From Chitinophagaceae bacterium (GTDB lineage: Bacteria; Bacteroidota; Bacteroidia; Chitinophagales; Chitinophagaceae): a stretch of DNA of 64,000 nt. The notes under the pieces are model-generated. The model was not told the DNA's origin. It saw only the letters and a program-made list of their open reading frames with translations, and searched no databases. Shown here piece by piece: positions 1 through 64,000 of this stretch; position 1 is the stretch's first letter; every line of letters starts with the position of its first letter. The position numbers and the translations under genes were made by a program. The stretch is taken from the NCBI GenBank assembly GCA_024707305.1, contig JANPZZ010000010.1, positions 126,850 through 190,849 on the forward strand. Direction: 5' to 3'.

Positions 1-322
1 GCTGAACCGAATCACGCTCCGGATCGCAAGTATGTGACAAAATCAAAAAGTCTTTATCATCTTTAAACCGGTCGTACACCTTTCTCATGTTTGTGTTCAT
101 GGTAGGGCAAATACCGGGGCAGGTGGTAAAGAAGTATTCCGCTACATACACTTTGCCCTCCACATCCTTATTGGTAAAAACTTCACCGTCCTGGTTTACA
201 AATGAAAATGACTGAACCACTGAAATGGTATCCTTCATTACAATGTATTTACGGATCGCCAGGAAAAAACCAATCGCAAGTGCTACAAAAAATCCGGTGT
301 AAAGCAGGGCCTTCTTCGACAT
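1..322 (-). CDS. SCO1/SenC family protein (3' end outside the window)
   Basis: Reverse-strand translation MSKKALLYTGFFVALAIGFFLAIRKYIVMKDTISVVQSFSFVNQDGEVFTNKDVEGKVYVAEYFFTTCPGICPTMNTNMRKVY..; CPxxCP-type SCO motif; runs off the window edge. Confidence 0.8.
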   Translation of the reverse strand, partial: MSKKALLYTGFFVALAIGFFLAIRKYIVMKDTISVVQSFSFVNQDGEVFTNKDVEGKVYVAEYFFTTCPGICPTMNTNMRKVYDRFKDDKDFLILSHTCDPERDSVQ

Positions 323-434
323 AATTGCTCATTTAAAGTGCAAATTTACCACTGCCAGCCCGAATAAACCCGTTATGTGACGGGAGTTTATAAATTTTGC
401 AACATAGTTGCCTTTTCCTAACTTTGCCAGTTCT

Positions 435-827
435 ATGTCAGTTAGAATTAATTGGGATGCACTTGGAATTACAGCTTCGGTTGCCTGCGCTATACATTGT
501 GCGGTTTTGCCGTTGTTTGCATCCGTGGTACCACTTTTCGGCGTCAATATCGTTCATAATGTGGCTTTTGAAGCCATCATGGTGGGTATTGCCGTGATGA
601 TTGGTGGCTATTCGTTTTATCATGGCTATCACCGGCACCACCATAGTCTGTGGCCCTTTGCCCTCTTTTTGTTGGGAATCTCACTTTTAGTTGTCAAACT
701 GTTTGTAGCACATTACGAAACCTGGTTATTAATTCCCGCGGTATTGCTCATTGTTATCTCGCATTATCTCAACTATCGCATGTGTCGTATTCATGATCAT
801 GCGCATGCAGACGATTGTAATCACTAG
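435..827 (+). CDS. MerC domain-containing membrane protein
   Basis: ORF 408..827; internal start MSVRINWDALGITASVACAIHCAVLPL with the CAIHC motif and a His-rich C-terminus typical of MerC. Confidence 0.75.
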   Translation: MSVRINWDALGITASVACAIHCAVLPLFASVVPLFGVNIVHNVAFEAIMVGIAVMIGGYSFYHGYHRHHHSLWPFALFLLGISLLVVKLFVAHYETWLLIPAVLLIVISHYLNYRMCRIHDHAHADDCNH

Positions 828-862
828 CATTTTCCAAATCGCTTTCTCAGTAACTTTAATAA

Positions 863-1288
863 ATGAGAAAGTCAATTTTATCCGCTGCATTTTGCCTGTT
901 GGCAATTGTTTCATTTGCCCAGCTAAATGATGAAACCGCTATTCGCACTATTCTCGACAACCAAACAAAAGCCTGGAATGAAGGCAACCTCGAAAAGCTT
1001 ATGGAGGGTTATTGGGAAAGCGATTCGTTAATGTTTATCGGCTCTTCAGGCGTTACTTATGGCTGGCAAAAAACACTCGACAATTATAAACGCGGATATC
1101 CTAACCGCGATGCGATGGGTACATTAACCTTCAATATTCTGCAAGTGCAACGAATTGCAGACGATCATTTTTTTGTGGTGGGAAAATGGCACCTTAAAAG
1201 AACCGTCGGTGATGTGAGCGGGCATTATACCCTTATTTGGAAAAAAATAAATGGGGAGTGGAAAATAATCAGTGATCATTCAAGCTAA
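863..1288 (+). CDS. Secreted SnoaL-like/DUF4440 family protein
   Basis: Signal peptide then NDETAIRTILDNQTKAWNEGNLEKLMEGYWESDSLMFIG. Confidence 0.7.
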   Translation: MRKSILSAAFCLLAIVSFAQLNDETAIRTILDNQTKAWNEGNLEKLMEGYWESDSLMFIGSSGVTYGWQKTLDNYKRGYPNRDAMGTLTFNILQVQRIADDHFFVVGKWHLKRTVGDVSGHYTLIWKKINGEWKIISDHSS

Positions 1289-1293
1289 GGATA

Positions 1294-1524
1294 TCATTTG
1301 GCCTTATCTCTTTTCCAGGTTTTATAAAAATAGCGGAGCAGTAAAAAAAGCGTAACAACTACGATCACCCAATAAATAACTACATAAACAAGAGGCTGTC
1401 CGTATGCAAGTTTGAAATAAATACCGGCAGTCATTGCCGAGAGCAGCCAGAACAATCCGATAGAAACGGTATTAATTATTTTACGGAAGAATTTTGTCAC
1501 TTGCGGGTCCCAGGCGCGTTCCAT
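1294..1524 (-). CDS. Small membrane protein, unknown function
   Basis: 76-aa ORF with two hydrophobic segments. Confidence 0.5.
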   Translation of the reverse strand: MERAWDPQVTKFFRKIINTVSIGLFWLLSAMTAGIYFKLAYGQPLVYVVIYWVIVVVTLFLLLRYFYKTWKRDKAK

Positions 1525-1564
1525 GTTTTAGGTTTTAATTTTTTCGAAGTTGTATTCACTGCTA

Positions 1565-2334
1565 TTAATCTGGAAGCAATAATGCTCTGAAGTCGAGTGA
1601 ATCTCCATAAAAAACGTTGAAGTCAACGGGTTGTGTTATCCCGTTTACGCGTCCCCTGTCGCTATGTTGCCAGAAAACCCAATCCCGTTTAATACGTGGT
1701 TGCCGCCGTTCGTAATAGTGCGCCACCCATAATGGATACGCATCAAATTCATCACCCAGATTTTGTTTATAAAAATCCACGTTGGTATAAATGATGGGTT
1801 TCACTTTATAATGTTGCTCCACCACATCGAGCCATTTTTTCACTTCTTTCTTCAACTGCGCTTTGGATACACCGTTTCTTTGTTCTACATCCAACACAGG
1901 CGGTAAATCACCTGCATCCAGGTTTACACGTTTGATAAAGTTTTCAGCCTGTAGTTTTCCATCTTTCGAAGCAATAAAAAATGATAGGCGCCGCGCACAA
2001 CATTAGTTGACTTCGCTCTTCGCCAGTTGCGTGGAAACTGCGGATCCATATTGCCAATACCTTCCGTTGCTTTTATGAATGCAAAGCCGATTTTTATATG
2101 ACTCACCTGCATTTTCTGTACTTCTTCCCAGGCAATGATGTGTTGGTATCGCGACACATCTATTCCATGTATTTCATATTCATTTGGCATCGGAATGCCA
2201 AACTCCGGATAAGTTGTAAACTTAGCTTTTCTTAATGCCAGCCAGCGATAGCCAAACCATCCCAATGCTGTTAAAAACAACAAGAGGAGTAGGATGGGAA
2301 TGAGCTTTTTTGTTTTTCTTTTACGGGCGGCCAT
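1565..2334 (-). CDS. Glycoside hydrolase family 25 (lysozyme-like), split by a frameshift
   Basis: ORFs 1924..2334 and 1565..1897 join when one T is added in a T run (GAYHFFIASKDGKLQAENFIKRVNLDAGDLPPVLDVEQRNG); HGIDVSRYQ and DVE motifs. Confidence 0.75.
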
Positions 2335-2423
2335 GGTGGGTTGATCCGGTAATTTACAAATTCATCCTTGCTATCGGCTGAATCTGCGAATTATCAAATT
2401 CATAAAATTTCTCGTGCGGATTA

Positions 2424-4764
2424 TTATTCAATGATCCGAAGTTTCGCATAATTGAGCATAATCTTCTTCTCGCCATTTTTTTCAAACTTAACCGTGGCAA
2501 TGGGATTATGCGCAGCCCCTTCCATTTTCATTACTTCCCCAAACCCAAATTTCTGATGCTCTACTTTTTGTCCGGGTTGCAGATTGCTGGTGTCGCTTGG
2601 AACAAAGTCGGCTGATGGAACATGGGCAACGCTCTTTGTTTGTAACGCCGGAGGTTGCAAATAAGTAGGCGGTGCATCTTTTTTGCGGGCAGGCGCACTA
2701 CCAAAGCGGCTCTCTGTGTTGCCAGCACCCCAACCACCTCCATTCATTCGATCGAAAGCAGATGATCCAAACCCAGACTGGTTGCGCATACCACCGCCGG
2801 CAAAACTCCTGTCCACATGCGACTCAGGAAGTTCTTCAATAAACCTGCTTGGTTCATTTTGCACGAGCGATCCAAACTTGTATCGTGTATTTGCGTATGA
2901 AATCCATAAGCGCTCTTTGGCTCTTGTAATTACAACATAAAACAGTCGGCGTTCTTCTTCCAGCTCTTCCCGCGTATTAATGGCCATTGCATTGGGGAAA
3001 AGCATTTCTTCCAAACCGGCAGCAAACACACAACAGAACTCAAGACCTTTCGCCGCGTGAATCGTCATCAGTTTAACCGTGTCTGCATTTTCATCTTTTT
3101 GGTCCGAATCAGTCAGCAATGTAATTTGTTGCAGGTAGGCGCCTAAACTTTTATCTGTTACCTCTCCTTCTTCTGTATCGGGGCTTTCGGTCCATTCTTT
3201 AATGGAGTTCAATAATTCCTGGATGTTCTCATAGCGTTGTACACCTTCCGTACTCTTATCGTTGAACAATTCTTTTACGATGTTGGTATGCTTACCTACA
3301 TGAAAAGCCACTTCATATGCATTTTGCTTTTCAAGCATGCTGGTGAAGCTTTTGACCATCGTCACGAATTCATCAATTGCTTCCAGCGTTGACGCCCTGA
3401 ATCCATGTTGCGCTGCATTTTCCAACACATTCCACATGGGTACATCAAGTGTATTTGCAATCAGCAGTGCTTTGTCAACAGTAGTTTTTCCTAATCCGCG
3501 TGCGGGATAATTGATGATGCGCTTTAATGCTTCTTCGTCTTTATGGTTTACCAGCAATCGCAGATAAGCCACCATGTCTTTAATTTCTTTACGCTGGTAG
3601 AAGCTGATACCGCCATAGATGGTATAGGGAATACCCATTCGCCGCAGGCTTTCTTCAAAAGCGCGGCTCTGTGCATTTGTGCGGTAAAGAATGGCAAAAT
3701 CTTTATTGCTGTAATGATTGCGTAAGCGCTGTTCCTGGATGGTATCCGCCACAAACTTTCCTTCGTCATTATCCGTCATGGTACGCACCAGGCGAATCTT
3801 TTTCACCTTCCTGGTTTTCGGTAAACAGCACTTTTTCGATCTGGCCTTTGTTGCGCGCAATAACTTCATTGGCTACATGAATAATGTTCTGTGTACTGCG
3901 ATAGTTTTGTTCCAGCTTCACTACTTTCACTTCGTCATAATCTTTCTGGAACTGCAGAATGTTTTGAATGGTAGCGCCGCGGAATGAGTAAATACTCTGC
4001 GCGTCATCGCCTACCACGCACACATTCTCGTGCATCGCTCCCAGTAGTTTGATAATCTCATACTGGGCAGGGTTTGTATCCTGATACTCATCGATGAGTA
4101 TGTATTTAAATTTATGCTGGTACTTACTCAGGCTTTCGGGTACATTTTTCAACAACTCATAAAATTTCAACAGCAGATCATCAAAATCCATGGCGCCATT
4201 TTTAAAACAACGTTTTGTATAGGCATCATAAATTTTTGCAATAGCGGGTTTATTGGCGCGCGTATCTTCCTGTTGCAAATGGTAATCGTTGGCATATTCT
4301 GCTGGCCCTACCAATGCGTTTTTTGCAGCTGATATACGATTGTAAACAGTGTTTGGTTTGTAGTGTTTATCGTCGAGTTGCAATTCATTTACCACTGCTT
4401 TTACCACGCTCTTTGCATCGTCGGTATCGTAAATGGTAAAATTGTTGGGATAACCAATACGGTGTGCTTCTGAACGAAGTATGCGTGCAAACACACTGTG
4501 AAATGTGCCGATGTATAAATTGCGCGCTTCACTGTTGCCCAGTACGCGTTCAATACGTTCCTTCATTTCACGCGCTGCCTTGTTGGTAAAAGTCAGTGCA
4601 AGTATGTTGAATGCATCCACACCAGTTGCCATCAGGTGTGCGATGCGTGTAGTAAGCACTTTGGTTTTTCCACTCCCCGCACCAGCTATAATCATCAATG
4701 GACCATCACGGTGCAACACGGCCTCACGCTGCCGATCATTCAATCCCGATAAATAATTTGCCAT
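2424..4764 (-). CDS. uvrD: UvrD/PcrA-type ATP-dependent DNA helicase, split by a frameshift near 3800
   Basis: LNDRQREAV..AGAGSGKTKVLTTRIA, DEYQDTNPAQ, EQNYRST, TIHAAKGLEF; two ORFs overlap at 3769-3869. Confidence 0.85.
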
Positions 4765-4860
4765 AAAGCGCAAGGTACGAAAAAGCAGGCCCGCTGCCCA
4801 GATCATACAAGCGCAGAATGAGTGAAATTTTTTATTTCTTGTTGAAAAAAATGGCGGGGG

Positions 4861-6411
4861 TTATTTGCGTTTGCTTTGCAAATATTTCTCATGAATAACC
4901 GTCCCCATGGGTTTGCCCAAAACTTTACTTTCCACCCATGAAATGATGTCGAGATAGGCGAAGGACCTTGTCTCAAAACGGTTTTTTTCCAGGTGTTTGA
5001 TTTTTGACAGGAATTTTTCCAGCTCCGGTTTCATCTGACGCGGAGATATATGGTGGAAAGAATGCCTGATAAACCGGAACATTTCTTCTTCTATCACCGT
5101 AAGGTTTTGCATGCGCGCCATAAAGCGGTAAACTGATTTTGTCAAAGACTCCATCAATTCGTAGTTACCCAGTTCAAAATGTGCTAACATGTGCAACAAC
5201 CGCGCGTAGCATTGCAAATCGGTGCGCAGTTCGCCGGTTTCGTTGATAATGCGCTGCAGATAATCAATCGCTTTGTCGTAATTGCCGCTACCAAAATAAA
5301 GTGTGGCGAATTTATAATTCATCACCATTACGCGGTGCGGATCCAGGAAGATGGCATTTTCACGTAACTGTTCTTCAATCCCTTTTACCAGCGACAAACC
5401 TTCTTTGAATGTACCCAGCATAAAATGCTGGTTGATCTTTGCGGTGCTGATATAGATAAAAGCCTGAATGCGGAAGTTGTCGTGTTCCTGCACGCGACTG
5501 GTGCGTGCAAAGGCTTCAAAATCGCGTAAGGCAATGGCAAATGCTCTGTAATTACGCAGATCAAAGTGTGCATTCAACAAATAATGCATCCCTTTAATGT
5601 AGTGGCTGGTTTCAACCCTGATCATTAAAGGCTGCGCACGAAACAAATCCACCCATTTTTGCGCGTAACGGTAGTACTGCAGAAAGTCCTGGCGAATAAA
5701 CGCATCCCAGCAATAACATTGATACAGATACAGTCTTTCATAAAACCCGGTGAAGCTATCCGCATTGGGAGGCAGGTTATCTTTCATAAACGCACGCACG
5801 CCCGCTTCGTCCTGCTCGTTGCGCGCGTGACCATATCGTGTAAACCAGCTAAATAATAACAGGGAAAGATTACTCAGGCGCGCCATTACATCCACGTGCT
5901 CGCTTACCTCATTGGCTTCAATCGCCAGTTGCTCGGCCCGGCTATGGATGCTCCTGGTGGTATGCAGGTTCTCAATCCGCTTCTCCAGCGCCACTACCTG
6001 CGCCAGGAAGTAGAATTTCTGGTGCGTTCGCGCCGTTTCCTTTGCACGCTCCAGAATCTTGAGACTTTGAACGAATAAGCCTTTTTTATACAAAATATGA
6101 GCATAGTCAAACTGCTCATTTAATTGAAGATCAATGCTATCAGCGCTTTTCAGCAACCTTAAACTGGCCAGGATCTGTTTGTACAGGTGCGTTTTAAGGT
6201 TGTAGAGCTGCCTCTTCTCGGTACCCGGTAGTTTTTTTAATAATGACTTTTCATCATATGTGTCCTGCTTATCCAGTGCATCAAATAACCGGATGATTTT
6301 CAGGTCTTCATTAGCCGAGCTTCTTTTGATGTAAAGCTTAAAGTGTCGCTTCTCCGCTTTCTCAAGAGATTTTATCAATTGAAATAATATATCGTGAGAA
6401 CGGTTGGACAT
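4861..6411 (-). CDS. Conserved helical (TPR-like) protein of unknown function
   Basis: 516-aa ORF, alpha-helical repeat-like composition (KAIDYLQRIINETGELRTDLQCYARLLHMLAHFELGNYE). Confidence 0.6.
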   Translation of the reverse strand: MSNRSHDILFQLIKSLEKAEKRHFKLYIKRSSANEDLKIIRLFDALDKQDTYDEKSLLKKLPGTEKRQLYNLKTHLYKQILASLRLLKSADSIDLQLNEQFDYAHILYKKGLFVQSLKILERAKETARTHQKFYFLAQVVALEKRIENLHTTRSIHSRAEQLAIEANEVSEHVDVMARLSNLSLLLFSWFTRYGHARNEQDEAGVRAFMKDNLPPNADSFTGFYERLYLYQCYCWDAFIRQDFLQYYRYAQKWVDLFRAQPLMIRVETSHYIKGMHYLLNAHFDLRNYRAFAIALRDFEAFARTSRVQEHDNFRIQAFIYISTAKINQHFMLGTFKEGLSLVKGIEEQLRENAIFLDPHRVMVMNYKFATLYFGSGNYDKAIDYLQRIINETGELRTDLQCYARLLHMLAHFELGNYELMESLTKSVYRFMARMQNLTVIEEEMFRFIRHSFHHISPRQMKPELEKFLSKIKHLEKNRFETRSFAYLDIISWVESKVLGKPMGTVIHEKYLQSKRK

Positions 6412-6501
6412 CAGGCAGAAATTATCATGTAATCGGCCACCAGCAAGGGTTTCAGCGAAACCGATGGCCGTTTGGCATGCTCAAAATTGAAATAAGTTGT
6501 C

Positions 6502-6532
6502 TTGAAAGCAAAGATAAGCCTGACTACATTTG
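6502..6532 (+). promoter_or_regulatory. Bacteroidota sigma-A-type promoter for the candidate sRNA
   Basis: TTG (6502-6504), 20-nt spacer, TACATTTG (6525-6532), exact match to TTG-N19-21-TAnnTTTG. Confidence 0.6.
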
Positions 6533-6539
6533 TATCGTA

Positions 6540-6720
6540 ATCGTTCTTACAAATTCATACAGCAGGCAATCGTTGAGGAAAGAGGCAAGTCGTCAGAGGT
6601 CAAAGTAAAGCAGCCTGCGAAACATCCGGTGCTACCGGAATCAGATACTACTTCGAAGAATTTTCATATGGCAAGCAATCGTTAGAGGTCAGTCCGTTTC
6701 TACGGAAGGACCTTTTTTCT
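6540..6720 (+). ncRNA. Candidate stand-alone structured small RNA
   Basis: Lies between the promoter and an intrinsic terminator in a divergent intergenic region; hairpins GCAGGC..GCCTGC and CCGGTgctACCGG; no plausible ORF. Confidence 0.5.
6687..6718 (+). terminator. Intrinsic terminator of the candidate sRNA
   Basis: GGTCagTCCGTttctACGGAagGACC followed by TTTTTTCTTTT. Confidence 0.65.
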
Positions 6721-6860
6721 TTTAAAGGCACGCCAAAATAGTGAAAAAACCTTACCTGTCAACTTTTTATCATCTTTTTTTTCAGGCACTCTCAGTTTTT
6801 GGCGCCGGTCATCCGGTTTTATGTTCAAGCATTTCAGCCAAATTCTATCTTAGCTGCTAA

Positions 6861-7715
6861 GTGCAGCACATCGAATTTTTCCATATCGACCATTTCGACC
6901 GGTATTATCACCGGGTTCCGCCTTCGGGTCCATTATCGCATTTTATCGAGTTTTTTTGGGAAACCAGGTTTGAAAACCTTTGGAAAGCCTATCCAAGAGG
7001 ATTTTCTGATGCGCAGTTTGCCAATATTGGTTATACCTATATCATCAACCTGGGGACCCCCTTTGTGATGCAGGTGAGCGATAAAAAGTTTGCGATGAAA
7101 ACTGACGGGTTCCTTCCGCGCTACAATCCTATTGAATGTTTTCACAAACCCGGCAATCATTTGTTTGGAATTAAGTTTCGCATCTCTCCAGTGATATTTG
7201 AAAAGAAAGTAGATTTTTCAGAATACCACGATTATATCTTTCCACTCAGTTACCTGATGGATGTTTCTGTATTACGAAAAGTAAAAGAAGCAGGATCGTT
7301 TGATGAACGTACTTCCATTCTTTCCAATTATTTTCTTGGTTTGCTGAATGAATACGATGGAGCCACAAACCCGGTACACCTGGTGAGTGAGATACTGGAA
7401 GAAAGTTTTCAATCCAATAAATTCACTGTTTCAATTGAAGAGCTCGCTACAAAAAACAATATCTCTTCGCGCACGCTCCAGCGTTATTTTGAAATGTGTA
7501 CCGGCATCAGCAGTAAACAGGCACTGCAGATCATGCGCATTCGCAAAGCGGCAAGCCACTTAGCCAACTCTCCCGAAAACTTTGACCATAGCATTTATGG
7601 CTATTACGATCACAGTCATTTTTACAAACACCTGAAACAATTTCTCGACAACAACACGCTCAAACAGAAGAACCCGCACTTAAAGCTTTTGAAAAACCTG
7701 AAAGGGGTTCAATAA
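6861..7715 (+). CDS. AraC family transcriptional regulator
   Basis: C-terminal HTH: FTVSIEELATKNNISSRTLQRYFEMCTGISSKQALQIMRIRKAASHL; N-terminal sensor-like domain. Confidence 0.8.
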   Translation: MQHIEFFHIDHFDRYYHRVPPSGPLSHFIEFFWETRFENLWKAYPRGFSDAQFANIGYTYIINLGTPFVMQVSDKKFAMKTDGFLPRYNPIECFHKPGNHLFGIKFRISPVIFEKKVDFSEYHDYIFPLSYLMDVSVLRKVKEAGSFDERTSILSNYFLGLLNEYDGATNPVHLVSEILEESFQSNKFTVSIEELATKNNISSRTLQRYFEMCTGISSKQALQIMRIRKAASHLANSPENFDHSIYGYYDHSHFYKHLKQFLDNNTLKQKNPHLKLLKNLKGVQ

Positions 7716-7720
7716 TTCAG

Positions 7721-10524
7721 CTATTGGCGTGTAACAATTCGTATGTTTCCCTCCCCTGGTTGTGTGCCGGTTTTACTCAAACTATATGTAAAACTCAAAA
7801 CCGCAAACCTGCGCAATACATTTACGCGATTGTCTTCGATATAGTTTTGATTTGTATTTCGGCTTACACCCACATTTTTATTTAAGATATCATTCACTCT
7901 CAACTTCAGTTCGCCGCGATTCCACCGGAGCATTTGTTTGCTGATGCTTGCACCCCACAGTGGTACTTTGGTATTGAAACCACTCGATAATTGATTGTTA
8001 ACTGTATACTGAAAATCGGTGCTGAAGAAAAACCCCTTCGGCAATTGCCAGTCGATATTCAGATCATAATCCTGCGAGAAAAAAGCGGGTGTTGAAATCG
8101 GGCTGTAGTGAGTAGCGTGCAAAATTGATATTTCCTCCCAGGCTCAATGAAATATTCAATTTTTCAGTGGGATTCATTTCAGCACGTACACGTGGACCAA
8201 TGCTGTAGTTCTTAATATTATTCGCATCGCCATTCATAAACTGGCGACCCTGCATATACGAAAGATTGGTTCCCACTTCAAAGGTTCCTTTGAGGAAGCG
8301 TGCAGGCAGTCCCAGGTTAATGTCGCCAGTAAGATTGTACACACCATCTGTATTAACAGGGCGCGTTTTACGCACGCCATTGCTAAAAAGCGAATCGCTG
8401 TTGACAATTTTATTGTCGGTCCGCATCAGGTTCAAAAAAACAAACAGGTTGCGATTGCGGAAAGGATTGATACCTGAGTAATTCAACTGCACACGATGTG
8501 TCACTTCCTGGTCGAGATCAGGATTACCCTCGCGAATTGCAAGTGGATTGCTAATGTCGGGAATGGGTTGCAATTGACTCACCGTAGGCTGATTTGTATT
8601 TGCCATGTAATTCATGGTAAAGCGTTTATAGCGCGTAAAACTGTACACGAAATTGGCATTAGGCAACAGGTTGGTAAATGATTTACCAATTACGGTATCC
8701 TTGATTCCTGATAGCACTTTTCCATCCAACGAAGCTCTTTGCCAGCTAAGACCCAGCGCATAACTGAATTTCTTCTTTTGCGTGCGCACTTTTAAACCAG
8801 CATTGGTGTTGGAATAAGTGTTTTTTAAAATCATTGCTGAGCGAATCATTCAGTTGATCATATTTTCCATTGTTGCTGTCGTAATCAAATGTAGTCCGGT
8901 TGGATGTGCTTTTGGTGTAGCTATTTCCTACCGACATTTCAAGCAATGAATTTCTAAATAAAGGTTCCGTATAAACGAGTCGCGAACTTATTCCCTTCAA
9001 ATCACTTTCATGCTGGTACCGCTGGTTAATGGAATCGGTGCGGTAGCGTACCAATTGTGGGTTGTAGAATTCGTTAACTGATTCCTGGCTTCCATCACCC
9101 GCTGAATTATTCAATGTGGTTTGCAAACTCAGCGACAATGTGCGCCCCTTCTTTCTGAATTTTTTACGGAAAAGCAGATCGTTTCGCCAGTTAAAAGCGG
9201 TGTTGCCTGAATATGTATTGCTATAACCAGCATTGCTCAATCTTCCATCGCTGCCGGTTTGTGTATAATCGCTGTTGCTAATTCTATCGCTTTGCTGATA
9301 ACCAATGGATGGATTCCATTTTATTGAATGAAACGAATCAATCACATAGTCGATGCCAAGATTCAATCGATGGCTGTTTGTTTTGTTGTCGGTAATAGCA
9401 CTCCTGTTATCGAAGTATGACGAATCGCGCAGCAGGTATTGTCGCTGCCTGTCGGTGATGGTGCGTGGGTTGGTGTGGTTGTAAAAGTAATTGCTGGTAA
9501 GCTCCACTTTTTTCCGATGATATTGTTGTAATTCACACCCCCCGCCCCAAATGGTGCGTATGCCCTGGTTGTTGGCGCCTGAAAGGGAGCTCATATCAGT
9601 AGAGGAGATATTGCCGCCACCGCCACGCATCATGCGGCTAAGTTCACCAGAAAAGTTCATCATGTCCATGAAAGAAAAGCCTTCGGCATTGGTATTATTT
9701 CCCATTCCAATTACGGACATCTGGCGGGCGCCTTTAAATGAGTTTACATTAAAACGTCCTTCTTTACGGTTGTCGGTACCGGCACCAGCCATTATCTTTC
9801 CAAAACTTCCTTTCTTTTTATCTTCTTTCAACTTCAGGTTGATGGTTTTTTCGCTGTTACCGTCGTCAAAGCCGGTCAGTTGCGACTGGTCGCTCTTTCT
9901 ATCATATACCTGAACCTTATCGATCGCGTCAGCCGGGAGGTTTTTAGTTGCCATCTTCGGGTCTGTGCCAAAAAACTCTTTTCCATCCACCAACACCTTT
10001 TTTACACTTTCGCCCTGCGCTTTGATGTTTCCTTCACGATCTACCTGCACGCCCGGCAATTTTTTCAGCAATTGTTCCACACTTGCATTGGGTGGGGTTT
10101 TGAACGATCCGGCATTGTACTGAATGGTATCACCCACCAGTGTAACCGGGGGTGCTTCGTTTTTTACAATCACTTCCTCCAACACTTTTGTGCGATCGTT
10201 GGCTACGATGTTTCCAAGATCATGGTTTTTGATGGAATCATTTACGGAGAAATAAAGCGCGTTGTTGTGATAAGCAACATGTGTTATAAGAAGGCGATAA
10301 TCGCCGGAAGGGATGTTGGAAATGGAGAAACGGCCAGCATTGTCGGTCATACTAAAGCTAACCAGCGATGAATCCCTTCTCGACAGTAGTGTAACGGTCG
10401 CATCCTGCACAGGCCTTTTTGCGAGGGTATCATATACCAGCCCTTTGACCGAACCGCCTGATTGCGACTGCGCGCTAAACGTCAAACTTAATAGCAGGAC
10501 CAGTAACAGGGCGATAATTCTCAT
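7721..10524 (-). CDS. Outer-membrane beta-barrel / TonB-dependent receptor-like protein with carboxypeptidase-regulatory-like N-terminus, split by frameshifts
   Basis: ORFs 8746..10524, 8064..8849 and 7721..8122 align collinearly with paralog 11580..14498; signal peptide, plug motif [37 protein letters not shown]. Confidence 0.8.
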
Positions 10525-10611
10525 AACCGTGGTTTTAAATCGGCTACGAAAATATTCGCACTAAACAGCAAATGCGGTTAAAGAGCGTTGCATTAAGGTT
10601 AATAAACGTTA

Positions 10612-10657
10612 AGCTAAAAGGAAGTGGCGTAGCTATGTTAATCATCAACTACGCCAC
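10612..10657 (-). terminator. Stem-loop downstream of the 10669..11178 gene
   Basis: Perfect 9-bp stem GTGGCGTAG/CTACGCCAC followed on the minus strand by ttccttttag. Confidence 0.4.
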
Positions 10658-10668
10658 CTGAGGTGAAT

Positions 10669-11178
10669 TTACTCCACAATGTCACCGCGTTCGGTATCTT
10701 CGCGGTCTCTTTCGTAGATAAGAACTTTTACTTTCCATTCGGGGAATTCATATTGCATGGAAAGTTCGAGAATCATTTTACGGGTTACCATATCTGGCAG
10801 CTCAAAACGGAAAAGGCTGCTGGTAAAACCTCTTTCTTCAATGGGCTCCAGGTATTTGCCTTTCAGGTAAAAGGTAACGCCAGAATCCATTTTCACCGCC
10901 ATGTTATTGAACCGGGCAAATAGCGTTTTGTACTTTGCTTTCGCTGCGCTGAATTCTTCGGTAGTTAACATCACCGCCGACCAACTGTATACTTCTTTGT
11001 TGTCGGCCGAGAAGCGACTAATGGTAACAGATTCTGCGCCCGTAATTTTCATGGAGCTTTCATAATCTGTTTGTTGTGGACTTTGTTGTTGTACGCCACC
11101 CCGCATCTTTGCATAGTTATGCGGATAGTCACGAATCACCGCCTTCATATCGGCAGAGAAATCCTTGGTACCGGGCAT
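10669..11178 (-). CDS. Hypothetical protein
   Basis: 169-aa ORF ending just before a stem-loop. Confidence 0.55.
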   Translation of the reverse strand: MPGTKDFSADMKAVIRDYPHNYAKMRGGVQQQSPQQTDYESSMKITGAESVTISRFSADNKEVYSWSAVMLTTEEFSAAKAKYKTLFARFNNMAVKMDSGVTFYLKGKYLEPIEERGFTSSLFRFELPDMVTRKMILELSMQYEFPEWKVKVLIYERDREDTERGDIVE

Positions 11179-11365
11179 TCTTAATTGGGAAAAGACGGGC
11201 AGGGAAGTGCATAGGGCTATTGCCCAAAAAGAGGGGTTTTACTAGTTTTTTCACGAGTATCGAATTAAATGGGTTAAAAAGCAGTACAAATATTACTAAA
11301 ATTTGTAACTGTTTAATAATTTTCTCTCCGCTTTTTTCGTTAACCCTTTTGCTAAACGTCCAATT

Positions 11366-11524
11366 ATGAAAAACAAAGGCATTGCGCATTCGCACGAAGC
11401 CGCCCGTATCTACAAAAGCTATTACAAACCTTCCCTTAACCTGGTTCGTTTCTTTAAATCGGTTTTACTGGTTTTTATCTCGGGAGCTTCGCCGGCCGAT
11501 ACCCAATTTCGTCGCCGCAAATAA
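11366..11524 (+). CDS. Candidate 52-aa small protein
   Basis: ATG..TAA ORF MKNKGIAHSHEAARIYKSYYKPSLNLVRFFKSVLLVFISGASPADTQFRRRK; below the ORF-track length cut-off. Confidence 0.35.
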   Translation: MKNKGIAHSHEAARIYKSYYKPSLNLVRFFKSVLLVFISGASPADTQFRRRK

Positions 11525-11579
11525 ACAGAAAGGAGTTGTGTGGCCATGCTGTAAGCAACAACCACACAACTCACCAATC

Positions 11580-14498
11580 TTATTCTACACGCATTCTTTC
11601 CGCGCCTCTCATCATCTGCCTGTTCATACCGGGCATTCCCTGCATTTGCACATTGCGTCCACCCATTCTGTTCAGGTTAAACAGGAAGCTTACCATAAAG
11701 TATCTTTTCAAAACAATACTACGGGTATCCTGCACATAGTTGTCGTTTGCAGTACGTGCTATGCTCTGGTTCTGGTTTAAGATATCATTTACCGAGAAAC
11801 GGAGTTCACCATTTTTGTTTTTAAATACCTGCTTGCTCAGGCTCGCATTCCAAAGCGGAATGTTTTGATTGTATCCCTGTGCTCGACCGGTATTAATGAG
11901 ATAACTAAACTCAGAATTGAGAATGAAGTTTTTCGGGAAGTTGTATGAAAAATCGAGCGCATAGTTCTGTGTCCAGTAATCTTCATTCAACTGTGCGTTC
12001 ACCGTATATTTAACATCACTATAAGTGAGGTTGGCACGTAAACCTAAATCATATTTTTCTTTGCTCAGGTTTACGCCCACACCCTGCATGATCATCGCAG
12101 TTTTTGTGAAGTTCTTCTGGCTCCTCACCATACTCACGTCACGCGTGTAACTCATGTTGTTGGTAAGATTGATACTGCTTCCTTTCCATTTTGGATTTTT
12201 GAATGGCAGCCCCAGTGTCACGAACGTATTACCACGATAATAACCATTCAGGTTCGTGTATCTGGTTATTTGTACGGGACCGTTCACAGAGATGTCGTTT
12301 ACAATTTTATTCTGCGTGGTGCTGAAGGAAAGGTTCGCTGCAATAAAACGGAAGGTCAGAATATTAAACGAGTTGTACCCGATATTGAAGTTGTGGTTAA
12401 ACTCCTGATCAAGATTCGGATTTCCAATCACAATGTTCAGTGTATCCGTTGCATCCGGTACATTCTGTAACTGGTTGATGCTCGGCTGGCTGGTACGACC
12501 ATTATAACGGAAGCGCAGGTTTTTGCTACGTGTTGGCGTAAAATTAAAGCTGGCAGTAGGGAAGAAGTTGGTATAGGTTTGTTTCGTTAACGAATCTCTT
12601 CCGGTTGCTGCCTGGTAGCTCTGGCTCTCCAGTCTTGATTGTTGCACTGCCAAACCAAACTGGTAGTTATACATCTTCTGCTGTACCCTGAAATTGGCGC
12701 CTGCGCGATGGGCTTCAAATAAATTTTCAAAGCGGTTTGTCAGTTGCAAATTGGGAATTTCATATTTATCGGTAGAAGAATTGTAATTGTATGCGCGGCG
12801 ATCCGACTCACTCTGGTTGCGGGTATATGCATAATTCACTTCCAGCAATTTATTCAGTCCAAATGGCTCCGTATATGACGTGCTCAACACGTGGTTATTG
12901 GTGTTGGTTTTTTGTTTGCTTGTCTGATCCTGGTTAATGCTACGATAAAGCACTCCATCTTCACGATAGAAATCGTTGCTGGAATAAGTGATGCCGTTGC
13001 TGTTGGAGTTTCCAAATGTATTATTCCAACCAAGAGTGATCGTTCTTCCGACTTTTCTGAATTTATGTCGGTACAACAGGTTGTTCGACCAGTTATATCC
13101 ATCGCGTTTATTCTGGTTGTTGGTGCGTGAGGTAACTGATAAGAACTCATTCCCGGGAATCGCTGAATAGTTAAATGAAGTGTCGTTGTTGAAATTTTCT
13201 GAATGTTGTAACGTGAGTGAGGGTGTATACAAAATCGAGTTCATTGAATCGATCTGGTATTCGAAACGCACATTAAACCGATGGTTCATGTTTTGGTTCT
13301 GCGAAACGCGCTCGCGATCCATTGTCACAACCGAGTCTGCATAAGTTGTCCTGCGCAGGATGTCCTGCTCCTGGCGTGTATCTGTTTTTGAAAGAAAATA
13401 GCTGCCTGTCAGTTTTATTTTCCCCGCCCATTGATCGGAGTAGTTAATACCTGTCGACAATGATTTAATCAACCCCGTGCTTCCGCTGCCGGAACCGCCG
13501 CCGCCCATCATCATGCCCATACCACCGCCGCGAATTTGCATTCCACCCATCATGCCGCCGCCACCGCCCTGGCCACCCATTCCACCGCCACCACTAAAGC
13601 CGCCCATTGAGCTAATTACATCATTAAAGGAAAAACCCTGCTTATTGATATTATTCGAATTGAACAACACCGAAATACGACGGTCGCCCACAAAACGGTT
13701 CACACTCAAATTCCCTTCGTATCGGTTGTTGTCGCCATAAGCTACCAACGCGCGACCAAAATATCCCTGGTTGCGGTCTTTTTTCAGTTTGATGTTGATG
13801 GTCTTGGTGCGGTTTCCATCATCCATATTGGTAAACTTCGCCTGGTCGCTCATATCATCAAACACCTGCACACTTTCCACCATGTCGGCAGTAAGGTTTT
13901 TGGTCGCCAGCTTGGGATCATTTCCAAAAAACTCTTTACCATCCACCAATACACGTTGCACCTGTTCGCCCTGCGATTTCACATTACCCTCGCGATCCAC
14001 TTCCATACCAGGGAGCTTCTTAATCAGGTCTTCAACAGTTGCATTGGGTTGCGTACGAAAACCGCTGGCATTAAATTGAATGGTATCGTTTTTCACCACA
14101 ATCGGTGCTTCACTGGTAACGATAACCTCTGTAAGTGTCTTGAAGTTTTTAGGAAGCGCTATCGAACCCAGATCAGCAACCTTGCTTTCAGCAGTAATGC
14201 TGGCCGTCTTTTTGGTTTCTTCAAATGCAGCGTGGCTAATTATCACGCGGTACGATCCCGCAGCCAGGTTCTTAAATTCAAAAACGCCTTCTTTGTTTGA
14301 TAAAGTAAAAGTTACAAGCGAAGAATCGGATGCTTGTAGCAGCGAAATTGTTGCATCTGCAACAGATTGGTTTGCTGTGGTATCCACGAGTTTACCACGA
14401 ATAATTCCATCAGGCTTCTGCGCCTGCACATACATAGCCATCAGCATAAAACTGAACAGGCCAATCAATTTTCTCATATAAATATAGTGTTGAAACAA
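11580..14498 (-). CDS. Outer-membrane beta-barrel / TonB-dependent receptor-like protein (paralog of 7721..10524)
   Basis: Intact 972-aa ORF; signal peptide, regulatory-like domain, [41 protein letters not shown]. Confidence 0.85.
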
Positions 14499-14539
14499 TT
14501 AGACGAAAGATGCAATGCTTACTTGCGGAATGTGTTAGA

Positions 14540-14765
14540 AAAAATGTGGAAATGGGGAAATGAGAAAATGAGGAAATGAGAAAATGTGAAAATGTCAAAA
14601 ATCGTGAGGCGTAAAACGGAAATGTGCAAACGAGTAAAATTGGAAATCAGTCTTAAAATATCACCGTTTGGCAATTTAATTCTTTCCTCATTTCCCATTT
14701 TCACATTTTCCCATTTCCCCATTTCCTCATTTCCACATTGCCACATTGCCACATTTTCCCTGCTC
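14540..14765. repeat. Inverted pair of degenerate ~8-bp tandem repeats (gaaaatgt/ggaaatga type)
   Basis: gtggaaatggggaaatgagaaaatgaggaaatgagaaaatgtg versus cacattttcccatttccccatttcctcatttccacattgccacattgcc. Confidence 0.6.
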
Positions 14766-14770
14766 CAGTG

Positions 14771-17700
14771 TTAACTAAACAGGTACTCAACGTCTTCCCT
14801 CGACAGACTCTTCACAAAGCTGCTGTCGTCGGCGATAAGTTCTTTGGCCAGGGCGCGTTTTTTGTCCTGAAGCTGCAGGATCTTGTCTTCAATCGTGTCT
14901 TTACAAATCATGCGATAAGCAAAGATATTTTTGGTTTGACCAATACGGTGTGTACGGTCAATTGCCTGTTGCTCCACGGCGGGGTTCCACCAGGGATCCA
15001 CGATATAAACGTAGTCGGCGGCGGTAAGGTTAAGACCCACACCACCCGCTTTCAGTGAAATCAGGAACACGCGAACACTTTCATCGTTTTGAAAACGCTG
15101 AATCGCTTTCTCCCTGTCGGGGGCGCTGGTACTTCCATCAAAATATTCATACTTCACGCCGAGTTCATCAAGTTTGCCTTTTATTAAAGCCAACATTCCC
15201 AAAAACTGCGAGAAGATCAGGGCTTTGTGGTTGCTGATGTTTTCCGTCAGCTCCCTTCCGATTTCTTCCAGTTTGATAGAATGGTTTTCAAACTTCTCAT
15301 CTTCATTCAAAATTGCGGGCGAATCACAGATCTGGCGCAACTTCATCAATCCCTGCAGAATGGTCAGTTGTGAACGCTGAATGCCCTGTTCCTGGATTGT
15401 ACCCAGGATCTTATCGCGGAAATCGTTGCGGTAGGCGTCATATATTTTGCGTTGTTCATCTTCCATCTCACACCACAAAATCATTTCCTGCTTTTCCGGA
15501 AGATCTTTGGCCACCTGCTCCTTTGTACGACGAAGGATAAAAGGATACAGTATCTTTTTCAAATGCTCTTTACGATCCTGCTCGCCAAACTTGTCGATAG
15601 GAATCGCAAACTCCTGGCGGAAATGTTCCATTGATCCAAGCATACCCGGATTCAGGAAGTGCATTTGTGCGAATACATCAAATGTATTGTTCTGCAAAGG
15701 CGTACCACTCATGCAAAGCCTGTGTTTTGCATTCAGCAGGCAGGCCGCTTTTGTTACTTTACTCGCGGGGTTTTTAATCGCCTGGCTTTCATCCAGGATC
15801 ACACAATCAAACTGCACACTCATCAGCAATTTAATATCGCTGCGCAGCGTTCCGTATGTTGTAATTGTAACATCATGATCGAGTATTTCCTCTTTGCTGC
15901 GCGTACGCGTAGCACCATGATGTATTTTATAAGTGAGCTTGGGCGTGAATTTTTTAATCTCACTTTCCCAGTTGTAAATAAGTGTTGTCGGGCACACCAC
16001 CAGCGCTTTCACGCCGTCGTTTTCTGCCCTTACGTGCTCCAGGAAAGAAAGCGCCTGCACAGTTTTACCCAAACCCATATCGTCGGCAAGTATGCCGCCC
16101 CATTTGATTTCGCGCAGGTAATTCAGCCATTGAAAGCCCGCCACCTGGTAGGGTCGCAGAATGGGGTGTAAATGCTCCGGCGGATCAATTTCTTTAATGT
16201 TGTTAAACTGACGCAGATTTTCATACTTTTCTTCCAGTTGTACAACCAGCTCTTCTTCATCGCGGTTTTCATACAACTCGTCCACCACGCTCAGGTGAAA
16301 GCGCGAGAGTTTCAGGTTTTGGTTATTGCCTTCGCCCACGCGGAAAAGCAGCGAATATTTTTTCAACCACTCTTCGGGTAAAATACCGAGCGTACCATCA
16401 TTCAACTGCACAAACTGCTGCTTATTTGCAAGCGCACGTTTTACCTCGGCTACCGTTACTTTTTGGTCGCCAAATACAATGTCCACCTTCGCATCAAACC
16501 AGTCTGTATTGCTGCTAATGAAAATTTTGGTTTGTGGTTTCGCTGTATTGAACCGGAAATTCTTCAGCGCTTCAAAACCAAACACGGGTGTTTTCATGTC
16601 CTTCATCGCATCCACAAACAAAAAGAACCAGTTGTTTTTTAAAACATCTGTTCCTTTCAGCGCAAGCGAGCCATTATCTTCATTATAAATAAAGTTGGAG
16701 TGAAGCGCCTGAAGTTTGTCGATAAATGCTTTTTCTGCTTCGCGATTACGATGAACAATCATCAGCTTTTCACCTCTTGGCACCACAATCTCATCGCGGT
16801 CGCGCGAGCGTGTTTCATATCCTTTATAAGAAAACTGAGGTTGAAACACCAGGAAGTCACCTTTTTCCACGAGGAAGAGATTAACATCGGGATCACCATC
16901 CTTCACTTCTTCCACCAGGCTGCGGTCGAAATCAACCTTATATTCCCGCGCCAGCGGTATCAGAAAATCATTGAGTGTCTTTTCCCATTTCTCATCTTCC
17001 ACTTCCATTACACCATCAGGCAGAAATTTTTCCACCAGGTGCGGTACTTCATTCGCCGACCAGCAATGCAGTTGGTGATTGTAAAGGAAGAATAATGGAG
17101 ATATTGTTTCATTCTCATCCACATCGTGCTCCATGCTACCCGTTTGTACGCGCATACTAATGCCGTATCCGCCATTTTTCTTTACAAAAAAGCGGGGGAC
17201 CGCATCTGCGTTTCCTACCTGTAGTGGTTGAAGGTTGGCGGTTTTAAATTGCTTTCCTTCGGGTAAGATATAAAACAGGGGCTGATCCTCACGAGGTGCA
17301 CATAGTTGTTTGAGCCGCGGGAACAGGTATTCTGAAATCAATTCTTTTGTTTCAGCAGGAAGATCATCCTCTTCGTGATGAATGATGTTTTCCCAGATTC
17401 CCGAGAATGGCGAGTTACGACTTACGAACTTGTTAATCTCCGATTCCTGGAGTTTCCGTAAAAGCGCCATCATCTCGCGGTCTTTTTCAGGCAGCTTTTC
17501 AAGATCAACATAGCGGCTGATATCTGCTTTCTCAGCTTTACCAGCAAAACCATCATTCGCTTCGTTGGGTTCGCCGAGTATAGCATCAACGGTAAAGAAG
17601 GGATAGGTTTTTTTGTTCAGGTTGATCACAGTACCCAGTCGAAGCGCAGGGCGCACAGGCGCTTCTTCTTCCACCACTTCCACTTCCTGTTTCTTTTCTT

Positions 17701-18537
17701 TTACAATCGTGGGCGGCGTTACCGGGCGATTGGGATTCGCAAGCGGCGTTACACGTTTAATGCTTGCATCCAAAACACGTAGGTAGGGTTTGCCTTCTTT
17801 GTATGCAAACTCAAACTTTCCTTTCAAATCGTCTTTCAGCGAATAACCATACGCTTCCAGCAATTTATTTTTTCTTTATCCCAGTTGCGAATGCTATCAA
17901 AGTAATTGGCACCATGTGCGTTCAATAACTGTAAGAATACAATTACTTTGGGCAAACAAAGCGGATGATCCGGATCATGATAGTCGCAACTGGTATCAAA
18001 ATTTCTTTCTTCGTTTTTACGAATGATGACGGAATATTTTTTGCCTTCCAGCACAACCGTTGCTTTCACCATTTCGTTCTCTGCGGTTTCAATACTCGCT
18101 TTTTGCGTGCGCAGGTATTGTTCAGCATCCGCAAATACAGTGGGCGATGAAAGCAGTCGAAGCGTTTTAAGTTCAATCGACTTCATCTTTGCTACCGTAT
18201 GTCGCTGATCGTATTCAACATCTTCAGTTTGCAGGTGTCCGCGATCAATCATTTCCTGCAACTGAAACAGCGAAGCGGTTTCATGGCGACAAATGTCTCC
18301 AATATTATAAGGACAGCTGCATCGCAGCGAAAGCCCTTTTGGATCCCTGAATTTGGTAATATATACGCGGTAAAATGTAGAGTAGCTGTCGTCTTTCACA
18401 CGAAAAACGGCTGAGCCAAATAGATCGTCGTATTCAACAAGTTCAACGAAGCCAATTGCATGGATCTTTTTTCCACGTCGGATCACTTCGTCAGTACCAT
18501 GCGTATAAACGTACTTTAACAGATGCGGTAGCGCCAT
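14771..18537 (-). CDS. SNF2-family helicase with N-terminal SWIM zinc finger, split by a frameshift near 17860
   Basis: SWIM motif CSCPYNIGDICRH; GGILADDMGLGKTVQAL, DESQAIKNP, GGVGLNLTAADYVYIVDPWWNPAVEQQAIDRTHRIGQ; ORFs 17836..18537 and 14771..17863 overlap. Confidence 0.85.
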
Positions 18538-18856
18538 AGATAAGTTTACGGTTCAAAATCGAAAACCCATAGCCGTAAGCTGAAAACGGTTTTCGTTAGG
18601 TTGCCTTCCCTGACACCATAGAACACAGCCTGGACAATGGTTCCAAAGAGGGCAATCGGCAAATCTAAACGATTTGAGGTGGGATTTCCTACCAAAAGGA
18701 ACAAGATTTCTAAAAAATTTTCAGGATGCTTTTTTGCTAAAAAATCTTTGTACCTTTATAAGTTTGTCTTTTTCGGTACAGGCAAAAATTTTCCTTCTTA
18801 ATATTTATCTGAATTCCCGCAATTTCTATTCCTGGACTTGTTGCTTACAACATCCT

Positions 18857-19582
18857 TTATACGCAGGTCAAACGACCTTCCTTGTATTCTGGAAGTACAT
18901 TCGCCAAATCGGGTGTAAGACAGTAGCGGATATCGTCGATAAGACCAAAGCGTTCTACCAGGCGGTGATAGTGTGTGAGTTTGGGAGCGAAGTCGATGAG
19001 ATTGTTTTTGTGCTTTGTATACATCTGTTCTGCCATCAGCGAACTATCGCAGTGAATGGTGAAGTGCTTCTTCAGGCGATGTATTACCGCCCCTGCAAAC
19101 AATGTGTCTTCCAGGTTAAAGCGATCTTTCCATCCTGCGCAACCCAATACAACGTTTTTGCCTTTGGAGGCGAGATAATCAACAACAGCAGAAAGATTAG
19201 GGAATGATCCGGAGATGATGGTTTCTGCGCCTCTTTCCAGTGCCATGTGCAATAAGCGGGTTCCGTTGGTGGTGGTTAACACCAGTGTGCGACCTTCTAC
19301 AAATTCTCGAGTGTATTCAAGTGGTGAGTTGCCGTGTTCCAAACCATCTGCAATTTTCCCGTCACGTTCGCCGGCTGCGATACCGCCGATGCTGCGGCTG
19401 ATTTCAATTGCCTTGGGCACCGAGTCAACAGGTATCACGCATTTCGCTCCATTATAAAGCGCTGATGCAATGGTACTTGTAGCACGAAATACATCGATGA
19501 TCACAACAACACTGTTGTTGAGGTCATATAAATTGAGCAATGCCGGTGACAGAGATGTATAAAGAGTGGGTTTGTTATTCAT
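18857..19582 (-). CDS. comB: 2-phosphosulfolactate phosphatase
   Basis: VVVIIDVFRATSTIASALYNGA, AAGERDGKIADGLEHGNSPLEYT, TTTNGTRLL; start MNNKPTL. Confidence 0.8.
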   Translation of the reverse strand: MNNKPTLYTSLSPALLNLYDLNNSVVVIIDVFRATSTIASALYNGAKCVIPVDSVPKAIEISRSIGGIAAGERDGKIADGLEHGNSPLEYTREFVEGRTLVLTTTNGTRLLHMALERGAETIISGSFPNLSAVVDYLASKGKNVVLGCAGWKDRFNLEDTLFAGAVIHRLKKHFTIHCDSSLMAEQMYTKHKNNLIDFAPKLTHYHRLVERFGLIDDIRYCLTPDLANVLPEYKEGRLTCV

Positions 19583-19702
19583 ACTGCGGGCGCAAATGTA
19601 CGAAAATGCAGTGATTGGCTGCAGCGGGGCGGGTCTTGAGCCAGTCACGCCCGGATACAGAAATTAATAAAATTCTAATAACCAGTCATGTATGTGAAAT
19701 AA

Positions 19703-20188
19703 TTAAGCGGATGCTTTTTGCAGTATCCCTCTCCAGTTTTCGCCTTCTGCATATTCTTTGATTACCAGGTTGCGCTCTTCAATCAGGCGGCGCATATAGC
19801 GTGTGAGATACAGTGTGTTCACCACCCGTCCGAAAGCGCCAAATGGCGCTTCAAAATCGATAATATCGATCATGATCGTACCATTATCGCAGGGCTTGAA
19901 ATGATGTTCATGTTTCAACATTTTGAAGTCACCTTCAATCTGCTCGTCCACAAACATCGTTTTCTTTTTCATCTCTGTGATCTTGGCGCGCAACATCCGG
20001 TTTTTAAATAAATGACGCGCCTTCCAGGTCACTGTTTCATCTTTTTCTATTAATCCAAAACGCACACCCGACACCGCCTGCTCCCCGTACTGCTTCATCG
20101 ATTCACTATGTAAATCAATACTGCGCGACAAATCAAAAACCCTGTCAGAAGGCGCGGCAATAAATGTTGTAAGATGAATCCGGGGCAT
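19703..20188 (-). CDS. SRPBCC family (polyketide cyclase-like) protein
   Basis: MPRIHLTTFIAAPSDRVFDLSRSIDLH and START-like length. Confidence 0.7.
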   Translation of the reverse strand: MPRIHLTTFIAAPSDRVFDLSRSIDLHSESMKQYGEQAVSGVRFGLIEKDETVTWKARHLFKNRMLRAKITEMKKKTMFVDEQIEGDFKMLKHEHHFKPCDNGTIMIDIIDFEAPFGAFGRVVNTLYLTRYMRRLIEERNLVIKEYAEGENWRGILQKASA

Positions 20189-20223
20189 GAGAGCAATTTT
20201 TACAATCTACAGGTATATTTTAT

Positions 20224-21309
20224 TTATGAAAATGGAAGTTTGGCAACGCGTGCCTGCAAAAGTTTATCACGCACTTTAATAAACACCGGCGTGTCTATAC
20301 TCGCAAATTCAGTATTCACATAACCCAGACCAATTGCTTTACCCAGGCTGGGTGATTGTGTACCGCTGGTAACATGTCCAATCGTTGTTCCGTCCTGGTC
20401 TTTTATTTCATAGCCGTGGCGGGGAATGCCTTTGTCGGTTAATTCAAATCCAACCAGTTTGCGTTTCACGCCTGCTTCTTTTTGCGCTTTCAACTTATCT
20501 GAAGCGGTAAATTCTTTAGTGAATTTAGTGATCCATCCCAGGCCTGCTTCGAGCGGACTGGTGTTGTCGTCGATATCATTGCCGTATAAGCAATAACCCA
20601 TTTCCAAACGAAGGGTATCACGAGCGCCCAGGCCAATGGGTCGGATGCCGGCTTCTGCGCCCGCTGCAAAAATTGCATCCCATATTTTGATCGCATCATC
20701 ACCTTTATCTTCAAAATAAATTTCAACACCACCTGCACCGGTGTACCCCGTTGCACTCACCAACACATTTTCCACGCCTGCAAATTTACCTTTGGCAAAT
20801 GTGTAATATTTCATGTTCAGCAGATCAATCTCTGTGAGAGTTTGCAGAATGCGGGTAGCATTGGGACCCTGTACAGCCAGCAAACCTGTTTTATCGGAGA
20901 TGTTGTGCATCTCCACATTTTCTGTATTGAATTGCTGAATCCAGTTCCAGTCTTTTTCAATGTTGGAAGCATTTACTACCAACATATAAACCTTGTTTTC
21001 TTCGATACAATAAACCAGCAGATCGTCAACAATACCAGCTTCGTGATTGGGAAGGCAGCTGTATTGCGCCTGGCCGGCTTTCAGTTTCGAAGCATCGTTG
21101 CTCGTTACACGTTGAATAAGATCCAGTGCGCTATCGCCTTTTAAAATAAATTCACCCATATGGCTTACATCAAACACACCAGCATTGCGTCGCACGGCCG
21201 CGTGCTCGTCGTTAATACCTGCATAACTCACAGGCATGTTATAACCAGCGAAATCTACCATCTTGGCGCCCAGGGCAATGTGTTTGTCTGTAAAAGGTGT
21301 ACGTTTCAT
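20224..21309 (-). CDS. gcvT: Aminomethyltransferase, glycine cleavage system T protein
   Basis: [70 protein letters not shown]. Confidence 0.9.
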
Positions 21310-21404
21310 GTTTTTGTTTATTGTTCGCAAAGGTAAGCGTTACAATGATTTTAAAAGAACGATAAGAAGCTGACCCTTCTAGAGCAATTGCCTTAAAAAG
21401 GAAA

Positions 21405-21421
21405 GCCCCCTCATTGGGGGC
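21405..21421 (-). terminator. GC-rich hairpin, likely terminator downstream of pspC
   Basis: GCCCCCtcattGGGGGC; on the minus strand followed by tttccttttt. Confidence 0.5.
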
Positions 21422-21617
21422 CTGACCTGCCCGATAGACATCGGGCGTCAACTTCAACCTTCTTTCATGGCTACGCCACCGGCGGCGAATAAGTTTAATG
21501 GTTCGCGGTTTTTGATCTTCTGCCTGCTTTGACGCATACTGCAACAGGCAGGTTACAGCTTAATTCAATTTTATCAGCGACAAGAGGGACGGTGACCCGA
21601 TTCCGGCAAAATCTTCT

Positions 21618-23760
21618 TTATCGTCCATTGATTCTTTGCGTGTTGTCGCCTTTTTTAAGCTCGTTTTGTTTTTCTTCCAGCTCACGGATGCGGCGCTCTG
21701 ATTCTTCCTTCTTTTCTTTTTCGCGTTCCAACTGGCGTTTTATTTCAAAACTGTCGTGTTGTTCCTGGCTGTTGCGGCGCTCGTAAACCCTGCCAGTATT
21801 GCGATTCAAAACCCGGCCCTGTTCGTCGCGAAGATTTCCATCGGCGTCCATCAGGTAATCTTTATCTGATTGAAAACGGAAACCACCCCAATCATCAGTC
21901 ACTTCCATATCAATAATTCCTTTGCTGTTGCGACGTTTGATTTTCACATTTACCGGATTCAGTTTATCATGAATGCTACGATCGAAACGGATTTTTTTGC
22001 CTACAGGTATTTTAATTTCCACCTCAACATGTTGTGCGCGATATTTCGCTTCTTTTCCAATTGCAAACCCATTTGCCAGATCGAGCACATCATCATATGA
22101 ACGTACTGAGTAAACGATCTTCTCTGCACGATCCATCGCGTCCTCACGCGAGCTGCCGTTTGCATGGCGACGAAGGACAACATGATATTTGTCGTCGAGG
22201 CTGCGGCCCACTGAAAAACGAACCCAGGAAAGTTTAAGTGTATCAGTTGAAAGATCCCAACCTTCACCCCCCGTCATTGATCCACGCAAAACTGCCGGTA
22301 TAGTCAAGTTCAGGTTGTGAAACAGCAACTGTTAATTTATCACTGGTGGGTTGCTCAATGGATATTACTTCTTCGGAATATTCAGCTTCACGGAAATCGC
22401 GGACAACGCTACTTACAAACAATATCATGCTGATCCAGCCAATTGTCCATAACGCGCCAAATGTCCAACCCAGGTAACTGTTTCTGGAGCGTGTATTCAT
22501 GATCCTGCGAATGATCCATGTGATTAAAGCAATCAATGGTACTAACAGGAAAAATATCAAAGTACCCCAGGCATAAACCTGTTGCCAGTTGCTGGTCCAC
22601 AAAAAGTTGTTAATAGGCCACCAGGCGATGCCGCCAAAAAGGAGAGCAATCATTCCCACAAATAATGCAAACGCGATGGTTCCGAAGATGAAAAGGAAAA
22701 ATGCTTTGAATACTACTCCTATTGCATGTCCAACACCAGAACCACCCTTGCGTGCAGTTTCACTTACTTCACTCGCCCATTCGCGGCCTCTGGTTTGTGA
22801 GAACTCGCGTGCTTTGTTGGTTAAGTTTTGTGCAGACTGATTAACTTCGTCAGTCCATTGTTTTACGCGGTCTTTTACAGTGCCCATTCCTTCGCGCACA
22901 TTTTGGCGGATGCTGTTTACATCAACTTTCTCGCCACGCATTTCCATTTTTTCATAAGGCGTTCTTGCTTCAGGCAACACGATCCAGAGAACCAGGTATG
23001 CCAGGAAGAATGTGCCACCTAATGAACCAAATACGATGTTGGGATAAACAGCAAACCCATGACCCCAGCTCACCCAGTTAAGTACACTGATAACGGCGCT
23101 GAAAATAAATGGTGCCGCAAAGATCAAACGGAGGGTAGAAGTGCGGATATTAAAATATGCAGCCAAACCTCCTGCCACACCACCTATAACACGATCATCA
23201 GGATTACGGAACAGGCGTTTACCGCCGTAAGACTCGAGGTCTCTTGTCGGCAATATCATCCACAACAAGAGATAAATAATAAAGCCCAGGCCGAACCCAC
23301 CAAAAGTGATGATGGCAAAGAGAATTCGAACGATCGCCGGATCGGTATTGATGTAGTTGGCGATACCACTACATACACCGCCGATAAATTTATCGCTGTT
23401 GTCGCGGTACAGGCGGCCACCTTTATGGCGGGCATAGGAAGTGCGGCTCTCATTGCTTTGTGTATGTGCGTGTGCCGATTCAGTTTCTTCAGCGTCTATT
23501 GCGTCAAAATCTTCGGGGCGGCCCATGCTGGCTATGATCTCTTCTATATCAGCTTCGGTAACCGCAGCAGCGCCTTTCCTTACTTTGTCGCTCATCAGCT
23601 CTGCGATACGGCTCTCAATATCATTGATGATTTCATCACGCCCTTCTTCATTCGCAAAGTAGCGGCGCAGGCTTTCAATATACCCTTGCAGTTTCTCGTA
23701 AGCGGCATCCTCTATCGGTATTACGCGTCCACTCAGGTTTATGTTGATGATCTTTTTCAT
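21618..23760 (-). CDS. PspC domain-containing membrane protein (two PspC domains), split by a frameshift near 22270
   Basis: KGGRLYRDNSDKFIGGVCSGIANYINTDPAIVRILF and KRLFRNPDDRVIGGVAGGLAAYFNI; continuation FAWINDGGEGWDLSTDTLKLSWVRFSVG across the frameshift. Confidence 0.8.
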
Positions 23761-23784
23761 GTGTCAAAATTTGAGGTTGAAGTC

Positions 23785-24129
23785 TTAGTTGGTGCCGGTT
23801 GGTTTAATTGCCGTAAGCGTATTTACACCGTTCGACAATTCATTCCATGTTTGTTCCAGCTCTTTGTAAAAATTTTCGCCTTTTTCTGTCAGCGAAAAGT
23901 ATTTGCGGGGAGGTCCTGAATTGCTCTCTACCCATCGGTAGGTCAGCATGTCGGCGTTCTTTAGCCGCGTCAATAAAGGATACAGTGTTCCTTCCAGGAT
24001 TTGAAGATTGGCATTCCGCATTTCCTCCACAATGTCACTGGGGTAGGCCTCGCCCCGGCGAATGATGGAGAGAATACAGAACTCCAAAATCCCTTTCCGC
24101 ATCTGGCTCTGCGTGTTTTCTATATTCAT
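23785..24129 (-). CDS. PadR family transcriptional regulator
   Basis: MRKGILEFCILSIIRRGEAYPSDIVEEMRNANLQILEGTLYPLLTRLKNADMLTYRWVESNSGPPRKYFSLTEKG. Confidence 0.85.
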   Translation of the reverse strand: MNIENTQSQMRKGILEFCILSIIRRGEAYPSDIVEEMRNANLQILEGTLYPLLTRLKNADMLTYRWVESNSGPPRKYFSLTEKGENFYKELEQTWNELSNGVNTLTAIKPTGTN

Positions 24130-24212
24130 AACTACTTCATTTTAGGAAGGGAAAATGATTTTTGTTCTTTGTCAAAATCCATTTCCACCTTTTCCATTTT
24201 CCTTTGATAGAA

Positions 24213-24254
24213 CAAAGCTAAGGTTAAATACGGTACTATGCAACACCAAGTACC
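24213..24254 (-). promoter_or_regulatory. Promoter plus palindromic operator upstream of padR-pspC
   Basis: Minus-strand TTG (24243-24241), 20 nt, TAGCTTTG (24220-24213); palindrome GGTACT-N11-AGTACC (24232-24254) spans the -33 element. Confidence 0.5.
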
Positions 24255-24519
24255 ATTTTTTTTTCTAGTAATGAATATTGAACAGGAGGCGGTTTTAAAT
24301 TAAATATTTGATAATCAAGAAATTGAATGAAGTGTGGCGACCGTCCAAAATGATGAATGGCCAAAAACCGGGATGGAGTGCGTTGCAATTTTCACAAGGG
24401 TGGAGGAAAAATGTGTTAGTGTGGTAATATGCTAATGTGGCAATTAAAAATACAATTTGCGGTTGTGTTCCAACATTTTCCTGTTTCTCATTCCGTACTG
24501 TCACATTTCTATGCCCGCA

Positions 24520-25862
24520 TATATCGTCCCTTCGGGACTAAAATAACGAGGGCATCAATGATGTTACAGATATTTCGTCCCTTCGGGACGAAGGCAATAT
24601 TCTCGTCGAAATACAGTACGATTTAAATCAAGTATGGCAACCGTATTTAACCTCGCATTTCGTCCCGAAGGGACGCAATGTCTGTAGCAAAGAATCTCCC
24701 CCATATTACCCTAGTCCCGACAGGACGCATATGGAACACTGCCTTTAACGAATGTAAAATGGTTGCCGGATGCATGAGGATTTTGATAGAGTTGTGCGAA
24801 CGATTAAGGCGCCTTATAACGTAGCAGGTTGCAAATTTCTTCCGCCCTATTGAACAGTTCTTTGCGCCCATATATCGTCCCTTCGGGACGAAGGCAATAT
24901 TCTCGTCGAAATACAGTACGATTTAAATCAAGTATGGCAACCGTATTTAACCTCACATTCCGTCCCGAAGGGACGCAATGTCTGTAGCAAAGAATCTCCC
25001 CCATATTACCCTAGTCCCGACAGGACGCATATGGAACCCGCATTTAGTGAATGTAAAATGGTTGCCGGATGCATGAGGATTTTGATAGAAGTGTTCGAAC
25101 GATTAAGGCGCTTTATGACGCAGCAGGTTGCAAATCTTTTTTCGCCCTATTAAACATTTCCTCGTGCGCATATATCGTCCCTTCGGGACTCAAAATAACG
25201 AGGGCATCAATGTTGCTACAGATATATCGTCCCTTCGGGACGAGGCTATATTCTCGTCGAATTACTCTTCGATTTAAAACAAGTATGGCAACCGTATTTA
25301 ACCTCGCATTCCGTCCCTGCGGGACGGGTTGTGGTTAGAAAAGTAGCGCATCTAAAATATGCGTCCCGACAGGACGCGTTGTGAGGTGTTTGCACAGGAT
25401 GCAAAACGCCAACGGGTATACTCTTCGATTAAAACAAATATGGTAACTATGCTTTTTCACGCATTCCGTCCCGAAGGGACGCACTATCTGTAGCAAAAGA
25501 ATCTCCCCCATATTACCCTAGTCCCGACAGGACGCATATGGAACACTGCCTTTAACGAATGTAAAATGGTTGCAGGATGCATGAGGATTTTGATAGAGTT
25601 GTGCGAACGATTAAGGCGCCTTATAACGTAGCAGGTTGCAAATTTTTTTCGCCCTATTAAACATTTCCTTTGCGCGCATATATCGTCCCTTCGGGACTCA
25701 AACTAAAAAAGATGCTACAGATATTCCGTCCCTTCGGGACGGGCTGTGGTTAGAAAAGGATCGCGTGCAAATGTGACAATTAAAAATTCTAAACGCAATT
25801 CGGTTCTAAACCATTTTCACATTCTCTCATTTACATATTTTCACATTCTTCTCTCCCGTTTG
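24520..25862. repeat. Palindrome-rich repeat array 1 (~300-bp units carrying CGTCCC-TTCG-GGGACG hairpins)
   Basis: Near-identical units begin at about 24576, 24876 and 25176 (period 300); many copies of gtcccttcgggac and gtcccgacaggac. Confidence 0.85.
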
Positions 25863-26537
25863 CCGCTCTAAAAAATAAAAATTCATCTCCCTGTTCTCTT
25901 CAAATCCCAATCGCTCATAAATCTCAATGGCACGTTTGTTGTCGGCGCGAACATGGAGAAAAGGTAGTTGGTTGTTTGAAAGTATAATATGCAGTTGATG
26001 GAGTAATAACGCTGCTGCATAGCCTTTGCCTGTAAAATCTGGATGTGTACATACCGCGCTGATTTCGGTGAGGTTGTCGATATGTAGTCGCTGGCCGGTC
26101 ATAGCGGCGAGGCGCCCATCTTCAAAAATGCCGTGGTAGTGCCCAAACTCGATGGTGCGTTTATTGAACGGTCCTGGTTTGGTGAGTGCAGCCAGGGCAA
26201 CCATTTCATCAACATGACTTTCGTTTAATGGTTCTGGTTCGATTACCGGGTTGGCGGGCATCACATCATTGCGATAAACAAATTGCAGCCCCTTGATTTC
26301 TGCTTTTAGTTTCCAAGCATTGGGTATATCAATCTCTTCGGGGGTTGCAAATAGTATGCGACGACCAGCGGGCAACATTTCATGTAATTCACGAAAGCCG
26401 GTTTCTACATCACAATTGAATCCCGCAAAAGGTGACACTTCCAGGTCAAAGTATTTCACATGCTCCGACCCAAAAGCGCGATGGCTTTCATTGCGAGCAA
26501 GTGCGCTAAAAACGGGGTTATGCAGGAGGTCGGTCAC
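25827..26537 (-). CDS. GNAT family N-acetyltransferase
   Basis: AVCTHPDFTGKGYAAALLLHQLHIILSNNQLPFLHVRADNKRAIEIYERLGFEENREMNFYFLE. Confidence 0.8.
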   Translation of the reverse strand: MTDLLHNPVFSALARNESHRAFGSEHVKYFDLEVSPFAGFNCDVETGFRELHEMLPAGRRILFATPEEIDIPNAWKLKAEIKGLQFVYRNDVMPANPVIEPEPLNESHVDEMVALAALTKPGPFNKRTIEFGHYHGIFEDGRLAAMTGQRLHIDNLTEISAVCTHPDFTGKGYAAALLLHQLHIILSNNQLPFLHVRADNKRAIEIYERLGFEENREMNFYFLERQTGEKNVKICK

Positions 26538-27144
26538 GTGGCAAAGGTAGAGGGGAAAATGAAAAGCGGTGTAAAATAACCATTTTATAAGTTGAACTGT
26601 GTGCTAAGTCTTGCATCACCACACATGCCTACGGCAACCCGTAAAAAGCAAACCGTGTTGAATATTATACAAAAACATTATTACTTTTATAAAGAACCAA
26701 CCATAGTACCTTAGGAAATGCATCCTGCCATCATGCAATCCTTTGACAATGTTCAAACCTTATTTTATGAACACAACGATCACCTTGCACGATGGCCGAA
26801 ACACCTAAGAAAACGACTGAATATGGAATGAAGAATTCGGTTTTTAAACCTCTGACAGACGAAATACCCACTTTTGTTGAAAACAATACAACAAACATCC
26901 TCGAAAATGGAATCAGTAAAAATATTGATGTATGAGATTTAAAAGGAGTTGTTAACCTTGTCGTATTTGCGACTCCACTAACTCTAAGACGTTGAGTATC
27001 TTTTTCGCCTATAGTTTTAAAATCGTACAAATTTTATTTCAATCTTGCAATTCCCGGTTCTTTGTACTCGAATAGGTTATCATCATTTTTAATCCAATCC
27101 TCCCCCCAAAAACCACTATTATTTTATAGCTTGCGCCATCCACA

Positions 27145-28554
27145 ATGGCGACGGAAATTTCCCTTAACCCCGATCAACAGGCTGCTCTGCAGGCTTTGCA
27201 ACGCTTTGTGCAGCACCCCGCTGCAGATACGTTTGTGCTAAAAGGGTATGCGGGTACGGGCAAGACTTTCCTGATGCAGCATTTCGCAAAATGGCTCAAA
27301 GAAAACAACCTGGAATTTTCGCTGCTGGCTTCAACCGGCCGCGCGGCGACGGTGCTCCGCGGCAAAACAGGTTTTGACGCCACAACTGTGCACGGCGAAC
27401 TCTATCGCTTCAGTCGCGTGGATGGCGACGATGAAGACCTGCCACACGACGCACCGGCAGATCGGTTCGGACAGATGTCCCTCCAGTTTTCTTTACGACC
27501 ACCCGATGATAAGAAAGTCGTTTACATCATCGATGAAGCATCCATGCTGGCAAGTGAAATGAACAACGAGGATAGCGTTATTAGCTTTGGTTCAGGTCAA
27601 TTGCTACCCGACTTCTTCGCTGCCGCCGGAAATAACAAAATCATTTTCGTAGGCGATCCGGGACAGCTGCCGCCAGTTGGACAGGAATATAGCCCAGCGC
27701 TGGATATGAACTGGCTGGCTTCGGAAGAACGCACGGCCATCAGCATGACGCTGGAAAAGATAGAACGCAATGATGCCGGAAACGACATCCTTGTGCTCGC
27801 GTCTGCTATTCGTGATATGAAAGAAGATCTTTCGGTTCGTTTTCCCCGCCTTCCCGCGCGCTACCTGAAGAATGTACATATTTATCCTTCCGACAAAGAG
27901 TTGTTTGAAGCTTACCTGGATAATTACAACCGCAAAGGACCGGCAGGATCACTGGCCGTTGCACGATCCAATAAGATGGTAGCAGATATCAATCGCGATA
28001 TGCGCCAGGAGATATTCGGAGAATCCGATTTACCACTGCAGGTAGGAGATATATTAATGGTGGTACAAAACAATCAATCGGTGCCGCTCACCAATGGCGA
28101 TTTTGTTGAAGTCACTGGTTTGGGAGAGAAAGAGACACACGTAAATCTGCATTTTCAAATCGTGCGCGTGAAGGCGGTTTTGTCCGGAATAGAACACGAG
28201 CTTCTGATTGCGCTAGACGTTCTTTATGGCAGTGAAAACAATCATACACGTGATCAATCGAGGATGCTAATGATTGATTTTAGCCGAAGAATGCGACAAA
28301 AGAGAATTCGCGTAAACTCGGAAGTTTACAAGCAGCGCATGATGAAAGATAAAGTGCTGAACTGCCTGAAAGCAAAATTTGGCTACGGCGTTACTTGCCA
28401 CAAAGCCCAGGGCGGTGAGTGGGACGATGTCTATCTCTTCCTGAATTCAAAAATGTACGGTATGCCACAGCCTGAATTGTTTCGCTGGTGGTATACCGCT
28501 GTGACCCGCGCAAAAAAACGACTACACCTCACAGATGGTTGGTGGCTGAGTTGA
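27145..28554 (+). CDS. AAA family / RecD-like helicase
   Basis: LNPDQQAALQALQRF..LKGYAGTGKTFLMQHFA, YIIDEASML, FVGDPGQLPPVG, VTCHKAQGGEWDDVYLF, YTAVTRAKKRLHL. Confidence 0.85.
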   Translation: MATEISLNPDQQAALQALQRFVQHPAADTFVLKGYAGTGKTFLMQHFAKWLKENNLEFSLLASTGRAATVLRGKTGFDATTVHGELYRFSRVDGDDEDLPHDAPADRFGQMSLQFSLRPPDDKKVVYIIDEASMLASEMNNEDSVISFGSGQLLPDFFAAAGNNKIIFVGDPGQLPPVGQEYSPALDMNWLASEERTAISMTLEKIERNDAGNDILVLASAIRDMKEDLSVRFPRLPARYLKNVHIYPSDKELFEAYLDNYNRKGPAGSLAVARSNKMVADINRDMRQEIFGESDLPLQVGDILMVVQNNQSVPLTNGDFVEVTGLGEKETHVNLHFQIVRVKAVLSGIEHELLIALDVLYGSENNHTRDQSRMLMIDFSRRMRQKRIRVNSEVYKQRMMKDKVLNCLKAKFGYGVTCHKAQGGEWDDVYLFLNSKMYGMPQPELFRWWYTAVTRAKKRLHLTDGWWLS

Positions 28555-28622
28555 TTGTTAAGTCGCACGGTTAGCATGGTTATTGCGTTAGTTAAATCAG
28601 GAAATCAAAAAAACATAGCTCC

Positions 28623-28862
28623 ATGTCGTGGGAAGAAAAAGATAACAAACTCTACCGTCAGTTTAAGTTTGCTGATTTCAACGAGGCATTTGCCTTTATG
28701 ACGCGCGTTGCGATGGAAGCTGAGAAAGCGAATCACCATCCGGAATGGCGAAATGTCTGGAATACGGTAGACATATGGCTGTGCACGCATGATGCAGGTG
28801 ATATGGTTACCGAAAAGGACCGCAAACTCGCCAACCGCATCGACAAGATTTATGGCAAATGA
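28623..28862 (+). CDS. 4a-hydroxytetrahydrobiopterin dehydratase
   Basis: [57 protein letters not shown]. Confidence 0.9.
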
Positions 28863-28885
28863 AGTCAATTAGGTAAATTGGTGGA

Positions 28886-29752
28886 ATGGAAAGACTTTTT
28901 GAACTGAACTACAAAAAGCTGGGACTTGTTACGGTAAACAATGGTAACAAACCGAATCTCGCTGATAACATTGCGTACAAACCATACATTAAAATACTGC
29001 TGCTTCCCAAAGATTCGACTATCACCATTGACTTTCACAAATACCAAACCACACACGCAAGTCTTTTTTTCATCAACATCAATCAGCATTTTTCGATTGA
29101 TAAATTAGGTAAGGGCCACAGCTATCTGCTTTATTACAATCGCGATTTTTATTGCATCATGATACATGATGAAGAAGTGGCGTGCGACGGACTTTTGTTT
29201 AACAATATTCACAATCATCCGATGGTAAACTTATTGAAGCCGGATGATGAAAAAGTACATTCACTATTTGAGCAGATAGTGGAAGAGTTTGAATTGAAAG
29301 ATTCTTCCCAGGAAGAAATGATCCGCACCTGTCTTAAACAAATTTTACTTCGTTCTGCGCGTTGTTGGAAAAAACAACAGTTGGGAAGAGAGGTCAGTTC
29401 GCAAAAAGACGATGTTGAGTTTGTTCGTCATTTTACCCGTTTGGTAGAAATGCATTTTAAAACAAAACATACGGTGGCCGATTATGCAGACCTGCTGCAT
29501 CTGGCCCCCAAAACGGTCGCCCATCGTTTTAAGCGTCTTGGACTTGATCAACCGAATGATATAATAAAGGAACGCATCCTGCTGGAAGCAAAAAGAATGA
29601 TTGTCTATAGCAGTCTTACTTCAAAAGAAATCGCTTACCATTTAGGTTACGACGATCCCGCCTATTTCCACAGGCTCTTTACGAGTAAAACCGGCGAAAC
29701 CCCTGTTGGCTTTCGTAAGAAGTTCGGTTCACCCGATCGCGCGTCGCTGTAA
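28886..29752 (+). CDS. AraC family transcriptional regulator
   Basis: HTVADYADLLHLAPKTVAHRFKRLGL...MIVYSSLTSKEIAYHLGYDDPAYFHRLFTSKTGETPVGFRKKF. Confidence 0.85.
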   Translation: MERLFELNYKKLGLVTVNNGNKPNLADNIAYKPYIKILLLPKDSTITIDFHKYQTTHASLFFININQHFSIDKLGKGHSYLLYYNRDFYCIMIHDEEVACDGLLFNNIHNHPMVNLLKPDDEKVHSLFEQIVEEFELKDSSQEEMIRTCLKQILLRSARCWKKQQLGREVSSQKDDVEFVRHFTRLVEMHFKTKHTVADYADLLHLAPKTVAHRFKRLGLDQPNDIIKERILLEAKRMIVYSSLTSKEIAYHLGYDDPAYFHRLFTSKTGETPVGFRKKFGSPDRASL

Positions 29753-29877
29753 ATCCGAAAAAATGCCCCTTGCGGGAAAAATGTGCAATCAGCCGGGAAG
29801 TTCCGCTATTTACCCGGGGCTGTTACTGTTGCATTTTTGCATTGTCAATCACAACAAAACAATTAAAATTTTAGACA

Positions 29878-30810
29878 ATGAAAAATTCAATCTTAACCAC
29901 AGCAATGGTAGCACTCGCTTCAGTTAGCACAGTAGCCGCCCAATCACAACGCACAGCCGCTTCAGCAGGTCGGGAGGAATTTATTGAAGTTGAAAAAAAT
30001 GTGCGTCTGCATGTAACCGATCTTGGTAATGGTCGCCCAATTGTATTAATACACGGCTGGCCCCTCAGCGATGCCATGTATGAATATCAATACCAATACC
30101 TGGTTGAAAAAGGATTTCGTGTAATCGGAATCACGCTGCGCGGATTTGGCAAATCTGATAAACCTTTCGGCACGTATAATTATGATGTTTATGCCGACGA
30201 CATCTATACCGTTTTACTCAAACTGGAAATTCAAGATGCGGTGCTCGGTGGTTTCTCCATGGGCGGCGGAGTTGTTATCCGATATATAACCCGCCACAAT
30301 AGTGCACATGTAAGTAAACTTGCTTTGTTTGGCGCGGCTGCACCGGTTTGGACCAAACAACCAGATTTTCCCATTGGCTTAACCGATGACCAGGCTGATG
30401 GGCTTATTGCACAAAGTCGTAGTAATCGCGCTCAAATGGTTGACGATTTTGGAAGTGGCCTGGGTGTAAATGAAAACAGTATTTCGCCAGCACTGGTAAA
30501 CTGGCTGGCCGCCATTAATATGGAAGCATCTCCCTATGCAACAACCCAAAGTCTTCTTGCCATACGTGCTACCGATCTGCGTCCGGAACTAAGCAAGATT
30601 CATATTCCGGTTGCCATTTTCCATGGCGTGTATGATAAGAACTGTGATTTTGGACTGGCAATTGAACTCAACAAACGAATCAGCGATTCCTATATCGTGC
30701 GTTTTGAAAACAGCGGCCACGCTTTGTTTATTGAAGAGCAGGATAAATTCAATGCAGAACTAGAAAAAATTCGCGCGAAAGTAAGGTGCTGTGGGTCCGG
30801 AAAAATTTGA
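29878..30810 (+). CDS. Secreted alpha/beta hydrolase (chloroperoxidase/esterase-like)
   Basis: Signal peptide; IVLIHGWPLSDAMYEYQ, GFSMGGGVVIRY, GVYDKNCDF, SGHALFIEE. Confidence 0.85.
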   Translation: MKNSILTTAMVALASVSTVAAQSQRTAASAGREEFIEVEKNVRLHVTDLGNGRPIVLIHGWPLSDAMYEYQYQYLVEKGFRVIGITLRGFGKSDKPFGTYNYDVYADDIYTVLLKLEIQDAVLGGFSMGGGVVIRYITRHNSAHVSKLALFGAAAPVWTKQPDFPIGLTDDQADGLIAQSRSNRAQMVDDFGSGLGVNENSISPALVNWLAAINMEASPYATTQSLLAIRATDLRPELSKIHIPVAIFHGVYDKNCDFGLAIELNKRISDSYIVRFENSGHALFIEEQDKFNAELEKIRAKVRCCGSGKI

Positions 30811-30869
30811 AAAGTAAGCGGGTAACGAAGTATTATTGAAAATCAATCCTTTAGACGAGTTTATATAAC

Positions 30870-30957
30870 GAAACGGGATTTGATTCCCTAATTATCATAA
30901 TATTTAGGGATTCAAATCCCGTTTTATTATGTAATTTAGGGAATCAAATCTCGTTTT
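30870..30957. repeat. Three copies of a ~22-nt repeat (TTTAGGGAWTCAAATCYCGTTTTAT), one inverted and two direct, abutting the DUF4143 ATPase start codon
   Basis: R1 inverted 30871-30891, R2 30903-30924, R3 30935-30957; R1/R2 form a 21-bp stem with one mismatch. Confidence 0.8.
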
Positions 30958-32082
30958 ATGATAAAAAGGGCCCTATCACAAAGACTAAAAGAGCGATTTT
31001 TTAAAGGGAAAGCGTTGATTATCCTCGGGCCAAGACAGGCCGGCAAGTCAACAATGGTTCAGGAGCTGCTAGAAGAGCGAGGCGAGCCCTGGCTTTTTTT
31101 GAATGGGGACGAAGCAGATGTGAGGTCCCTGTTGGAAGATGCCACATCAACCAAACTTAAATCCATAGCCGGAGCTAATAAAATAGTTTATATCGACGAA
31201 GCACAACGCATTCCCAATATTGGCTTATGTCTTAAACTATTTACTGACCAATTGAAAGATATCCAGGTGATCGCAACCGGATCTTCGTCGCTTGAATTAA
31301 GTAGCGAAATAAGAGAACCGCTGACTGGTCGCAAATATGAATTTTATCTCTACCCGCTTTCCTTTAAAGAAATGGTAGATCATCATGGTTTATTGCAGGA
31401 AAAGAGAGAAATCGAAAACAGAATGATCTATGGATATTATCCGGAAGTAGTGACCAAACCAGCAGAATCGCGCGAGTTAATTCGCTTGCTTGCAAACAGC
31501 TATCTCTACAAAGATTTGTTAATGCTGGAACAAATCAACAAGCCGCATTTACTTGAAAAAATTGTAAAAGCGCTCGCGCTTCAATTGGGGAACGAAGTAA
31601 GCTCAACTGAATTATCAAACATGGTAGATGCTGATAAGAAAACTGTAGAGAAATACATTGATTTGCTTGAAAAGGCGTTCGTTTTATTTCAGGTCCCCGC
31701 ATTCTCCAGAAATGTTCGCAATGAGATTAAAAAAGGAAAGAAGGTCTACTTTTATGATTGTGGTATTCGAAATGCCGTTATTGGCAACTTTCAGCTACTA
31801 CGTTCAAGGCCAGATGCTGGTGCATTGTGGGAGAACTTTTTTATCGCAGAAAGAAAGAAGTTTCAGCAAATCAAAAATCGGGACGCTTCTTATTATTTCT
31901 GGCGTACAACGCAACAACAGGAAATTGATTTTATTGAAGAAGCGGAGGCGAAACTCACCGCGTTTGAATGCAAATGGAGTCCGGCCGTTAAAGTAAACTT
32001 TCCTTCAACATTTACGCAGAACTACCCGCAAAGCGAGGCGCATAAAATTAGTACAGATAACTTTTCAGATTTCCTGTTGTAA
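30958..32082 (+). CDS. ATP-binding protein with AAA_14 and DUF4143 domains
   Basis: ALIILGPRQAGKSTMVQELL, IVYIDEAQRIPNIG, VIATGSSSLELSSEIREPLTGRKYEFYLYPLSFKEM; C-terminal VYFYDCGIRNAVIGNF..W..FFIAERKKF. Confidence 0.85.
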   Translation: MIKRALSQRLKERFFKGKALIILGPRQAGKSTMVQELLEERGEPWLFLNGDEADVRSLLEDATSTKLKSIAGANKIVYIDEAQRIPNIGLCLKLFTDQLKDIQVIATGSSSLELSSEIREPLTGRKYEFYLYPLSFKEMVDHHGLLQEKREIENRMIYGYYPEVVTKPAESRELIRLLANSYLYKDLLMLEQINKPHLLEKIVKALALQLGNEVSSTELSNMVDADKKTVEKYIDLLEKAFVLFQVPAFSRNVRNEIKKGKKVYFYDCGIRNAVIGNFQLLRSRPDAGALWENFFIAERKKFQQIKNRDASYYFWRTTQQQEIDFIEEAEAKLTAFECKWSPAVKVNFPSTFTQNYPQSEAHKISTDNFSDFLL

Positions 32083-32091
32083 GATTATTCG

Positions 32092-33268
32092 TCACTTCTT
32101 CCTTCGGAAAACAATCGTAGCATTCTGCGTAAGATCAGCGCTGAAGCGAACCTGGTACACATCATCGCCATCGCGAACAACAAGTAAACCCGTATTGGGT
32201 GGATACTTACCGAGGTTTTCTGCGTATAAAACGAGCGTCATTTCATCAGTATCCGAAGGAACCATTACAGTTTTTTTAATAGCTGTAGTGCGAAGCCCCT
32301 GTTTTTCCATAAGCACAACACCATTTAAAGATACGCTTACCGTATCACCATCCACTTCACCATTGTCATATAATGCGAGAACCAGGCTATCTGTTTTGAA
32401 ATTTACAATCTGAGGTGCGGCATTCACACGTTCTTTAATTCGCTCCTCAGTTGTTTTTACTACAACCGGAACTGGTTTTACCTCTTCTGGTTTGTTGTTT
32501 GAGACAACCGTCTCTTTTGATTTCGTTTCTGTATTACCAGGTGCCTGGGTTTTTGCGAGATCATTGTTCTCTCCTTTCTTCGCCTTCTCTTCTTTTTTTC
32601 TTTTCTTCTTTTATTTCCAGTTTCGCAGGTTGCTTGTCTGCTTTGGCAATCTCTTTTTCCTTTGTCTCTTTTTGCTTTGATTCTGCCTTTTCGGATTTAG
32701 TCGCTTTCGCTATTTCTTTGGCTTGTGTTTCTTTTTTAGCCGGCGCTTTTGCTGCAGCATAGAACACAACGTCATGATCAAGTTTCAATTCCTGCAGGTG
32801 GGGGAATATCTTTGAGTTGTCGAGATTCTTTTCTTCTTTCAGCTCTGCCTTTCCCGAAATGCTGTAAAAGTTTTTAGTCTTATTTGTTTTCCAGTCGCCA
32901 TCAATATGCCAGGTACTATCAGCCTGGTTCATACGGAAACTGTATGTCACTTTTACACCCTTATCAACGCGGCCGCTGAAATTGTGGGAGATGATTTCAT
33001 CGTCGGTTACTTCAGCAACATCGCCGTTTACTTTACCTTTTACGCGCTTTACGATGTAAAACAGGGTATCGTTTACGATAAATGAGCTGCGGGTATAACC
33101 GTATACTTTCTCTTTATACTGCGTCAATGCAATTTCAAAACCCTGGTCTTTGCGAATCGTTGTACTGTCGTTACTCAAAACACCCGACCAAAGACCCGTG
33201 AGGCCTTTTTGGGCAAAAACAAGCTGGCTGGTGCATATCAGGGTGATCAGCAGTAAAAATGATCTCAT
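32092..33268 (-). CDS. Hypothetical secreted protein with Lys/Glu-rich linker, split by a frameshift near 32590
   Basis: ORF 32561..33268 (signal peptide) ends in EEKKKRREGEERREQ; the reading frame continues into ORF 32092..32427 after a one-base change in a poly-A/T tract. Confidence 0.6.
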
Positions 33269-33356
33269 AATCGATTGTGGGATACCGGAATAGGGTTTAT
33301 ATAGTCCTAATAACGAATTTACAGCCTTTGCATTGTGTGGATGGGCGGCCGGAGTA

Positions 33357-33387
33357 CTACAAAAGAAAAAGCCTCCCGAAGGAGGCT
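33357..33387 (-). terminator. Intrinsic terminator downstream of rho
   Basis: Minus-strand GCCTCC-ttcg-GGAGGC followed by TTTTTCTTTT. Confidence 0.8.
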
Positions 33388-33411
33388 CCTTTCGCTATAG
33401 CGAAGTTGTTT

Positions 33412-35041
33412 TTATCTGTTCATGCTTGCGAGGAACTCTTCATTATTCTTGGTTCCCTTCATGCGGTTTTGCAATTCACGCATCGCCTCTTCAGTATTCA
33501 TATCTGTGAGATAAACACGGAGCAGGTTCATGCGCTGCAGCACATCTTTGTCGAGCAACAGATCGTCGCGGCGGGTAGATGAAGCTGTAAGGTCGATTGC
33601 AGGATAGATACGTTTGTTGGCCAGGCGGCGATCGAGTTGCAATTCCATGTTACCGGTACCTTTAAATTCTTCAAAGATCACCTCATCCATTTTCGATCCT
33701 GTATCCACCAACGCTGTGGCGATAATGGTAAGTGAACCACCATTTTCAATTTTACGTGCAGCACCAAAGAACTGCTTTGGTTTTTGCATCGCGTTTGCCT
33801 CCACACCACCTGATAAAACTTTACCAGAAGCCGGGGCAACCGTATTGTGTGCACGTGCAAGACGTGTGATGGAATCAAGTAGGATTACAACATCGTGTCC
33901 GCATTCAACCAGACGTTTTGCTTTTTGCAGCGCGATGGTTGAAACCTTTACGTGTTTTTCAGCTGGCTCATCGAAAGTAGAAGCGATTACTTCTGCTCTC
34001 ACACTGCGTTCCATATCGGTAACTTCCTCTGGACGTTCGTCTACCAGCACCACCATCAGGTAGCACTCAGGGTGGTTGGCAGCAATAGCATTTGCCACTG
34101 CTTTCAACAACATTGTTTTACCTGTTTTAGGTTGCGCCACAATCAGTCCACGCTGACCTTTTCCGATTGGCGTAAACAGGTCAATCATCCTTGTAGAATA
34201 ATCGCTTGCGGTTGTAAAGAGATTTAGTTTCTCGAATGGGAACAATGGCGTGAGATAATCGAAGGGAACGCGATCGCGCACCTCTTCGGGGCTCTTGCCG
34301 TTGATAGCATCAACTTTGAGTAATGCAAAATATTTTTCACCTTCTTTGGGAGGACGAACTGCACCCTGAACGGTGTCGCCAGTCTTTAAACCAAAAAGTT
34401 TTATTTGAGAAGGAGAAACATAAACATCATCGGGTGAAGAGAGGTAGTTATAATCGGATGAGCGAAGGAAACCGTAACCATCGGGCATCATTTCAAGCAC
34501 ACCTTCTGAAAGAATTACACCATCAAATTCGATATTGAAATTCTGGTCGCGGCGTTGGGGATAAACCTTGTTTGGTGGGGGCACATCAACCGGGGCAGGT
34601 TGAGGTGTTTGTGTCTCCGGACGAACAGCCGCTTCTTCTACTGGCTCTGCATTTTCAACAGCCTCTTCCGCGACAGCCTCTTCTTTTTCGTCTGTTTTTT
34701 TACGACCGCGGCGTGGACCTTTATTGTCCTCTTTACGGGCAGTTGTATTCGCCTTTTTTTACAGGCTTTTTGTCGGCCTTTTCTTCTTCTTTTTCTTCAC
34801 CTGTATTTTCCACAATGGCTTCTTCAGAGGAGATGCCAGTAGATGTTTTAATAATGCGTTTTCTTTTGCCTTTCTCTTCGGCGGCGGGCGCACCTTTTGA
34901 GCCGGCTATCGCCTGGCTGTCGAGGATTTTATACACCAGGCCCTGTTTGTCCAGTTTTTTTGCATTGGGGATGTTGAGCTGCTCAGCAATGTCCAGCAGT
35001 TCGGGAACGAGCATGTCGTTCAATTGCAGAATATCGTACAT
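33412..35041 (-). CDS. rho: Transcription termination factor Rho with long charged N-terminal extension, split by a frameshift near 34750
   Basis: [76 protein letters not shown]-terminal ORF 34733..35041 continues as [21 protein letters not shown] after a 1-nt correction. Confidence 0.9.
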
Positions 35042-35268
35042 AAAAAGTCTTGTAGGTTAACACAAATCCTTGGTCACAAGTCAGAAAAAAAAGTGAAAAG
35101 GTTGAATTTAGTTTGAATGGAAACGGAAATTCTGATGAGCATTCTAAAGGGAAGAGTAGAACTAACCAGCTGTATTTCCGGTGCAAGTATACGTCGTTTT
35201 TCGTAAAAACAAAAATTTTTAACCGGGGACCACCCCACAGCCACCCCCGGCGTTTTATACTTAAAACC

Positions 35269-35297
35269 TTGAATTACTGTATTGAGGATTATCTTTG
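35269..35297 (+). promoter_or_regulatory. Predicted asnS promoter
   Basis: TTG (35269-35271), 18 nt, TATCTTTG (35290-35297); favours translation start at 35316 rather than 35295. Confidence 0.45.
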
Positions 35298-35315
35298 CCC
35301 TTCGAATTTTGTAAT

Positions 35316-36760
35316 ATGTTTAACCAAAGAATCAAAATCAAAGATCTGCTCGCCACAGCGCCAACAGGTCAGCAAGTAACAGTGATGGGTTGGGTACGTA
35401 CTTTTCGTAACAACCAGTTTATAGCGCTTAATGACGGATCCACGAATAATAATATACAGGTAGTTGCAGAGCTTGGTAAGTTCGACGATGCACTGCTGCG
35501 TCGTTTTACCACATCCGCTGCATTGAAGGTTACAGGGAAAGTGATTGCTTCATTAGGTAAGGGACAAAAAATGGACCTGGTAGCTGATACAATTGAAGTG
35601 CTGGGTGACAGCGATGCGGAAGCTTATCCTTTACAACCTAAAAAACATAGTCTTGAATTTCTTCGTGAGAAAGCACATCTGCGTTTTCGCACCAATACAT
35701 TCGGGTCTGTTTTTCGTGTACGCCACGCGCTAGCTTTTGCAGTGCATAAGTTCTTTCACGACAAAGGGTTTCTTTACATGCATACGCCCATCATTACAGC
35801 AAGTGATGCGGAGGGTGCCGGTGAAATGTTCCGCGTGACAACACTCCCGCTTGACGGATCCGCACCACGTACAGAATCAGGCGAAGTTGACTTCTCACAA
35901 GACTTTTTTGGACGTTCTGCAAACCTTACAGTAAGCGGACAACTGGAAGGAGAACTGGGTGCAACAGCATTTGGCGATATCTATACGTTTGGGCCAACTT
36001 TCCGTGCAGAGAATTCAAATACGGCTCGTCACCTTGCTGAGTTCTGGATGATAGAACCAGAGATGGCGTTTTATGATCTGGAAGACAACGCCAACCTGGC
36101 CGAAGAATTTATCAAATACCTGATCCGTTTTGCGATGGAAAACAATCGCGAGGATCTTGAATTCCTGGCACAGCGCCTGGCAGATGAAGAAAAACAATTG
36201 CCCCAGGATAAAAGAAGTGAGCTTGGTTTGATTGAGAAACTGGAATTTGTTTTGAACAACGATTTCCAGCGACTCACATATACTGAAGCGATTGAGATCC
36301 TGAAAGAAAGCAACTACAATAAGAAGAAAAAATTCCAGTATCCTGTCACCGGATGGGGAATGGATTTGCAAAGTGAACATGAGCGTTACCTGGTAGAAAA
36401 GCATTTCAAAAAAGCCGGTAATCCTCATGGACTATCCTGCCGAAATCAAAGCGTTTTATATGCGTCAAAATGACGATGGAAAAACGGTTGCGGCAATGGA
36501 TATACTTGCGCCAGGTATCGGTGAGATTGTGGGTGGTTCACAACGTGAAGAACGTTTCGATCGCTTAACAAAGCGTATGGAAGAAATGAACGTTCCTGCT
36601 GAAGAATTGTGGTGGTATTTAGATACACGCCGATTTGGAACAGTGCCACATGCCGGCTTTGGCCTGGGCTTTGAAAAGAATGGTACAGTTTGTAACCGGT
36701 ATGGCAAATATCAGGGACGTTATTCCATTCCCACGTACACCGAAAAGCGCGGAATTTTAA
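35316..36760 (+). CDS. asnS: Asparaginyl-tRNA synthetase, broken by two single-base frameshifts
   Basis: [59 protein letters not shown]; end restored as [29 protein letters not shown] after removing one A near 36675. Confidence 0.9.
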
Positions 36761-36939
36761 TGTGGAAATGTGGAAATGTCCAAGTTCAACCACCGGTCTG
36801 GGACTAACCCTAAGGTACTCGGCAACGGTTTTTTTGTTTACGGCCATCTAAAAGCAATACTTTTATCTGGTATCTCTGTTCCAAACTGAGGTGGGTGTAG
36901 TTTTTTGACATAAGCAATCCAAAGATTGCACTACTCAGT

Positions 36940-36975
36940 CAAAAGAAAAAGCTCTTTAAAGCTTTTTTCTTTTGT
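36940..36975. terminator. Symmetric A/T-rich hairpin, possible bidirectional terminator
   Basis: CAAAAGAAAAAGCT-ctttaa-AGCTTTTTTCTTTTG. Confidence 0.45.
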
Positions 36976-37068
36976 TTTAAAAATTGCACTTATCAGTAGA
37001 ACTCGGCTATTTTCACAATTCCACATCTTCTCATTTCCACATTTCCACATTTTCATATCTACTCATTT

Positions 37069-37902
37069 TCACATCTCCTCATGTATGCACATTACCGGCA
37101 GGCTCGACTCATAGATCAGTTGCCTTGTGCTGCTTTTCTTAAATATTCCATCCAGCAACTTATGTTTTTTCGGGATGGCGATGATTAAATCAAGGTTGTT
37201 GTTAACAGCAAAATCTTCAATACCCTGTTCCACATCGCTGTTTTCAATAAAATGAAATTGCGGGTTTAGATCTTTCAACGCATTTTTCATTACTAAAAGC
37301 TCCTTATCTTTTTCCTCCTGTGATTGCGTCTCTTTGTATGCAACATTGAGGACGTGCAATTCTGCGTTGAATTTTTGAATGAATTTTTGAATGGCTTCGA
37401 ATGGAGTAGTTTGAGCTACAGCGCGCAAATCAGCGGCGAGACCCGCTTTCTTAATGCCTGGGCTGTATTCTTTTCCAATGGGAACAGCGATAACCGGATA
37501 AGTGATATGACGAATGGCAGAAAGTGTTGTACTGCCAAACAATGATCTTTCTAAAGATGAATGACCCAACGAACCCATGACCACTGCAAACGGGTGAACC
37601 CGTTCGCAAACCTTTTGCAGTTCATCAATCGGATCGCCCAGAATTGCTTCGGTAGAAATTTTAATCTTTCCCGAGGTTACATGTTCCAGTCCCTGTTTTA
37701 ATGATGCCAGTTGTTGTTCAGCACCTTCTTTTAATTCATCTACCGATACCAGCACCAATGGTGCATCAATAATCGCGATAGGAACCTGGTAAATATGCAA
37801 CAGGTGGATATCTGCATTTATTTCAATAGCCATATCTGCTGCATAGTTGAGTGCGTTGAGTGCAGCTGGCGAGAAATCGGTTGGAACAATGATGGTATTC
37901 AT
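37069..37902 (-). CDS. Universal stress protein (tandem UspA domains)
   Basis: MNTIIVPTDFSPAALNALNYAADMA..VVMGSLGHSSLERSLFGSTTLSAIRHITYPVIAVP. Confidence 0.85.
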   Translation of the reverse strand: MNTIIVPTDFSPAALNALNYAADMAIEINADIHLLHIYQVPIAIIDAPLVLVSVDELKEGAEQQLASLKQGLEHVTSGKIKISTEAILGDPIDELQKVCERVHPFAVVMGSLGHSSLERSLFGSTTLSAIRHITYPVIAVPIGKEYSPGIKKAGLAADLRAVAQTTPFEAIQKFIQKFNAELHVLNVAYKETQSQEEKDKELLVMKNALKDLNPQFHFIENSDVEQGIEDFAVNNNLDLIIAIPKKHKLLDGIFKKSSTRQLIYESSLPVMCIHEEM

Positions 37903-38107
37903 TTTACAAGGTTTGTATATATAAAGCTAGCAATAACGATGCCTTTGTAGCATGAGTTATATCAGGTTTTTTATTGATTTAGATGTGGAAAAAGGGAATG
38001 TGTATGTCTTAGCGGGAGACAAGGGAAACGGGAAACGGGAAAGCGTCGATGCTGTGAAACAGCTTTAACCGGTTGCGATGGATATATAATAACCGTAAAA
38101 TATAGCC

Positions 38108-38651
38108 ATGAACATTACTACAGAGGCGAATAACCGCCCCCGGGCAGGCGTGCGCCGCGCCAAAAGACTTTCTGCGAGAATTGATATGACACCCATGGTG
38201 GATTTGGGCTTTTTGCTCATTACATTTTTCGTGATGACTGCAAAACTGGCTGAGCCTACCGTAGTGGGACTCAATATGCCAAAAGAATCAACAGAAAGGA
38301 CGCCGGTACCGGAATCTGGTTCTTTTACCATACTGATTAATGGTCCCGATGAACTTTATGTTTATTACGGCAATGCGCATGATGTAACGGCCCCTTCGCA
38401 ATTCATAAAAACGTCAATGTCACCTACGGGAGGACTGCGCGATTTAATACAACAACGACAGCGATATCTTGACGAATCTGGTTTCAGGGAAGGAAGAAAA
38501 AGGTTTGATGTTGTTGATAAAGCCATCACCAGAAGCAACCTATCGTCAGCTGATGGATGTGCTGGATGAAGCATTCATCAATATTGTAGAGAAATATGTA
38601 ATTGTTTCTCCTGATGCGGAAGATGTGTTGTTGATGGAAGAGTATCGATGA
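38108..38651 (+). CDS. ExbD/TolR-type biopolymer transport protein, split by a frameshift near 38500
   Basis: RIDMTPMVDLGFLLITFFVMTAKLAEPTVVGLNMPKE; tail LMLLIKPSPEATYRQLMDVLDEAFINIVEKYVIVSPDAEDVLLMEEYR in another frame. Confidence 0.85.
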
Positions 38652-38676
38652 GTCGAGAAACGCGCAAAGCAGCAAA

Positions 38677-39910
38677 CGGCAAACGGGAGAGAAGAATGTG
38701 AAAATATGGAAATGAGAAAATGTGAAAATGGTTTAGAACCGAATTGCGTTTAGAATTTTTAATTGTCACATTTGCACGCGATCCTTTTCTAACCACAGCC
38801 CGTCCCGAAGGGACGGAATATCTGTAGCATCTTTTTTTAGTTTGAGTCCCGAAGGGACGATATATGCGCACAAGGAAATGTTTAATAGGGCGAAAAAAAA
38901 TTTGCAACCTGCTACGTTATAAGGCGCCTTAATCGTTCGCACAACTCTATCAAAATCCTCATGCATCCTGTAACCATTTTACATTCGTTAAAGGCAGTGT
39001 TCCATATGCGTCCTGTCGGGACCAGGGCAATATGGGGGAGATTCTTTGCTACAGATATTGCGTCCCTTCGGGACGGAATGCGTGAAAAAGCATAGTTACC
39101 ATATTTGTTTTAATCGAAGAGTATACCCGTTGGCTTTTTTGCATCCGGTGCAAACACCTCACAACGCGTCCTGTCGGGACGCATATTTTAGTTTGCGATA
39201 CTTTTCTAACCACAACCCGTCCCTTCGGGACGGAATGCGAGAAAAAAACATAGTTGCCATACTTACTTTAAATCGTACTGTAATTCGACGATAATATTGC
39301 CTTCGTCCCGAAGGGACGAAATATGCGCACAAGGAAATGTTTAATAGGGCGAAAAAAAATTTGCAACCTGCTGCGTCATAAAAAAGACTTAATCGTTCGC
39401 ACACCTCTATCAAAATCCTCATGCATCCGGCAACCATTTTACATTCACTAAATGCGGGTTCCATATGCGTCCTGTCGGGACCAGGGCAATATGGGGGAGA
39501 TTCTTTGCTACAGATATTGCGTCCCTTCGGGACGGAATGTGAGAATAAATTTAGTTGCTATACTTGCTTTAAATCATATCGTATGCCTGTTGGCTTTTCC
39601 CATCCGATGCACTCACCTCACAACGCGTCCTGTCGGGACGCATATTTAGTTTGCGATACTTTTCTAACCACAACCCGTCCCTTCGGGACGGAACGCGTGA
39701 AAAAGCATAGGTGCCATACTTGTTTTAAATCGAAGAGTAATTCGACGAGAATATTGCCTCGTCCCGAAGGGACGAAATATCTGTAGCAACGTTGATGCCC
39801 TCGTTATTTTGAGTCCCGAAGGGACGATATATGCGCACGAGGAAATGTTTAATAGGGCGAAAAAAATTTGCAAAATGCTGCATCAGAAAAAGACTTAATC
39901 GTTCGCTCAA
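38677..39910. repeat. Palindrome-rich repeat array 2, inverted copy of array 1
   Basis: Reverse complement of 38677-39165 is collinear with 25385-25862; the rest matches with indels. Confidence 0.85.
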
Positions 39911-39970
39911 CTCTAATCGAAATCTCTGCGGACTCCGCGGGACCCCGGCGCGCTCTGCGTGAAAATAAAT

Positions 39971-39992
39971 AAAGCGGTCTCACGACCGCTTT
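39971..39992 (-). terminator. Intrinsic terminator downstream of the 40060..40752 gene
   Basis: AAAGCGGTC-gtga-GACCGCTTTATTTATTTTC on the minus strand. Confidence 0.75.
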
Positions 39993-40059
39993 ATTTATGC
40001 TTGTTATTGACCGATAACAAATGGCTCTGGAAAACGAACTGATAATTTCCCACCCAACA

Positions 40060-40752
40060 TCATTTGGATTCCTCCAGCTTTTTCTTCTCAAAAATCCATT
40101 TGTTCAACGGAAATGCAAGAATCATTAAAATCAGCAGCGCTTCGCCGGCTTCTAATATCTCCGCGCGTTTTCCATGACGCATTAATTCTGTCAATAAAAA
40201 AACGGTGGAAATACAAACCACATGATAAAACCGCGGAATGGGAATCGCTGACTGGTCCGCGAATTTTTGAAAACCACGACTGTAACGATACAACAAAGGA
40301 AAAACCAAAAGATAAATCGCCAGCACCGCAACTAACCCAATCGAAAATATAATCTTATTAATCTTTTTTCCTCCCACTACCAGGTTATGCAAATTGGTTT
40401 CGCCCTGTGCATTGTTTTTTTGGAAAAATTCAGAACTCTCTATTCCAAATATCCGCTGGCCCCAGGAAATTTCTTCACCAGCAGCAAAAAATAAAAATGC
40501 AGCAACAAAAAATGTTACAAACAAAAACCAGGCACTCCTCAACTTAAGAAGTTTAAAGAATCGATAGAAACAAATTATAGATCCCATCAACAGCCCTGCC
40601 ACCGTTATCCATTCTACCACACCATCTTCCTTCACGTATTCCTCATACTGACGGATATTGGTAAAATAAAAATAGAAACCTACCGCCAGCAGCAATCCCA
40701 CAACAGTTAAAATGACTTTTTCTATAGAATGAGGTTTATAATTAAGAGACAT
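40060..40752 (-). CDS. Polytopic membrane protein, unknown function
   Basis: 230-aa ORF with several hydrophobic helices. Confidence 0.65.
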   Translation of the reverse strand: MSLNYKPHSIEKVILTVVGLLLAVGFYFYFTNIRQYEEYVKEDGVVEWITVAGLLMGSIICFYRFFKLLKLRSAWFLFVTFFVAAFLFFAAGEEISWGQRIFGIESSEFFQKNNAQGETNLHNLVVGGKKINKIIFSIGLVAVLAIYLLVFPLLYRYSRGFQKFADQSAIPIPRFYHVVCISTVFLLTELMRHGKRAEILEAGEALLILMILAFPLNKWIFEKKKLEESK

Positions 40753-40785
40753 ATCGGTATTGTTTTTTTATAAATTTTCGTGTCG

Positions 40786-41952
40786 CTAAACTCTCAACAG
40801 ACGTTCTGCTGCATTTTCCAGGGTCTCCTTCTTTTTAGCAAAACAAAACCGAATTACTTTATGATCGGTTCCGTTTGTATAAAAAGATGAAACAGGGATA
40901 GTCGCAACTTTCTGTTCCCTCGTTAGCTTTTGTGCAAAGGTAAAATCTCCTTCATCACTAATCGCCTTATACTGCGCACACACAAAATAACTTCCATAAC
41001 TGTTCAGAAAACTAAATCGCGAAGGACGCATCAATTCAAGAAAATAATCTCTTCTATCCTGCATGTCGGCGGCGAGACTCAAATATTGATCTCTGTCTTT
41101 TAAAAATGAAGCCAGCGCTATTTGCGAAGGAGAGTGGCAGGAGAAACAATTAAACTGGTGCAATTTCCTGAACTCGCTCATTAGTGCGGCCGGCGCTACG
41201 GCATATCCCAGTTTCCAACCCGTACAGTGATATACTTTTCCAAAAGAAAAACATACAAAGGCGCGCGACAATAAATCAGGATAACGAAGGATACTCAAAT
41301 GCGGCAGGTTGTCGAACACCAAATGTTCATATACCTCATCACTGAGAATATAGGTTTGCTGATCAAAACTGTTTAATAAATCCCGCAGCGATTGAATATC
41401 TTCTTCACGTAAAATAGACGCAGTCGGGTTGTTGGGATTATTAATGATGATCATCCTGGTGCGTGGCGTAATACGATTTCGTACTTTGTTCCAGTCAATC
41501 TTATAATCCGGAAATTGCAATGGAATGCGTACCGGTACTGCGCCGTTAATTACAATCCCCGGAATATAACTATCATAAGCGGGTTCAAAAACGATTACTT
41601 CATCTCCGGGACGTAACAAACATGTCATTGCAGTATACAATGCATAAGTACCGCCTGGTGTGATTGTTATTTCATCCGCAGGATTAATAGATGTCTGGTA
41701 CAGTGAAGCAATTTTTTCTGCCAGCGTTTCTCTCAACTGCAGATTGCCCTGCATGGGTTGGTACTGGTTGTATCCATCGCGCATTGCTTTATCTACCGCG
41801 TCTATCAAAGCTTCCGGCATCGGGAAATCCGGAAAGCCCTGCCCAAGATTGACCGCATTGTGCTCGTTCGCGAGCGCACTCATCACCGTAAAGATGCTGG
41901 TGCCAACATCCGGAAGTTTGGAATTTATAAGTGCTGTAGTGGGAAGAGACAT
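40786..41952 (-). CDS. PLP-dependent aminotransferase (methionine/kynurenine aminotransferase-like)
   Basis: NLGQGFPDFPMPEALIDAV..GYNQYQPMQGNLQLRETLAEKI, NNPNNPTASI, LSDEVYEHLVFD, FSFGKVYHCTGWKLGYAVAP. Confidence 0.85.
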   Translation of the reverse strand: MSLPTTALINSKLPDVGTSIFTVMSALANEHNAVNLGQGFPDFPMPEALIDAVDKAMRDGYNQYQPMQGNLQLRETLAEKIASLYQTSINPADEITITPGGTYALYTAMTCLLRPGDEVIVFEPAYDSYIPGIVINGAVPVRIPLQFPDYKIDWNKVRNRITPRTRMIIINNPNNPTASILREEDIQSLRDLLNSFDQQTYILSDEVYEHLVFDNLPHLSILRYPDLLSRAFVCFSFGKVYHCTGWKLGYAVAPAALMSEFRKLHQFNCFSCHSPSQIALASFLKDRDQYLSLAADMQDRRDYFLELMRPSRFSFLNSYGSYFVCAQYKAISDEGDFTFAQKLTREQKVATIPVSSFYTNGTDHKVIRFCFAKKKETLENAAERLLRV

Positions 41953-41961
41953 TCGTTTCTT

Positions 41962-42290
41962 TTATTTTTTCTTTTTCGACTTAACGAGATTGTACGAATC
42001 GTTAATCCATTCTTTCAACACGGAATTCGAAATAGTTCCGTCAACAGTAACGGTATTCCAGTGTGTTTTATTCATATGAAATCCGGGTTGAACACACTGA
42101 TATTGTTCTCTCATTTCAACCGCTTTTTCAGGATCACATTTTATATTGAAAGACAGAACTTCTGTATCCAGCCCTGTCAACAGGAACATTTTGCCATTTA
42201 CCTTATACACTAATGTGTCTGGCCCAAAGGGAATGTTTCCTCCGCATCAGGTAAAGAAAGGCAGTATTCCTGTAAAGTTTCGATGTTCAC
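41962..42290 (-). CDS. MmcQ/YjbR family DNA-binding protein, frameshifted near 42220
   Basis: VNIETLQEYCLSLPDAEETFPF-(shift)-GPDTLVYKVNGKMFLLTGLDTEVLSFNIKCDPEKAVEMREQYQCVQPGFHMNKTHWNTVTVDGTI. Confidence 0.8.
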
Positions 42291-42341
42291 TATTGATTAT
42301 TTGATCGCTGTTTTAAAAGTTTCGCTGCACAAATTATCACT

Positions 42342-43061
42342 TTATTTGGTCTCGATATTTTCTTCCCGTACCAACGGCTCACCCTGCATACGCAGTAATA
42401 TTTGTGCCACCGTTACCACATCTTTCTGGCAATAAACTGCAATACGTTCAAGGTTTTGTTCTTTCCAGTATACTTCCCAAACCCTGCTTCCATCAATATC
42501 ATCCTTTGGCGTGGGTATGCCCAACGCATGCGCCAACAGGTTCAGTGATGTAAAACTTTTATAGTCCCCAAATTTCCACAACTCCATCGTATCGAGGTGG
42601 TTGATTTCCCACGGCTTTTTTCCTGCAATTTCCAGGAGTGTTGGAATGGGAATATTGTTGATGATCATGCGGCGGCAGATAAAGGGAAAATCAAACTCTT
42701 TTCCATTGTGCGCGCACAAAAAACGCTGTTCGTTTCCTGTCCATTTTTGCAACATATCCCGGAACTCAGCCAACAGAATTTTTTCGTCTTCGCCATAAAA
42801 TGATTTGACTACAATCCTGCGGGCGCTGCCATGTCCCTGTATGACTCCGCAACTGATACAAACGATTTTTCCAAACTCAGCATAAATGCCCGCACGCGGA
42901 TAAATGCTTTGCGCTGTCTCTGTTTCACTGTTTCTCAATAAGGTTTCTGCTTTTCTGTCCCACAATGGGCGCCAGCCATCAGGTAACAAGCTGTAGTCGG
43001 GATATTGTGGTACCGTTTCAATATCCAGGAAAAGGATATTTTGGAAAGGATATGATTGCAT
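42342..43061 (-). CDS. Predicted 3'-5' exonuclease (PolB-like / RNase H-like fold)
   Basis: ILFLDIETVPQYPDYSLLPDGW, LCAHNGKEFDFPFICRRMIINNI, YCQKDVVTVAQILLRM. Confidence 0.8.
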   Translation of the reverse strand: MQSYPFQNILFLDIETVPQYPDYSLLPDGWRPLWDRKAETLLRNSETETAQSIYPRAGIYAEFGKIVCISCGVIQGHGSARRIVVKSFYGEDEKILLAEFRDMLQKWTGNEQRFLCAHNGKEFDFPFICRRMIINNIPIPTLLEIAGKKPWEINHLDTMELWKFGDYKSFTSLNLLAHALGIPTPKDDIDGSRVWEVYWKEQNLERIAVYCQKDVVTVAQILLRMQGEPLVREENIETK

Positions 43062-43198
43062 AGAAATTTTTATCTCGATAAAACTAGGGAAAACGATTCT
43101 CACAGCGAGGTGTAAAAAACGATTAAACGACGTTTTTTAACGGATTCATCAGGTAATGTGTAAAATGTTTTCGCAGTGCAACGGGATCCTGGAGGTGA

Positions 43199-44284
43199 TT
43201 AAAGGTACTTATCTCCTTTGTTTCTTTTCACCTCAGCCAGGTAGTCTTTTATTTCCTGCTCTTTATCGCGCTTGCAGATCAGCAGTACATCTTTTGTGTC
43301 CACAACTATATAATCTTCCATTCCCTGCAACAGCACCAGCTTGTTGTCGGGAACATGCACCATTGTGTTTTTTGTATCAAAAACCATCACGGAATCACCA
43401 GCTACCGCGTTATGGAAATAATCTTTCTCCATGTTCTGCCAGGCGCTGTTCCAGGTACCCAGGTCGCTCCATGCAAAACTTGCAGGAATTACATACACAT
43501 TATCTGCTTTTTCCATGATGCCAAAATCGATGGAAATATTGGTGCATTGAGGATAGATTCTCTCTATCGCTTTTTCTTCTTCGGTCGTATTGAAATTATC
43601 TTTCTCCTGCGCAAACACTTCGTAAATCTCGGGCAGGTATTGTTCAAATGCGTGTAAGAGATTTTTTACTTTCCATGTAAAGATGCCAGCATTCCAAAGG
43701 AAGTCGCCACTGTCGATAAACGTTTTTGCAAGTTCCAGGTTAGGTTTTTCTGTAAACGTTTTCACTTTATAAATTCCCGGAGCCGCTTCCAGATCATCGT
43801 GCTGGATATAGCCATAACCCGTATTGGGATGCGTAGGTTTAATCCCGATTGTTACCAACGCGTTGATGTGGTCGATAAAACGCAGCGCAGTTTCTGTCGT
43901 TTCAAGAAACGCATGATCATCCAGTATAAGATTGTCGGCAGGCGCCGCAACCATCAGTGCATTTGGATTGATCTGATGCAGCTTAAAAGCAACGTATGCG
44001 ATGCAGGGAGCGGTGTTCTTACGGGAGGGTTCGCAAAGAATATTCGTTTCCGGTATCTGTGGTAATTGTTCTTTTACTTTCGAAAGATATTCGCGTGCAG
44101 TAACGATAAATATATGATCTGCGGGAACAAGTTTATTATACCTGTCGAAGGTTTGTTGCAGCATGGTTTTGCCAGTACCCAGAATATCCAGGAACTGTTT
44201 GGGGTGCGTGGTACGGCTCATCGGCCAAAAACGGCTACCGATTCCGCCAGCCATTATGGCTACATAATTATTGTTGCTGCTCAT
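43199..44284 (-). CDS. manC: Mannose-1-phosphate guanylyltransferase
   Basis: VAIMAGGIGSRFWPMSRTTHPKQFLDILGTGKTMLQQTFDR, NTGYGYIQ, VKTFTEKPNLELAKTFIDSGDFLWNAGIF. Confidence 0.9.
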   Translation of the reverse strand: MSSNNNYVAIMAGGIGSRFWPMSRTTHPKQFLDILGTGKTMLQQTFDRYNKLVPADHIFIVTAREYLSKVKEQLPQIPETNILCEPSRKNTAPCIAYVAFKLHQINPNALMVAAPADNLILDDHAFLETTETALRFIDHINALVTIGIKPTHPNTGYGYIQHDDLEAAPGIYKVKTFTEKPNLELAKTFIDSGDFLWNAGIFTWKVKNLLHAFEQYLPEIYEVFAQEKDNFNTTEEEKAIERIYPQCTNISIDFGIMEKADNVYVIPASFAWSDLGTWNSAWQNMEKDYFHNAVAGDSVMVFDTKNTMVHVPDNKLVLLQGMEDYIVVDTKDVLLICKRDKEQEIKDYLAEVKRNKGDKYL

Positions 44285-44305
44285 GTCTTTATCCTTCATT
44301 GCCTT

Positions 44306-45271
44306 TTAGATTAATCCCTCACGAATGAGATCGTGAAGGTGAATCATTCCCATGTATTTTCCTTCGTCTGTTACTGCCAGTTGTGTGATCTCGTGTTTGC
44401 GTAATAGATCCAGCGCATCCACCGCCAACGCATCGGCACTGATTGTTTTTGGTTTGCTGGTCATTATTTCTGCTGCCGTCAGCGTCGCATCAAAACGTTG
44501 ATTGTTTTTCAACATCCTTCTTAAATCTCCATCGGTGATGATGCCGAGAAGAACATCATCTTTATCTGTAACTGCAGTTACGCCCAATCGCTTTTGCGTC
44601 ATTTCCATAATGATCTGTTCCAGTGTGGCTGTAGGTGAAACTGCCGGCTTTTCATTGTTGATATATAAATCGGAAACCCGCATATACAACTTTTTACCAA
44701 GTGCGCCACCGGGATGAAACTTGGCAAAATCATCGGGTTGAAAGCCTTTTAATTCCATCAGGCAAACGGCAATTGCATCACCCATTACGAGTTGTGCAGT
44801 CGTACTTGCCGTAGGCGCCAGATTATTGGGGCAGGCTTCTTTATCTACCGTTGTGTTTAATGCGATGGATGATTGTTTTGCGAGATAAGATTCCATGTTT
44901 CCCACCATAGAAATAATGGTGTTGCCAAAATTGCGGATCAGCGGAACGAGGATTTTTATCTCCGGGCTTTCACCGCTCTTGCTTAATACCATCACGATGT
45001 CTTCCTGTTGCACCATTCCCAGGTCGCCGTGTATTGCATCGGCTGCGTGCAGGAAGATGGCGGGTGTACCGGTTGAGTTGAACGTGGCAACAAGTTTTTG
45101 TGCAATGATGGCGCTCTTCCCGATTCCGCTAACAACTATTCGTCCCTTGCAATCTGCAATGGCCTGAACCGCTTTTTCGAAGTCTGCATCAATATAAGTA
45201 GCCATCCTGCTGATGGAGCGGGCTTCCAGTTCAATGGTTTGCAATGCTATGGGGATAATCTGAGAGGGCAT
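44306..45271 (-). CDS. kdsD: KpsF/GutQ family arabinose-5-phosphate isomerase (SIS + CBS)
   Basis: GRIVVSGIGKSAIIAQKLVATFNSTGTPAIFLHAADAIHGDLGM, LAPTASTTAQLVMGDAIAVCLME, CBS-domain C-terminus. Confidence 0.9.
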   Translation of the reverse strand: MPSQIIPIALQTIELEARSISRMATYIDADFEKAVQAIADCKGRIVVSGIGKSAIIAQKLVATFNSTGTPAIFLHAADAIHGDLGMVQQEDIVMVLSKSGESPEIKILVPLIRNFGNTIISMVGNMESYLAKQSSIALNTTVDKEACPNNLAPTASTTAQLVMGDAIAVCLMELKGFQPDDFAKFHPGGALGKKLYMRVSDLYINNEKPAVSPTATLEQIIMEMTQKRLGVTAVTDKDDVLLGIITDGDLRRMLKNNQRFDATLTAAEIMTSKPKTISADALAVDALDLLRKHEITQLAVTDEGKYMGMIHLHDLIREGLI

Positions 45272-45652
45272 AATTTATCGGATAACACCGTGCGTAATGT
45301 GCGCAAAATTAGCGTTTTTGACCCGAATCGCCTGTTTGCACATTGCCGCCGATCATTTTTAACACGCCGGGTTATGGAATACCATTTTTCGGATGTAAAT
45401 TCGCAATCCTCTTGCACACGGGGCTGAAAGCCGAGAGCAGGATGCTGCGAGTTTGAGCTTATTGACCTGGGTCTCCTTAACCACCTGGCTACGGCCGTCG
45501 AAAGAGTAAACCCTTATTTAACGATCAACGCCTTGCCCGTGCATAATTAAAGTGCGCAAAGGCTATGTATTATCTGTTAAAAAGGAGTATCTTAAACAAT
45601 CTGACACTTTTATAAAGTGCGCCGGCAATTCCGGCTTAGTAATATTTGAGTA

Positions 45653-47920
45653 ATGGGAACCACAACCGCTAAGAAGTCCGGCACTAAGAAACCGGCAAAA
45701 TCCAATCAACCTGCGGCCACATCCGGCCGGTTCGACCTGCATAAGGCTCTTCAACAATATTTTGGTTTCGAAAAATTTAAGGGGACACAGGAACGTGTGA
45801 TTGAATCACTCCTCGCTGGCAAAGACACTTTTGTGATCATGCCTACCGGCGGAGGTAAAAGTCTTTGTTACCAATTGCCCGCGATGGTAAGTGAAGGTGT
45901 CGCCATTATCGTTTCACCACTGATTGCCCTGATGAAAAACCAGGTGGACCTGGTTCGCAGCTATAGCAGCGACGATGACGTGGCGCATTTTCTCAACTCC
46001 ACACTTACAAAAAGAGAAACTAAAGAAGTTCACGACGACCTGCTGAGCGGCAAAACAAAGATGCTCTATGTAGCACCCGAAACGCTCACCAAACAGGAAA
46101 ACCTTGAATTCTTCGCCGATCTTAAACTTTCATTTTTCGCAGTAGACGAAGCACATTGTATTTCAGAATGGGGTCACGATTTCCGTCCTGAATATCGCCG
46201 CCTTCGTGAAATGATGACACAGATAAACCCCGACATTCCGGTGATTGCATTAACCGCTACTGCCACACCTAAAGTGCAGAGTGATATTGTAAAAAACCTC
46301 GACCTGCGGGAACCCAATGTATTTATTTCTTCATTTAACAGGCCCAACCTGTATTATGAAGTACTACCTAAAATAAAGAAAGCACAAACGGATGAAAGCA
46401 TCGTTCGTTTTATCAAAGCTGCGAAAGGCAAAAGCGGTATTATCTATACACTCAACCGCAAAACAACGGAAGAACTTGCGGATGTTTTAAATGCAAACGG
46501 AATTAAAGCCGTTGCTTATCACGCAGGCCTGGATAGTAAACTGCGTGCCGATCGGCAGGATCAGTTTTTGAATGAGGACGTGCAAGTGATTTGTGCGACT
46601 ATCGCTTTCGGTATGGGAATTGACAAACCCGATATCAGGTTTGTAATTCACTATAATATTCCGAAGAGCATTGAAAACTATTACCAGGAAACCGGTCGCG
46701 CAGGACGTGACGGACTCGAAGGAAAGTGTATTCTTTATTATTCTCATAAAGACGTAAGTAAACTGGAACACCTGATGCGCGACAAGCCCTTGAGCGAACG
46801 CGAAGTGGGTGCCCAGTTGATCAGCGAAACGGTGGCACTTGCAGAAGCAGGAGTTTGTCGCCGCAAAGTGCTGATGAGTTATTTTGGTGAAGAGTACACA
46901 CAGGAAAATTGCGGGCAATGCGATAACTGTAAACATCCAAAAGAAAAACAGGAAGCGAAAGATGAAGCAGTGATTGTATTGAAAGCGATCCGCGACCTGG
47001 ACGAACGTTTTGCAACTGATTATGCAGTACAGATCATTACCGGAAAATTAACGCCACAGATTAAGATGTTCCGCCACGAAGGACTGGCATCATTTGCAAG
47101 TGGTAATGATAAGGATGCGTTTTACTGGAATTCGCTTATTCGCCAGATGTTGCTGGAAGGATTGCTGGTAAAAGACATTGAAGAGTATGGTGTTTTAAAA
47201 ATCAGCAAAAAAGGGAGAAGCGTTTTTGAAAAAACCGAAATCATTCTCTATTGTATTGAATACATTATATGCCGAAGCAAATGCCGATGATGAAGAAGCG
47301 GTAGCGGAAGTAAGTGCAGGTGGCGCAACTGACGACAGGTTGTTTGAAATGTTGAAAGAACTGCGTCAGAAAGAAGCGAAGAAAAAAGTCTACCTCCTTT
47401 TGTGATTTTCCTGGAAAGCTCGTTGCAGGATATGGCAACATTGTACCCCACCAGTGTGGCGGATCTTGAAAAATGCCAGGGCGTAAGCAAGGGTAAAGCC
47501 ATTCGTTATGGTAAACCTTTTGTGGAAATGATCGCGCAATATGTTGCCGATAATAATATTGAGCGCCCCGATGATTTTGTGATGAAGAGTGTGGTGAACA
47601 AGAGTGGAAACAAAGTATATATCATTCAAAATACCGACCGCAAGGTGAGCCTGGAAACCATCGCCAAAAACAAAGGCTGGCGGATGGACGAAATGCTGGA
47701 AGAAATGGAGACCATTGCGGCCAGCGGTACCAAGTTGAACCTGGATTATGCCATCGACGAAATGCTCGATGATGATGATCAGGACGAGATTATTGAGTAT
47801 TTCAAAACCTGCGAAACTTCCTCTCTGCAGGTGGCTCAGCAGGAACTGGCGGAGTTCGATTTCAACTGGGAACAGCTCAAAATCATGCGGATCAAGTTCT
47901 TAAGCGAATATGGCATGTAA
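45653..47920 (+). CDS. recQ: RecQ family ATP-dependent DNA helicase, frameshifted near 47235 and 47390
   Basis: FVIMPTGGGKSLCYQLPA, VDEAHCISEWGHDFRPEYRRL, ATATP, YYQETGRAGRDGL, CGQCDNCKHP; ORF 47402..47920 carries the HRDC-like C-terminal part. Confidence 0.9.
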
Positions 47921-47937
47921 GAAAAATAGGATCGGAA

Positions 47938-47970
47938 TTTGTCTAATTCACCCGATTCAGCCTATATTTG
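47938..47970 (+). promoter_or_regulatory. Promoter of tRNA-Phe
   Basis: TTTG (47938-47941), 21 nt, TATATTTG (47963-47970). Confidence 0.65.
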
Positions 47971-47992
47971 CAGCCCGCAGTGCGGGAAATAA

Positions 47993-48065
47993 GGTGCGGT
48001 AGCTCAGTCGGTAGAGCAAAGGACTGAAAATCCTTGTGTCGGCGGTTCGATCCGCCCCACACCAC
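47993..48065 (+). tRNA. tRNA-Phe (anticodon GAA)
   Basis: GGTGCGG-TA-GCTC..GAGC-A-AAGGA-CTGAAAA-TCCTT-GTGTC-GGCGG-TTCGAT-CCGCC-CCACACC-A; acceptor and T-loop have irregularities (see findings). Confidence 0.9.
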
Positions 48066-48068
48066 AGA

Positions 48069-48097
48069 AAGACTCAACGTTAAGTTGGGTCTTTTTT
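48069..48097 (+). terminator. Intrinsic terminator of tRNA-Phe
   Basis: AAGACTCAAC-gtta-aGTTGGGTCTT then TTTTTT. Confidence 0.85.
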
Positions 48098-48286
48098 GTT
48101 TTTGGATCATGTGGCAAACACCTGGGCTATAGAGCTATATTCATCCTTGCAAATCGAACACTCAGTGTTACAAATGCAAGGACGATTATGCCCCCCCCAA
48201 TTTGATATACCCAATTTTCTTTTTATTTTGTTGCCCTGGCAGATATCAATCCATGCGGATGTTCTTAGGCAGCATTATAGACTATT

Positions 48287-48670
48287 TTGGAAAACAGCAA
48301 TAAACTAACAACAAAGAAACCCTTCCCCAACTTCACAGGACATTGGCGTCCGTTTCTTTTAACCTTTGTACCCCTGGTTGCGGGTACGCTGATTTATTCA
48401 TTCGAAGACCTGCCGCTCTTCCAGGGCTTCATCCGAAATTATATTCCTGATTTTCTGTGGGCTTTTTCCTGGGGTTCCTGTATGTTATGGCTTTGGAACG
48501 GCTGTGTGCCCACCGGCTGGTGGATTGCTGTAGTGGCCAGTTTTACCATTTTTGAGCTCGGGCAAATGAAGGGTGTAATCCAGGGTCATGGCGACTTCCG
48601 GGATATTATAATTTATGGAATCGGGCTGTTTTTTGCCAAAAAAGCCTGGAAAATCAACCAAAATCAATAA
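48287..48670 (+). CDS. Small polytopic membrane protein
   Basis: 127-aa ORF with hydrophobic helices (FLLTFVPLVAGTLIYSF...WWIAVVASFTIFELGQ). Confidence 0.5.
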   Translation: MENSNKLTTKKPFPNFTGHWRPFLLTFVPLVAGTLIYSFEDLPLFQGFIRNYIPDFLWAFSWGSCMLWLWNGCVPTGWWIAVVASFTIFELGQMKGVIQGHGDFRDIIIYGIGLFFAKKAWKINQNQ

Positions 48671-48691
48671 AAAACACTCCAAATCGCAGAA

Positions 48692-49306
48692 ATGTACAAA
48701 CACCTCTTTTCCGGTCTTATTCTCGGCATTTTCATGTTTCTGGCTTCCGCGAGTAAAGTAAACAACTTTATCCTTCAAAATTTCGCCCACGACCTCAACG
48801 AAGGTTCAACCGATAGGGTGGAAATGAACGATGGACGCAGCATTGAAACCAGCAATATGCGGGTAACGGGTGTGGCTAACCGACCCCAGGTATGGGTGGA
48901 CGGAGAAAAAGTTTCGATGAAAGATGTAAAGGGTTTCAGGAAGAATGGTGTTTATTACCTGCAAACGAAAAAACATGGCTCCGTAAGAAGAGTGGTTCAG
49001 GGTACAATTAATGTGTATGAAAAAGGATACGTTGATAAAACAACATCAACGTCGCAGGGTCCCAACCCCATGCGATTTGAGCACAATGTTGAAAAATCCT
49101 ATTATCTAATCGAAAGGAATAATAGCGGCGAAGTGGAATTTCTCATGAACAAGAACGACATCATTACGGCTGTACAGGGTTGCCCGCTGGCAGTACAAAT
49201 GGTGGATATCAAGAACAACGCTCTCGCTAAACAGATCAAGAAAAACAAACGCTACCTGAATGAGATTTTTGAGGTTTATAATAACGACTGCAAACCGCTT
49301 CGGTGA
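48692..49306 (+). CDS. Secreted protein of unknown function (paralog of 49563..50168)
   Basis: Signal peptide; DRVEMNDGRSIE..V.VDGEKVSMKDVKGFRKNGVYYLQ...INVYEKGYV...KKNKRYLNEIFEVYNNDCK. Confidence 0.65.
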   Translation: MYKHLFSGLILGIFMFLASASKVNNFILQNFAHDLNEGSTDRVEMNDGRSIETSNMRVTGVANRPQVWVDGEKVSMKDVKGFRKNGVYYLQTKKHGSVRRVVQGTINVYEKGYVDKTTSTSQGPNPMRFEHNVEKSYYLIERNNSGEVEFLMNKNDIITAVQGCPLAVQMVDIKNNALAKQIKKNKRYLNEIFEVYNNDCKPLR

Positions 49307-49562
49307 TTTTTTCGAATATAGTTGGAAGGTATCCTGAATTGTGGAAGTGAATTGATTTTATCCCCCTATATTTTACCATTGGTATATTTTACGGGATTAA
49401 TGTATCTTGTCGTACAGAGCAATTTGACATAGTGTGTGTTTTCTTTTTTACGCTGATTATTTTTTTAGTTCCATTCCGTACTCGTAGCATTCCCTTCTCC
49501 TTTTTTTGTGGTTCCGACCAGCCGTTTTTCAACTTTTATTACCAAAATAACCGAAAATCAAT

Positions 49563-50168
49563 ATGAAACGTCATTTACTATCCTTCCTCATGGTTATCGC
49601 ATTTCTGATCATTGCTACTGCCAGTTCCGTTCAAAAAAATGAAACCAGCCGGTTTGTTATGGGGAAGGGGAAAAAGGAGAGTGGTCCGGATCGGATTGAA
49701 TTGTATGATGGGCGTGTGATAGAGATGAACGAGCTGACGTTTAGCGGGAAGCTTTTTGGCAAAACCTATGTTGAAACTAATGAGGGACGGATTCCCTGGA
49801 AGGAAGTAAGAGCTTTCAAACGTGACGGAATTTATTATTTACACTATGGTGGTATGGAACTCAAGCGAATAATTCATGGACGTATTAATGTTTACGCGGA
49901 GGATTACGTAAGAGAGTCAACAGAGTATAATACCCGGACTCAACAATCTGTTCAAAGGAGGCATTATTTGATCCGTTATCATTACCAGCGAGACGGTGGC
50001 CCGGTGATTCTTTTGGTTGACCAGTCTGGTATTGAAAAGGCGGTTGCTGGCTGCAAGCCCGCATTGGACATGGTTAATGTACCGTTCAAAACGTTTCGAA
50101 AATCTGTTCGCAAAAACCGTAACTATATCAACCAGGTCTTTGAGCGCTTCAATTCGGAGTGTAAATAA
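49563..50168 (+). CDS. Secreted protein of unknown function (paralog of 48692..49306)
   Basis: Signal peptide; DRIELYDGRVIE..YVETNEGRIPWKEVRAFKRDGIYYLH...INVYAEDYV...RKNRNYINQVFERFNSECK. Confidence 0.65.
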   Translation: MKRHLLSFLMVIAFLIIATASSVQKNETSRFVMGKGKKESGPDRIELYDGRVIEMNELTFSGKLFGKTYVETNEGRIPWKEVRAFKRDGIYYLHYGGMELKRIIHGRINVYAEDYVRESTEYNTRTQQSVQRRHYLIRYHYQRDGGPVILLVDQSGIEKAVAGCKPALDMVNVPFKTFRKSVRKNRNYINQVFERFNSECK

Positions 50169-50268
50169 TAACACTACCGGATTCGGTTGTTTGCACTATT
50201 TATCAACATCGCTGTCGGGATGATTTTGATATTATGTTGTGGTTGTAATTTCAGGTAACAATCATTTT

Positions 50269-50778
50269 ATGATATCGACCTCCGATGTTAGTTATCGCCT
50301 GATCAGCGATCACCAGTTTGCCGTGGTACGGCTCAATTTACAGAACGACCAGAAAGGGTTTTTCGCCCAACAGCCATACAAGCCTGGTGAAAAAGTAGCA
50401 TCATTTTCCGCGGGGGCATTGTTGCCAACGCCATCATACCTTACGGTACAGGTTGGTATCGATCAACATATTTTATTACAACCCGAGCATCTTCAGTATA
50501 TTAATCACAGTTGTGACCCTAATGTCTTTTTCGACACCTTCTCCATGGAGATAATTGCTTTACGTGATATTGGAATTGGTGATGAAATGACTTTCTTTTA
50601 TCCTTCAACGGAATGGGATATGGCACAACCTTTCACATGCCATTGCGGCTCACCAAAATGTTTATCTGAGATTCGCGGTGCTGCACATATTCCGCTCGAG
50701 ATTTTGAAAACTTATACACTCACTCGTTTTATTCAACAACAACTGCATGATCGCGCGGACGGGGAAAAAAGGGCTTAA
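50269..50778 (+). CDS. SET domain protein (putative lysine methyltransferase)
   Basis: GFFAQQPYKPGEKVASFSAG, INHSCDPNVFFD, GDEMTFFYPSTEWDMAQPFTCHCGSPKCLSEIRG (post-SET CxCxxxxC). Confidence 0.8.
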   Translation: MISTSDVSYRLISDHQFAVVRLNLQNDQKGFFAQQPYKPGEKVASFSAGALLPTPSYLTVQVGIDQHILLQPEHLQYINHSCDPNVFFDTFSMEIIALRDIGIGDEMTFFYPSTEWDMAQPFTCHCGSPKCLSEIRGAAHIPLEILKTYTLTRFIQQQLHDRADGEKRA

Positions 50779-51904
50779 GCCGGTAAAGCGGTTATCGCCA
50801 AACAAACAACTACCTGGCGTTGGCGATCTGAGTCAGCTCAAGGTATGGGTACTTTATCCACAATTGGAAACAAACGATCCCAACCTGGAGTACTATTACG
50901 ATTTTTCTCAAAGCCTGGCAGAATACACCCGCGTTTTTGATGAACTCAGTATCACGTGGAAATGGCAGCCTGTTACTATGGGCGACATCGACCCGGTTGT
51001 GGGGCGAATCAGGAAGGCTTCCGGAAAACGGGTTCCCGTAGTTTTAAATTTATGCGATGGCGACGAGATTAATGGTACGCCCGGCATCTCGGTTATTCAT
51101 GCTTTGGAAAAACATCGTTTGATATATACCGGAGCCAACGCTTTTTTCTATGACATTACCACTTCAAAGATTCCGATGAAGGAAGCTTTTGAAAAAGCGG
51201 GTGTGCCTACGGCGCCCTGGGCGGTGGTAACGAAAGCATCTATTCCCGGTTTGGTAAATCGCGTAGGAGCGCCACTTATTTTAAAGCCTGCGGTTTCGGG
51301 TGGTAGCATGGGCGTGTCCGTAAAAAATGTGGTCTATACCCAACGGGAACTGGAAGACCGGGTTGCCGAGATTGAAAACGGTTATCGCGGCTGGAACCTG
51401 CTGGCCGATGGGCTTTTAGCGGAAGGGTTTATTAACGGTCCCGAGTTCACCACTTTTGTAGTGGGTAGTGCACAGGGAAAGATAAAAGTGTACCCGGCGG
51501 TGGAACGTGTGTTTCATGAATCTCTTCCCGATGAAGAGAAGTTTTTATCCTTTGACCGGCTTTGGGAAATTTATGAAGAAGAAAAACCAATGCCGGCCGA
51601 CGCCAACTTTTATGAATACGCCGTACCGGATCCAAAACTTCACGACGAACTGGAGCGAATAAGTATTGCCGCATACGAAGCCGTTGCCGCCGTTGGCTAT
51701 GGCCGGATCGATATAAGAATGGATAAGGCGACTGGCAAACTTTATGTTTTGGAAATAAATGCGCAATGTGGAATTAGTGAAGATGACAATTTTACTTCTA
51801 TCGGCGCCATTCTGAAAGTAGCGAAAACATCATTTACTCAACTGGTTCGGGAAATTATTACAGACGCATTTGTTCGACGCGGTATTGAGCTGCGCTCGAA
51901 ATAA
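50747..51904 (+). CDS. ATP-grasp ligase, D-Ala-D-Ala ligase-like
   Basis: VVLNLCDGDEINGTPGISVIHALEKHRLIYTGANAFFYDITTSKIPMKEAFEKAGVPTAPWAVV, PLILKPAVSGGSMGVSV, YVLEINAQCGISEDDNF. Confidence 0.8.
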   Translation: MIARTGKKGLKPVKRLSPNKQLPGVGDLSQLKVWVLYPQLETNDPNLEYYYDFSQSLAEYTRVFDELSITWKWQPVTMGDIDPVVGRIRKASGKRVPVVLNLCDGDEINGTPGISVIHALEKHRLIYTGANAFFYDITTSKIPMKEAFEKAGVPTAPWAVVTKASIPGLVNRVGAPLILKPAVSGGSMGVSVKNVVYTQRELEDRVAEIENGYRGWNLLADGLLAEGFINGPEFTTFVVGSAQGKIKVYPAVERVFHESLPDEEKFLSFDRLWEIYEEEKPMPADANFYEYAVPDPKLHDELERISIAAYEAVAAVGYGRIDIRMDKATGKLYVLEINAQCGISEDDNFTSIGAILKVAKTSFTQLVREIITDAFVRRGIELRSK

Positions 51905-51942
51905 GTTTTAGTTTTTCTATTCAAATCTTAAATACAACAACA

Positions 51943-53389
51943 GTGAAATACTGTGTGCTTCAACCTGATTATAGTACCACGGGTGTGGACTATAAAAACT
52001 ATGATCCGCCGCGTAATCTTTTCTGCATTTTTGCCCGCTAGCGAAGTGGATCATGTTTTTCTGAATAAACTCACTACTTACCGCCAGCTGAAAGAACTGA
52101 AGAAGAAAAACTATGATATCTATATCAATTTGTGCGAAGGATATCTGGAATGGGAAGTGCCCAGCATTGATGTAATCCACAGTCTCGATTTATTAGATCT
52201 TCCCTACACCGGCCCGTCTGCGCTATTGTATGATCCGCCGAAAGAGTTGATGAAATATGTAGCGCATTGTGAAGGCGTAAAGTCTCCCGCTTATTTCCTG
52301 ATCGAAAGTCCAGAGGATATTGATGAAGTAGAAAAACATCTGGACTATCCCATGTTTATCAAACCCGCCAAAGCGGGCGACAGTCTCGGAATAGATGACA
52401 ATTCTTTGTTATATAATAAACAGGATCTCTTAAAGAAGGTGGTTGAAATCTTTAATGATTACGGCCCCTTACTGGTGGAAGAATACATTGATGGTCGCGA
52501 GTTTACGGTGTTGGTAGCGGCCAAACCCGATGGCAAAAGTTGCCAGGTGTTTAAGCCCGTGGAATATGTGTTTCCTGAAGGAAAGCTTTTCAAAACTTAT
52601 TCGTTAAAAACCTCAGAGCTCCATCCCGATTGCAATTTTCCCTGCACGGATCCGGTTTTGGATAAAAGACTGCGCGAAGAAGCTGAAAAGATTTTCAGGG
52701 GATTTAACGGGGTGGGTTATGCGCGCCTGGATTTCCGGGTGGACGGAGAAGGCAATATTTATTTCCTCGAAATCAATTTTACCTGTTCTGTATTTTATAC
52801 GGATGGATATGAAGGGTCTGCTGATTTCATTTTAAAATTTGATGAAGCCGGACAAAAAGGTTTTCTCGATCTTGTTGTCGCCGAAGGCATCGCGCGTCAT
52901 AGAAGAAAGAAGAAACCTTACACCATGAAAGGCAATTCAATTTCAGGTTTTGGTATCTATGCTTCGCGGGGAATAAAGAAAGGAGAAATTGTATTCCAGG
53001 GAGAAGAACGCGCGCACCGGATTGTAACACGACAATTTGTTGAGAAAAACTGGTCGCCCGACCAACTCTCTCATTTTCGCAGATATGCTTATGCTATCAG
53101 CAATGAGGTTTTTGTATTGTGGGATGAAAATCCATCTGAATGGTCGCCGCAAAATCACAGCTGTGATGCCAACACCGGTTTGGATGGTTTGAATGTGATA
53201 ACACTTCGTCCCATTCGCAAAGGCGAAGAACTCACTTTGGATTATGCACAATTTCTCGATACCAGTATGGAACCTTTCGAGTGCCGTTGTGGTGCTGAAA
53301 GTTGCCGCGGATTAATTAATGGGGTAGAGGGGAATTCGGTCACCTATCGCGAATCCATTCGCGCATCATCTTCCCATATAGACCATTAA
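51943..53389 (+). CDS. ATP-grasp + SET domain fusion protein (N-terminus apparently frameshifted near 52020)
   Basis: ATP-grasp: [147 protein letters not shown]. Confidence 0.8.
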
Positions 53390-55229
53390 TATTTGCACAT
53401 CACTTGGGTTGATGCCTGAAATGCGACTCGCCTGTCCCAGTGTTCGTGGACGAATACGATTTAATTTTTTCGCGGGCTTCATTTCCCAGTGCCTGTATCC
53501 TTTTATAATCGAATGACTCAGGAATAATGTGATCTTCCAACTGGCTCATGCGTGCCACCAGTTCCACTTCTTTATTAATGTATGTTTCGTATTTGATTTG
53601 AATTGCCGCCTGTTCAATTGATTCCTGGTCGTATTGCTGCATCTCGTTTTGTAATGCGGGAACAAATTGTGCAATCATGGAAAGCTCCACATCGGGGCGC
53701 AGTAATATTTTCTCCAGTTTCTGTTTTTCAGAAATAGGTGATGAATTCAATTGTGCTAAATAAGGATTGATTTCTTCAGGCACTGCAACATTTTCGTGAA
53801 GAAATTTTTTAAGTTTTTCTACCTGCGATTTTTTATCTGTTACACGATCCATTCTTTCCTGGCTCGCCAGTCCCAATTTATAACTCAGTTCTGTGAGGCG
53901 CAGGTCTGCATTATCCTGGCGAAGTAATGTTCTGAATTCCGCGCGGGAAGTAAACATGCGGTACGGCTCTTCCGTTCCTTTGCTGATCAGGTCGTCGATC
54001 AAAACACCGATATACGCATCGCTGCGCTTTAAGATTACAGGGTCTTTCTCTTTTACTTTCTGGTGTGCATTCATTCCCGCCATTAATCCCTGGCAGGCAG
54101 CTTCTTCATAACCGGTTGTTCCATTTATCTGCCCGGCAAAGAACAGATTATGTATTAATTTTGTTTCTAATGTGTGTGTTAGCTGAGTTGGTGGGAAGTA
54201 ATCGTATTCGATCGCATACCCGGGTCGGAAGATGCGAACGTTTTCGAATCCCGGAACCAGCCGCAGCGCCTTATATTGCACGTCTTCAGGAAGGGAAGTT
54301 GAAAATCCATTTACATAGATCTCCACGGTATTCCATCCTTCAGGTTCTACAAAAAGCTGATGTCGTTCCCGGTCGGCGAAGCGGTTTATCTTGTCTTCAA
54401 TGCTGGGGCAATACCTGGGACCAACGCCATCAATTCTTCCTGCAAACATGGGACTTCTGTCGAAACCTGTTTTCAGAATTTCATGAACGATGTCATTTGT
54501 ATAAGTAATCCAACAACTTCTTTGTTGCGTTGGCTTTTTGGTATTAGTATAGGAGAACCCGCCAATTACTTCATCGCCGGGTTGTTCTTCCATTTTAGAA
54601 TAATCCAGGCTTCGTCCGTCGATACGGGGTGGGGTTCCGGTCTTCAGGCGATCGCTTTCGAAGCCCAGGCTTACCAGCTGCTCGGTAATACCTGTCGCCG
54701 CTTTTTCGGCTGCTCTACCGCCACCAAAGTTCTTCTCACCAATATGAATGATACCATTGAGGAAAGTTCCGTTCGTAAGTACAACCGCTTTAGCGCTGAT
54801 CTCATGTCCCAGCCCGGTTATCACACCACAGGCACGATTGTCTTTTATGATCAGTCCCTTCACCATATCCTGGTAAAAGTCTACGTTTGGGGTGTTTTCC
54901 AGCATTTCTCTCCACTTCGCAGCAAATACCATTCGGTCGCTTTGCACGCGGGGGCTCCACATGGCAGGTCCCTTTGAGCGGTTGAGCATACGGAACTGAA
55001 TCATTGATTCGTCGGATACAATTCCGGAATATCCGCCCATGGCATCTACCTCACGCACAATCTGCCCTTTGGCAATCCCTCCCATAGCAGGGTTACAGCT
55101 CATTTGGGCGATGGTTTGCATGTTCATTGTAACAAGCAGCACCTTAGAGCCCAGGTTTGCTGCAGCTGCCGCGGCCTCACATCCGGCATGTCCGGCACCA
55201 ACCACTATAACGTCGTATTCTGGAAACAT
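53366..55229 (-). CDS. mnmG: tRNA uridine-5-carboxymethylaminomethyl modification enzyme MnmG, frameshifted near 53465
   Basis: [66 protein letters not shown]; corrected C-terminus [28 protein letters not shown]. Confidence 0.92.
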
Positions 55230-55264
55230 AGAGTGCAAAATTAGTTGAAAGGCGGGGTATAGGG

Positions 55265-55880
55265 TTAAACATTCTTTCTTAGAAGGGCTAGTTCCTTGTT
55301 AATATCCGCAATATTGCGGCCTCCGTTGAGAAGCTCAAACTCAAAAGCAGCATAATCCCTGAGCTCGCCAAGGTATTCTTTGGTTTGTGCCAGGAACGCA
55401 AGCTGCGGGGAGGCGCCTTTTAGTTCCTGTTCTTCTATCTGGATTAGTCGTTTGAGCATCTCTTTTGCCACCCAATAGTCGCTCGTTTTTGACAATTCCC
55501 TCGAAATAGACCTTCGCAGCAAGGAGGCTCAGCCTGTTTTCAGCGGGTTTTGCGGGAAATGTAGGCTCTACCCGTAGGTTGATAAAGTTCCAGCACAGCC
55601 TCAAGTCATCATCATTCTCATGATCGAATAGGTACAGGGGCATAATATGGGTAAACTGCCACTGGTCTCCAAAATTATTCCAGGTAAGCTCTCCGGTAAA
55701 TTGTTGTTCAAACCATTTGCGCATAGATGTGATATCCAAACCAAAGTAAGGCGCATAGGAAGGGCAGGGGCTTTTCTCTATTACGTACCGCCGCAGGTTG
55801 ATCTGCCACTTCCGCTTTTCACGGGCCTGCACCAGCTCCGGTGTTATTTCCGTCTTTGCTTCCCAACGTTTCCTTGCCAT
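55265..55880 (-). CDS. HNH-like (phage-type) putative nuclease-fold protein, frameshifted near 55510
   Basis: MARKRWEAKTEITPELVQ..MRKWFEQQFTGELTWNNFGDQWQFTHIMPLYLFDHENDDDLRLCWNFINLRVEP; resembles the W.(I)DHI.PL..F......LCWN..NL.. pattern. Confidence 0.5.
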
Positions 55881-55906
55881 GTTGAATGTTTCACACAAAG
55901 ATAAAC

Positions 55907-55951
55907 GTTTCACATGACACTGTTTCGCAGAGAAACAGTGTCATGTGAAAC
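55907..55951. repeat. Perfect 20-bp inverted repeat (5-nt loop) upstream of the HNH-like gene
   Basis: GTTTCACATGACACTGTTTC-gcaga-GAAACAGTGTCATGTGAAAC. Confidence 0.9.
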
Positions 55952-55969
55952 AGGGTTTCCCACGGGTAG

Positions 55970-56160
55970 CCGCGGATCACTACACGGATTTACACAGATG
56001 GATTAAGGCCAATGAATCGGGCAGCAAATAAAATCTGTCTAATCTGTGTTCAAATCTGTGTGAATCTGTGAGAATCTTTCCCCGCCAGAAAAATTCCCAC
56101 GGATTTACACGGATTGATACACAGGTTTGCACAGATAGGTTACACAGATTTCATGATATG
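55970..56160. repeat. Degenerate intergenic repeats of the cacggattnacacagatt / aatctgtg type
   Basis: cacggatttacacagatgg, aatctgtctaatctgtgttcaaatctgtgtgaatctgtgag, cacggatttacacggattgatacacagg, cacagataggttacacagatt. Confidence 0.7.
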
Positions 56161-56166
56161 AGAAAC

Positions 56167-56607
56167 CTATTTCCGCAGATACGAAGCCAGGAACTTCTCT
56201 TCCGCAGCACGCATCTCTTTTTCCTCTGCTGAAGTCTTGTCTTTAAATCCGCAGAAGTGCAATACTCCATGCACAATCACGCGGTGCAATTCCCGGGTGA
56301 TCGTTTGATTGTGTTGTTTTGCATTATCCCGCACCCGATCGATAGAGATATAAATTTCGCCAACCAATGGCTGAGAGGGAATACTTAATTCAAAGCTGAT
56401 GATATCTGTGTAGTAGTCGTGTTGAAGATACTGGCGGTTGATCTCTAGCAGTCGCTCATCGGTGCAGAATATATAATTGAGCGATTCCACCTGGCGGCCA
56501 TTTTTCTTCAGGGTGTTAAAAAGAGCCTTCTTGAGCTTGACGCGATCACGCAGGGTAACCGGCGTTTCGAAAAAGAAATTAATCCTTGATTCTGTTGCAG
56601 ATATCAT
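56167..56607 (-). CDS. ybeY: rRNA maturation RNase YbeY
   Basis: INRQYLQHDYYTDIISFELS, GEIYISIDRVRDNA, RVIVHGVLHFCGFKDKTSAEEKEMR. Confidence 0.88.
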   Translation of the reverse strand: MISATESRINFFFETPVTLRDRVKLKKALFNTLKKNGRQVESLNYIFCTDERLLEINRQYLQHDYYTDIISFELSIPSQPLVGEIYISIDRVRDNAKQHNQTITRELHRVIVHGVLHFCGFKDKTSAEEKEMRAAEEKFLASYLRK

Positions 56608-56659
56608 AATTTCAAATTTCGTAAACAAAGCAGACAAAACCATGTTAGCTTTGTAAGAA

Positions 56660-56899
56660 TTGATGAACATGCAAAGAAAACTATCAGAACTGAAGCCAGG
56701 GCAAAAAGCCGTGATAAGACAAGTGAGCAGTGAAGAAATCAATCTGAAGCTAATGGAAATGGGATGCTTACCCGGTGAGCCAATTTCTGTAGAACAGGTT
56801 GCACCATTAGGAGATCCTGTATCTGTGCAGGTGTCGGGATATCGCCTGAGTTTGCGCCTGGATGAGGCAAAACACATTCTCGTAGATATAATCGATTGA
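56660..56899 (+). CDS. feoA: FeoA family ferrous iron transport protein
   Basis: LSELKPGQKAVIRQVSSEEINLKLMEMGCLPGEPISVEQVAPLGDPVSVQVSGYRLSLRLDEAKHI. Confidence 0.85.
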   Translation: MMNMQRKLSELKPGQKAVIRQVSSEEINLKLMEMGCLPGEPISVEQVAPLGDPVSVQVSGYRLSLRLDEAKHILVDIID

Positions 56900-56914
56900 C
56901 AGTCAACCTATTAC

Positions 56915-57460
56915 ATGAAAATTGGATTGTACTTCGGGTCTTTTAACCCGGTTCATGCCGGCCATTTAATTATTGCCAACCATATTCTCAACGAAACAGA
57001 TATTGAACGTATCTGGTTCGTACTTTCACCGCAGAATCCATTTAAAGTAAACCACTCGTTGCTCAATGAATATGATCGACTACATTTGTTGCGAACAGCA
57101 ACAGAAGATGATATTCGTATACGGGTAAGCGATATCGAATTCAATTTACCGAAGCCTTCTTATACAAGTGTAACACTTGCACATCTTGCAGAAAAATACC
57201 CGGAGAATGAATTCTCCATCATCATGGGAAGTGATAGTGCGCAAAATCTCCACAACTGGAAAAACGCAGAATGGATCATGAAGCACTATATCATATATGT
57301 ATATATGCGTCCCGGCTTTGAACTACCAGAGAAAACAGATGCAAATTTTATATCACTAAAAGCACCGCTTCTGGAAATTTCAGCAACACATATTCGTAAA
57401 CTGGTAACCGAAGGGAAATCGATCCGGTACCTCGTACCGGAAAAAGTAAGAAGAAATTGA
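56915..57460 (+). CDS. nadD: Nicotinate-nucleotide adenylyltransferase
   Basis: MKIGLYFGSFNPVHAGHLIIANHIL, FVLSPQNPFKVN, IMGSDSAQNLHNWKN, ISATHIRKLVTEGKSIRYLVP. Confidence 0.9.
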   Translation: MKIGLYFGSFNPVHAGHLIIANHILNETDIERIWFVLSPQNPFKVNHSLLNEYDRLHLLRTATEDDIRIRVSDIEFNLPKPSYTSVTLAHLAEKYPENEFSIIMGSDSAQNLHNWKNAEWIMKHYIIYVYMRPGFELPEKTDANFISLKAPLLEISATHIRKLVTEGKSIRYLVPEKVRRN

Positions 57461-57504
57461 AAACGGAGGTTATTATAAAGGTTTGAAAAAATAAGCTGCC
57501 AAAG

Positions 57505-58748
57505 CTAGTACCAAAAATAACCGAGCAACAAACAAACACCTACAATAACCGGAGCAGGAACTTTTGTATAACACAGCAATAAAAACGTTCCAAGTATCAC
57601 ACCGAGGTTCATTGCGCTAATCGCTTTCGCTTCATAGAGCGAAATATCTTTCAGGATATAAAATGTGGACCCGATCATGATTCCAACTACTGCCGCATTA
57701 ATTCCTTCAAGCGAACGATAGACCGCGGCATATTTTTTTAGATTATTCCATATCGGGAAAAAGAACAAAACCAGCAAAGCACTTGGGAGAAATATAGCTA
57801 TGCTCCCAATGATGATACCGAGCACCTGCATTTCAGGCCCCATATCTTTCAGCGCCATCCCACCGGCAAAAGCAGCAATAGAAAAAACCGGTCCGGGTAC
57901 GGCTCGAACGATTCCCATACCGGTGTACATATCTTCTTTATTAATCCGAACCACATTCGGATTTTTTTCTTTACCGCTTCGGGGCGAATACTGAATTGCT
58001 CATACATAATGGGCATCAGCACCTGGCCGCCACCAAATACATAACTACCCATCCGGTATGTATTCTCAAAAAGGTTGATCGGCTTCCGGTCGGGCCAGTC
58101 ATTTTTCCTGGCCATTTCACTCAACACGCCCGCAACAATTAAAATACTTCCGAACAACCAAATGTTCCACCATTTAATCTTTTTAGGTTTCTGTTCTATT
58201 TGGGGTATCCTTTTTTTACTAAGATTTGTTGCCCCCCCCCCCGAGTATAATTAATGCAGGAAATACAACAGGCGATTTAAAAAGAAAAAAAGGTAGCAGC
58301 TGTTCCCACCAGCATAATTACCCAGGTAATTGTATTTCGCACGCCATGCGAAAAGGTAGTATAGCAGCCGTAAACCAAAAAACCTGCAGCCATTGGCGCA
58401 ATGAACTTAAAGATGTCGGTATTTAATGCTCGCTTATCGAAATAATGTAAAAGAAAAGAGAGTGCACCCATAATCAGGCAGGCTGGAAAAATCCAAACAA
58501 TCAATGTGGCAACCGCCAGGGGAACGCCACCTCTTTTATAACCGATGAGCGTTAAGGTTTGCGCAGAAGAAGCTCCGGGGAGCAAATTGCAAAAATGCGT
58601 TATACTCCATCAACTCCTGTTCCGAAACATAGTGCGTTTCCTTCACAAAAGTTTTCATCATCATGGCAATATGAGCCTGCGGACCGCCGAACGCCGTAAC
58701 ACTATGCAAAAGCACAGATTTGAGAAACGGTATGTGGCGAAGCATCAT
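57505..58748 (-). CDS. chrA: Chromate transporter (ChrA family), broken by several frameshifts
   Basis: [81 protein letters not shown] across four ORFs. Confidence 0.75.
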
Positions 58749-58770
58749 CTGGTAAAAATGCAGAGGATTA

Positions 58771-58809
58771 GTTTAATCAGCCCGGTACTCATACCGGGTC
58801 AAGTTAAAC
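58771..58809. promoter_or_regulatory. Two-tier palindrome between chrA (-) and the M20 peptidase gene (+)
   Basis: GTTTAA-tcag-CCCGGT-actcat-ACCGGG-tcaag-TTAAAC. Confidence 0.4.
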
Positions 58810-58849
58810 GATTCAAAAGATTTTTCAGTAAATTCAAAAAAATATTTAA

Positions 58850-60135
58850 ATGCCCCGCATCCTCCTTTCCCTCCTCGTATTAACATATTCCACCATTCAG
58901 GCCCAGCTGCCGGCAGAGGTCCAAAAAGCAATAGATAAAATAGAACCAAAATGTATTGAGTGGCGGCATCATATTCACCAGAACCCCGAACTGGGAAACA
59001 GGGAATTTAATACTGCGAAAATGGTGGCCGACCACCTCCGCTCTCTTGGAATAGAGGTGCAGGAAAAAGTAGCCCATACCGGAGTTGTTGGAATTCTGCG
59101 GGGCGCCAAACCCGGACCCGTGATTGCACTACGCGCCGACATGGATGCGCTGCCGGTTACAGAGCGTGTCGACATTCCATTCGCATCAAAAGTAAGAACT
59201 ACCTACGTAGGCGAAGAAGTTGGGGTGATGCACGCATGTGGCCACGATACCCATGTAGCGATGCTCATGGCCGTTGCCGAAGTAATGGCCGGATATAAAT
59301 CGAAGTTGAACGGAACGATCAAATTCATTTTCCAGCCCGCGGAAGAAACCCCACCCCCGGCGAAGATGGCGGAGCAAAAATGATGATAGCCGAAGGAGTG
59401 ATGGACAACCCAAAAGTGGACGCCATCTTCGGGCTACATATCGCTTCAGAATTACCAGTCGGAAAAATTCAATATAAATCCGGAGCTGTGATGGCTGCCG
59501 CCGATTGGCTAACAATCAAAGTAAAAGGAAAAGGGAGCCATGGCTCCCAACCCTGGCTGGGCGTAGACCCCATCGCTATTTCAGCACAAATAATACAGGG
59601 ATTGCAAAACATCGTGAGCAGACAATCAGACCTGGTAACCGGGCCAGTCGTAATCACCATTGGAAAAATTCAGGGAGGCGTTCGGGAAAATATTATTTCG
59701 GAAGAATGCACAATGGCAGGAACCATACGTACACTGGATGCAAAAATGCAGGAACAGGTGCATGCGCAAATAAAAAAGGTTGCAACAAAGATTGCCGAAG
59801 CCAATGGCGCAACCGCAGAAGTGATCATCGACACAAAAACGTTGGTTACCTATAATGAACCAGCTTTATTGGAAAAAATTCTACCAGCACTTCAAAAAAC
59901 ATTAGGTACAGAAAACGTTGTACCCGGCCTTTGGGAGACCGGCGCCGAAGACTTTTCTTATTTTGGTACAAAAGCACCTGCCGTGTTTCTGTTCGTAGGC
60001 GGCCTGGCAAAAGGAGCAGATCCCGCTACCGCACCACCCCATCATACTGCTGATTTTCGTGTTGAAGATGAATCGATGAAAACCGGCATACAGGCGTTTT
60101 GCGCAATCATCGCCGATTATTTAAAACTAAAATAA
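58850..60135 (+). CDS. M20 family amidohydrolase/peptidase (secreted), frameshifted near 59370
   Basis: ECIEW-like RHHIHQNPELGNREFNTAKMV, ALRADMDALPVTE, HACGHDTHVAML, FQPAEETPP, GAEDFSYF; ORFs 58850..59383 and 59380..60135. Confidence 0.88.
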
Positions 60136-61062
60136 TGATGTTGAAAACGACAACAACATTACTCGCACTTCTATTTTCATTTAACGCGGTCTTATGTCAA
60201 AAGATTGACAGGAAACTAACTACGCTGATCGAAAAAGAAATCATCGGTTTTAATGGCGATGTTGGTATTTATGTGAAAAATTTGAAAACAGGAAAAGAAG
60301 TATTTATAAACGCAGATACAATCTTCCCAACAGCCAGCATTGTAAAAAGTGCCGATACTAATAGGGGTAATTGATAAAATGCAACGTGGAGAATTACACT
60401 ATGATAGCACACACGAATACAAAGATTCATTGTTGTATGCAGGAGAAGATATACTTGGATCCTTTAAAGACGGCGAAAAAATAAGACTTAAAAAAATCAT
60501 CATGTTGATGGCCACCACCAGCGACAACACCGCAAGCTTGTGGTTGCAAGCCATGGCAGGAACAGGTACCCGCATCAACCAAATCCTGGATAGTCTCGGA
60601 TTCAAAAACACCAGAGTAAACTCGCGCACGGATGGGCGCGAACCCAATCGCCAACAATATGGTTGGGGACAAACAACGCCGCGTGAAATAGGAAGCTTAT
60701 TTGAGAAAATCTATACCAACAAAATCTTTGATGCTGCAGCAAATGACAGAATCATGCGGATCCTGGGTCGCAACTTTTGGGACCAGGCAGAAGCCATTTC
60801 TCAAATTCCACCTTACATAGAAGTGTTTAGTAAAAACGGCTGCGTAAATGCATCACGGAGTGAAGTGCTATTGGTAAACGCACCACACCAACCTTACATC
60901 TTTTGCATTTTTACAAAAAATAATAAAGACATTAGCTGGACAAGAGATAATGAAGCGTGGACGCTAGCCCGACAAATATCTACTTTGTTGTGGAAATATT
61001 TTGAACCGAATGATAAATGGACCGCACCCGTTATCTCAACAGTTGGTACGCGATCAAACTAA
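60135..61062 (+). CDS. Class A beta-lactamase-like serine hydrolase (secreted), frameshifted near 60350
   Basis: Signal peptide; TASIVK (SxxK), TTSDNTASLWLQ (SDN), REPN...TTPREI (omega-loop-like), SKNG. Confidence 0.75.
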
Positions 61063-63140
61063 AAATATAAGCGAGTGCCGTCATGTAAACCACCTGTATA
61101 ATCGGCCATTTCCAACTGCGGGTTTCACGTTTTACAATCGCGAGCGTACTCATACATTGCATGGCAAAAACATAGAAGAGCATTAATGACACGCCCGTTG
61201 CCAGTGAGTACACGGGTTCACCGTTTTCACGTTTGGCAGCGCGCATTTTTTCTTTCAGCGGTCCTTCTTCCTCACCACCCACACTATAAAGCGTAGCCAT
61301 CGTTCCTACAAAAACTTCACGCGCTGCAAAAGATGTAATGAGTGCAATACCAATTTTCCAGTCATAACCCAGCGGTTGGATGGCTGGTTCTATTGCTTTT
61401 CCAAATTGCCCTATAAATGAATTTGCAAGACGGGCGTTGTTATATTCATTCTCCAACTCGGTACTATCAACACCTTGTTGCGCAAGGGCCAGTTCATATT
61501 CTTCAGTAGCCTTGCGCATATCTTCTTTCGGACCAAAAGTGCTCAGACCCCAAAGAACAAGACTGATGATCATGATAATTTTACCTGCATCAACCACAAA
61601 GATTTTAGCTTTATCAAACATGGTTTGAAAAACCGTTTTCCATCTTGGTGAACGATACATTGGTAATTCAAGAATGAAGAAACTTTTTTCCTGGATGCGA
61701 ATAAACCATTTGGCAACATATGACACCACAAGCGCCATTACAAAACCAAGCAGATAAAGACCCAACATCACCAGGCCCTGTACTCCGATAAAACCAAAGA
61801 GGAATGTATTCGGAATAACGAGCCCGATCAAAATGGTATATACAGGAAGACGCGCGGAGCAACTCATCAATGGTGTGATGAGAATGGTAAGTAATCGTTC
61901 TTTTCTGTTTTCGATATTCCGCGCACTCATTACAGCCGGAATGGCACATGCAAAACCACTAATCATGGGCATCACACTTTTCCCATTCAATCCTACACTG
62001 CGCATCAATCTATCGGTAAGAAAACTGATACGCGCCATGTAGCCAGTATCTTCTAATATGGTAATAAGCCCAAACAGGATTGCGATCTGCGGAATGAAGA
62101 TGATGATTCCCCCCAAACCTGCAACAATTCCATTGATTAACAAATCGGTCCAACCATTTTCGGGAAGAATATCGCTGAGCCATCCGCTAAAGGAGGCGGT
62201 ACCCGCATCAATCCAGTCCATTGGATAGGATGCGAGCCAGAACACACACTGAAAAAGAATAAACAAAACCGCCAGCAGGATCAGGTAACCCCAGCGACGA
62301 TGTAATAGTACATTATCCAGCTTTTCGGTGAAAAGAGATTGTTGCAAAGGATCCGGTTCCGCCACGCTTTGTTGCATTATGTGCCGGATTCGATTATACC
62401 GTTGCAGAATTTCTTCGGCCTGGGTTTTACCCGGACTAAAGTGATTTGATTTTTCAATTTCTTCAATCTTCTTTTGTCCTGCTTCATCAATCTGAAATGA
62501 TTCATGATTGATGAGATAGTGCAACGCACCGTAGTCGCTGATATTAGGATGCAGTTGACGAACACTTTCGATAGCAGCAGGCGCCATCGCTTTATTATCA
62601 ATAAAATCTTTAACAGGGGTTTGTACAGGCCCTGTGCGGTCAATTCGATCGCCTTCTTCAACGCGGGGATCCCCTTCATCCGGCGCGGATTCACTGTAAC
62701 CACAGGCACACCAAGTTCACGTTCGAGTTCTGCTACATCAATACGGATCCCCTTCTTATGAGCGATATCCATCATTGTTAAAACCACAACTACAGGAATT
62801 TTGAGATCGATGAGCTGGGTACAAAAAGCAGATTACGTTTCAGGTTGCTGGCATCGGCCACAGCCACCACCACATCAGCCTTCAACTGATCGTCCTGGTT
62901 CAACAGCACTTTATAGCTTACCCACTCATCCAGGCGCCGGGGATAAAGACTATAACTACCGGGTAAATCAATGACTTCGGCAGTAGCATTCCCAATCTGG
63001 GTGCTACCGCTACGTTTATCAACCGTAACACCGGGGAAATTGCCCACTTTCTGTTTAAGTCCCGTAAGACAGTTAAACAGCGAGCTTTTTCCACTATTAG
63101 GGTTACCAACCAGAGCGATATGAAGTCTGTTCTTTTCCAA
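61031..63140 (-). CDS. feoB: Ferrous iron transport protein B, frameshifted near 62580 and 62810
   Basis: IALVGNPNSGKSSLFNCLTGLKQKVGNFPGVTVDKRSG, DLPGSYSLYP, IAILFGLITILEDTGYMARISFLTDRLMRSVGLNGKSVMPMISGFACAIPAVMSAR. Confidence 0.9.
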
Positions 63141-63440
63141 GGTGGTGATTCGGGACGCAAAAATAAACCCTGTGAGGGAGAATAGTTTACGAAATGCGAT
63201 TAAAATAACACCGACGGAACCCTGATGCAGCATCGGCAAGCGGCAAACGTGAAAAATAACGCAGTATAAAAAATCATTATAAAAAGGGTCCTTTCGTTTC
63301 GAATAAATGAGGAAAAACACTCAACCGATTACACATTCCCTAAAATGCGCAAGAAATTCAGCGATCAACACTTTTTTCACGTTTGCCGCATGCCGTTTGC
63401 CGATAATGAGCAATACCTTTGCAGCTAAATTGAACCCGTC

Positions 63441-64000
63441 ATGTATAAATTACGTTTGATCGCTGTTTTGGTTCTTGTTTTTGTAGGAAATGAATCATTT
63501 GCGCAAAAACTCAAGAAAGCGGATAAAGTGACCCTTGAAAACCTGAAAGCACATATTGGTTATCTAGCTGATGATAAACTGGAAGGACGTAGGGCCGGGT
63601 CTGCAGGTGAAAAACTGGCGATGGAATATATCAGCACACATTTTGCGAAACTCGGAATTGCACCAAAAGGCGTGAATGGCTATTACCAGCCATTTGAAAT
63701 ACATGAAGGAAAAAAACTCGCTGATGGAAGCTACGTTTCAATCAATGGAATAAATCTTACCGATAAAGAATACCTCGCTTTGCCATACAGCGCAGAAAAA
63801 TTTTTGGAAGCCACACCAGCCGTCGCTTTGCAGGAAGCAGACATGCCGTGGTTTGTAGATCTGAAAGAAATATTAGAAGAAAATAAAACAAATCCGCATT
63901 TTGATATACATGACTATATCAAAAAGAATACACAAAGAGCATTCGATAAAGGCGCAACTTCGGTGTTGTTGTTTAATACATCAGATATTGATGACAAAAT
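63441..64000 (+). CDS. M28 family peptidase, N-terminal part (runs off the window)
   Basis: Open ORF MYKLRLIAVLVLVFVGNESFAQKLKKADKVTLENLKAHIGYLADDKLEGRRAGSAGEKLAMEYISTHFAKLGIAPKG. Confidence 0.8.
   Translation, partial: MYKLRLIAVLVLVFVGNESFAQKLKKADKVTLENLKAHIGYLADDKLEGRRAGSAGEKLAMEYISTHFAKLGIAPKGVNGYYQPFEIHEGKKLADGSYVSINGINLTDKEYLALPYSAEKFLEATPAVALQEADMPWFVDLKEILEENKTNPHFDIHDYIKKNTQRAFDKGATSVLLFNTSDIDDK

Follow-up and report, generated by a model that had tools for sequence, protein, structure and literature searches.

A Bacteroidota-type promoter, several hairpins and an intrinsic terminator lie in succession between two divergent genes in the window (the whole 64,000-nt stretch of Chitinophagaceae DNA analysed), which raises the question of whether this interval encodes a stand-alone regulatory RNA and, if so, to which family it belongs and on which genes it may act.

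The locus and its conserved 3' module

The original prediction had proposed a stand-alone, possibly 6S-like sRNA at this position, and the promoter, hairpins and terminator that it named, as well as the two divergent neighbouring genes, were all found at their given places (Table 1). It had overlooked a conserved 28-nt element directly 5' of the terminator and a copy of this element further upstream (copy A). Taken alone, the exact promoter pattern is at chance level, with 2 matches in the window for 1.5 expected, and the fold of the whole 180 nt is not more stable than that of shuffled sequences (z -0.85). The hairpins in the middle of the molecule are present as described but are not the conserved part of the sRNA, and the possible long-range stem over copy A is absent from the RNAalifold consensus.

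Table 1. Features of the sRNA locus and its neighbours, in window coordinates.
Feature	Position	Strand	Basis
Divergent upstream TPR-type gene	4861..6411	-	Weak BT2802-family / TPR matches
Bacteroidota-type promoter: -33 TTG (6502-6504), N20, -7 TACATTTG (6525-6532)	6502..6532	+	Sequence match; like-placed sites in relatives
Predicted sRNA gene, ~180 nt	6539..6718	+	5' end inferred from promoter, 3' end from terminator
Upstream seed copy A, TTCATACAGCAGGCAATCGTTGAGG	6554..6578	+	86% identity over 21 nt to 6663-6683
Possible long-range stem GCAGGC (6562-6567)/GCCTGC (6613-6618), would cover copy A	6562..6618	+	Fold of window sequence
Upstream half-copy B, GGCAAGTCGTCAGAGGTC	6584..6601	+	Repeat of 6679-6691; conserved in class I
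Small hairpin TCCGGTgctACCGGA, variable spacer region	6625..6639	+	Fold; sequence not conserved
Main seed, 28-nt near-invariant element TTTTCATATGGCAAGCAATCGTTAGAGG	6661..6688	+	Family-wide conservation; complementary to susC translation starts
Intrinsic terminator with U-run, GGTCagTCCGTttctACGGAagGACC-TTTTTT	6687..6718	+	Sequence, fold, covarying stem in relatives
Downstream AraC-type (HTH_18) regulator gene	6861..7715	+	sRNA linkage only in closest relatives

Alignment of the copies found in the bacterial family showed that the 3' module consists of TTTTCATATGGCAAGCAATCGTTAGAGG followed by the terminator; its near-invariance partly reflects the exact-match search by which copies were collected, although searches that tolerate mismatches likewise yield mainly exact copies, and diverged cores such as CATATAGCAAGCAATCGTTAGATC do exist. 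The terminator stem carries compensatory changes (GGTC/GACC, GGCC with GGGC/GGCT, and GGCT/AGCC), with a C-G to U-A exchange inside it. A promoter-like site is present at 59 of 147 loci for 17.8 expected, and 43 of 67 such sites in relatives are grouped at a distance of 107-176 nt on the 5' side of the core. In predicted folds the seed is marginally more unpaired than the remainder of the molecule (0.56 vs 0.53, p 0.08). An alternative pairing inside the seed proposed by RNAalifold was dropped, because MAFFT puts the 3' arm of the terminator in the wrong place when hairpins differ in length.

Two further readings of the interval were considered. A short translated ORF, whether a MASNR-stop reading of the core or a longer frame running through the locus, is suggested by ATGGCAAGCAATCGTTAG, which reads MASNR* in most copies; the ATG is lost, however, in diverged copies (CATATAGCAAGC...) and in the upstream ones, invariance is equally high at third codon positions and in the flanks, and in the nearest relative (L002) the longer frames are interrupted. 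Translation is very improbable. A 6S-like RNA binding RNA polymerase would fit the size of about 180 nt and the independent promoter and terminator, but a search of Rfam 15 at gathering and permissive thresholds with the window and the loci of eight relatives returned nothing meaningful and no match to any 6S family, the folds lack a long rod with a central bubble, many relatives carry multiple copies, and conservation falls on a linear, susC-complementary seed. This reading can be given next to no weight, and the 6S-like assignment is not supported.

The locus is more than a chance arrangement because sequence, promoter placement, compensatory terminator changes and linkage to the upstream gene are all conserved. 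Its own conserved promoter and terminator signals support independent transcription, and the locus is predicted to hold a genuine sRNA gene whose family had not been catalogued before; the stand-alone regulatory sRNA of the original prediction is upheld at this level by a promoter position, core, terminator and locus that recur in relatives.

Distribution and genomic contexts

A DNA search of 60 relatives returned near full-length matches of 86% identity in two congeners (G001, G002) and long matches of about 80% identity in two further genera (G006/G022); in most of the remaining family genomes only the 3' end matched (window 6661-6723), often several times per genome. When 299 Chitinophagaceae genomes were scanned with a 24-nt core pattern allowing up to 3 mismatches, 191 (about two thirds) contained it in 1-11 copies each, the genome of the window having one, and the reversed pattern gave 0 matches in the same set. 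Core copies occur in Niastella, Niabella, Segetibacter, Hydrotalea, Pinibacter and Filimonas, all Chitinophagaceae, and in a few MAGs labelled otherwise. A covariance model of the 3' module matched 49 of 60 Chitinophagaceae genomes and, among about 477 genomes from outside the family, 0 of 189 others of the order and 0 of 288 others of the class, these splits being counted from the rows listed. The sRNA family is therefore confined to Chitinophagaceae, a bacterial family of soil and water, and is not in Rfam; a search of the open-access literature found no Chitinophagaceae sRNA of such a kind.

Three genomic contexts were distinguished. Class I comprises long sRNAs which, as in the window, carry seed copy A and half-copy B 50-110 nt upstream of the main seed, copy A being kept in 41 aligned class I relatives. 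The same divergent TPR-type gene adjoins the class I sRNA at 16 of 17 loci tested, across genera (tblastn, 62-87% identity), and because of this linkage the class I locus beside the TPR-type gene looks ancestral. Class II comprises short sRNAs that frequently lie in tandem with a spacing of about 400 bp, as at L008, L010, L109 and L170, where three to four of them follow one another. In class III, which by our own count accounts for 39 of 147 loci, the module lies at the 3' end of mRNAs encoding small PG1828-type lipoproteins. Two of these lipoproteins come near NCBIfam NF050142 (PG1828 family lipoprotein), scoring 48.2 and 40.1 bits at a cut-off of 50, and L021, L018, L022 and L046 are among the loci where a PG1828-type lipoprotein gene ends in the seed/terminator module.

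That the module also ends lipoprotein mRNAs, and always precedes a terminator, could mean that it is a 3' stabiliser or terminator cassette shared by several transcripts and devoid of any trans target. A stabilising function would need no identity over 28 nt, however, and would not account for the susC-leader results given below, so that a plain cassette is quite unlikely.

Complementarity to susC translation starts

Gene starts in general (613 genes) showed no complementarity to the seed, nor did the starts of neighbouring genes (z about -0.8). Since this general complementarity was absent and FopS of Bacteroides acts on SusC, the susC leaders were tested separately, SusC/RagA genes being collected with TIGR04056 and start codons chosen by rule. 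In each of six genomes with stand-alone copies (G000, which is that of the window, G001, G006, G016, G025 and G097), mean duplex energies were -13.8 to -16.4 kcal/mol, while shuffled seeds, 200 per genome, gave about -11; z ranged from -2.4 to -5.1, and at most 2 of the 200 shuffled seeds matched the energy of the real seed. In genomes that lack the element, susC duplexes were no better than those of shuffled seeds (G009, z 0.1; G003, z -0.3). Pooled, the mean duplex energy was -15.2 kcal/mol in the six genomes with stand-alone copies vs -10.8 in four without (Mann-Whitney p 6e-8), a comparison in which the leaders are paralogous and not fully independent and 27 of the 34 leaders from genomes without the sRNA come from G009. 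In G021, where the only pattern-matched copy is a lipoprotein 3' end, no susC complementarity was seen (z -0.1), and the lipoprotein-borne module may therefore have a role other than susC in this genome.

The same signal emerged from a hexamer count made independently of the seed. CGATTG, AACGAT, GATTGC, ACGATT and ATTGCT were among the hexamers most enriched in susC leaders, besides those of the start codon, in genomes with stand-alone copies, and all of them fall in the reverse complement of the seed; neither G009 nor G021 had such hexamers in its top list. AACGAT, CGATTG or GATTGCT occurred at 25 of 106 susC starts vs 13 of 617 other gene starts (p 1e-13), and the pattern AACGATTGC-N0-6-ATG was enriched in the sRNA genomes, which is weakly informative. 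Within the sRNA, copy A is as complementary to susC leaders as the core (z -4.2), while half-copy B alone (z -0.5) and the adjoining 28 nt used as a control (z -0.2) are not. Paired spans lie mostly between about -30 and +8 of the susC start codon, as exemplified by a susC gene of the window's genome in L221 (-24.0 kcal/mol, -21 to +7), and only about half of the susC leaders give duplexes below -14 kcal/mol. Together, the predicted complementarity to susC starts is specific to genomes with stand-alone copies.

Several separate observations were made during these searches. Full SusC genes are few in three genomes without the sRNA (G003, G029, G116) and very numerous in a fourth (G009); in the latter, a member of the large-genome genus g8, CGTTATG and ACGTATG are over-represented at the start codons of the leaders (L250-L299), perhaps reflecting another regulator or an initiation motif. 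In L115, L141 and L162, AACGATT directly precedes the start of a gene for a membrane protein of about 802 aa (MLMNSALFFAVPAMGVIGLL...), which is a possible non-SusC target. An antisense relation to 16S or the rRNA operon was rejected, the best duplex being no better than those of shuffled seeds.

Proposed mechanism and relation to known sRNAs

The window's genome encodes four RRM_1 proteins. Across one genome per genus in 103 genera, the number of RRM proteins correlates with the sRNA copy number (Spearman 0.62; partial 0.47 after genome size), the sRNA being present in 66 of 80 genomes with at least two RRM proteins vs 3 of 23 with fewer; this is a correlation that still contains shared ancestry, which may explain it. 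RRM proteins of the RbpB type are plausible candidate partners of the sRNA.

It is likely that the locus encodes a stand-alone, trans-acting sRNA whose seed pairs with susC starts and represses SusC translation, probably together with an RRM protein. The sRNA would be transcribed from its own promoter and end at the intrinsic terminator, and its 3' seed, aided by copy A in the 5' part, would pair with the mRNA starts of SusC/RagA TonB-linked transporters, UUUUCAU of the sRNA with AUGAAAA and GCAAUCGUU with AACGAUUGC just upstream. Such a duplex would block ribosome loading and thereby lower SusC synthesis. Among the points against this explanation, the conserved stretch of 28 nt exceeds what pairing by itself would appear to require. 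This long invariance, the two to three motif copies of class I, the correlation of RRM and sRNA copy numbers, and the conservation of a half-copy B devoid of susC complementarity would all suit an element that serves mainly as a platform for an RRM-type protein, the sRNA then acting as a sponge or protein-guided RNA and the susC complementarity being secondary. A platform offers no explanation, however, for the presence of the seed's reverse complement in susC leaders, and only where the genome holds stand-alone copies; it is considered unlikely.

As an extension of the proposed susC repression, one may tentatively envisage a family-wide envelope circuit in which sRNA genes, in tandem or beside the TPR gene, and the 3' end of PG1828-type lipoprotein mRNAs would issue the same module, coupling the output of an abundant lipoprotein to that of many SusC transporters, with a copy number scaled to that of RRM proteins and an evolution separate from FopS toward the same targets; this scheme is possible but doubtful.

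SusC transporters dominate the Bacteroidota outer membrane, and to our knowledge reports of their control by sRNAs come only from gut Bacteroides. That a second sRNA family, with another seed and in another lineage, is predicted to pair at these start codons suggests that controlling glycan uptake through RNA may be general and perhaps repeatedly evolved. The susC leader motif provides directly testable targets, and the natural presence or absence of the sRNA across genera provides controls.

The closest comparison is with FopS of Bacteroides, which represses SusC via start-codon pairing with involvement of RbpB, is stated to be deposited in Rfam, and is reported for the Bacteroidaceae, including a phage-borne copy (PMC11697453). 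In both FopS and the present family, paralogous sRNAs occur in multiple copies and share an extended conserved seed and a Rho-independent terminator (PMC11697453), and the sigma-ABfr promoter, SusC start-codon pairing and RRM protein (RbpB) of FopS are likened to the features found here, the pairing being computed. The two differ in that the seed lies near the 5' end in FopS and next to the terminator, with a duplicate upstream, in the present family, which is limited to Chitinophagaceae and, unlike FopS, also ends lipoprotein mRNAs. GibS of Bacteroides thetaiotaomicron is a largely unstructured, intergenic sRNA of ~145 nt with two seeds against translation-initiation regions (PMC7366714); the likeness lies in this two-seed, intergenic design aimed at translation-initiation regions, whereas GibS is single-copy, has other targets and uses a PM2 promoter (PMC7366714). 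With regard to the features of FopS and GibS, multiple copies, an own promoter and a Rho-independent terminator are found across the family, the window's genome having its single copy; a seed in the single-stranded 5' part is not seen for the main seed, which lies directly 5' of the terminator, although the second copy lies 5'. On a 95-kb viral contig (IMGVR_UViG_3300032216_001476, L440:3773-3850), GGCAAGCAATCGTTAGAGG stands ahead of a hairpin and a T-run; this copy of the module is borne by a phage.

Resemblances extend beyond the phylum. The LhrC sRNAs of Listeria are likewise tandem and multi-copy, with repeated seeds against the translation starts of surface-protein mRNAs, but their seeds are CU-rich, they belong to another phylum and they have no lipoprotein 3' UTR form. 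In MicL-type 3' UTR-derived sRNAs of Enterobacteria, the sRNA sequence lies at an mRNA 3' end and is tied to envelope protein control, as here; there is no sequence relation, and in the present family processing of the lipoprotein mRNA is no more than a possibility. Together, the sRNA may be regarded as analogous to FopS and GibS; the Rfam non-match, the seed position and the lineage may set it apart from FopS, which was compared by its description.
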